From Candidatus Endomicrobiellum roisinitermitis (lineage in GTDB: Bacteria > Elusimicrobiota > Endomicrobiia > Endomicrobiales > Endomicrobiaceae), in NCBI GenBank assembly GCA_031287855.1, contig JAITSL010000053.1, positions 1 to 40,167 of the forward strand: a DNA stretch of 40,167 nt, written 5' to 3'. Positions 1 to 40,167 of the stretch are shown here, piece after piece. How positions within the stretch are numbered: the stretch's first letter is position 1; the number at the start of each line of letters is the position of its first letter. The notes beneath the pieces were generated by a model. That model was not told where the DNA came from, made no database searches, and saw only the letters and a list, made by a program, of their open reading frames with translations. The translations under genes were made by a program, and so were the position numbers.

Positions 1-1030
1 TTAAAGAAGGGAGAGAAATGTTTAAATTTGTTTTTTTGTATAAATTGTTTGTTTCAATTAAAAGTTTGTCCAAATGCTTGTAATCGCTACACGAAAGAGA
101 AGAAAATGCAACCTCTTCAAAGCCTGTGGCTGATATTCCACTTTTTACTAGTTCTAACAACTTTTCTAAAGGTCTTTGCCTAAAAGGGTGATAATACTTA
201 GACGCTTGGCAAAAACGACACTGGCCAGGGCAACCTCTTGCAACTTCTATATTTAACCTATTGTGTACAGTCTCTACAAAAGGAATTATCTTTTTTTGAG
301 GAAAGTACGCATTCTTAAGATTCAAAAGTCTTTTACTAACAACAGATTTTAAACCTTCATATTTTGGTTTTACAGATTTTACAGTATTGTCTGTATTATA
401 TTCTACTTCATAAAAAGATGGTACATATACACCTTCTATGTCAGGTAACTTCTTTAAAGTATCAAATCTAGACAGCTTATGTTTTTTAGAAAACTTGCAA
501 ACATTTGTTATTTCTTCTATAACCTCTTCTCCATCACCTAAAACAAACAAATCAAAAAAATCACAAAAAGGCTCAGGGTTAGTTAAAGATGGACCTCCTG
601 CAATTACAAGAGGGTCATTTTCATTTCTATCTTTTGCAAATATAGGGATGTTAGACAAATCTAAAATGTTTACCACATTTGTAGCGACAAGTTCACATTG
701 AATCGTAAAACCTAAAATATCAAAACTTTTAATTTCACTTTGTGACTCTAAAGAAAACAAAGTTAAATTTTCTTGTCTTAAAATATTTTCTAAATCAGTG
801 CCTGGGGCAAAGACTCTTTCACATCTAGCTAATTTTTTTTCATTTACTAAATGGTATAAAATTTCTAAACCTAAATTAGATGCCCCCACTTCATAAATGT
901 CAGGGAAACACAAAACAATAGAAAAGTCTACCGACATATCTGGTTTATAAGAGTTTAGTTCACTGTTTATGTATCTTGCAGGTTTTTGTACTCGATTTAA
1001 GATTAAATCAATTTTCGATATTTTTTTCAT
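1..1030 (-). CDS. Radical SAM protein with B12-binding-like N-terminus (TIGR03960-type), truncated by window edge
   Basis: The reverse strand is open from an ATG at 1028-1030 to the window edge, giving the first 343 codons of a larger protein. The N-terminus reads ILNRVQKPARYINSE, then FPDIYEVGASNLGLEILYHL, the typical opening of the TIGR03960 B12-binding-like radical SAM family. The radical SAM cluster motif is CPGQCRFC, with cysteines at residues 267, 271 and 274 to hold the 4Fe-4S cluster that cleaves S-adenosylmethionine. The part seen covers the cobalamin-binding-like N-terminal domain and the start of the SAM barrel. The substrate of the family is not firmly known. No clear Shine-Dalgarno sequence precedes the ATG. 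The gene diverges from typA. Family assignment is strong; function is open. Confidence 0.88.
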   Translation of the reverse strand, partial: MKKISKIDLILNRVQKPARYINSELNSYKPDMSVDFSIVLCFPDIYEVGASNLGLEILYHLVNEKKLARCERVFAPGTDLENILRQENLTLFSLESQSEIKSFDILGFTIQCELVATNVVNILDLSNIPIFAKDRNENDPLVIAGGPSLTNPEPFCDFFDLFVLGDGEEVIEEITNVCKFSKKHKLSRFDTLKKLPDIEGVYVPSFYEVEYNTDNTVKSVKPKYEGLKSVVSKRLLNLKNAYFPQKKIIPFVETVHNRLNIEVARGCPGQCRFCQASKYYHPFRQRPLEKLLELVKSGISATGFEEVAFSSLSCSDYKHLDKLLIETNNLYKKTNLNISLPSL

Positions 1031-1089
1031 TATTCACACACCACTTATACATACACATAACTTAGCAATTTTAGCACATAAGTACAAAA

Positions 1090-1118
1090 ATGACAAAACA
1101 ATATAAAAGATGTATAAT
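1090..1118 (+). promoter_or_regulatory. Sigma70-type promoter for typA
   Basis: ATGACA at 1090-1095 (5 of 6 to TTGACA) is followed by a 17-base spacer and a perfect TATAAT at 1113-1118. It is the best consensus promoter seen in the window and points at typA. Confidence 0.72.
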
Positions 1119-1147
1119 GGGTCTGTTTAAAAAGGAACCAAAAAAAA

Positions 1148-1177
1148 ACGACCTGCTGTTAATATAATAATGGTCGT
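1148..1177 (+). promoter_or_regulatory. Hairpin in the typA leader
   Basis: ACGACC at 1148-1153 pairs with GGTCGT at 1172-1177 across an 18-base loop. A run of A precedes the stem and an AT-rich stretch follows. It lies between the promoter and the typA ATG at 1191, where no Shine-Dalgarno sequence is visible. It could be a weak terminator/attenuator or a translation-control element; its function is not shown. Confidence 0.4.
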
Positions 1178-1190
1178 ATTTTAATTGATT

Positions 1191-3023
1191 ATGAAAAGAA
1201 ACGATGTAAGAAATGTAGCTATTATAGCTCACGTAGATCACGGCAAAACTACAATAGTAGATTCTCTACTTAAATTTTCTGGACAATTTAATGTTAAAAG
1301 TGACCAAGTCCAAGATATGGTGTTAGACTCAAGCCCTCTTGAAAGGGAAATAGGCATAACAATACTATCAAAATGCACCTCTGTAAATTATAAAGGATCT
1401 ACAATAAATATAGTTGATACTCCTGGTCATGCAGACTTTGGTAGCGAAGTAGAAAGAGTATTAAAAATGGTCGATGGCGCTATTTTAATGGTAGACGCTG
1501 TCGAAGGCCCTATGCCACAAACAAGATTTGTTCTAAGAAAAGCTCTTGCGTTAGGTCTTAAACCTATAGTAGTTATCAATAAAATGGATAGTTCAAACGC
1601 CACTCCCAGCACAGTTATAGACAATGTTTTTGATTTGTTTATGAAACTTGGCGCAAATGACGAGCAGCTAGATTTTCCTATAATTTATGCTTCAGGTAGA
1701 GATGGTTGGGCTAGCTTAAAAATGGAAGAAAAAGGTGCAGATATAGAACCTGTTTTTACAACCATTTTGAAACATGTTCCACCTCCAGATGCTGATATAG
1801 AAAAACCTCTACAAATGCAAATAACAATCCTTGATTATAATAATTTTCTAGGGAATGTTGGTATAGGGAGAATTTTAAACGGCACAATAAAAAAAGGACA
1901 AGTTATAGCACTTGCAAATGAGTCTAATGTAAATTCTCAAAAAATTACAAAAGCTGTACGTATAGACAAATTTTGTGGACTTGGCAAGCAAGAAGTAGAG
2001 CAAGCTCAAGCTGGCGATATTGTCTCTATAGCAGGACTTGAGAGGGTGGAAGTTAGCGATACTGTTTGTAATATAGACAATATTTTACCTCTGCCAAGAC
2101 TTTCTATAGACGAACCTACAGTTTCTATGAACTTTTTAGTAAATGATTCCCCTTTTGCTGGGAAAGAAGGTAAATTTATAACAACTAGGCACATAAAAAC
2201 TCGCTTAGAAAAAGAAGCACAAACAAATGTTGGCCTAAAAATAGAAACTTTAGAAGGTGAAGGAAAATTTAAAGTTTCAGGACGCGGAGAACTTCATTTA
2301 ACTGTTTTAATTGAAACAATGCGTAGAGAAGATTTTGAAATTGCTGTATCTTCTCCAGAAGTTATATACAAAGAAATTGACGGCAAACTCTGTGAACCTA
2401 TGGAGTTTTTAACCTTAGACATAGAAAGCCAATATCAAGGGATCGTATTTGAACTTGTAGGAAAAAGGTCGGCTAAGTTAGAAAACATGGTAAGTGAAGG
2501 TGAAGATAGAATAAGACTTGAATATATAATACCATCTAGAGCTTTAATAGGCTTTAAAAATGAATTTCTAACAAACACTCGGGGACAAGGTATTATGCAT
2601 CATAGTTTTTATGATTATATGCCTAAAATAAATGTTTCAAATTTAAGAACAAATGGAGTTTTTATAGCAAAAGAGCAAGGTAAAACAACAGCATATGCTT
2701 TAGATAACTTACAAGTCAGCGGGCAACTTTTTGTAGGGCCTGGGGTAGAAGTCTATGAAGGAATGATAGTAGGTCAAAATTCCAGAGAAAACGACTTAGT
2801 TGTAAACCCTTGTAAATTAAAAAAATTAACTAATATGAGAAGTAAAAGTGCTGACAATGCGCCAATGTTAAACACTCCTAGAGTTATGAACTTAGAACAA
2901 GCTGTAGAATATATTGCCCAAGATGAGCTTGTTGAAATAACTCCTGTATCTATACGTTTGAGGAAAAAAATTTTAAATCATCTTTTAAGAAAACGTTCTT
3001 CTCAAAAAGAAGATGAAAGATAG
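1191..3023 (+). CDS. typA: Translational GTPase TypA/BipA
   Basis: Ribosome-associated GTPase of the EF-G/LepA superfamily, acting in the cytoplasm in ribosome assembly and stress adaptation. G1 AHVDHGKT is at residues 13-20, DTPG at 76-79 and NKMD at 130-133. The family's typical EGPMPQTRFV and DEQLDFPI..ASG follow. After the G domain come the beta-barrel, the EF-G III/V-like domains and the BipA-specific C-terminal domain (VNPCKLKKLTNMR, then EYIAQDELVEITP). At 610 residues the length is normal. A TTG six bases upstream is in frame, but ATG 1191 gives the expected MKRNDVRNVAIIAHVD start. No Shine-Dalgarno sequence is visible; a promoter and a hairpin lie upstream. Confidence 0.96.
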   Translation: MKRNDVRNVAIIAHVDHGKTTIVDSLLKFSGQFNVKSDQVQDMVLDSSPLEREIGITILSKCTSVNYKGSTINIVDTPGHADFGSEVERVLKMVDGAILMVDAVEGPMPQTRFVLRKALALGLKPIVVINKMDSSNATPSTVIDNVFDLFMKLGANDEQLDFPIIYASGRDGWASLKMEEKGADIEPVFTTILKHVPPPDADIEKPLQMQITILDYNNFLGNVGIGRILNGTIKKGQVIALANESNVNSQKITKAVRIDKFCGLGKQEVEQAQAGDIVSIAGLERVEVSDTVCNIDNILPLPRLSIDEPTVSMNFLVNDSPFAGKEGKFITTRHIKTRLEKEAQTNVGLKIETLEGEGKFKVSGRGELHLTVLIETMRREDFEIAVSSPEVIYKEIDGKLCEPMEFLTLDIESQYQGIVFELVGKRSAKLENMVSEGEDRIRLEYIIPSRALIGFKNEFLTNTRGQGIMHHSFYDYMPKINVSNLRTNGVFIAKEQGKTTAYALDNLQVSGQLFVGPGVEVYEGMIVGQNSRENDLVVNPCKLKKLTNMRSKSADNAPMLNTPRVMNLEQAVEYIAQDELVEITPVSIRLRKKILNHLLRKRSSQKEDER

Positions 3024-3047
3024 AGTATTAGAAATTTTAACGTAAAC

Positions 3048-3056
3048 TGTTATAAT
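3048..3056 (+). promoter_or_regulatory. Extended -10 promoter for the tail-collar gene
   Basis: TGTTATAAT at 3048-3056 is a full extended -10 box (TGn-TATAAT), placed 38 bases before the ATG at 3095. The -35 position (TTAGAA, 3028-3033) is poor, as is common for extended -10 promoters. Confidence 0.55.
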
Positions 3057-3094
3057 ATTAAAATAAATATCATCTAAATATAGAGGGTTTATAA

Positions 3095-4027
3095 ATGAAA
3101 AATCTTTTATTCGCATTATTTGTCTTATGTCTTTCTTCAGTTTTTTGTTACTCTGAAGTCCCAAATGAGATTCGTTACAGTGGAAGACTTAAAAACTACA
3201 ATTCTCTTGTTAATGCTTCTATAGATTTTAACTTTAAAATATATAACCAAGAATCCGATGGTACTGCCCTTTGGGAGTCAGGGAACCAGTCTATAAAAGT
3301 TTCTAGCGGTCTATTCTCTTACGTAATTAAACCCGATTTAAATAAAGTTGATTTGCGCAAATCTAACCTTTGGCTCCAGCTAGTTGTAGATGGCAAAGAA
3401 CTTACTCCTAGAGAAAAACTTTTATCTCAGCTCTATTCTTTACACTCTCTTTCTGCTGAAACTTTGTCTGCTAACGATGAAATTATAATTAAAATCGGAA
3501 ATTCTTCTGTTTCTATAGGTATTGAAAATGGCAAGTTATATTATAAGAATTCTAGTGGTTCTAGTTTAGAGGCATTGTCTGTGCCTCCGGGTACAATTAT
3601 TGCTTTTGCAGGTAACAAAGTGCCAGCTGGTTATCTCTTTTGTGATGGTTCTGAATTAGAAATCTCTAAATATCCACAACTTTTTAATGCTATTGGTACT
3701 ATTTATGGTGGTAATGCTTCTTCTAGGTTTAAACTCCCAGATCTTCGTGGTATGTTTCTCCGAGGTTTGGGTGGAAATTCTAACTATTTAGGCCAAAGAC
3801 AAGACGATGCTATCAGAAATATTACCGGAAGGTGGGGATCAGGAAGATCAAATGGAAATAGAGCATATGGTGGAGCTGTAGTAGAAAGACCAGAAGGAAC
3901 CCACTATAATGTGGGCTACTCCCCTAATCAATCCAACAGTTTTTCTTTTGACGCTTCCAGAGTTGTCCCAGTGGCTAATGAAAATAGGCCTGTAAATTAC
4001 TCTGTACAGTATTGTATAAAATACTAA
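3095..4027 (+). CDS. Exported protein with C-terminal phage tail-collar domain
   Basis: A 310-residue protein with an N-terminal signal sequence (MKNLLFALFVLCLSSVFCYS). The middle part (about 25-130) resembles the N-terminal module of bacterial tail-fibre-like secreted proteins (PNEIRYSGRLKN, WLQLVVDGKELTPREKLLS). The C-terminal half is a phage tail collar domain (PF07484 type): PPGTIIAFAG, VPAGYLFCDGSEL, YPQLFNAIGTIYGG, FKLPDLRGMFLRGLG, ending in a glycine/asparagine-rich tip. AGAGGGT precedes the ATG by a suitable gap. No other phage structural gene is nearby, so this looks like a domesticated surface or secreted protein, not part of a prophage. The ligand is unknown. Confidence 0.8.
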   Translation: MKNLLFALFVLCLSSVFCYSEVPNEIRYSGRLKNYNSLVNASIDFNFKIYNQESDGTALWESGNQSIKVSSGLFSYVIKPDLNKVDLRKSNLWLQLVVDGKELTPREKLLSQLYSLHSLSAETLSANDEIIIKIGNSSVSIGIENGKLYYKNSSGSSLEALSVPPGTIIAFAGNKVPAGYLFCDGSELEISKYPQLFNAIGTIYGGNASSRFKLPDLRGMFLRGLGGNSNYLGQRQDDAIRNITGRWGSGRSNGNRAYGGAVVERPEGTHYNVGYSPNQSNSFSFDASRVVPVANENRPVNYSVQYCIKY

Positions 4028-4050
4028 AAACTTCTAATAAAAAGGGGCAA

Positions 4051-4959
4051 ATGAATACTAAAGAAATTAATATTGCTTTTTGTTTTGATGAAAATTTTTG
4101 GACATATGCAAGCGTCACTATAATTAGTCTATTAGAAGTTTCTAAAAATCAAAGCAACTATAATATATATTGTATTGTCTCTAACACAATTAATAATACC
4201 ATAGAGAATATATTAGAATCAAATTTTAAACAATATTCTTCTTTTTCTAGTATCAAATTTATTAAGGTAGCAAATCATTTAGACAATATAAAATCCACAA
4301 AGAAATCTCTTTATTATAGACTTTTACTACCATCAGTTTTGCCTAATATAGACAGAATAATTTATACAGATATAGATTTAATCTTTAATTCTGATTTACA
4401 AGATTTATATTCACTAGATTTAACAAATAACTATGTAGCAGCTGTAAAAGATGCTTGCAAAAGTAATGAAAAAAACTATCTTTGGCAAAAATATGGAATA
4501 TATCCTATTGCAAAAAATGAACATTACATAAATTCTGGTGTCTTATTACTAAATTTAAGAAAATTGAAATCAGATAATATGGACAAAAGCTGGATACAAT
4601 TAGCAGAAAAAGAAAGTTTTCCATTTCATGATCAAGATATAATTAACTTAACATGCAAGGGGAAAATAACTTTCCTACCAACAGAATACAATTTTTCTGT
4701 TGATAATGCAAAAATTATTCATTTTGCAGGAAGCAATAAACCTTGGATTTTTAGCAAAAACAACTTAAAATTTACTGAACTCTGGTGGTTTTATGCTCAT
4801 AAAACGCCTTTTGTTTCTTTCTTCTTAACTAATTATTATAAACCCTACTACAACTCTTTAACTAAAGTCTTACCTAAATGGTTTGGCAGATTTATATGTT
4901 GGTTTATTTTAAAAAAAGAAAACAGACATAAATTTATTAATAACTATGTAAAAACATAA
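4051..4959 (+). CDS. Glycosyltransferase family 8 (LPS-type sugar transferase)
   Basis: A 302-residue GT8 enzyme related to lipopolysaccharide glucosyl/galactosyltransferases such as RfaJ, expected in the cytoplasm at the inner membrane. It opens with INIAFCFDENFWTYASVTI. The metal-binding DxD is TDIDL at residues 106-110, NSGVLLLNLRKL is the acceptor-side motif, FHDQDIINL follows, and IIHFAGSNKPW is the late His-containing motif. The open frame extends upstream to 4012, but AAAGGGG at about 4041-4046 places the start at ATG 4051. The donor and acceptor sugars cannot be told. It sits just after the tail-collar gene, which it may follow on one transcript. A second, broken GT8 lies downstream. 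Confidence 0.85.
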   Translation: MNTKEINIAFCFDENFWTYASVTIISLLEVSKNQSNYNIYCIVSNTINNTIENILESNFKQYSSFSSIKFIKVANHLDNIKSTKKSLYYRLLLPSVLPNIDRIIYTDIDLIFNSDLQDLYSLDLTNNYVAAVKDACKSNEKNYLWQKYGIYPIAKNEHYINSGVLLLNLRKLKSDNMDKSWIQLAEKESFPFHDQDIINLTCKGKITFLPTEYNFSVDNAKIIHFAGSNKPWIFSKNNLKFTELWWFYAHKTPFVSFFLTNYYKPYYNSLTKVLPKWFGRFICWFILKKENRHKFINNYVKT

Positions 4960-4980
4960 CGTTGGTGGATATTACTTTTT

Positions 4981-5073
4981 CTAATCTAAATCCTGCATAA
5001 GCTGAATTTTATAAAGATTTGCATAGTAACCATTCAAAGCTAAAAGTTCATCATGTGTACCTATATTTAACTG
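4981..5073 (-). pseudogene. ABC exporter C-terminal remnant (MsbA-like)
   Basis: About 31 codons on the reverse strand read NIGTHDELLALNGYYANLYK and end in a TAG at 4981-4983. This is the end of the ATP-binding domain of an MsbA/lipid-exporter-type ABC protein (family pattern GTHxELL..xGxYxxLY). Nothing upstream continues the protein, so only the tail of a lost gene remains. The intact frame in so short a piece suggests a fairly recent deletion. Confidence 0.68.
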
Positions 5074-5093
5074 GTTGTGTTAAAATTGGGCAA

Positions 5094-5262
5094 CGCCATT
5101 TTAACCCTGGTGTTATGGTTTTAAAGTTATATGAGCTGAGAAAGTTTAACTTCCATGATAAATGGAAAGAATATGTTTAAAATAATCTAAAAAAATTGAA
5201 TGCTATGATCAAACTATTTTAAATGCTGTGTTTAGTCATTTGACTTTACCGAGATTAAGGAA
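5094..5262 (+). pseudogene. Second GT8 glycosyltransferase remnant
   Basis: The fragment begins HFNPGVMVLKLYELRKFNFH, then DKWKEYV, matching the central GT8 region (FNxGVMxLxL..LR). A TAA at 5178-5180 sits where a glutamate codon (GAA) would fit. A one-base loss near 5203 shifts the frame, after which YDQTILNAVFSHLTLPRLRK continues the GT8 HDQxILN motif. Both ends are missing, and the right end runs into the pfp 3' end. It is not a copy of the intact GT8 next door, whose wording differs. Confidence 0.66.
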
Positions 5263-5266
5263 AAAG

Positions 5267-6946
5267 TTACTTTTGTGTATGTTCATACTGCAAAGTTTTA
5301 GTGGTCATATCAGTAATATTTTTAGGCCCAAAATATTGTATAGGTCCAGGGAAAAGATAATTTTCGTTAATAGCCCATTTATCTCTATTTTTAACAAATT
5401 TCTTAAACGGTTTACCCTTTAAATCTACTAAAGCTTTTTGTATAACAGGCTTTTCTTTTCCATTTCTCTTTTCAATGTTCATCATCATTGTCAAAGGAAG
5501 GCCTCCACATTCCCAATCTTTTGCAGGTTTGATAAGATTTTTTATATAAGGCATATATCCACTAAAACCATTAAGCAAAAGCATTGCAGCGTTAAAACCT
5601 AAAGCATATGTATAGTTTGCATCAAAATTAGACGGCATACCACAACGCCCTTCATAACCAAAAAAATGAGTTATGCTTGCAAATTTACCATGATATTTGT
5701 CTTTCTTTTTTAACTCTGAAAGTTTTTTGCAAATCATTTCTATTAACAATTTCTCTGTTTCGATTAATGATACTACAACATTTCCATGAGGATCTCGTTC
5801 AGACATAAGTTGAGAAGCTATGCCTATTGGAAGTTCTGATATTAATGTCGCCAATTTTGTAGAAAGTTTTTTACAAACAAATTGTTTTTTATCGTCTATA
5901 GAACTTAGCTTAGAAAACTCACTTTTGTCCTCTGCTAAAATATCATTTAACGCTGAAATTAGCTCTTTTATTTCTGGAATAAATTCTATGACCCCTTCTG
6001 GGACCAAAATAATGCCAAAGTCTTTACCCATTTCAGAACGCTTAACTATGACCTCTACAATACTATCAACAACTTTTGAGAGAGTCATATTTTTAGCTAA
6101 AATTTCTTCACCAATCAAAACTATATTAGGTTGAGTTTTAAAGCCAACTTCTAAGGTAATGTGAGAAGCTCTTCTTCCCATAAGACGAACAAAGTGCCAA
6201 TATTTACGAGCTGAATTTGCATCTCTACAAATATTGCCAACAAGTTCTGAATAAATTTTTGTAGCTGTATCAAAACCAAAAGAGGTTTCTATATACTTAT
6301 TTTTTAAGTCACCATCAATTGTTTTAGGGATGCCTATAACGCATTTATCTAAATTTTCAGTCTTAAGATACTCTGCTATCATCGCTGCATTTGTATTTGA
6401 ATCATCACCACCAACAACCACAAGAGCATCAACATTACATATAGAAAGATTATCTTTTGTTAAGCAGAATTGTTCAGGAGTTTCTATTTTTGTTCGGCCT
6501 GATTGTATATAATCAAAACCACCTGTGTTTCTATAATCACAAAGAACATTTTCTATAATTTCTTGATATTTGTTATTTAAAATCCCAGAAGGTCCTCTTA
6601 AATAACCTATCAAAACATTTTTTTTATTTGCTTTCTTTAAAACATCAAAAAGACCAGCAATCACATTATGCCCTCCTGGAGCTTGCCCTCCAGAAAACAC
6701 AACTGCCACTTTAATAATTTTTTTTTTAAGCGTTTTGTTTTTACCTTTTTTAAACGTAACAATAGGTAATCCGTAAGTATTTTTAAACAGCTCTTTAATT
6801 TTTTCTTGATCTGCTACTGATTTTTTTGGTTTTCCTTTTATTACAATTGTCCCACTTAAACCATTTTTTAAAACTTTAGGAAGTACCGGCTTAAACTTTG
6901 ATCTTTCAACCTGCAATTGTGAAACATTACACTTATTTTCTATCAT
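5267..6946 (-). CDS. pfp: Pyrophosphate-dependent phosphofructokinase (long form)
   Basis: Interconverts fructose 6-phosphate and fructose 1,6-bisphosphate using pyrophosphate, in cytoplasmic glycolysis/gluconeogenesis. FSGGQAPGGHNVIAG is the pyrophosphate-site glycine loop. GGDDSNTNA has the GGDD form typical of PPi enzymes, where ATP enzymes have GGDG. PKTIDGDLKN carries the catalytic TIDGD, and MGRRASH binds the sugar phosphate. At 559 residues it belongs to the long clade shared with plants, spirochaetes and chlamydiae. A GTG at 6953-6955 is in frame, but AAAGGTG overlaps it and sits about six bases before ATG 6944-6946, so the ATG is chosen. It is the last gene of the LPS run, immediately after a heptosyltransferase. 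Confidence 0.93.
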   Translation of the reverse strand: MIENKCNVSQLQVERSKFKPVLPKVLKNGLSGTIVIKGKPKKSVADQEKIKELFKNTYGLPIVTFKKGKNKTLKKKIIKVAVVFSGGQAPGGHNVIAGLFDVLKKANKKNVLIGYLRGPSGILNNKYQEIIENVLCDYRNTGGFDYIQSGRTKIETPEQFCLTKDNLSICNVDALVVVGGDDSNTNAAMIAEYLKTENLDKCVIGIPKTIDGDLKNKYIETSFGFDTATKIYSELVGNICRDANSARKYWHFVRLMGRRASHITLEVGFKTQPNIVLIGEEILAKNMTLSKVVDSIVEVIVKRSEMGKDFGIILVPEGVIEFIPEIKELISALNDILAEDKSEFSKLSSIDDKKQFVCKKLSTKLATLISELPIGIASQLMSERDPHGNVVVSLIETEKLLIEMICKKLSELKKKDKYHGKFASITHFFGYEGRCGMPSNFDANYTYALGFNAAMLLLNGFSGYMPYIKNLIKPAKDWECGGLPLTMMMNIEKRNGKEKPVIQKALVDLKGKPFKKFVKNRDKWAINENYLFPGPIQYFGPKNITDMTTKTLQYEHTQK

Positions 6947-6958
6947 TGTTTTCACCTT

Positions 6959-7882
6959 TTACTTTTTATATAAAATCGAGTCAATAATGTCTTCTGGCCT
7001 TATAAGCTTAATATTTTCTTTTTTTATTATAATGTGTTTATCAATAGGCATCGGACCAACTTGTACAGAATCAGTATAACCAAATACTGCAACGCATTTA
7101 GTTCCAACAGACGCAGCTAAATGCATAGCACCAGAGTCTATACCTAAAAACAAACTACACTGTCCTAAAAAAGCAGCACTATCTAAAATGCCTCCTTGTG
7201 CAGTAAATAATTTAGGTTTTATTTTACATTTTTGCGCTATACTTTCTAAACTCTTATGCTCCCATTTTGTTCCAGAAAGAACACATTTCAAACCATTTCC
7301 AGACAAAATATCTATAATTTTAACCCACTTATCACCTTTCAAACATTTATCTTGTCTTCTTTTACTTGCCCCAACAGAAATAGCAATTGTTTTTAGAGCA
7401 TCTAAATTGTTAATTTTAAACCATTTTCTCACATTGTTAACATTATCTTGAGGAATGTGTAATATATGAGTATAATCTTTAGGTATCCTTTTTAACCCAA
7501 AAGCTACACCTAATTGCCTATTATTTAGCAGTGATGGAACTCCTACTCTATTAACTTTTTTTGTTAGAAGAAAACTCAAAGATGCAGTCCTAAAGCCAAT
7601 TCTTTCTTTAGTTTTAGAAAAATAAGCATACAATAAAGATTTAGGAGATTCTGAAAACAAAACAGCTTTATTAAACTTTTCTTTTCTTATAAGTCTTACA
7701 TTAAAGTTACTTTTATCAAAAAAGCCATCAACCAAACCTGCCGCTATTAAAATAGGCGCTAAATCTTTACTTATTACAGAACAATTTTGTGAACCTAATT
7801 CTTCTTTAGCAGCTTTTAAAACTGGCAAAGAAAAAAGTAAATCTCCTAACTGGTTCATATGAAAAAAAATTATTTTATCCAT
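6959..7882 (-). CDS. GT9 heptosyltransferase-family protein (third of run)
   Basis: A 307-residue glycosyltransferase family 9 protein, the ADP-heptose:LPS heptosyltransferase family that builds the inner core on the cytoplasmic face of the inner membrane. The N-terminal FHMNQLGDLLFSLPVLKAA matches the first Rossmann motif, and GIDSGAMHLAASVGTKCVAV is the C-terminal donor-binding motif. IAISVGASKRRQDKC replaces the more usual HPGA.W loop. It overlaps the upstream heptosyltransferase by 13 bases and abuts pfp downstream, so translation is probably coupled. It may be heptosyltransferase II- or III-like; the exact acceptor cannot be told. Confidence 0.83.
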   Translation of the reverse strand: MDKIIFFHMNQLGDLLFSLPVLKAAKEELGSQNCSVISKDLAPILIAAGLVDGFFDKSNFNVRLIRKEKFNKAVLFSESPKSLLYAYFSKTKERIGFRTASLSFLLTKKVNRVGVPSLLNNRQLGVAFGLKRIPKDYTHILHIPQDNVNNVRKWFKINNLDALKTIAISVGASKRRQDKCLKGDKWVKIIDILSGNGLKCVLSGTKWEHKSLESIAQKCKIKPKLFTAQGGILDSAAFLGQCSLFLGIDSGAMHLAASVGTKCVAVFGYTDSVQVGPMPIDKHIIIKKENIKLIRPEDIIDSILYKK

Positions 7883-8799
7883 TTAAGTATCTCAGTAAAA
7901 ACTACTTCAGGGCTTATAGATTGTATATCTTTTTGGCTTTGCTTATTTATAAGCAAAGAAAACCTACCTATATATGGAGATGTTTCTTTTATATCAGACA
8001 TCCCAAAAATAAAAACTGAAGGTACATTTAAAACAGAAGCCAAATGCATAGGCCCTGTATCTGCTCCAATTGCAACACGTGCTTTAACCAAAATACTTGC
8101 AAGTTCATATATATTTGTCTTACCACATAAATCTATAACATCATCCGAGTCTAGTTTTCCATAATCATCCTTTGAACCTGAGACAATAATATTTAAATTA
8201 GAGTATTTTTCTTTTAATAAAAAAATAAGTTTTTGATAATTTAAAATACCCCAATCTTTACCTTTCCCCCTAGCAAAAGGTAAAAAAATAATAAAATTTT
8301 CTAAAATCCTATTATTTTTAATAATATTAGTCACGTTTGCATTAGTTTTTATATTTACTTTGGGTATAAAAGATTTGCCTGTTAAATAAAAAACTGTTTC
8401 TAAATTTCTAAGAGTGGCATTAATTTTTGCTCTTTGAGGATATATTTCTTTAATTAAAATATTGCTAAATTCTTTCATGCCAGGAACGCCAATTTTTATC
8501 TTAGATTTAGAAAATTTTGTAAGAAACGCGCTCCTTAAAAGACCTTGCAAATCTATTGCTATATCATATTTTGTCTGTCTAACTTTCTTTAAAACACCAA
8601 AAAAACCTTTTAGTTTTTCTTTTCTATTCCAAGTAATAACTTCATCTACATCCGTACAAATTTTAGGTAAAAGTTTCCAGTTAGCAAAAACAACCCAAGT
8701 TATTTGGCAGCCATAATAAACTTGCTTTAAGGCATTGGCGCAAGGTAAAGCCTGCACGATATCCCCAAATGAACTAGGTTTAACAATTAAAATTTTCAT
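7870..8799 (-). CDS. GT9 heptosyltransferase-family protein (WaaC-like)
   Basis: A 309-residue GT9 protein. It begins MKILIVKPSSFGDIVQALPC, the form typical of heptosyltransferase I (WaaC: K-xSSxGDxxxxLP). It has IAIDLQGLLRSA, the family's D-x-QGLxRSA acceptor-site motif, and GADTGPMHLASVLNVPSVFI, the donor-site motif. IIFLPFARGKGKDWG is the central loop. The start ATG overlaps the stop of the upstream acyltransferase/GT9 fusion by 4 bases (ATGA), and its own 3' end overlaps the next GT9 gene by 13. WaaC-like is an inference from these motifs; transfer of the first heptose to KDO is the likely role given waaA upstream. Confidence 0.83.
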   Translation of the reverse strand: MKILIVKPSSFGDIVQALPCANALKQVYYGCQITWVVFANWKLLPKICTDVDEVITWNRKEKLKGFFGVLKKVRQTKYDIAIDLQGLLRSAFLTKFSKSKIKIGVPGMKEFSNILIKEIYPQRAKINATLRNLETVFYLTGKSFIPKVNIKTNANVTNIIKNNRILENFIIFLPFARGKGKDWGILNYQKLIFLLKEKYSNLNIIVSGSKDDYGKLDSDDVIDLCGKTNIYELASILVKARVAIGADTGPMHLASVLNVPSVFIFGMSDIKETSPYIGRFSLLINKQSQKDIQSISPEVVFTEILKWIK

Positions 8800-10466
8800 G
8801 CTTTTTTAAAATACATTTTCTCTTTTATTGTTTCAAATACTTCTTTAACTGTTATATCTTTCATACAAATTACTTCTTTACAATTTCTATTTCTGCAAGG
8901 TTGGCAAGCCACTTGATGTTGAATAACGGTTGTATTCCCTTTATATGGGCCTGTACGCCTAGCATCTGTAGGACCTAAAATAGCAACAGCGTTAACATTT
9001 AAAGCTGTTGCTATATGCATTGGCCCTGCTTCATTGCCAATAAAAATTTTACACATTAACAAAAAAGCACATAACTCTTTTAATGTAAATTTACCTGTCA
9101 TATCCACTATTTTAACACCAGAATCTTTTACTATTTCTTCACTTAAGCCCTTTTCACTACTACCACCTTCTTTACCGCCAACTAAAACAACATCTAATCC
9201 CAACTCTTTTTTTATTCTCCCTGCAAGAACTGCAAATTTATAACTATTCCATCTTCTAGAAACCCAACCACCACCAGGATGAATTCCTGCAATATTCCCT
9301 AAATTTATATTTTCTTCCAATAACTTTTTTTTAACATTTCGAAAACTTTCTTCTGGTATATATATAGGATATTTTATTTCTTCTTTACAACCTAAATATT
9401 TTGCTACTTCAAAATGGCGTTCAAGACAATGCTTATTTGACAAAGATTTAATTTCTTTTGAGAACAACCAAGAAAATTCTCTCATCCCATTTGTAGATGA
9501 AGATGCTATTTTAAAATGAGCATTTGCAAGTTTTACAAGCAAAGCTGATTTTGCAAGACCATGTAAGTCTATGCTTAAATCAAATTTTTCTTTTCTTAAA
9601 GCTTTTTTTAATTGCTGATAATATTTAAAAGAAAGTTGTTTTCTATCCCAAATAAAAATGTCTTCTAAAATAGTATTGCCCTCCAAAATTTCAAAACATC
9701 TTTCGTCTACAATCCAACTCAATCTCGCATTAGGATATTTTTCTTTTATTGCACTAAGTACAGGTAAAGAAAATATTATATCTCCTATTCTGCTAGGTTG
9801 AACAATCAAAATTTTTGGAGCAGGATGATATCGCAAATATTTTAATATATCATTTCCCCAATAACATTCATTTGTAAATTTAAATAATTTATTTAACTTA
9901 CTTTCAACTTCTTTAACTTTGTCCTCTATGCTATCAGTATCGCTAACATAAATTGGGTCTCCATATACTTGTACAGTTTTAGAAAAAGGTAAAGGTATTA
10001 TTGTTCTATCCCAATTTTTAAACATTATTTTATATTTTGGAGAACAATTTATAGGGATTAGTGGCATTTTTGTCTTTTGGGCTGCATAGACAACTCCTGA
10101 CTTAAGTTTATGGTAAGGCCCTCTTGGCCCGTCACAAGCAAAAGCAAGAGAATAACCACTACGAGCACACTTTATAATTTCTATTAATGCGCGCCCTCCA
10201 CCCTTACTAGAAGAACCTCTCACTGTTAAAAAGCCAAAGTTTCTTAAAAGTCCAGATAACATTTCACCATCTTTAGACACACTTACCATTATAACTATAT
10301 TCCTATTTTGATTAGACATCATCATAGGGAACTCATTTCCATGCCAAAAAGCATAAATTGAAGGCTTTGGATAATGAAACTCATCATTTAATGATATTTT
10401 TCTTAAAGTTTTATCTACAACCTTAGATACAAATGTAATAATCTTTATAAAAACTTTATTTGGCAT
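8796..10466 (-). CDS. Fusion of lysophospholipid acyltransferase-like (DUF374) domain with GT9 heptosyltransferase
   Basis: One 556-residue reading frame with two enzyme domains. Residues 1 to about 210 form a DUF374/LPLAT-family acyltransferase: AFWHGNEFPMM holds the HxxxE-like catalytic motif, VRGSSSKGGGRAL follows, then ACDGPRGPYHKLKSGVVYAA. From about residue 217 a complete GT9 domain starts (KILIVQPSRIGDIIFSLPVL), with FDLSIDLHGLAKSALL, GIHPGGGWVSRRW and NEAGPMHIATALNVNAVAI. It ends in a cysteine-rich segment (CQPCRNRNCKEVICM) found in heptosyltransferase II proteins. The 5' end overlaps waaA by 11 bases. Joining lipid A or KDO acylation and heptose transfer in one chain is the natural reading, but neither substrate is proven. 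No frameshift is seen, so the fusion appears real. Confidence 0.87.
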   Translation of the reverse strand: MPNKVFIKIITFVSKVVDKTLRKISLNDEFHYPKPSIYAFWHGNEFPMMMSNQNRNIVIMVSVSKDGEMLSGLLRNFGFLTVRGSSSKGGGRALIEIIKCARSGYSLAFACDGPRGPYHKLKSGVVYAAQKTKMPLIPINCSPKYKIMFKNWDRTIIPLPFSKTVQVYGDPIYVSDTDSIEDKVKEVESKLNKLFKFTNECYWGNDILKYLRYHPAPKILIVQPSRIGDIIFSLPVLSAIKEKYPNARLSWIVDERCFEILEGNTILEDIFIWDRKQLSFKYYQQLKKALRKEKFDLSIDLHGLAKSALLVKLANAHFKIASSSTNGMREFSWLFSKEIKSLSNKHCLERHFEVAKYLGCKEEIKYPIYIPEESFRNVKKKLLEENINLGNIAGIHPGGGWVSRRWNSYKFAVLAGRIKKELGLDVVLVGGKEGGSSEKGLSEEIVKDSGVKIVDMTGKFTLKELCAFLLMCKIFIGNEAGPMHIATALNVNAVAILGPTDARRTGPYKGNTTVIQHQVACQPCRNRNCKEVICMKDITVKEVFETIKEKMYFKKA

Positions 10467-11712
10467 ACAATTTACTTTTTATTTTTTGTAATGTAAAAGT
10501 TACTGCACCTTTTTGAGACTGAACAGCTTTTAAAGCATTTTGTCCCATACTTTTTAACATTTGACGATCTAATATAAAACATTTTATTTTGCTAGCCAAA
10601 TCACTAGAATCTTGCACTATTAAAGCCCCACAATTTTTTACAAGAGCTTCAGACTCAGTAGCAAAATTATCCATATACTTTCCAAAAAGAACTGGTTTTG
10701 CAAAACCTGCAGGCTCTACAGGGTTTTGACCCCCCGTGTCAACCATAGAGCCACCAACATAGCAAACGTCTGAAATAGAATATATTTCTTGCAGCTTTCC
10801 AAAAACATCAACTAGAATAAAATCACTTTGTAAATTACCCGAAGAAAATAAACTATATTTTATATTTTTATTTTCAAGAACTTTTATTATATCGTTTACA
10901 TTAGCAAAATGCCTTGGGGCAAGAAAAAACTTTATATCATTAAATTCAAGAATAATTTTTATATATACATCTATAATAATCTCTTCTTCCCCTTCTCTTA
11001 CACTTCCAGCAGCAAAAACAAAATCTTCTTCTTTTAAAGATAAATTTGATCTTTTAAAATTCACAGAAAAATCTCTATCATATTTTATATTCCCTGAAAT
11101 AAAAACTTCATTGATATTCCATCTTAACATTCTAAATCTATCTGCATCGTCATCACTTCTTGCAATAATAGTAGAAATTAAACTTATAAAACTTCTCCAA
11201 AAAAACTTCAGCTTTTTATAACTCTTAAAAGCTTTGTTTGACATTCTACCATTTACAGTAACAACTACAACTTTCCTCTTAAAAGCTGTATAAAGTAACG
11301 TAGGCCAAAGTTCAGTTTCTACAATTATAATCATATTTGGATTTATTATATTAAATGCTCTAAGCATTATAGGATAGATATCAATGGGAAATAGAAAAAC
11401 AAAATTTGCTTTTTTAATTTTTCGAGCATATTCTCTACCTGTTTTAGTAATTGTTGTTAAAATTATGTTATTTCCCAACTTTAAACTATCTAAAATAGGC
11501 TCAACAGCTCGCACTTCGCCAAGAGATGCACAGTGTATCCAAATTGTAGGCTTATTATTTTGTTTTATTAAATTTCCATAAAATGCAAAACGTTCAAATA
11601 TCTTATAAAAAAACTCTTTCCTATACTTTTTAATAAACATAATAACTACAGCAAGTATAGGTAAAAATACTATAAATAATACATTATATATAATGAGATA
11701 TACTTTTAACAT
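10456..11712 (-). CDS. waaA: 3-deoxy-D-manno-octulosonic acid (KDO) transferase
   Basis: GT30 enzyme that adds KDO from CMP-KDO to the lipid A precursor at the inner membrane. A hydrophobic N-terminal anchor (YLIIYNVLFIVFLPILAVVI) precedes the family signature IWIHCASLGEVRAVEPIL, whose glutamate is catalytic. NIILTTITKTGREYAR, TVNGRMSNKAFKSYKKL, GNIKYD and the C-terminal GGSMVDTGGQNPVEPAGF (CMP-KDO binding) all follow in the usual order. At 418 residues the length is normal. It begins the LPS-core section, 70 bases after the MetH-activation-like gene. Its presence shows the organism still makes an LPS inner core. Confidence 0.93.
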   Translation of the reverse strand: MLKVYLIIYNVLFIVFLPILAVVIMFIKKYRKEFFYKIFERFAFYGNLIKQNNKPTIWIHCASLGEVRAVEPILDSLKLGNNIILTTITKTGREYARKIKKANFVFLFPIDIYPIMLRAFNIINPNMIIIVETELWPTLLYTAFKRKVVVVTVNGRMSNKAFKSYKKLKFFWRSFISLISTIIARSDDDADRFRMLRWNINEVFISGNIKYDRDFSVNFKRSNLSLKEEDFVFAAGSVREGEEEIIIDVYIKIILEFNDIKFFLAPRHFANVNDIIKVLENKNIKYSLFSSGNLQSDFILVDVFGKLQEIYSISDVCYVGGSMVDTGGQNPVEPAGFAKPVLFGKYMDNFATESEALVKNCGALIVQDSSDLASKIKCFILDRQMLKSMGQNALKAVQSQKGAVTFTLQKIKSKLYAK

Positions 11713-11782
11713 TTTATGTTATCAAACTTTAACTTTAAGTAAAAGCAATGTAGGGGCACTTATAGAAGTTGTTATAACCAAA

Positions 11783-12364
11783 CTACTTAAATGCTTTTTT
11801 TTGCTTTTTCTTAGAAGGAATCCAATAGAACAATCCACAAGTAGAATATTTAGGGTTAAGTTTTCCTGACACTACACTTATGTCAATTTTACTAATGGGA
11901 ACCAACTTTACAAATTCACTACATAAACTATCCTGAATCTCTTCTGCTCTTGAAACTTCACAACTTTCGTTTTTAGCTTCGCTTATAATAAGTCTTTGAA
12001 TAAAGTTTTTTGACTGTTCCAAAGCATCAACAGCTATAGCAGACACTATTGTAGAAGTATATTCTCCAAAAACATCTGTATTTAATTTATACTGCTCTTC
12101 AAGAGTGTTACCAATAGTCACAAAAAACACACTACAAGCTACAAATTTTGGAAGAATGATATTTTCTTCAAACGAAGGAAAAACTTCTTTCGAAAAAGTG
12201 TCATAAATAGCTGACGGATATAAAAACTTAGAATATATACTACAACTACGTCTTATGATTTCTTCAAGTTCTATTGAGTCTATAGAAATATTATTGAGCT
12301 TTTTTATTACACTTGAAATTTCTTTTATACGTAAATTAATTTTAAAATTTTTTATTTTTCTCAT
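11783..12364 (-). CDS. Protein resembling the B12-dependent methionine synthase activation domain
   Basis: A 193-residue protein. The segment VACSVFFVTIGNTLEEQ, the helical stretch around IVSAIAVDALEQSKNF and the ending ISVVSGKLNPKYSTCGLFYW follow the order of the stand-alone MetH reactivation-domain family (LFVVTLG, LDALGSEAVE, L..S.MM.P..S.SGi). That family helps restore oxidised cobalamin with S-adenosylmethionine. The usual late Tyr/Ser-rich motif is only partly kept. The stop codon of secF overlaps its ATG (TAATG). No metH is in the window, so it may have another role. Assignment is moderate and rests on pattern alone. Confidence 0.5.
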   Translation of the reverse strand: MRKIKNFKINLRIKEISSVIKKLNNISIDSIELEEIIRRSCSIYSKFLYPSAIYDTFSKEVFPSFEENIILPKFVACSVFFVTIGNTLEEQYKLNTDVFGEYTSTIVSAIAVDALEQSKNFIQRLIISEAKNESCEVSRAEEIQDSLCSEFVKLVPISKIDISVVSGKLNPKYSTCGLFYWIPSKKKQKKAFK

Positions 12365-13305
12365 TATTTCTTCTTAGAATTTACTGCACCTTGCTTGATA
12401 GCCATTTTTAATCTATTACTTCTTCTCACTTCCCATTCATAAACTAAAGGAGTACACAAAAATACTGTAGAGTACACACCAAGAACCGTACCTATAACCA
12501 TTATATAAGCAAATGTATGTATAACTTCCCCACCAAAGAAAAACAAAGAACTGGCAACAATAAATACAGTTAAAGAAGTTACAATTGTTCTTACTAAAAC
12601 TTCATTTATACTTTTATTTATTATATTTGCAAAAATTTCTTTTGACCTGAACCTTAAATTCTCTTTAATTCTATCAAACAAAACTATTGTATCGTTTATT
12701 GAGTAACCTGCAACTGTAAGCAAAGCAGCTACCACTGTTATATTAACTTCTTTATTAACTAAAATCACAAATCCAAAAGAAATAATAACATCATGAATAA
12801 TGCCTAAAACCGAAGCAATTCCCCACAAACTAGACTTAAACCTAAAAGCAACATAAACAATCATACCCAAAAACGCAAAAAAGAATGCATACAAAGCTTG
12901 CTTAGAAAGATATTGGCCAACACTTGGTCCCACATATTCTATTCTTTCAATTTGCATAGGATTATCGGGGAATCTATCCTGAATAGATTTACTTATACTT
13001 TTTTCAAACTCTTCTTGTGATTGTAAGCTTTTTTTTGCTCTTATTACAACCAAATTTTCTGAAGTTTGAAGTTCAAAAGATGTCACTTGAGCCTCTTCTA
13101 TAGCTTTGCGAACATCTTGCAAATCATCTAATTTATTTTCAAAAGAAACTTGCATCATAATACCGCCGGTAAAATCTATGCCATAATTAGGCCCATGTCT
13201 ATAAATAAAGGCAACTACTGTTATAACAAAAAAGAGAATAGAAACCACAAAAAATTTACGTCGGTTACCTATAAAATCTATATTTGTGGATTTAAAGAAT
13301 TGCAC
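12364..13305 (-). CDS. secF: Protein translocase subunit SecF
   Basis: Inner-membrane partner of SecD, using the proton-motive force to complete export through SecYEG. GIDFTGGIMMQVSFE near residue 38 is the SecF N-terminal signature after the first membrane helix (about 16-34). A periplasmic domain with YVGPSVGQYLSKQAL follows, then five C-terminal helices with YSINDTIVLFDRIKENLR, the conserved cytoplasmic loop. At 313 residues it has a normal length. It follows secD by 14 bases, and its stop overlaps the start of the next gene. Confidence 0.95.
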   Translation of the reverse strand: MQFFKSTNIDFIGNRRKFFVVSILFFVITVVAFIYRHGPNYGIDFTGGIMMQVSFENKLDDLQDVRKAIEEAQVTSFELQTSENLVVIRAKKSLQSQEEFEKSISKSIQDRFPDNPMQIERIEYVGPSVGQYLSKQALYAFFFAFLGMIVYVAFRFKSSLWGIASVLGIIHDVIISFGFVILVNKEVNITVVAALLTVAGYSINDTIVLFDRIKENLRFRSKEIFANIINKSINEVLVRTIVTSLTVFIVASSLFFFGGEVIHTFAYIMVIGTVLGVYSTVFLCTPLVYEWEVRRSNRLKMAIKQGAVNSKKK

Positions 13306-13319
13306 TTTATCCTCCGATA

Positions 13320-14744
13320 CTATATTTTAATTTTTAACAAAAAATTTTCTTTAAATAAAAATTCATATATCAGCTTTGTAACTGTTATAGCCGTAAACAT
13401 GCTTATTATAAGACCTATAGATAAAGTGACGGCAAAACCTTTAATAGGACCAGTCCCAAATTGAAACAAAAAAACTGCCGCTATAAGAGTTGTAAAATTA
13501 GCGTCAAAAATTGTCCAAAACACTTTTTGATAGCCTGCATCCACTGCAACTCTAGTTGTTTTTCCAGTTGCCAACTCTTCTCTTATTCTTTCCAATATAA
13601 GCACATTAGCATCTACAGCCATTGCAAGTGTAAGAGCAATACCAGCTACTCCGGGTAAAGTAAGAGTAAACTGGAAGTATGCCATAACAGCCATAAGTAT
13701 AATTAAATTTAAAGCAAGTGCAATATCAGCAATAAGACCCGACGTTCTATAATAAGCAACCATAAAAGCAAAAACTACAATAACACCTATTAACGACGAC
13801 ATAAAACCTTTTTTTATTGAATCATCACCTAAAGATGGGCCAACTGTCCTTTCCTCTATAACCTTAACAGGAGCTGGAAGGGCTCCAGCTCTTAAAACAG
13901 TTGCTAAAAGCCTGGCATCTTCTGCATTAAAACTACCTTCTATTACTGCTTTACCATCTGGAATTCTAGTTCTAATGACAGGAGCAGATTGTACTATTCC
14001 ATCAAGCACTATAGCTAAATTTTTCTCTCTATTTTTTTCTGTAATATCTGCAAAAATTCTGCCACCTTCTTTGCTAAATTCTATAGCAACTACAGGTTGT
14101 CCAAATTGTCCACCAAATTCAACTTTAGCATTTGTAAGAGCTGCTCCTGTAAGAAGAGCTTTATCTAAAACATAATAAACACTTCCCTTCCCTTCAAAAA
14201 TAGAGGAGCCTTCTGGCAGAGCAGCTTCTATTTCAGGATATTTTGAAGTGTCTTCCCTAAATTGTACTGGTTTTATGCCCTTACTTGTAAGTAAATCTAA
14301 AGTTTTACCTGCTTCTTGACTATTATTTACTATTCTAAATTCAAGTAAAGCTGTTTTGCCTATGAGATCTTTTGCAGCTTTAGGATCTTTTATCCCAGGA
14401 AGTTGAATGACTATCCATCTATCGCCTTGTTTTACTATCATAGGCTCTGCTACGCCAAACTGATCAATTCTATTTCTAATGATCTCTGTTGCTCTATCAA
14501 CAGCATCTTTAGCCTTTACATTTTCTTCTAATCTAGATGTATCCACCTCTAAAAGAAGGTGCGTCCCTCCCTTTAAATCTAAGCCTAATTTTAAAATTTT
14601 ACCTAAAATTGAATCTTTAGATTGTTCCGCTTGTTCTTTTAAGTCTTTAGACATCATAAACCAACTTATAGATGGCCATAAAGTCCACAATGAAAGGACT
14701 AATAGCAACACAGTAACCCACAACTTCCAATTAATTTTGTTCAT
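13320..14744 (-). CDS. secD: Protein translocase subunit SecD
   Basis: A 474-residue inner-membrane export factor. It has an N-terminal helix (about 8-28), then LGLDLKGGTHLLLEVD, the D1 motif LGLDLxGG. The large periplasmic region contains RIDQFGVAEPMIVKQGDRWI. VGPSLGDDSIKKG lies before five C-terminal helices, with AGIALTLAMAVDANVLILER as the conserved SecD/RND signature. It overlaps the upstream HD-domain gene by one base (TGATG). Together with yajC, two genes away, it makes the standard SecDF-YajC set, interrupted here by an HD-domain gene. Confidence 0.96.
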   Translation of the reverse strand: MNKINWKLWVTVLLLVLSLWTLWPSISWFMMSKDLKEQAEQSKDSILGKILKLGLDLKGGTHLLLEVDTSRLEENVKAKDAVDRATEIIRNRIDQFGVAEPMIVKQGDRWIVIQLPGIKDPKAAKDLIGKTALLEFRIVNNSQEAGKTLDLLTSKGIKPVQFREDTSKYPEIEAALPEGSSIFEGKGSVYYVLDKALLTGAALTNAKVEFGGQFGQPVVAIEFSKEGGRIFADITEKNREKNLAIVLDGIVQSAPVIRTRIPDGKAVIEGSFNAEDARLLATVLRAGALPAPVKVIEERTVGPSLGDDSIKKGFMSSLIGVIVVFAFMVAYYRTSGLIADIALALNLIILMAVMAYFQFTLTLPGVAGIALTLAMAVDANVLILERIREELATGKTTRVAVDAGYQKVFWTIFDANFTTLIAAVFLFQFGTGPIKGFAVTLSIGLIISMFTAITVTKLIYEFLFKENFLLKIKI

Positions 14745-15427
14745 CAGAGTATTTTCCTCTTATTTATTATTAACTCAAATGTACAATTTAAAAAGTTAGC
14801 AGCTTTTTTGCTCATAAGCATCCTAGGCATAAAAATTTCAAAATATTCCATAACTTGTGAGATTTGCGTATCAATAGTAAGATGAAGAGATATTACTTTT
14901 TTCCCCTTACTAACATTTAAAAAAGATCTTTCAACAGCATAATTTACTCTATCGTGTATATCATACCTTGAAATACTTTTGTTTCTGACTCTAGTTTTAT
15001 GTGCATCAGATTTGTCTGCTAAAATTAAAGCTGCAGCTACTGGATTTACAGGCTCTCCAACTTCTTCTTCATGGTTACCTATAGCAGAGATTATTAGAGC
15101 TATCTCGTCAGGAGTAGCTCCCATATCTTTAAGTATCCTCATAACTATTAACGCAGCAGACTGACCATGATCATGTCTATTTATAACATTGCCAATATCA
15201 TGAACATAACCAGTGATTGCTGCAAGGTCTTGCATTCTTTTGGGATAATCCAAACTACGTAAAATATTTTCTGATATAGAAGAAACCAAGCTAACATGTC
15301 TTAAACCATGCTCCGTATAACCCATAGCCCCTAAATTATCGTTAGCAGCTTTGATAAATGAATTTACTACTGGATTCTTTTTTACATCTTCAAGCGTTAA
15401 GCTAGAATATTTATTCCCATCATGCAT
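14744..15427 (-). CDS. HD-domain phosphohydrolase-like protein (copy 1)
   Basis: A 227-residue protein with a full set of HD-superfamily metal residues: His40 and His44 (EHGLRH), His76-Asp77 (VHDIGN), His85/His87, His119-Glu120 (NHEEE) and Asp138 (ADKSD). HD proteins are metal-dependent phosphohydrolases acting on nucleotides, (p)ppGpp or cyclic dinucleotides; the substrate is not evident here. The C-terminal part (ISLHLTIDTQISQVMEYFEI) is shared with the second HD gene at 17030-17695, so the two are paralogues. It lies between yajC and secD. Such HD genes often sit in tgt-yajC-secDF clusters in Clostridia-like and Elusimicrobial genomes, by general knowledge. Confidence 0.8.
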   Translation of the reverse strand: MHDGNKYSSLTLEDVKKNPVVNSFIKAANDNLGAMGYTEHGLRHVSLVSSISENILRSLDYPKRMQDLAAITGYVHDIGNVINRHDHGQSAALIVMRILKDMGATPDEIALIISAIGNHEEEVGEPVNPVAAALILADKSDAHKTRVRNKSISRYDIHDRVNYAVERSFLNVSKGKKVISLHLTIDTQISQVMEYFEIFMPRMLMSKKAANFLNCTFELIINKRKIL

Positions 15428-15495
15428 TGCAAGCTCACAATAATAAATTTAGACTAAGCACCCTACAAAAGCTTTAGAGTTTACAAATAAAAACT

Positions 15496-17695
<2,200 letters not shown>

Positions 17696-17718
17696 ATTAT
17701 AATTATAACAAATTTATG

Positions 17719-17724
17719 TATAAT
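17719..17724 (+). promoter_or_regulatory. -10 box for the DNA glycosylase gene
   Basis: A perfect TATAAT at 17719-17724 lies 7 bases before the ATG at 17732, with no Shine-Dalgarno sequence in between. A start of transcription at the usual distance would give a leaderless or nearly leaderless message. The -35 position is not recognisable (TATTAT at about 17695). Confidence 0.45.
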
Positions 17725-17731
17725 ACCTAAC

Positions 17732-18427
17732 ATGAAAAACAAATTAATACCTATAACTTTTTTACAGACTCCAACAGACAATTCAAGTTCTATAGAAGGA
17801 TTAAAAAAATTTTGGCAGAAAGTTTACCCTATTATTTTAAATAGACTAAACCATTTTGACACTGTATGGGTAAACGCATGTGAAGAAGAAATTTTTGCAG
17901 AACTTATATTTTGCCTTTTTACCCCTCAGAGCAAAGCTGTAACATGCTGGGCTGCAGTAAATGATCTTGCAAACAGAAATATGATTTTTAGTGCACCTGA
18001 TACTGAAATCGCAAAGACAATTGAACACGTACGTTTTAGAAACAATAAAGCCAAATATGTAATAAAGGCAAGAAAACTCTTCACATCAAACAACAAAATA
18101 AGAACAAAAGAAAAATTAGCATCCTTTAAAAATATATTTGAAGCTAGACTTTGGCTTGTAAAAAATATTAAGGGGCTTGGATACAAAGAAGCCGGACACT
18201 TTTTAAGAAATATCGGAATTGGTAAAAACCTTGCAATATTAGATAGACATATTTTAAAAAATTTAAAAATATACGGAGCAATAAATGAAATACCAAAAAC
18301 ACTGACAACTAAAACATATTTAGAAATAGAAAAACAAATGCAAAATTTTTCAACCAAAATTGGCATTCCAATGTCTCATTTAGATATGCTTTTCTGGTGT
18401 AAAAACACAGGGGGAATTTTTAAATAA
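17732..18427 (+). CDS. Ogg2-type 8-oxoguanine DNA glycosylase/AP lyase
   Basis: Removes 8-oxoguanine from DNA and cleaves the abasic site. The helix-hairpin-helix core reads IKGLGYKEAGHFLRNIG, with the lyase nucleophile Lys152, followed by LAILDRHILKNL with the catalytic Asp171. Both residues are where Ogg2 family members (archaea and Thermotoga) carry them. QSKAVTCWAAVNDL is the earlier helical part. At 231 residues it fits Ogg2. The frame is open upstream to 17687 inside the divergent HD gene, but ATG 17732 is the natural start. The 3' end converges on alaS with 12 bases between stops. Confidence 0.88.
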   Translation: MKNKLIPITFLQTPTDNSSSIEGLKKFWQKVYPIILNRLNHFDTVWVNACEEEIFAELIFCLFTPQSKAVTCWAAVNDLANRNMIFSAPDTEIAKTIEHVRFRNNKAKYVIKARKLFTSNNKIRTKEKLASFKNIFEARLWLVKNIKGLGYKEAGHFLRNIGIGKNLAILDRHILKNLKIYGAINEIPKTLTTKTYLEIEKQMQNFSTKIGIPMSHLDMLFWCKNTGGIFK

Positions 18428-18439
18428 TAAATTTCAAGA

Positions 18440-21076
18440 TTATTTATGTATATACTGCTCTGCATTTTTTATAACTTCACCGAGTTTTGATATATCTTTT
18501 GACCCGCCTTGTGCAAAATCAGGTTTGCCTCCACCTGAACCGTTGATCTCTAACGCAAAAGTTTTTGCTATACTTCCAGCATTTATTCCGTCTTTAACAT
18601 AATCAGGAGTAACAGAAACTATAAATGATACTTTATCTTTATATTGCGAAACTATTAACAATACTACTGACTTTATCTTTTCTTTTAAATCATCAGATAC
18701 TTCCCTTAAACTTTTTACGTCAACATCATAAAGCATAACAGACAAAAAATTAATACCATTAACTTTTTTAACTTGGCTTATATAATCATCCAATTTGTTT
18801 GACATCATATTATCTTTTAACATATTTAATTCTTCTTGTAGATTTTTATAGTCTAAAATCTGTTTTTGTAATTTATTTACAAGGTCATCTTTAGAAGAAC
18901 TTAAAACTTCAGACATTCTTTTTATTGTTTTTTCTTCATCTAGAATATAATTTTCTGAAGCGGTACCCGCAACTGCTTCTATGCGTCTTACCCCACTAGC
19001 CACAGATGATTCTGAAACAATTTTAAACATGCCAATATCGCCTGTTCTGTTTATATGAGTACCTCCACATAATTCCATTGAATAATTAATACTATCTACT
19101 TCATCTTTAATAGATACTGTTCTTACAATATCACCATATTTTTCACCAAACAAGGCCATTGCGCCAGAATTACGAGCTGTGTCTATATCCATACTTTCAA
19201 TACATACTTGCAAGTTTGCTCTTATAACAGAATTAACTCTCTTTTCAATTTTTATTAAATCTTCTTTACTTATCTGAGAAAAATGAGTAAAATCAAATCG
19301 CAAGTACTGACTTGTAACTAAAGAACCGGCTTGGGTAACATGCTGACCAAAAGCTTCTCTTAAAGCTTCATGGAGAATATGTGTTGTAGTGTGATGCCTT
19401 TCTACTTGTTTTCTACGGTGAACATCTATTATTGTGGCAACATCATCACTTACTTTTAGTGTACCTTTTATAACTTTTATCTTGTGCACAAATAAATTGC
19501 CAATAGGTTTAATAACATCATAAACTTCTGCCTCAAAATTACTATTTTCTATTTTCCCAGTGTCTGCAGTCTGCCCGCCAGATTGCGCATAAAAAGATGT
19601 TTTAGAAAGGATAACTTCTCCACTTTCACCATCTTCTATTTCTGTAACCTCTTTACCATCTTTTATTAAAGTTAAAACTTTTCCCTGGGCAACCATGTTT
19701 CCATAACCAACAAAAGTAGTATCGTTTATTTTCTTACGTAGTATAGAGTAAAAAGTTATATCTTTTTCCCCAGACCCACTCCAAGCAGCTCGTGATTTAT
19801 TTTGAGCTTCCTTTTGTTCTTCTTTAAAACCTTTCTCATCAACATTTAGACCATTTTCATTTGCAATTTCTTTTGTTAAATCGTAAGGAAAACCGTACGT
19901 ATCGTAAAGCTTAAAAACATCTTTCCCATCTATAGTTTTTAATTTCTTAGATTTATAAGCATTTATAATATCAGACAGTATTTGAGAACCTGATTCTAAT
20001 GTTTCTAAAAATTTTTCCTCTTCCTTTCTAATAGTAGACTTTATATTGCTAAGTCTAGAAGAAACTTCTGGATAAGCGCCACCCATAATACTTAAAACTG
20101 TTTCAGACAGCTCATTTAAAAACGGTTTATCGTACCCAAAAAGCATGCTTTGCCTTACTGCTCTTCTTAAAATTCTTCTCAAAACGTAGCCCCTACCTTC
20201 ATTTGAAGGTAATATGCCATCTGAAATTAAAAATGTGGCAGCCCTTGCATGGTCTGCCATCATTCTCAATTTAGAAATGTTTCCTTTTTCTTCTTTTATT
20301 TTTAAAATGTCTGCTGCTGTATTCATTATCGGAAGAAACAAATCTGTATCAAAAATATTCTTTTTACCGTTTGCGGCTGCAACAATTCTTTCTAACCCCA
20401 TACCGGTATCTATATTTTTTCTAGGCAAGTTTTTTAAAGATCCATCAATTTGTTTGTCAAACTGGGTAAAAACTAAGTTCCATATTTCAAGATATCTATC
20501 GCAGTTACAACTTGGGCCACAAGTTGGTTTGCCACAACTCATGCCTGGACCTAAGTCTATCAATATCTCAGAACAAGGGCCACACGGACCGATGTCTCCC
20601 ATATTCCAAAAATTTGTCTCATCTCCCATTTTTGTAATTCTACTTTCAGGAACAATTTTCCCCCAAATTTCTTTAGCTTCATCGTCATCTTTATAAACTG
20701 TAATATAGAGTTTATCTTTTGGTAAAGAAATATTTTCAGTTAAAAATTCCCACGCCCAAACGATTGCCTCCTCTTTAAAATAATCACCAAAAGAAAAATT
20801 GCCAAGCATTTCAAAAAAATTTAAATGCCTTGTAGTAAATCCAACTTGATCTATATCTGAAGTTCTAAAACACTTTTGACAGCTTGTAGCCCTAGAAAAA
20901 GAATCTTTACTCTGCCCCAAAAAATATTGTTTAAATTGGACCATGCCAGCTGATGTGAAAAGTAAAGTTTTATCCCCAGTAGGAATAAGAGAGTCTGATG
21001 GTACTATAGTAGAACCTTTTTCTTTAAAAAAATTTAAAAACTCTGTTCTGATTTTTGATGATTGTTTGTTGTTCAT
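18440..21076 (-). CDS. alaS: Alanine-tRNA ligase
   Basis: Charges tRNA-Ala. The class II core shows LLFTSAGMVQFKQYFLG and HLNFFEMLGNFSFGDYFKEE, then GMGLERI. The editing domain has the zinc residues in HHTTTHILHEALREAFG and in MELCGGTHINRTGDIG. The C-Ala domain ends NGSGGGKPDFAQGGSKD. A four-cysteine cluster near residue 180 (CGKPTCGPSCNCD) is typical of bacterial AlaRS. At 878 residues it is full length. No convincing Shine-Dalgarno sequence or T-box leader is visible upstream. It is a single gene between the glycosylase (convergent) and the autotransporter terminator. Confidence 0.97.
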   Translation of the reverse strand: MNNKQSSKIRTEFLNFFKEKGSTIVPSDSLIPTGDKTLLFTSAGMVQFKQYFLGQSKDSFSRATSCQKCFRTSDIDQVGFTTRHLNFFEMLGNFSFGDYFKEEAIVWAWEFLTENISLPKDKLYITVYKDDDEAKEIWGKIVPESRITKMGDETNFWNMGDIGPCGPCSEILIDLGPGMSCGKPTCGPSCNCDRYLEIWNLVFTQFDKQIDGSLKNLPRKNIDTGMGLERIVAAANGKKNIFDTDLFLPIMNTAADILKIKEEKGNISKLRMMADHARAATFLISDGILPSNEGRGYVLRRILRRAVRQSMLFGYDKPFLNELSETVLSIMGGAYPEVSSRLSNIKSTIRKEEEKFLETLESGSQILSDIINAYKSKKLKTIDGKDVFKLYDTYGFPYDLTKEIANENGLNVDEKGFKEEQKEAQNKSRAAWSGSGEKDITFYSILRKKINDTTFVGYGNMVAQGKVLTLIKDGKEVTEIEDGESGEVILSKTSFYAQSGGQTADTGKIENSNFEAEVYDVIKPIGNLFVHKIKVIKGTLKVSDDVATIIDVHRRKQVERHHTTTHILHEALREAFGQHVTQAGSLVTSQYLRFDFTHFSQISKEDLIKIEKRVNSVIRANLQVCIESMDIDTARNSGAMALFGEKYGDIVRTVSIKDEVDSINYSMELCGGTHINRTGDIGMFKIVSESSVASGVRRIEAVAGTASENYILDEEKTIKRMSEVLSSSKDDLVNKLQKQILDYKNLQEELNMLKDNMMSNKLDDYISQVKKVNGINFLSVMLYDVDVKSLREVSDDLKEKIKSVVLLIVSQYKDKVSFIVSVTPDYVKDGINAGSIAKTFALEINGSGGGKPDFAQGGSKDISKLGEVIKNAEQYIHK

Positions 21077-21120
21077 AGTGATTGTAATTTTACTAAAATT
21101 TTATACCAACTCAAACAAAA

Positions 21121-21163
21121 AAAGGTAGAGAGTCACAATAAAATCATGACTCTCTACCTTTTG
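21121..21163 (-). terminator. Rho-independent terminator of the autotransporter gene
   Basis: On the reverse strand a perfect 12-base-pair stem (GGTAGAGAGTCA pairing with TGACTCTCTACC) is followed by a run of T. It lies about 180 bases after the autotransporter stop and before alaS, so it would end the autotransporter message. The stem with its flanking A/T runs could work in both directions. Confidence 0.8.
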
Positions 21164-21340
21164 TCGCATTAGCAATCGTTGTTATAATCGCCACATTACC
21201 AGAATGCTATCTAGTACAAAAATAGCGTATATAACTTCAACCACTCTTTACAACTAACAACCTTATTATAAAAAATTTTATCTGAATCTTAACCTCCAAA
21301 TGTGAATTTTTTGTAAAATATTACAAGTACGCAATATTAC
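21164..21340 (-). other. Untranslated stretch between the autotransporter stop and its terminator
   Basis: About 177 bases with no convincing reading frame. A GGAGGTTAAG motif on the reverse strand looks like a ribosome binding site but no start codon follows at a usable distance. It may be a long 3' untranslated region or a decayed short gene. Confidence 0.35.
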
Positions 21341-24337
21341 TTATTCTATGTAATATTTTATTTTTAACATTGCGTCTACCCCTTCTCTTAGTCCCTTATA
21401 CCCAAACACGCTACAATCTATATTAAACTGCCCAATAGCGCTTGTTACTCCTATTTCGCCTATAGCATTACCTCCTCTTAAATCTACAACAGGGATGTCA
21501 AGATCTGTTGATTTTGCTTCAATTTTGCCAAAAAATTCGTATTCATACCCTAACCCAAGATATGGAGTTAAAGTATATTTTGAAGTATATAAATCTTCAA
21601 CACAAACCCCTGCCTCTTTTGCTTTTGTTTCTACTTCTTTCATATGCTCATGCTCTAAATCTGAATATTGCGTTAACACATTTAACAGTTTGTATCCTGA
21701 TCTTACACCTAAGCGAATTTTGCCCAAATTTGCTTGAGAAAATGCAATATTGTCTTGCGTAGATAGCGTTATATTTTTATCTTCTTGGTGCGTTAACAAA
21801 AACTTCCCGTTTACATCTACGCTAAACTTATTGCCTAATTTCAAAATATATCCGCATCCCAAATGAGCGCCATAATACATTACCTCATAGTTATATTTTA
21901 CTTCTTCCTGCGCACCTATTCCTATATCGCAGCTGTTAAAGTCTCCGGAAGAGTTCCCCGCATGTCCTGAAACGTCCATATAGATATTGTCTATTTTTAG
22001 GCGTCCTAAAATACCACCTCCAACATAGCTTATTATTCCTCTGGACGTAACATCGCCTAAATTATTTTCCATTATGGTATCTAAAGTATTATATTTACCA
22101 TCCCCATATTCCCCAAACGCTCCCAACATGAGTCTTTGATCCATAAAATGTTTTGATAAACCACCTACTACTGACACTCCTTCCATATCGACAGAGCTAT
22201 CAGAACTGTATTTTGTTGTACCGCCGTGCGCTAACGCAAAAGGTACAAGTTTACTATTAATATCGCATCTTTGACATACTGCTTGCAAAACTTTATTTGC
22301 GATAAAGTCCAATCCTTGCCCAGCAAATACTAAACCAGAAGCTGCTCCTCCTTGCGATAAGACTCTTGTTTGTGGATTTATAGATTTACTGCTTACTACT
22401 ACCGCAAGTTCGCTGGGGTCTTCCATTAAAATATAAAGATCGTACTTAACTATTACGCTGCTATATGAATCAACATATCCCGCATCACTGTTTGTAATTC
22501 CAGAAGTGCTTTTAATAAGAATAAATTTGTCATTGACGTTAATCCCACTGTTTCTATCCAAAGACACTGAAATCTTAACGTTATTGAGATTTACTCTGTT
22601 TCCGACACTAATCATAGCTTCATTAGTTCTTGGCCCATAAAAATTATAATATTCAAAATTTCTTAAGTCCGCTACAGTTATGCCTGTCGTTTTTAAATTC
22701 AGAGAGTTATTTGTAAAAACATCAGCTGTGGCGCTATTAGAATATCCTCCGTATATAATTGAAGCGTCAGAAAGTATAGCAGCACCGTCAATTGACACAG
22801 TATTACTGGTTGCCGGTCCATTTACAGAAGACCCACCGTAAACATGCCCTGCAATATCGCCGCCAAAAATTTCTACAGTGTTGCCGTTTGACGACCCATT
22901 AACACTATGACCGCCGTGAACGCCGGCGACTCTTCCGCTATATATTGTTACTTTATTTCCGGAAGCGTCAACTGCAGCATGACCGGCATAAATATCTCTT
23001 CCTATATTACTATAACTAATCTCTACTATATTATTTGTTGCAGATCCATTAGTAGAATACCCCCCATGAACATTGTTTAAAACAGCCCCATTGTATACTT
23101 TTATTTTATTACTAGACGCATTAAGAGCAGAATAACCGGCATAAGCGTCTCTTCCTATAGACCCACCATAAACGTCTACATTATTATTGGAAGCTGATCC
23201 GTAAAGCGAATATCCTCCATGTGCGTCAAATCTAACGTCTCCTGCATACATTTTTATTTCATTTCCTGACGCATTAACATTACTATAGCCGGCATAAATG
23301 TCCCGCGCGACAACTCCGCCTCCTATTTCTATTATATTGTTAAAAGCGTAGCCCTGAACAGCATACCCGCCATAAGCATCTCTTCCAATAGTTCCGTTAT
23401 TTATTTTGACTACGCTGTTACTCACAATACCAGCATTATCAGCCCTGCCTCCATGAACATCCTGATTAACAGCGCCATTATTGATTTCCACCACATTATT
23501 AAGTACCGCGCCGTTAGTAGAACGTCCTCCATAAACATCGTTTGTAATAGTCCCGCCATGCAATTTTACTTTATTTCCAGTCGCATCAAGCCCGCTAAAA
23601 CCGCCATAAACTTCGCTGGCCATATTACCGTTAAAAATCTCCACTGTATTATTAACCGTTTTAGAATGATTAGAAAATCCCCCATGGACATCCTGCCCAA
23701 TTGTTCCATTATTAATCTTGACTGTATTGTTAGCTATGTCTCCATTATCAGAAAATCCACCATTAACATTTCCTCCAATGTTGCCATCATCAATCTCCAC
23801 CATATTATTCTCTAGCAAGCCAGTATTAGAATGACAGCCAAACACATCTCCTACTATGGTGCCATTGACAACTTTTACTAAATTGCCTGAAGCAGCCGTA
23901 GCGTTGTTATTACAACGACCGCCATAAACGTCTCTACGTACCCTTCCTTTTATAATTTCAACAACATTATCAGTTACAGAACCAGCCCCATGGCTTTCGC
24001 CGCCGACAGCATCCACTCCAATTGTCCCTATAGTATTTACAGTTACTTTATTGCCCACAACATTTTGCATAGCATTATTAATATTGCTTGCGCCGAAAAT
24101 ACTATTGCCGTTAATACTAAAATTGTTCGGCAAAGTTATAGAGTTAGACTCTGTATGGACATCTGGTACGCCTTGCCCGTTGTTATGAGAATTACCATTT
24201 CCATAAACTGGAGCGACAATATTCGAATTTATTGTAATTTTTTTTGAATAAGAAATTCCTACGCAAAAAAATAAAGTTGCTGCTACTAAAAAAACAAACT
24301 TAACTTCCCTTTTGGTAAAACTAAAATTTGTAAGCAT
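21341..24337 (-). CDS. Autotransporter with about 17 beta-helix-like repeats and C-terminal barrel
   Basis: A 998-residue secreted/outer-membrane protein. The N-terminal signal sequence has basic residues before VKFVFLVAATLFFCVGISYS. From about residue 95 to 555 it holds some 17 imperfect repeats of 24-28 residues with the pattern N-x-V-x-I-x-x-G-x-I-x-x-D-V-Y-G-G-x-S; examples are NKVKLHGGTITNDVYGGRS and NTVEIFNGNMASEVYGGFS. After a linker with WDxF-like NDKFILIKSTSG, the last 300 residues form an autotransporter barrel domain (FALAHGGTTKYS, GLSKHFMDQRLMLGAFGEYG, YYGAHLGCGYILKLGNKFSV) ending KIKYYIE. TTG 24343 is also in frame; ATG 24337 is chosen, with GGAG at 24349-24352. The repeat region looks richer in G and C than neighbouring genes. 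The ligand is unknown; a passenger coil per repeat is inferred. Confidence 0.85.
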   Translation of the reverse strand: MLTNFSFTKREVKFVFLVAATLFFCVGISYSKKITINSNIVAPVYGNGNSHNNGQGVPDVHTESNSITLPNNFSINGNSIFGASNINNAMQNVVGNKVTVNTIGTIGVDAVGGESHGAGSVTDNVVEIIKGRVRRDVYGGRCNNNATAASGNLVKVVNGTIVGDVFGCHSNTGLLENNMVEIDDGNIGGNVNGGFSDNGDIANNTVKINNGTIGQDVHGGFSNHSKTVNNTVEIFNGNMASEVYGGFSGLDATGNKVKLHGGTITNDVYGGRSTNGAVLNNVVEINNGAVNQDVHGGRADNAGIVSNSVVKINNGTIGRDAYGGYAVQGYAFNNIIEIGGGVVARDIYAGYSNVNASGNEIKMYAGDVRFDAHGGYSLYGSASNNNVDVYGGSIGRDAYAGYSALNASSNKIKVYNGAVLNNVHGGYSTNGSATNNIVEISYSNIGRDIYAGHAAVDASGNKVTIYSGRVAGVHGGHSVNGSSNGNTVEIFGGDIAGHVYGGSSVNGPATSNTVSIDGAAILSDASIIYGGYSNSATADVFTNNSLNLKTTGITVADLRNFEYYNFYGPRTNEAMISVGNRVNLNNVKISVSLDRNSGINVNDKFILIKSTSGITNSDAGYVDSYSSVIVKYDLYILMEDPSELAVVVSSKSINPQTRVLSQGGAASGLVFAGQGLDFIANKVLQAVCQRCDINSKLVPFALAHGGTTKYSSDSSVDMEGVSVVGGLSKHFMDQRLMLGAFGEYGDGKYNTLDTIMENNLGDVTSRGIISYVGGGILGRLKIDNIYMDVSGHAGNSSGDFNSCDIGIGAQEEVKYNYEVMYYGAHLGCGYILKLGNKFSVDVNGKFLLTHQEDKNITLSTQDNIAFSQANLGKIRLGVRSGYKLLNVLTQYSDLEHEHMKEVETKAKEAGVCVEDLYTSKYTLTPYLGLGYEYEFFGKIEAKSTDLDIPVVDLRGGNAIGEIGVTSAIGQFNIDCSVFGYKGLREGVDAMLKIKYYIE

Positions 24338-24352
24338 AAGCAATTTAACTCC

Positions 24353-24787
24353 TTTTTTATTAGAATAAAAACGCTTAATCTAAATTAAAAACATAAAAAT
24401 TGCCATTACGCTTATGTAGGCGCTTTGCAAGTTATGTTTGCCAATTTAGACACTTCACTAATTTGAAAATTTGAAAACTTTAGAAACCGTCTTTGGAGAA
24501 TTCTCTTTAGGCGAGCAGCAAATGGATTGTTGATTTTGGTAAGATGAGTTTGGCTGGAGTTGTCATAATAATGACACAGACTCTCTTAAGTTACAAACAT
24601 TATTCCCACCTCCTTTTTTATAATTTAAAACACATTACAAACTCAAAACAAGCCATTTTTAGAATAGCAACCAAACCTTATCTAATAATGTGTTTTAATA
24701 GAAAAACTAAAATTAATTATTATTTACAAAATTCACAAACAAATGAAATGTAGAACTCTAATAACGAAAAACTATAAAAGTTATAAA
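24353..24787. other. Gene-free stretch upstream of the autotransporter
   Basis: About 435 bases, very AT-rich, with no family-like protein in any frame. It should hold the autotransporter promoter, but no strong -35/-10 pair stands out on the reverse strand. A 16-base palindromic site (TGTCATAATAATGACA, 24561-24576) is the only structured element seen. Confidence 0.5.
24561..24576. repeat. Small palindrome, possible operator
   Basis: TGTCAT and ATGACA are inverted around an AATA centre. The size and symmetry suit a dimeric regulator, but there is no adjacent promoter to support that. It lies about 220 bases upstream of the autotransporter start. Confidence 0.3.
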
Positions 24788-25074
24788 TTAATCGTGTCTT
24801 AAAGCTTCTAGTAGGATTTAATAATGACGCTTTTCTTGCAGGGTATACTCCAAAAATAATTCCAATAATACCACCAACACAACACACAAACACTGACTCA
24901 ATTATAAATTGAAATAATATGTCTTTATTGTTTGCGCCTATAGCCTTTCCTTAAACCTATTTCTTTTGTTCTCTCCGAAACAGACACAAACATTATATTC
25001 ATTATTCCTATTCCACCCACCAACAAACTTATAAACGCTATTGAACCTAAAAGCAAAGAAAATGCTCTGCCATA
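24788..25074 (-). pseudogene. Partial macB duplicate
   Basis: The stretch is nearly identical to the 3' end of the intact macB (25872 to about 26270), including the shared stop context (ATCGTGTCTTAAAGCTTC). An internal segment of about 111 bases is missing between two short direct copies of ATTCCAA. One-base changes break the frame: an extra G in the CTTCTAGTAGG stretch, an extra C in TATAGCCTTTCC, and one T fewer in GCTCTGCC. Homology stops at the GCCATA at 25069-25074. It encodes only the C-terminal membrane part of the permease. The close identity points to a recent duplication or gene conversion. Confidence 0.85.
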
Positions 25075-25190
25075 AGGAGAGGGGTATGTTCCCTCAGAAG
25101 CTATATTGCCAGAAAGATCTAGAGTACCATCAAGACAGACCCTTCCGTGGTTTGAACCTTGTGTACTTCTACCGTTTTAGCGACAGCGCC
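25075..25190 (-). pseudogene. Unidentified protein fragment joined to the macB duplicate
   Basis: On the reverse strand an open stretch reads [20 protein letters not shown], then [16 protein letters not shown], and enters the macB duplicate directly. A TAA lies just upstream, so the start is gone. The small-residue-rich, single-cysteine ending resembles the C-terminus of a pilin or other surface protein, but no family is identified. Confidence 0.4.
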
Positions 25191-25281
25191 CTGGCAAACT
25201 GTTAATTTCAATTGTTTGTGCAAGAAGAGAGTTAAGACAAGACTAAAAAAATGTACCTTAAAAGCATTTTTTTCTCCCTTG

Positions 25282-25570
25282 TTAACTTAGTGTGATCTTA
25301 CAAAATATTATCGCAAAAAAGCAAGCCCATGTATTGGTTACATACATATGAGACATATTAGTATTTTGAGCAATAATCTGCAAAGGTGCTTTTAAATTTA
25401 AAGACAAATAAGGCCTTTTGGTTTGGTATTGTAATTACACTAAATAGTCCACTAATAACCATTAAATCCTTCATCGCTTTCTATCAATGCTGCATTGCTG
25501 TTTATAAACTCTTGCCTCAATGTCCTATTGAACATTTCTACATACCCTTTTATCTTCAACTAAACAAAAG
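25282..25570 (-). pseudogene. C-terminal remnant of an integrase-core (DDE) transposase
   Basis: The reverse strand reads KIKGYVEMFNRTLRQEFINS, then NAALIESDEGFNGY. A frameshift follows, then LVDYLV, a stop, and YQTKRPYLSLNLKAPLQIIA followed by QNTNMSHMYVTNT to a TAA at 25282-25284. The glutamate in GYVEMFNRTL is the third catalytic residue of the rve family, and NTKRPxLSLNxKxPLQ is the usual C-terminal signature. The same nucleotide stretch (AAGATAAAAGGGTATG) ends the transposase piece at the right edge of the window, so both derive from one element type. Here 13-14 bases just before it are missing. Confidence 0.75.
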
Positions 25571-25593
25571 TTATTGATAGGACACTGACATTT

Positions 25594-25734
25594 TTGATAG
25601 AGCAAGTAGAGAAGATAAAAGAGGTAGAATATTTAGTGCAAGTGCAAAGAGCTAGTCAAGAAGTGTTTAAAGGGCTAGGAAATGCAATAGAGATGACGGA
25701 ATTTGGGCAAATAGTAAAGTCATATGAAAAGTAA
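25594..25734 (+). pseudogene. Unidentified reading-frame fragment
   Basis: A 46-codon open stretch, IEQVEKIKEVEYLVQVQRAS then QEVFKGLGNAIEMTEFGQIV, ends in TAA at 25732-25734. It has no proper start but a protein-like helical, charged composition and base usage unlike the flanking AT-rich spacer. A second short stretch follows (MTMVNVVDRALTMEMKST). It may be the tail of a gene from a mobile element. No family is recognised. Confidence 0.35.
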
Positions 25735-25871
25735 TAATGACAATGGTCAATGTGGTAGATAGAGCATTAACAATGGAAATGAAGAGCACTATAGCAAGCA
25801 AGGTAATGCAAGTGTAAAAGAGTAGTTTCAATAAATTACCATATTTCTTATATATAAAGTCAAATCAGTAT

Positions 25872-27836
25872 TTAATCGTGTCTTAAAGCTTCTATAGGAT
25901 TTAATAATGACGCTTTTCTTGCAGGCCATACTCCAAAAACAATTCCAATAATACAAGAAAAACAAAAGGCAAGCAATATTGAAAACAACGTTATAACTGT
26001 ATCCCATCCTGCAAATTTACTTATTATAAAAGATATTCCTGACCCAAAAACTATTCCAACAATGCCACCGGCACAACACACAAACACTGACTCAATTATA
26101 AATTGAAATAATATGTCTTTATTGTTTGCGCCTATAGCTTTCCTTAAACCTATTTCTTTTGTTCTCTCTGAAACAGACACAAACATTATATTCATTATTC
26201 CTATTCCACCCACCAACAAACTTATAAACGCTATTGAACCTAAAAGCAAAGAAAACGCTCTTGCCATAGCAGACATCGCTTCTTGAATGTCTGCCATATT
26301 AAGTACTCTCACAGCATCCTTAGCACTAGAAGGCACTCTATGCGTAAACAATAACCTTGCCACAATATCTTCAGATACTTTTGCCATATCTGCATTATCC
26401 TTTACTTGCACATCTAAATAATTTAAAACATCAACGCCAAAAACTCTATGAAGAGCAGTGTTTAAAGGTATTAAAACTTTATCGTCTTCATCTCTCCAAC
26501 CTTTAGAACCTTTGGCAGGTAAAACTCCTATAACTTGAAAGTCAATTCTATTAACCTTTATGTATTCGCCTATAGGGTTAAAATCCTTATCTCCATAAAT
26601 TTCCTTTGCTACAGTTTCGCCAAGCAATATGACTTTTTTTCTTTCTAGATCTTCTTCTTTTGTAAAAAATCTTCCACTAGCAGGATAAGAAGCTCTTAAA
26701 TCTATATAGTCTGGAGAAACTCCCTCAAGTCTTGTGTTGTGGTTATGCCCATTTGCAACAATTTGGGACCTTCCAATGCAATAACCTGAAATAGCTTTTA
26801 TACCCTTAATATTATTTTTTAAATCTCCTATATCTTCACTCTTTAACCTCATAAAAGCACCAGTTTCTTGAGAAATTCCACCTTTCTGCGAAGCACCAGG
26901 ACTTACCATTAAAAGATTAGATCCTAAACTTGAAACTTGTTCCTCCACAGACTTTTTTGCCCCTGTACCCACTGCAAGCATCGCTATTAAACTTGAAACT
27001 CCTATCATTACACCTAATATTGACAGGATTGATCTCACCTTGTTTCCCTTTAGAGACCTATACGCCTGTACAAAATAATCCCTTATCCTTATTATCGAAA
27101 AACTCTTTTGACTTACTTTTTTGTCTCTTATAATACCCATCTCTTTTTTTTGTAGCTCAGTTTGCTCATCTGCTACTATTAGTCCATCTTGCACAGTTAT
27201 CGTTCTTGTTGCATACGCTGCTAATTCCGGTTCGTGTGTTACCATCACTATTGTTATGCCGGAATTGTTTAAATCTTTTAATATTTTTATTATTTCTTTT
27301 GTTGATTTTGTGTCTAAATTACCTGTAGGTTCATCTGCAAAGATAATGAACGGTTTATTTATTAATGCCCTTGCTATTGCTACTCTTTGTTGTTGTCCAC
27401 CAGATACTTCATTTGGTTTGTGGTCTACCCTTTTTGAAAGCCCTAGCATTTCTAACAACTTTAATGCATCTGCATGTACTTTCTCATCTTTTGAATTTGA
27501 GTACATTACTGGCAAAGCAACATTTTCCAATATGGTTAATTTTGGTAAAAGGTTAAATTGTTGAAACACAAATCCTAAATAATGATTTCTTAACGTTGCT
27601 AATTCCGTTTCTGTATATTTTGATATTTCTATCCCGGCTAATTTGTATGAACCTTCTGTTGGTTTATCTAATAGACCTACTATGTTAAGTAGTGTAGATT
27701 TTCCACTCCCTGAATGCCCCATTATTGCTACAAACTCGCCCTGATTTATTTCTAAATTTATACCATGTAGCACCGGCACATCTAACTTTTCTAGATAATA
27801 TATTTTTTTAACATCTTTTAACTCTATTACTTTCAT
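25872..27836 (-). CDS. macB: MacB-type efflux ABC transporter, ATPase-permease
   Basis: A 654-residue fused ATPase and permease of the MacB family in the inner membrane. The ATPase has Walker A GHSGSGKST, Q-loop FVFQQFNLLP, signature VSGGQQQRVAIARAL and Walker B FADEPTGNLD. A helix near residue 265 (GNKVRSILSILGVMIGVSSL) starts the permease, followed by a periplasmic core domain and three C-terminal helices, with [20 protein letters not shown] as the FtsX-type cytoplasmic motif. It overlaps macA by 4 bases. With macA and the TolC-like gene upstream it forms a tripartite efflux or secretion system; the cargo is unknown. A broken copy of its 3' end lies downstream. Confidence 0.93.
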   Translation of the reverse strand: MKVIELKDVKKIYYLEKLDVPVLHGINLEINQGEFVAIMGHSGSGKSTLLNIVGLLDKPTEGSYKLAGIEISKYTETELATLRNHYLGFVFQQFNLLPKLTILENVALPVMYSNSKDEKVHADALKLLEMLGLSKRVDHKPNEVSGGQQQRVAIARALINKPFIIFADEPTGNLDTKSTKEIIKILKDLNNSGITIVMVTHEPELAAYATRTITVQDGLIVADEQTELQKKEMGIIRDKKVSQKSFSIIRIRDYFVQAYRSLKGNKVRSILSILGVMIGVSSLIAMLAVGTGAKKSVEEQVSSLGSNLLMVSPGASQKGGISQETGAFMRLKSEDIGDLKNNIKGIKAISGYCIGRSQIVANGHNHNTRLEGVSPDYIDLRASYPASGRFFTKEEDLERKKVILLGETVAKEIYGDKDFNPIGEYIKVNRIDFQVIGVLPAKGSKGWRDEDDKVLIPLNTALHRVFGVDVLNYLDVQVKDNADMAKVSEDIVARLLFTHRVPSSAKDAVRVLNMADIQEAMSAMARAFSLLLGSIAFISLLVGGIGIMNIMFVSVSERTKEIGLRKAIGANNKDILFQFIIESVFVCCAGGIVGIVFGSGISFIISKFAGWDTVITLFSILLAFCFSCIIGIVFGVWPARKASLLNPIEALRHD

Positions 27837-28753
27837 TTATTTCTCATTAACGAGTTTGTTTTTACTTTTTTTGGTTGATGCAAAGTAACTACTGTTTCGT
27901 TGTCATTTAAACCTGTCACAATTTCTGTGTATTTACCGTCTGTTACACCAGTTGTAACTTCTTTTTCCTCAAACACAGGTTTTTTCTCTGTGCCTGTTTT
28001 TATTGTAATAGTTTTTTTATGGTCTTTTTCTGTGATAAAATTATTAGGAATAGATCTAGCATCTTTTTTTGACTCGGCAGTTACAGTTATGGTAACTGTC
28101 ATACCAGACCTAAACATATCAGGTTTTTCTACAGGCCTTATTCTTACATTATAAACCGTAACATTATTCAAAACTCTTGCTTCATAAGAAATATGCTCTA
28201 TACTACCATCAAACTGCTCTCCAGGATATGCATCCAAATACATTGTAAGTTTTTTGCCTATGTATATGTACCTTAAATCTGTTTCATCTATATTTGCATC
28301 TATTATCAAATCATCTGCCATAACTAAAATCGCATCTGCAGAAGTAACAGTTTGTCCAGGCTCTTTTTGCCTATATATAATAAACCCGCTCATAGGTGCC
28401 ACTATTGGAGTAGGTTTATATATATCTTGCCATCTTGCATATTCTTCGTCTCCAATTGCTCTTGCAGCATCTACCATAGCAGCTCTTTCACTAGAGCTCA
28501 TCCAAACAATTATTTGTCCTTTTTTTATAGCGTCTCCTTCGTTAACTAAAATCTTTTCTATTCTACCAGCAAAAGGAGGTTTTATTTCTAGTCTGTTACG
28601 CGGATTTACTGACCCTGTTTCTCTAAATTCAACATGGAGTTCTCTTAGCTGAAGTTTTGCCTGAGCATCTATTTTTTGAGAAGACGGCCTCAAAATAACA
28701 AATATCAATATAACAACAAATAAAACTCCTAAAATCAAAAATATTCTTTTCAT
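27833..28753 (-). CDS. macA: MacA-type periplasmic adaptor (membrane fusion protein)
   Basis: A 306-residue periplasmic adaptor anchored by an N-terminal helix (IFLILGVLFVVILIFVIL). The lipoyl-like halves are ETGSVNPRNRLEIKPPFAGR with IEKILVNEGDAIKKGQII, and PIVAPMSGFIIYRQKEPGQT. A barrel domain (IDANIDETDLRYIYIGKKLT) and a membrane-proximal domain (VTTGVTDGKYTEIVTGLNDN) follow. The helical hairpin between the lipoyl halves is very short (about 30 residues), shorter than in E. coli MacA. It links the MacB permease to the TolC-like channel. It lies 11 bases after that gene and overlaps macB by 4. Confidence 0.9.
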   Translation of the reverse strand: MKRIFLILGVLFVVILIFVILRPSSQKIDAQAKLQLRELHVEFRETGSVNPRNRLEIKPPFAGRIEKILVNEGDAIKKGQIIVWMSSSERAAMVDAARAIGDEEYARWQDIYKPTPIVAPMSGFIIYRQKEPGQTVTSADAILVMADDLIIDANIDETDLRYIYIGKKLTMYLDAYPGEQFDGSIEHISYEARVLNNVTVYNVRIRPVEKPDMFRSGMTVTITVTAESKKDARSIPNNFITEKDHKKTITIKTGTEKKPVFEEKEVTTGVTDGKYTEIVTGLNDNETVVTLHQPKKVKTNSLMRNK

Positions 28754-28764
28754 TTAATTCCTCT

Positions 28765-30024
28765 TTATTGCTTATCAAAACCTTTACCTATAAAATTTAA
28801 CCATTTTGCTTCCTCAATAGATGCAGTTTTCTTAGCATCTAACAAGTTTTGCTGTGCTGCTATATAATCATTTTCTATTGAGTACCAATCATAATAAGTG
28901 CAAAGTCCATTGATATACTTTTTTGTAGAGATTTCTGATTGAAGTTTTGAAGCTTCAACGTAAAATGCTCTTGTTGCTATAATTTCGCAAGCATCTACTA
29001 AATTATTATAGTATTCTACTGCTTTTGTTTTTAAAGAGCTAGCTGTAGCTGCAAGCTTATAAGAAGCAACTTTCATACGATTTGACGCTATTTTAACATC
29101 TGCGTACCTTTTCCCACCAGTAAAAAGTGGGTAAGCGATTGTAAGTCTGCAGTCAAGTTTTTGTGCTTCTGGGACCCAATGTAAATCATTTCTGCTAACA
29201 TTACCTAACAAATTTATGTACGGCAACCACTGACTTTTGATTTTACGATTTATATACTTATACATTTCAAAATCATGTTGTGCATTTAAGAATTCTGGAA
29301 TTGTTACTATTAAAGTATTAAAGTCTGGTTTAGCTAAAATTTCACCTTTATACCAAAGATGGTCAAGCGGCTCTAAAATTGTTATATCATCTATTCTTCC
29401 TATAACATTAAGCAAAGCTGCACTTGCTGTTTGTATATTTCTTTTTGCTCTTTCTAAATTGTATTCTGCTAAAGCAACATCTGCATCACACCTTTTTAAT
29501 GAACCAATATCAGCGTTGCCAGAATTATATTTTAGTTGTATTAAATCTCTATTTTCTTTACGCCTTTCTTTTATTTTTTCCAGCAAAAAAACTGTCTCGT
29601 ATGCCCACATTAAGTTGGCATAACAATAATGTGCTTCATATCTAATATCAGAAACTGTTCTGTCATAATTAACTTGAGCAATCTTAAGTTTAGCAGATTT
29701 TTCTTTTAATTCATTGTACGATGAAAAACCTTCAAACAAAGACAACGAACCCTCTAAAGCTAATGAATAATTTCTTATTGTGTCTGAACTTTGTATCTCA
29801 TTTTTAGTGTCAGATATTCCGCCAGAAAAAGCTATTTTTGGCAAAAACAAACTAAATATACTAGCATACTCTTGTTTAACGATATTCAAATCTAGCTGAG
29901 CTGCTTTTAAATGAGGGTTATTTTTTATAGTTTGCTCTTCAACCATAGAAATATCTATTGTCTCAGAAAAAATATAAGGACAAAAAAAACATACTACGCT
30001 TACAACAAAAAAAAACTTTTTCAT
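28765..30024 (-). CDS. TolC-family outer-membrane efflux protein
   Basis: A 419-residue outer-membrane channel subunit. It has a signal sequence (FFFVVSVVCFFCPYIFS), then two repeated TolC halves: IKNNPHLKAAQLDLNIVKQE with LPKIAFSGGISDTKN, and IPEFLNAQHDFEMYK with WLPYINLLGNVSRN. Long coiled stretches (residues about 140-185 and 305-370) form the periplasmic tunnel. YPLFTGGKRYADVKIA is the family's characteristic xLFxGG motif. It is the first gene of the tolC-macA-macB operon. No clear Shine-Dalgarno sequence precedes the ATG. Confidence 0.92.
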   Translation of the reverse strand: MKKFFFVVSVVCFFCPYIFSETIDISMVEEQTIKNNPHLKAAQLDLNIVKQEYASIFSLFLPKIAFSGGISDTKNEIQSSDTIRNYSLALEGSLSLFEGFSSYNELKEKSAKLKIAQVNYDRTVSDIRYEAHYCYANLMWAYETVFLLEKIKERRKENRDLIQLKYNSGNADIGSLKRCDADVALAEYNLERAKRNIQTASAALLNVIGRIDDITILEPLDHLWYKGEILAKPDFNTLIVTIPEFLNAQHDFEMYKYINRKIKSQWLPYINLLGNVSRNDLHWVPEAQKLDCRLTIAYPLFTGGKRYADVKIASNRMKVASYKLAATASSLKTKAVEYYNNLVDACEIIATRAFYVEASKLQSEISTKKYINGLCTYYDWYSIENDYIAAQQNLLDAKKTASIEEAKWLNFIGKGFDKQ

Positions 30025-30246
30025 AAGACTATTATAAAACTCCGTAAATTTACTAATAGGAATTATACCAATTTTTAACCACTTCTTATAATACTTTTAG
30101 ATTAAAAACAGATTTTTCACCATTTATAATTTTAATTTCACAAAATATTCACATTATTTCAACAATTCCTTAAAAAAATTTGCTATTATTTATAATAGAA
30201 TCTGACTTGACTAGGGGATTGGTTTTGTCTTAAAGAGGTATCCAGT

Positions 30247-30275
30247 TTGCTATTTTTTACAAAGTTAGATATAAT
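30247..30275 (+). promoter_or_regulatory. Candidate promoter for the lipoprotein gene
   Basis: TTGCTA at 30247-30252 (4 of 6), a 17-base spacer and a perfect TATAAT at 30270-30275. The predicted start site falls only about 11 bases before the ATG, which would cut into the AGGAG ribosome binding site. A second TATAAT at 30191-30196 is an alternative. Confidence 0.42.
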
Positions 30276-30292
30276 GGTTTAGGAGAAAAACT

Positions 30293-31168
30293 ATGAAAAA
30301 TTGTATTTTATTTATGTTGATTGTTGTCATGTTTGGATTTACTTCTTGTAGCACGACTAAAGATGAAGTTATGAATGAAGTTATAAATAGAGTCTCTGAC
30401 AAATTTGAAAAACAACAATATACCCCTCAGTCCACACCCCCTTTACGTTCGAACATTTCTACTGCAACTGATACAACTACAACTAGAGAGACATTTCCTC
30501 TTATAAATACTGGTTTATCCAATGCTATTAAAAATATTATAGATGCTGCATTAGCCGAATATCCTAACTACTTCATTGGTGGTGGTAATATAACATATGC
30601 TAAAACTATCCTGCATAGAGCTGCTACAATGCAAAATTTTGCACTTATGAATGCCATTAAAGACGCATTCTTAAACCCGCCAAATAGGGTGGATGATAGA
30701 TTTGACAATATAAAAATCCAACTTAACGCAATTAATGCCGGTGAGGGTATATATATTGCTAATTTTACAGATAAGCTTAGAAACAACCCTCTCTTCATGG
30801 ATGAAATACAAGATTTTTGCAACATAGTAGACTGTTTTTATGAAATTCAAAGAATAAGAAGCGCTATATTAACTGATGATAGCAATTTTAGTACTCTTGT
30901 AAATCAATTAAGCATAGTCTATAATAAGGCCTCTGAAATTAGTGATTCTGGTACTTGCTTACCCAATCGAGAGTTTGCTACAGCTGTTAATTTTCTGAAA
31001 TCTCTAGTTTCTGCCATAAGAGATAACGACTTAAGCACGATTATTGCCCTTAATAATTACCTTAAAGCTAATGATAACAGTAAGATTGGCAGTTTATCTC
31101 TCTATTTTACTGACGACGAACGCAATAATCTCATAAACGCTATAGATACTACATATTCTTTACACTAA
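30293..31168 (+). CDS. Lipoprotein of unknown function
   Basis: A 291-residue protein with a clear lipoprotein signal: MKNCILFMLIVVMFGFTSC, with the acylated Cys19 in the lipobox FTSC. The mature protein starts with a charged, Ser/Thr-rich linker (about 20-65) and continues with a helical domain (GLSNAIKNIIDAALAEYPNY, RSAILTDDSNFSTLVNQLSI, LVSAIRDNDLSTIIALNNYL). No known family is recognised. AGGAG precedes the ATG by 7 bases. It lies 34 bases upstream of murA in the same direction and probably shares its transcript. Export and lipid attachment at a membrane are inferred from the signal only. Confidence 0.7.
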   Translation: MKNCILFMLIVVMFGFTSCSTTKDEVMNEVINRVSDKFEKQQYTPQSTPPLRSNISTATDTTTTRETFPLINTGLSNAIKNIIDAALAEYPNYFIGGGNITYAKTILHRAATMQNFALMNAIKDAFLNPPNRVDDRFDNIKIQLNAINAGEGIYIANFTDKLRNNPLFMDEIQDFCNIVDCFYEIQRIRSAILTDDSNFSTLVNQLSIVYNKASEISDSGTCLPNREFATAVNFLKSLVSAIRDNDLSTIIALNNYLKANDNSKIGSLSLYFTDDERNNLINAIDTTYSLH

Positions 31169-31202
31169 AAAATATGTTTTATTATTTCAGAGACCTTTTA
31201 TA

Positions 31203-32459
31203 ATGGATAAAATTTTAATACATGGGGGCAATCAATTAAAAGGAGAAGTAAAAATATCTGGATCAAAAAATTCCGCTTTGCCTATCTTGTTTGCTTCCTT
31301 GCTTACAGATGAGCCTGTTATAATAAAAAATGCACCCTCTCTTGCAGATGTTGACACCACTATAGGACTTCTAAATTTTATAGGGAAAAAAGCAATAAAA
31401 AAAGGCCATACTGTAAAAGTTACATCTAAACAAAACTACAAGCACATTGCTCCGTATGATCTAGTGAGAAAAATGAGAGCTAGTATTTTAATATTAGGAC
31501 CCTTACTAGCAAGACTTAAAAAAGTTGACGTCTCTTTGCCTGGAGGGTGCACAATAGGTTCTAGGCCAATCGATATACATCTAGATGCGTTTAAACATTT
31601 AGGAGCAGAAATTTCTATAAACGAAGGGTATGTAAAAACTTTCGCTAAAAATGGACTAAAAGGTAACGTTATACATTTTAAGTTTCCTAGCGTTGGAGCT
31701 ACAGAAAACGTATTGCTTAGCGCAGTTTTAGCAGAAGGGGAAACCACTATTATTAATGCAGCTAGAGAACCTGAAATAGAAGACTTAGCAAACGTCCTAG
31801 TTAAAATGGGTGCAACCATTGCAGGAGCAGGTACTAACAAAATTATTATAAATGGAACAAAAAAGCTAAAAGGGGTTGTGCATTCTGTAATTCCAGATAG
31901 AATAGAAGCTGCAACTTATATGATTGCAACTGCAATAACAAAAGGTCATGTTACCATTAAAAATGTAAAGCCAAAACATCTTTATACTATAAGCAAAAAT
32001 TTAAAAAGTTGTGGCATTAGTATAAAAGAAACAGAAAATACAATTTCTGTAAAGTGGACAAAGTATTTAAAACCTAAAAATATTGAAACTGGCGTTTATC
32101 CAGGGTTTCCTACAGATGTGCAAGCTCAATGGATGGCACTAATGTGCCTTGCTAAGGGAACCTCTAAGGTAACTGAAACAATTTTTGAAAGTAGATTTAT
32201 GCATGTGTCTGAACTACAAAGATTTGGCGCAAATATTACAGCAAATGGGAATGAAGTGCTAGTAAAAGGCGTAAAAAAATTGTCTGGAGCACCTGTAATG
32301 GTTTCAGACTTAAGAGCAGGGGCAGCTTTAGTTTTGGCCGGACTTGCTGCTGAAGGTAAAACTGTTATTTCAAGAGTTTATCATTTAGATAGAGGATATG
32401 ACGCACTTGAAACAAAATTAAAAACACTTGGCGCAAATATTAAAAGAACTAAAATTTAA
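31203..32459 (+). CDS. murA: UDP-N-acetylglucosamine 1-carboxyvinyltransferase
   Basis: First committed step of peptidoglycan synthesis: transfers enolpyruvate from PEP to UDP-GlcNAc in the cytoplasm. ISGSKNSALPILFASLL is the N-terminal signature with the catalytic Lys. RKMRASILILGPLLARL and LPGGCTIGSRPIDIH follow; Cys116 is kept, the residue attacked by fosfomycin in the usual enzyme. TDVQAQWMALMCLAKG and ELQRFGANI, then LRAGAALVLAGLAAEG, complete the family pattern. At 418 residues it is full length. It shows the organism still makes cell wall. Confidence 0.97.
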   Translation: MDKILIHGGNQLKGEVKISGSKNSALPILFASLLTDEPVIIKNAPSLADVDTTIGLLNFIGKKAIKKGHTVKVTSKQNYKHIAPYDLVRKMRASILILGPLLARLKKVDVSLPGGCTIGSRPIDIHLDAFKHLGAEISINEGYVKTFAKNGLKGNVIHFKFPSVGATENVLLSAVLAEGETTIINAAREPEIEDLANVLVKMGATIAGAGTNKIIINGTKKLKGVVHSVIPDRIEAATYMIATAITKGHVTIKNVKPKHLYTISKNLKSCGISIKETENTISVKWTKYLKPKNIETGVYPGFPTDVQAQWMALMCLAKGTSKVTETIFESRFMHVSELQRFGANITANGNEVLVKGVKKLSGAPVMVSDLRAGAALVLAGLAAEGKTVISRVYHLDRGYDALETKLKTLGANIKRTKI

Positions 32460-32519
32460 GTTAAGCCTAGTACATTTCTAACTCATCAATAAAATCGCAG
32501 ATTTATTTTACAATCATTA

Positions 32520-32551
32520 TTTCTTTAGTTGCAAATATTTGATATACTAGC
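32520..32551 (+). promoter_or_regulatory. Weak promoter candidate before the ATPase pseudogene
   Basis: TATACT near 32546-32551 with a TTTCTT-like element 17 bases upstream. It lies 60-90 bases before the ATG at 32612. Only the -10 box is convincing. Confidence 0.3.
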
Positions 32552-32611
32552 GTAATGGTGGTTGCTGTAATACCTGTTGCGTTAGCATTAATACGGTGGA
32601 GGATGAAATTA

Positions 32612-33927
32612 ATGTTTAAATTTTATGATAGAAAAAATGAATTCCAGTTATTATCCAAAATCAAACAAATTTCTTCTAAAAACGCTCAGATGACTTTTAT
32701 GGTTGGCCGGCGCGACGCATAGGTAAAACAACTTTACTTACATAAGCTTACAGAAAAACTACAACTCTTTATTTTTTTGTAGCTAAAAAAAATGAATCTC
32801 TGCTTTGCCAAGAATACCTTAATGAAATAAAAGAGCAGTTGTCTGTAACTGTTTTTGGGTCTATTACAACATTTAAAGATTTATTTGCCTATATTATGGA
32901 CTTATCAAAGCATCAATCTTTTACTTTGATTATTGATGAGTTTCAAGAATTCTTTAATATTAATTCCTCTATTTATAGCGATATGCAACATATATGGGAC
33001 ATAAATAAACACTTAAGTCACATCAATTTGATTTTGTGTGGTTCTATTTATTCTTTGATGCATAAAATTTTTGAAAATTCAAAAGAACCTCTTTTTGGAA
33101 GAGCCGCGTCCAGGATACAGTTACTTCCGTTTTCTATTGATGCACTTAAAAATATTCTCAACGATTATTATCCCAAACATACCAACGAAGATTTACTTGC
33201 AATGCATGCTCTTTCTGACAGAGTTGCTAAGTATGTTGAACTTTTTATGCAAGAGAAAGCACTGTCCTTTGAAGCAATGATCAAGGAAATATTTTTAGAA
33301 AATTCATTATTTTTAGATGAAGGCAAAAATATTCTAATTGATGAATTCGGGAAAGATTATGGAAGCTATTTTTCAATTCTTACTTTAATAGCATCTTCTA
33401 AAACGTCTAGAAGTGAAATAGAATCTACTCTGAGAATGCAAGTAGGAAGTTTCTTAGATAGATTAGAAAATAATTTTTCTTTAATTTCAAAAGTAAGGCC
33501 AATTTTGGCAAACCCATTAAGTAGAAATGTAAGATATCGTATTCCAGATAACTTTTTAAATTTTTGGTTTAGATTTATATATAAATATCGTAGCGCTATT
33601 GAAATGCGCAACTTTAAATATGTAAAAGATATAATTAAAAGAGATTACACAGCATATAGTGGCACAATTTTAGAACGTTACTTTACAAAAAAAATCGCAA
33701 ATGAATGTAACCTTTCTGTAATTGGTTCTTATTGGGAAGTCAGAAATAAAAATGAAATTGATATTGTCGCTATAAATGAATATGAAAAACGCGTGCTCTT
33801 TGCCGAGATAAAACGACAGAAAAAAAACATAGACATCGCATTATTAAAAAGCAAAGCAAGTAGATTAGTTCAAAAATTAACAGGCTACAAAATAAACTTT
33901 CAGAGCTTTTCTATGGAAGATATGTAA
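32612..33927 (+). pseudogene. Archaeal-type ATPase with DUF234 domain, broken in the P-loop
   Basis: The gene starts at ATG 32612 after a strong GGAGG (32598-32602) and reads MFKFYDRKNEFQLLSKIKQI, the normal opening of this family. The Walker A motif should read GRRRIGKTT, but two extra bases (GA at about 32714-32715) shift the frame inside it, so translation stops at 32720-32722. In the restored frame a second stop (TAA, 32743-32745) follows. From 32839 an intact 362-codon frame continues with FTLIIDEFQEFF (Walker B), LILCGSIYSLM, FGRAASRIQLLPF, RYRIPDNFLNFWFRFI and the C-terminal DUF234/PD-(D/E)XK-like EVRNKNEIDIVAINEYEKRV. A protein started there would lack the ATP-binding loop. Confidence 0.88.
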
Positions 33928-33969
33928 TGTAAAATTACTATTTCTGACTTGACCGATATTAAGAAAAAC

Positions 33970-34195
33970 GAGGGATTTAAACATAGTTAGACCAACCGCA
34001 GACAAGTCATGGGGACAAATCTACGCTTATCAACAATATTTTGTGTAGGCTCATCATAAGGGTATGTAGTTTAAAAACTTAATAAACTTTGTAGAAAAGA
34101 ATTTTTAACTTCTCTGTCTGGAAAATCAAGAGTGTATTGCGCTCTGCCTTGTCTACGTATACAGCATTAAAGGTTTGGGGATCCTTATGGCCAAG
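33970..34195 (-). pseudogene. Remnant of AAA-ATPase/PD-(D/E)XK nuclease-family protein (DUF1703-like)
   Basis: On the reverse strand DPQTFNAVYVDKA, then after a frameshift QYTLDFPDREVKNSFLQSLL followed by SF, a stop and TTYPYDEPTQNIVD. The string YTLDxPxxEVxxSFxxxLL is typical of the linker before the nuclease domain in the putative AAA-ATPase/DUF1703 family, which is often mobile and abundant in host-associated bacteria. At least two lesions are present and both ends are missing. The family call rests on one motif. Confidence 0.5.
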
Positions 34196-34201
34196 TCAGG
34201 T

Positions 34202-34241
34202 ATTAACGCAATGGCAATTACTTAACACCCATTGCGTTAAT
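34202..34241. repeat. Perfect 13-base inverted repeat
   Basis: ATTAACGCAATGG (34202-34214) and CCATTGCGTTAAT (34229-34241) flank a 14-base loop. It sits between the nuclease remnant and the metQ terminator. A T-rich stretch follows on the plus strand, so it could be a terminator for the upstream pseudogene or the end of a vanished element. Confidence 0.6.
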
Positions 34242-34271
34242 GTTTGATTTTAGATTTATTACAAAATTCTT

Positions 34272-34305
34272 AAAATGACTTTTAAAGTTCAAAAAAAGTC
34301 ATTTT
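34272..34305 (-). terminator. Terminator of the met transporter operon
   Basis: AAAATGACTTTT (34272-34283) pairs with AAAAGTCATTTT (34294-34305) across 10 bases, placed 8 bases after the metQ stop, with T-rich sequence on the reverse-strand exit side. The stem is AT-rich and only moderately stable. Confidence 0.6.
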
Positions 34306-34312
34306 TTAAAAT

Positions 34313-35113
34313 TTAATTAGAAGAAGCAATAATTGCACCCTTATATTTTTGTGAAATAAATTTTTGAACTTTTTCTGATTTTAAAGCTTTAACTAAAGCT
34401 TTAATTGCAGGATCATTAGCTTTTTTAGAATTTACAGCTATAACATTTGCATAAGGAGAGTCTCCTCCTTCACTAAAAATTCTTACCTTATGCAAATCTA
34501 TACCCGCTTCTAAAATCTTGCTTGACCAAGTTATATAGGCATCAAACTGATCTTTTACTCGCGCAACAAGAGAAGGATCTAATTCAACAATTTTTACTGG
34601 TTTAATATATATTTCTATATCTAGTGTACTAGCTGTGTAAGGATTTGTTGTACTTTTTAATTTTATAAAACCTGCCTTTTCAAGTAAAATTAATGCACGG
34701 TATTCATTAGTACTATCGTTGATAATTCCTATTTTTGCATTGTTTGGCAAATCTTTTACTGATCTGTACTTGTCAGAACATATCTCCATAGGTTCGACAT
34801 GAATATTGCCAACATTTACTAAATCTAAATGTCTATCTTTAATCTGAGCTTTTAAATATTCGTTATGTTGAAAGAAATTTGCATCAAGTTCTCCATCTGA
34901 AACCTGAGTATTTGCCAAAGTTGTATCAGTCATTGTATAAATTTTTAAGTCTATACCTTGTTTTGCAAGGTCTGGTTTTATTAACTCTAATAGTTCAGTA
35001 TGAGGGACTGCATCTGCTGAAATTTTTAAAACAGTTCTTCTTTCATTTAAAGCACTACTAATTGACGGAAATGTTACTAAAAACAATGTAATACCTACTA
35101 TCAACCTTTTCAC
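34313..35113 (-). CDS. metQ: Methionine ABC transporter substrate-binding protein
   Basis: A 266-residue NlpA/MetQ-family periplasmic binding protein. The signal sequence MKRLIVGITLFLVTFPSISS has no cysteine at the cleavage site, so it is expected to be soluble in the periplasm, unlike the usual lipid-anchored MetQ. The family core is VPHTELLELIKPDLAKQGID, LDANFFQHNEYL (the MetQ DxNxFQHxxYL motif) and EPMEICSDKYRSVKDLP. The start codon is GTG (35111-35113), set by AAGGAGGG 7 bases upstream. It is third in the metN-metI-metQ operon and followed by a terminator. Substrate could be L- or D-methionine. Confidence 0.9.
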   Translation of the reverse strand: MKRLIVGITLFLVTFPSISSALNERRTVLKISADAVPHTELLELIKPDLAKQGIDLKIYTMTDTTLANTQVSDGELDANFFQHNEYLKAQIKDRHLDLVNVGNIHVEPMEICSDKYRSVKDLPNNAKIGIINDSTNEYRALILLEKAGFIKLKSTTNPYTASTLDIEIYIKPVKIVELDPSLVARVKDQFDAYITWSSKILEAGIDLHKVRIFSEGGDSPYANVIAVNSKKANDPAIKALVKALKSEKVQKFISQKYKGAIIASSN

Positions 35114-35198
35114 TTCAAATCCCTCCTTAAGTATGTAAATATTAATTACATTTATTATAATTTTTTTTAGATTAAGTAAAGGATGTTAAAAATATAAT

Positions 35199-35888
35199 TT
35201 AGATGAGATGTCTTTTTTTCAATATTCGTTTGGAAACTTTATCCCCTAAAAGCTGAAGAGCCTCTACTAAAACTAATAAAACTAAAACTGCAGCTAAAAG
35301 AATATCTGTACGAAATCTGTGATATCCAAAACGCACAGCAACTTCTCCAAGTCCGCCTGCTCCAAAAGTGCCAGCTATTGCAGTTACTGAAATTAATGTT
35401 GTAGTCAAAACCACAAAATTCCTTATAAGAGTAGGGAATGCTTCTGGAAGCATAACTTTAAAAGTTATATCAAAAATTGATGCGCCCATAGATTTTGCTG
35501 CTTCAATTTTTCCTTTAGACACATCCAAAATGCTATTTTCAACCAGTCTAGAAAATATAGGTGTACAAACTATAGTTAAAGCTATTATGCAAGCTTTTGG
35601 GCCATAGGATACACCTAACACAAACTTTGATAACGGCAGTGCCAAAATTATTACAATCATTGATGGTAAAGCCATAACCGCATTTATTATTGCTCCAAAA
35701 GTTCTATTAAAAATAGGCGCTGGATGAAACCCATTTTTGTCTGTAATGTAAAGAGAGATACCAAAAATTAACCCTAAAAACACTGTAATTGGAGTGGCAA
35801 TTAAAACCATGTAAGCTGTCTGCCATGTAGCGGGCAATATAATGCCTAAAGTTTCTTGATTAAATAATTTTACAAAAAAACCTACCAT
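35199..35888 (-). CDS. metI: Methionine ABC transporter permease
   Basis: A 229-residue inner-membrane permease with about five to six helices. LPATWQTAYMVLIATPITVF is the MetI N-terminal pattern, with MALPSMIVIILALPL and the ABC coupling loop EAAKSMGASIFDITFKVMLP. FGAGGLGEVAVRFGYHRF is the C-terminal family signature. It overlaps metN by 7 bases and is followed by metQ after 85 bases. It forms the membrane channel of the methionine importer. Confidence 0.94.
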   Translation of the reverse strand: MVGFFVKLFNQETLGIILPATWQTAYMVLIATPITVFLGLIFGISLYITDKNGFHPAPIFNRTFGAIINAVMALPSMIVIILALPLSKFVLGVSYGPKACIIALTIVCTPIFSRLVENSILDVSKGKIEAAKSMGASIFDITFKVMLPEAFPTLIRNFVVLTTTLISVTAIAGTFGAGGLGEVAVRFGYHRFRTDILLAAVLVLLVLVEALQLLGDKVSKRILKKRHLI

Positions 35889-36658
35889 ATACCTTCACCA
35901 TTGGATAAACATGCATTGTGTTTTATAAACATTCTAGCTGTATCACTTTGCGGACTTTCAAATATTTTTTTAACGTTTCCAGTTTCTGCAATTATACCAT
36001 TTTCTAAAACTGCCATATTCTTACAAGTATACTTTACCACATCTAAAGAATGTGTAATTAAAATAATAGTAAGCCCTAACTTTTTATTTATATCTTTTAA
36101 TAAATCTAATACCGACATAGACGTTACAGGGTCTAGTGCAGATGTAGCCTCATCACTAAGTAAAATGTTTGGATGATTTGCCAAAGCCCTTGCTATGCCT
36201 ACACGCTGTTTTTGCCCACCTGAAAGTTGGCCAGGATAAAAATCTTTTTTGTCTACTATACCTACCAAATCCAAAATTTTCAAAACTCTTTCATGTATTT
36301 CTTCTTTATTTTTTTTTGCAATTTCTAGAGGAAATGAAACATTCCCACAAACTGTCCTAGAATCAAAAAGATTAAAATGTTGGAACACCATGCCAATTTT
36401 TTGCCTATAAGCGTTTGCATCTTTTTTAGAGAGTTTATTTACTTGATATTTACCAACACGAATTGCCCCAGAAGAAATTGTTTCTAGTCCATTAATACAG
36501 CGTATAAGTGTAGACTTGCCTGCCCCGCTAAAACCAACTATGCCAAAGATATCGCCTTTTTCAACTTCAAGATTAACACCTTTTAAAACTTTAAAATCTC
36601 GTTTATGGCTTGTAAATATTTTTGAAACATTTTTTATTTCTATAAATGGTACTGCCAT
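35882..36658 (-). CDS. metN: Methionine ABC transporter ATPase, short form without regulatory domain
   Basis: A 258-residue ABC ATPase. Walker A is GFSGAGKST, the Q-loop MVFQHFNLFDSRTV is MetN-like, the signature is QLSGGQKQRVGIARAL, Walker B is ILLSDEATSALD and the H-loop is ILITHSLDVV. Family members usually run to about 340 residues with a C-terminal ACT-like (NIL) domain that lets internal methionine shut the importer; this protein stops right after the ATPase core. GTG 36664 is in frame, but GGGGTGAT fits as the ribosome binding site for ATG 36656-36658. It is the first gene of metNIQ. No S-box riboswitch is visible upstream. Confidence 0.93.
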   Translation of the reverse strand: MAVPFIEIKNVSKIFTSHKRDFKVLKGVNLEVEKGDIFGIVGFSGAGKSTLIRCINGLETISSGAIRVGKYQVNKLSKKDANAYRQKIGMVFQHFNLFDSRTVCGNVSFPLEIAKKNKEEIHERVLKILDLVGIVDKKDFYPGQLSGGQKQRVGIARALANHPNILLSDEATSALDPVTSMSVLDLLKDINKKLGLTIILITHSLDVVKYTCKNMAVLENGIIAETGNVKKIFESPQSDTARMFIKHNACLSNGEGIW

Positions 36659-36785
36659 TATCACCCCGAAAAAACAAAATTACTAATTATTTGATCTTAT
36701 TTTAAATTTGGAAATTGAAGGAGATTTTACCACTTTATTTGATATCTGTCAAAATTTTACAAAATATAAGATTATTTTCATCAAG

Positions 36786-36995
36786 CTATTCGAAAGAGTC
36801 TTTTGAATTAACGTTAGCAGCAACATCTTCTAAGTAAGCTTCTTGTTTTTGAATATTTTCTGTATCTTTACTTTGTTGAGCAATTTGATCTCTGTCTACA
36901 TAACTTCTATATACAGGTATAGCTATAATACTTAAAACCCCTATTATAACTAGCACTATTATAAGCTCGATAAGCGTAAAACCATTAGACTTTAT
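36786..36995 (-). pseudogene. Short type IV prepilin-like gene absorbed into the lysC frame
   Basis: About 69 codons from the ATA at 36993-36995: KSNGFTLIELIIVLVIIGVL, then SIIAIPVYRSYVDRDQIAQQ and a polar tail to TAG-terminated SKDSFE. The G/FTLIE peptidase and methylation site, with Glu+5, is perfect, and the 20-residue hydrophobic helix is intact. A good ribosome binding site (AGGAG, complement of 37001-37005) lies 5 bases before the ATA, which is one base away from ATG. This looks like a former stand-alone pilin or pseudopilin just downstream of lysC. Such short prepilin-like genes are common in Elusimicrobia by general knowledge. It could be made by ATA initiation, by slippage, or only as part of the fusion. 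Confidence 0.7.
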
Positions 36996-38234
36996 AGCAA
37001 CTCCTATTTTTTTAGAAAGGCCAAAACCTTTATGAAGTTCTTCTAGTGCTGTTGTTAAATCTCTTTCATCTATAATACAAGATATTTTTATTTCGCTTGT
37101 AGAAATCATTTCTATGTTGATGTCTTTTTTATGAAGCATTTCAAACATTTTGCCGGCCACACCTGCATTGCTTTTCATACCTATACCAACAACAGAAATT
37201 TTTGAAACATGCTCATCACAAATCACTTGTGAGGCTTTAACTTCTTGAGCAAGTTTATCTAATTCAATTTGTGTTTTCTTAAGTTCTTGTTTGCTTACCG
37301 TAAAAGAAATGTCATTTTTTTTGTTTACCGCTGCAGATTGAATTATCATATCTACATTTACACCAACCTTTGCAAGTCTACTAAAAATCTTAGCTGCTAT
37401 CCCAGGAATGTCTGGAAGATCTATTATTGTAAATTTTACTTGATTTTTATCAAAAGCTATACCTGACACTAACAACGTTTCCATCTTTTTCCTCCTGATA
37501 TTTTCCTCACTTGTTATTATCGTACCTGGATTTTGACTAAAAGTACTTCTTGAATGAATTTCTACACCAAACTTTTTTGCAACCTCAATACTTCTAGACT
37601 GCAAAACTTGAGCACCCGACCCTGCAAGCTCAAGCATTTCATCATAAGATATACACTCAATTTTTCTTGCATTTTTTGCTACCCTTGGATCTACCGTAAA
37701 TACACCTTCAACATCAGAATATATTTCACAAAAATCTGCATGTAATTGCGCTGCTAATGCAACTGCAGTTAAATCTGAACCGCCTCTCCCTAATGTTGTA
37801 ATATCACCTTTAGCGTTTAGAGCTTGAAAACCTGCAACTACAACAATATTATCTTTTGCAAGCATAGCTTTTATCTTTTTCGGATTTACTTTTTTAATTC
37901 TTGCCTTAGTATAACTAGTGTCTGCTGTAATACCTGCCTGAGGGCCAGTTAGAGAAATTGCTTTTTGTCCCATAAAGTTTATTGCCATAGCTAAAAGAGA
38001 TATAGAGATCATTTCGCCGGTTGCAAGTAGCATATCTAATTCTCTGTCTGGAGGATTTGATGTAATGTTTTTGGCCATAGTAAGTAATTCGTCAGTTGTG
38101 TCGCCAGGAGCAGAAACAACAACTACAACTTTATTGCCTGCCTTCTTTTTTTCAACTACTCTACTAGCAACCAATTTTATTTTATCTGCGTCTGCTACAG
38201 AAGAACCGCCAAATTTCATTACAACAAGCGCCAT
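36786..38234 (-). CDS. lysC: Aspartate kinase fused in frame to a type IV prepilin N-terminus
   Basis: Residues 1-409 are a normal single-function aspartokinase, the first step to lysine, threonine and methionine: VMKFGGSSVADADKIK, FQALNAKGDITTLGRGGSDL, then two ACT domains (FTIIDLPDIPGIAAKIFSRL and VVGIGMKSNAGVAGKMFEML) and the usual end LEELHKGFGLSKK. The frame then runs on through IGVAIKSNGFTLIELIIVLV, a textbook type IV prepilin leader and N-terminal helix, to residue 482. The junction holds seven A (complement of 37007-37013). Removing one A would place TAG (complement of 37004-37006) right after GLSKK. AGGAGAG before ATG 38234 supports the start. The aspartokinase call is firm; the fusion may be a mutation, slippage-corrected, or a sequencing error. 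Confidence 0.95.
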   Translation of the reverse strand: MALVVMKFGGSSVADADKIKLVASRVVEKKKAGNKVVVVVSAPGDTTDELLTMAKNITSNPPDRELDMLLATGEMISISLLAMAINFMGQKAISLTGPQAGITADTSYTKARIKKVNPKKIKAMLAKDNIVVVAGFQALNAKGDITTLGRGGSDLTAVALAAQLHADFCEIYSDVEGVFTVDPRVAKNARKIECISYDEMLELAGSGAQVLQSRSIEVAKKFGVEIHSRSTFSQNPGTIITSEENIRRKKMETLLVSGIAFDKNQVKFTIIDLPDIPGIAAKIFSRLAKVGVNVDMIIQSAAVNKKNDISFTVSKQELKKTQIELDKLAQEVKASQVICDEHVSKISVVGIGMKSNAGVAGKMFEMLHKKDINIEMISTSEIKISCIIDERDLTTALEELHKGFGLSKKIGVAIKSNGFTLIELIIVLVIIGVLSIIAIPVYRSYVDRDQIAQQSKDTENIQKQEAYLEDVAANVNSKDSFE

Positions 38235-38289
38235 ATTGTCTCTCCTTCAACAATTTTAACTATTTAAATAATCTCAATATTCAAAATAT

Positions 38290-39210
38290 TTAAATTATTA
38301 TTGTAGCACCTTTAACATCAAAATCTAATATATAAGTTTTTACAGAAACGCTTTCTGCTGCCCAAACATTTTTCATAGTCTTTTGTACGTTGTTAGCATC
38401 CTTTTTATCACATAAAGCAGCTAAAGTAGGCCCTGAACCAGATAGAAACGCTCCAAAAGCTTTAGCATTAAGAGCCGCCTGCAAAACTTCGTTCATAACT
38501 GGTATCATTTTTCCTCTGTAAGGTTGATGAAGCTTATCTTGCATAGCCTGTCTTAAAAGAGAGTAGTCTGCGCAACAAAAAGCAGCTGCAAGAAGCGCTA
38601 CCCTAGACATATTAAAAACAACATCATTTATGTCTACCATCTTAGGCAAAATTTGTCGAGAACGCCTTGTTCTAAGCTCAAAAGAAGGAACACACAAAAT
38701 CACTTTTAATTTTGGAATGGGAAGATTTATAACTGTTCCATGATTTTCATTTTCATCTTTACTACATATGCAAAGTCCGCCAAAAATTGCAGGAATAACA
38801 TTGTCCGGATGACCTTCAATTTTAATTGCAAGACTTGCAATTTGAGATTTATCTAGCTTGTTTTCACATAAGGCATTGGCAAGCATAATGCCACCAACTA
38901 TAGCTGTAGAACTAGAACCAAGACCTCCACTTAAAGGAATATTGTTATTTATAGTTATATTTAAATTATTTAAATTATACTTTGTTTCTTTAAGAACATT
39001 AAACGTTTCTTGCATAGACTGCCAAAGAAGATTTTTTTTACCTAGATCAAGAGTTTTTTTCCCTTCTCCTTTAATAATAAAAGTTGTCTTTTTAGCATTA
39101 GGCACATACTTTGCTTCAAATGTATTGTAGAGGCAAAGTGCTGCGCCAAAAATGTCAAAACCTGGTCCCAAATTTGCAGTTGATGACGGTACTCGTACTT
39201 TTACTTTCAT
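38290..39210 (-). CDS. thrB: Homoserine kinase
   Basis: A 306-residue GHMP-family kinase that phosphorylates homoserine in threonine synthesis. VRVPSSTANLGPGFDIFGAA is the N-terminal motif, IPLSGGLGSSSTAIVGG the ATP-binding loop (PxxxGLGSSxA), IEGHPDNVIPAIFGGL the third conserved stretch and FGAFLSGSGPTLAALC the C-terminal motif. It lies 20 bases after nfu and 55 bases before lysC, so threonine/lysine pathway genes are grouped. No homoserine dehydrogenase or threonine synthase is in the window. Confidence 0.95.
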   Translation of the reverse strand: MKVKVRVPSSTANLGPGFDIFGAALCLYNTFEAKYVPNAKKTTFIIKGEGKKTLDLGKKNLLWQSMQETFNVLKETKYNLNNLNITINNNIPLSGGLGSSSTAIVGGIMLANALCENKLDKSQIASLAIKIEGHPDNVIPAIFGGLCICSKDENENHGTVINLPIPKLKVILCVPSFELRTRRSRQILPKMVDINDVVFNMSRVALLAAAFCCADYSLLRQAMQDKLHQPYRGKMIPVMNEVLQAALNAKAFGAFLSGSGPTLAALCDKKDANNVQKTMKNVWAAESVSVKTYILDFDVKGATIII

Positions 39211-39230
39211 TTCGCTTACCCACTTACGAA

Positions 39231-39461
39231 TTAATTTAAAGATTGAACTTCTTTTATTTCAGGAACGGATTGCTTAATTGCATTTGTAACACCATGTTGT
39301 AAAGTCATCTGAGACATTGGACAACAGCCACAAGCACCTGTCAACCTTACTTTTGCCACACCGTCTTCTGATACATCTACCAACTCAACATTACCACCAT
39401 CTGCTTGAAGGCTGGGTCTTACTGAATCTAATGCTTGCTCTACTTTTTCTTTTAATGTCAT
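39231..39461 (-). CDS. nfu: NifU-like C-terminal domain iron-sulfur scaffold
   Basis: A 76-residue protein consisting only of the Nfu domain: VRPSLQADGGNVELVDV, then VRLTGACGCCPMSQMTLQHG with the CxxC cysteines Cys44 and Cys47 (and an extra Cys46), ending IKQSVPEIKEVQ. It holds a transient Fe-S cluster and passes it to target enzymes. The length equals that of other stand-alone Nfu proteins. TTAGGAGAT precedes the ATG. It heads the nfu-thrB-lysC group, following an extended -10 promoter. Confidence 0.94.
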   Translation of the reverse strand: MTLKEKVEQALDSVRPSLQADGGNVELVDVSEDGVAKVRLTGACGCCPMSQMTLQHGVTNAIKQSVPEIKEVQSLN

Positions 39462-39508
39462 TTTTATCTCCTAATCATATAATTTAAACTAAAAATTCCA
39501 CAAAGTGC

Positions 39509-39517
39509 ATTATAACA
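39509..39517 (-). promoter_or_regulatory. Extended -10 promoter for nfu-thrB-lysC
   Basis: On the reverse strand TGTTATAAT lies 48 bases before the nfu ATG. The -35 position (ATGAGG, complement of 39532-39537) matches 3 of 6 positions. Confidence 0.55.
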
Positions 39518-39540
39518 AAAAAATATATACACCTCATAGT

Positions 39541-39718
39541 AAAAAGGATAAAGTTAATTTAGAACCTTCCTTGGCTACTAGAGTGTCTCACTCACAGATC
39601 AATCGCAACAAACATTTAAGCAAATTAGCAAAATGATAGCACAAGAAAGGCATAAATGAATTTTGCTTCAAACAATGAATTGGCTCTGTCTAAAAAGGTT
39701 TAAACTAACTTTAATAAA
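39541..39718. other. Gene-free degraded stretch
   Basis: No complete gene is seen. A short plus-strand frame, SLTDQSQQTFKQISKMIAQE ending at a TGA near 39658, may be the tail of a decayed gene. GGCTCTGTCTAAAAAGG near 39682-39698 resembles GGGTCTGTTTAAAAAGG at 1119-1135. Confidence 0.4.
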
Positions 39719-39823
39719 TTCTAGCATTTAAGTCACATTAAATATTTTTTCAACTTACATTTATTAAAAAGCCTACTATGTGAATAGGTTAAAACACAAA
39801 TGCTAGAAAGTTAAAGTAAGTTG
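39719..39823. repeat. Two interleaved inverted repeats
   Basis: TTCTAGCATTT (39719-39729) is inverted as AAATGCTAGAA (39798-39808). CAACTTAC (39751-39758) is inverted as GTAAGTTG (39816-39823). The two pairs interlock instead of nesting. They may mark the left end of the degraded mobile element that follows. Confidence 0.5.
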
Positions 39824-39905
39824 TGAAGGGGAAGAAGAGGTTAGAAGAAGGCGGAAAGAAGTTAAGTAGTTTAGTGTCTTATAGCACAGGGTCAAAGAGA
39901 TTTAG

Positions 39906-40167
39906 GAAGAGCAAGGGGTAAAGAGATATTTTTATAATGCAGTAGATGTAAGAACGCGCTTTGGATTTAGTAAGTATTATAGGGAATTAAACAGCAAGAA
40001 TATGAGAAGATTTTATGAGGAGTTTAAAGAAGTATGTCCATTTAAGATAAGGAAGTGGCAAAATGATACTGGGAGGGAAAATTTAAGAGAGTTTGTAGAG
40101 AAATTAAAAGAAGATAAGGTAAAGCAGTTGTTTAGCTATCGGAGATGCCCAAAGATAAAAGGGTATG
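39906..40167 (+). pseudogene. Integrase-core (DDE) transposase fragment, cut by window edge
   Basis: From 39906 the frame reads EEQGVKRYFYNAVDVRTRFG, then EFKEVCPFKIRKWQNDTGRE, and ends at the window edge with KQLFSYRRCPKIKGY. The two aspartates of the DDE triad (NAVDVRT and NDTGREN) are present; the third residue would lie beyond the edge. An in-frame TAG at 39903-39905 and a frame change before it remove the N-terminal helix-turn-helix part. This is the same element type as the remnant at 25282-25570. Family: rve/IS481- or IS3-like; the exact family is not settled. Confidence 0.72.

Follow-up and report, generated by a model that had tools for sequence, protein, structure and literature searches.

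An aspartokinase gene sharing one reading frame with a mini-prepilin in Candidatus Endomicrobiellum roisinitermitis

The fused frame and its surroundings

The window, that is the whole stretch of 40,167 nucleotides that was analysed (contig JAITSL010000053.1), carries on its reverse strand a single reading frame comprising lysC and a small type IV prepilin gene. The features are as follows.

36786-38234, reverse strand: fused open reading frame of 482 codons, aspartokinase LysC plus mini-prepilin, identified by translation and profile matches
37008-38234, reverse strand: aspartokinase part, residues 1-409, its final GLSKK falling on or close to the usual LysC end of relatives
37482-37484, reverse strand: internal ATG (M251), with a perfect AGGAGG upstream at 37491-37496
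37007-37013, reverse strand: run of seven A's (A7) at the junction; 9, 8, 7 or 6 bases at the same stretch in relatives
37001-37005, reverse strand: AGGAG, presumed from its sequence to be the ribosome-binding site of the once-separate prepilin
36993-36995, reverse strand: ATA in place of the ATG of the closest relatives, through a 3-base deletion; 5 bases beyond AGGAG
36918-36992, reverse strand: class III signal (N_methyl motif), with a cut predicted from the motif at G418/F419 (36981/36980)
36789-36980, reverse strand: predicted mature mini-pilin of 64 residues, a helix and a short charged tail with no globular head

The translation of the frame runs without a stop over 482 codons and terminates in ...GLSKKIGVAIKSNGFTLIELIIVLVIIGVL...KDSFE and the stop codon. 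Within it, the Pfam AA_kinase domain occupies residues 3-227 and ACT domains reach residue 404. The curated cut-offs of two full-length monofunctional aspartokinase models were passed, by NF005155 with 553.1 bits (cut-off 346) and by TIGR00656 with 423.5 bits (cut-off 402.25), over residues 1-409 and 1-405, respectively, and residues 1-407 align with solved aspartokinases such as PDB 3aaw. Behind the enzyme, an N_methyl match at residues 415-438 exceeds the Pfam cut-off (27.8 and 33.0 bits against 21.2), with G-1 and E5 present (SNG/FTLIEL). The 418 residues ahead of the predicted cut site place the protein well outside the 6-26 residues used as a leader criterion for prepilins. A predicted structure of the fusion (mean pLDDT 68.6) shows a long helix at residues 421-479 at low confidence and carries no evidential weight.

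The junction reads TCT AAA AAA ATA GGA GTT GCT ATA AAG TCT AAT GGT TTT, and the fusion is real. A sequence-only reading of this DNA had described the lysC frame as joined to an adjacent prepilin at A7, and the single frame with both aspartokinase and N_methyl matches above cut-off bears this out. It was also correct that six A's would place a TAG right after GLSKK, and AGGAG does stand 5 bases ahead of the ATA. AGGAG overlaps the lysC stop (TAGGAG) in L032 and L036, among other relatives.

The genome is 98% complete and gave one aspartokinase match (E up to 0.001), and LysC is therefore presumably still functional, or set free from its tail. On one side of lysC lies thrB (homoserine kinase, 38290-39210) and on the other, from 36664 downwards, ABC transporter genes that resemble metNIQ, with Pfam matches to ABC_tran, BPD_transp_1 and Lipoprotein_9. 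The interval from the prepilin to the transporter genes contains TTGACA-17-TAAAAT (36724-36752, reverse strand; 11/12), its second hexamer preceded by TG, a stretch nearly unchanged in L031; promoter-like sites in the region number three, not above shuffled sequence (mean 3.4). Elsewhere in the window, a 1000-codon open reading frame (21341-24343, reverse strand) gave no Pfam hit at an E-value of 0.001 or below.

We take the window's LysC to be of the alpha2-beta2 type, whose regulatory subunit is produced on its own, and M251 is the likely start of this beta subunit. A ribosome-binding-site core precedes the matching internal start in 44 of 48 lysC loci, a neighbouring codon having been picked for L106 and L045 and the start in some reduced relatives lying a few codons away. 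The internally started subunit would also carry the pilin tail. Nearly all endosymbionts of the group are reported to have retained lysine synthesis (accessible part of PMC11257099).

Frame states among relatives

The named relatives nearest to the window's species live as symbionts in termite guts and carry the titles Endomicrobium or Candidatus Endomicrobiellum. Among the 41 genus genomes searched, 40 gave some lysC match and 38 a clear lysC, which is adjoined by an N_methyl prepilin match in 25 of the 38. This gene order recurs among the relatives, and the fusion is found in two species, the window's and that of L031/L002, both with A7; the junction is therefore more than chance. At the other loci examined in the genus set, no lysC frame exceeds 417 codons. 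L031 is isolate Iy174_bin31, a different species from the window's. It retains the pilin ATG and ribosome-binding site within its fused frame, so it may make both the fused and the separate pilin.

Counted from the serine codon to the stop, the stretch is 9 bases in L036-type relatives and L035, 8 in L034 and L033, 7 in the window and L031, and 6 in L032 (raw counts of 11 for L036, L039, L009 and L008 take in two bases of the serine codon TCC and are read as 9). Nine bases are followed by TAG or TAA in L035 and in seven of the eight L036-type relatives; in L018, also of this type, the stop was lost by a different route, and its raw count of 6 has another cause. With eight bases (L033, L034) the lysC frame continues for eight residues to a TAA. 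L032 (also L003), whose enzyme is 95% identical, has six A's, the TAG and a separate, ATG-started pilin.

Across the 32 lysC-prepilin pairs extracted, the relative phases of the two frames divide 20, 6 and 6. Since frame and spacing vary in this way among relatives, the fusion does not count as a conserved device, and a conserved programmed fusion was ruled out on this ground. The stretch of 6-9 bases likewise lacks the conserved slip site expected of programmed slippage or of a phase-variable gene.

Compared with L031 and L032, the window is short of exactly three bases (...CTATGATAAAG... in the relatives, ...CTATAAAG... in the window). What had been taken for a single start-codon change from ATG to ATA is in fact this deletion, which removes the pilin ATG yet preserves the fused frame. 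The window has no in-frame ATG, GTG or TTG in the 60 bases ahead of the pilin motif, alone in this among the 32 pairs; apart from the ATA, whose distance from AGGAG suits a pilin, it offers no candidate for a separate pilin start. The fusion is known from only two genomes, and the small synonymous divergence between their lysC genes (0.09) does not speak for long-term persistence. Their prepilin parts differ at one synonymous and five non-synonymous sites. A selection test on the fused copies was rejected, as six differences give no power to distinguish selection from decay.

The direction of the length changes was approached by ordered parsimony, which assumes single-base steps and rests here on a few species that branch differently from one region to the next. 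On the three orders in which the window, L031 and L032 form a clade, an ancestor with 7 bases required 4 steps, one with 6 required 5-6 and one with 8 required 5. On the upstream-flank tree, 5 steps sufficed with 7 at both inner nodes examined, against 6-7 for the alternatives. Parsimony therefore favours a common ancestor of the three that was fused, with 7 bases, the fusion being later undone in L032. The one inserted A of the sequence-only reading sits poorly with this ancestor and with the series of 9, 8, 7 and 6 bases in relatives; stepwise loss of bases from a longer run is more likely.

The branching order itself differs between gene regions. The lysC-only tree joins L031 to L032 (91, on a very short branch), and lysC with its downstream flank (the distant L036 left out) joins the window to L032 (91) within a clade of three (97). 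When left free, the upstream flank places L033 beside L031 (94), which breaks that clade, and the concatenated flanks do the same (58), the three closest likewise not standing together. The AU test compared only orders that keep the three as a clade. Window plus L032 gave 0.992 with the concatenated flanks, 0.982 with the downstream flank and 0.774 with the upstream flank; the corresponding values were 0.013, 0.0066 and 0.27 for window plus L031, and 0.0025, 0.030 and 0.037 for L031 plus L032. This conflict slightly lowers our confidence in the explanation preferred below.

The mini-pilin family and the prepilin peptidase

Measured from the G of the motif, the pilin has 44-76 residues in most extracted loci and 32 in the degraded L014. 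A longer lysC-adjoining pilin (120-140 residues from G) is found in L041, L042, L046 and L071, which are titled Endomicrobium, fall elsewhere in the lysC tree and are identical to none of the genus-genome loci. The mini-pilin probably derives from a longer pilin by shortening. For the first 28 codons from G, omega was 0.10 over 27 loci (log-likelihood −1067.3, compared with −1158.8 at omega 1), the set being 27 of the 32 prepilin frames after removal of L014 and the four full-length pilins. The extraction pattern missed L015, which starts GLTL and looks intact, and L038, L039 and L043 were not taken; broken or degraded prepilin copies occur in relatives such as L014, L039 and L043.

Presence of an intact lysC-linked prepilin was tabulated by hand against that of a prepilin peptidase in 38 of the 41 genomes (G002, G008 and G022, with no clear lysC, were left out). 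Both were present in 21, the peptidase only in 3, the prepilin only in 4 and neither in 10 (Fisher p 0.0004, not a true probability, as the genomes are related and some incomplete). For genomes at least 80% complete the same counts were 19, 3, 2 and 4 (p 0.02). Partial peptidase matches were scored absent in G061 and G017 and present in G060, and prepilins under the family cut-off (G005, G007, G032, G061) were scored absent. The low omega of the helix and this co-occurrence suggest that in many of these lineages the mini-pilin gene works, or did so until recently. A tiny pilin maintained beside lysC across much of an endosymbiont genus merits attention.

In G017, a mini-prepilin relative lies on a different contig from lysC (C26, 4339-4491), and the pattern found none beside lysC. 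Seven genomes (G064, G001, G026, G014, G011, G006 and G012) have a mini-prepilin together with a nearly full-length prepilin-peptidase match, and no PF00482 platform match at E up to 0.001. Their PF00437 ATPase matches are weak (best E 4.7e-6), the best in each genome lying inside a frame of 745-903 codons. Completeness among them includes 99% for G064, 75% for G011 and 60% for G006. Here pilin and peptidase are retained with no evident pilus machine.

The window's own genome encodes a prepilin peptidase, with a PF01478 match (E 4.1e-17, 62.6 bits) that covers 102 of the 104 positions of the catalytic-domain model; we take its IGLGD stretch and the D in VDYFHRIIP to hold the two catalytic aspartates. 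The PF06750 methylase domain is absent from this protein, and the best PF06750 match in the genome (E 0.051) is under the cut-off. N-methylation of the mature pilin is therefore unlikely, though possible, and the methylation signal proposed from the sequence is not supported. Contig C49 of this genome (G000) holds one assembly-ATPase match and two adjacent platform-type matches, an arrangement that we assume to be Tad-like. At L101 (8159-10748), a secretin-like frame and frames with TadE-like starts were read as pieces of a Tad pilus. At L100, in the window's genome, the prepilin peptidase gene (7944-8630) has its start covered by a pilin-like frame (7531-7959), whose ComGC match is weak, far below the cut-off, and which has no N_methyl match.

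Origin of the fusion and comparison with known systems

We favour, with a probability of about 0.7, a recent and genuine in-frame fusion that arose as the A-rich end of lysC lost bases one step at a time. In this AT-rich endosymbiont lineage, the end of lysC would have shortened from 9 to 8 to 7 bases before TAGGAG, and at a length of 7 the lysC frame would bypass its stop and enter the prepilin frame. The enzyme would tolerate the tail because the junction lies beyond its last domain. The window's species would then have lost the prepilin ATG by the 3-base deletion, and pilin would be made, if at all, mainly as a tail of LysC and of the internally started beta subunit; L032 would have been re-separated by the loss of one further base. 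The fusion is probably tolerated rather than selected, and near-neutral. Such fusions are easy to make, since in 12 of the 14 close tandem pairs in the window a single-base indel at the stop gives a shared frame (5 cleanly, with no stop between, and 7 through an existing overlap). The unusual feature is the pairing, a single-copy cytoplasmic enzyme ahead of a membrane signal. With close relatives that span every frame state, including the fusion and an apparent re-separation, the locus presents a gene fusion caught in the act.

A more speculative extension is that the fusion resolves itself. The prepilin leader is described as cytoplasmic, with the hydrophobic stretch in the membrane, and the peptidase as cleaving on the cytoplasmic side with no need of the other parts (accessible text of PMC4471445 and PMC10191384). 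The expected topology of the product, enzyme in the cytoplasm and helix in the membrane, would fit a prepilin. The peptidase could then cut after G418 and free an almost normal enzyme, yielding LysC lengthened by nine residues (IGVAIKSNG) and a mini-pilin of 64 residues, with LysC in the role of the prepilin 'leader peptide'. We put this forward tentatively and think it rather doubtful. If it holds, a peptidase for short leaders now parts a metabolic enzyme from a membrane protein, and the fusion is harmless, so that the pilin start codon could be lost. A cut product would also show how a reduced genome tolerates the fusion of its one aspartokinase to a membrane protein. The main interest of the locus lies in this possible undoing of a fusion after translation.

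Four other explanations were weighed against stepwise shortening. The pilin part may be a dying gene, its start lost and the tail carried passively until it decays. The missing ATG in the window's species, the 5 to 1 excess of non-synonymous differences between the fused copies and the degraded relatives L014, L039 and L043 are all in keeping with decay; however, the motif and the 65-codon frame are intact and the helix is under purifying selection over the 27 loci, and we consider decay possible without thinking it probable. Far less room is left for a selected, membrane-tethered aspartokinase in which the pilin helix anchors LysC as a new trait. A complete signal-anchor with G-1 and E5 intact does stand behind the enzyme, in two species, but a peptidase able to part the two is present, the frame is unconserved among relatives and, if the ancestor was fused, the tether was lost again in the close relative L032. 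Of everything considered, tethering seems to us the hardest to credit.

Homopolymers are a classic site of sequencing error, and a sequencing or assembly error with a true count of six A's would leave exactly the arrangement of L032. The sequence-only reading had named such a sister genome as the sign of an error, and in this respect the comparison went both ways: L032 has the six A's, TAG and ATG, while L031, from another species, has the same A7 fusion, which makes a base-calling error unlikely. The spread of relatives over 9, 8, 7 and 6 bases and the deletion of exactly three bases at the pilin ATG, with the fused frame kept, also speak against error, which we regard as very improbable. Slippage on A7 by RNA polymerase or ribosome, or variation of the run from cell to cell, would give a mixture of normal, fused and short-tailed LysC. 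Slippage on long poly(A) runs is stated to give 12-50% corrected transcripts in insect endosymbionts (accessible part of the review PMC5009743; see also PMC3017870), poly-A/T stretches of seven or more have served as a possible mark of phase variation (as excerpted from PMC3711429), and run length does vary among the close relatives here. Seven A's are nevertheless short compared with the usual sites of transcriptional realignment, given in the same excerpt as homopolymers of at least eight or combined shorter ones (PMC3711429), and neither run length nor frame is conserved. Runs of at least seven A's are, moreover, common in the window, with 38, the junction run included, on the coding strand of 28 hand-chosen open reading frames (33.7 kb). 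The slippage put forward in the sequence-only reading found no positive evidence, and we judge it unlikely.

A literature search that was thin on subscription journals found no published report of an aspartate kinase-prepilin gene fusion. The fusion resembles the fusions and poly(A) frameshifts of other endosymbionts (yidC-yidD in Blochmannia; Blochmannia and Buchnera) in its AT-rich setting, in indels in A runs and in the joining of neighbours, as far as the accessible part of PMC3017870 describes them. Here, by contrast, a biosynthetic enzyme is joined to a prepilin, and the A run sits on the border between the two genes, which leaves both coding parts intact. The enzyme part is like the monofunctional aspartokinase LysC (PDB 3aaw) in its match over residues 1-407, in its TIGR00656 and NF005155 assignments and in its internal start with a ribosome-binding site; it differs by 73 additional residues with a prepilin signal. 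The mini-pilin is like the headless type IV pilins (Geobacter 'Geopilin domain 1') in being short and helical and in lacking a globular head, and residues 416-463 match PDB 7tgg and residues 419-463 PDB 2m7g. For the window's mini-pilin the analysis revealed neither a head partner nor an assembly machine of its own, and the signal lies inside a long protein, unlike the N-terminal signal of the Geobacter pilins. With class III signal peptides the motif shares G-1, E5, the hydrophobic stretch and a cytoplasmic leader of the kind cut by prepilin peptidase (accessible text of PMC4471445 and PMC10191384). Leaders of this class are given as 6-26 residues, or about 15-30 in type IVb prepilins (PMC4471445, in part), and that of S. 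sanguinis is called 'very long', with no number in the accessible text (PMC10191384); the leader of the window's protein would have 418.
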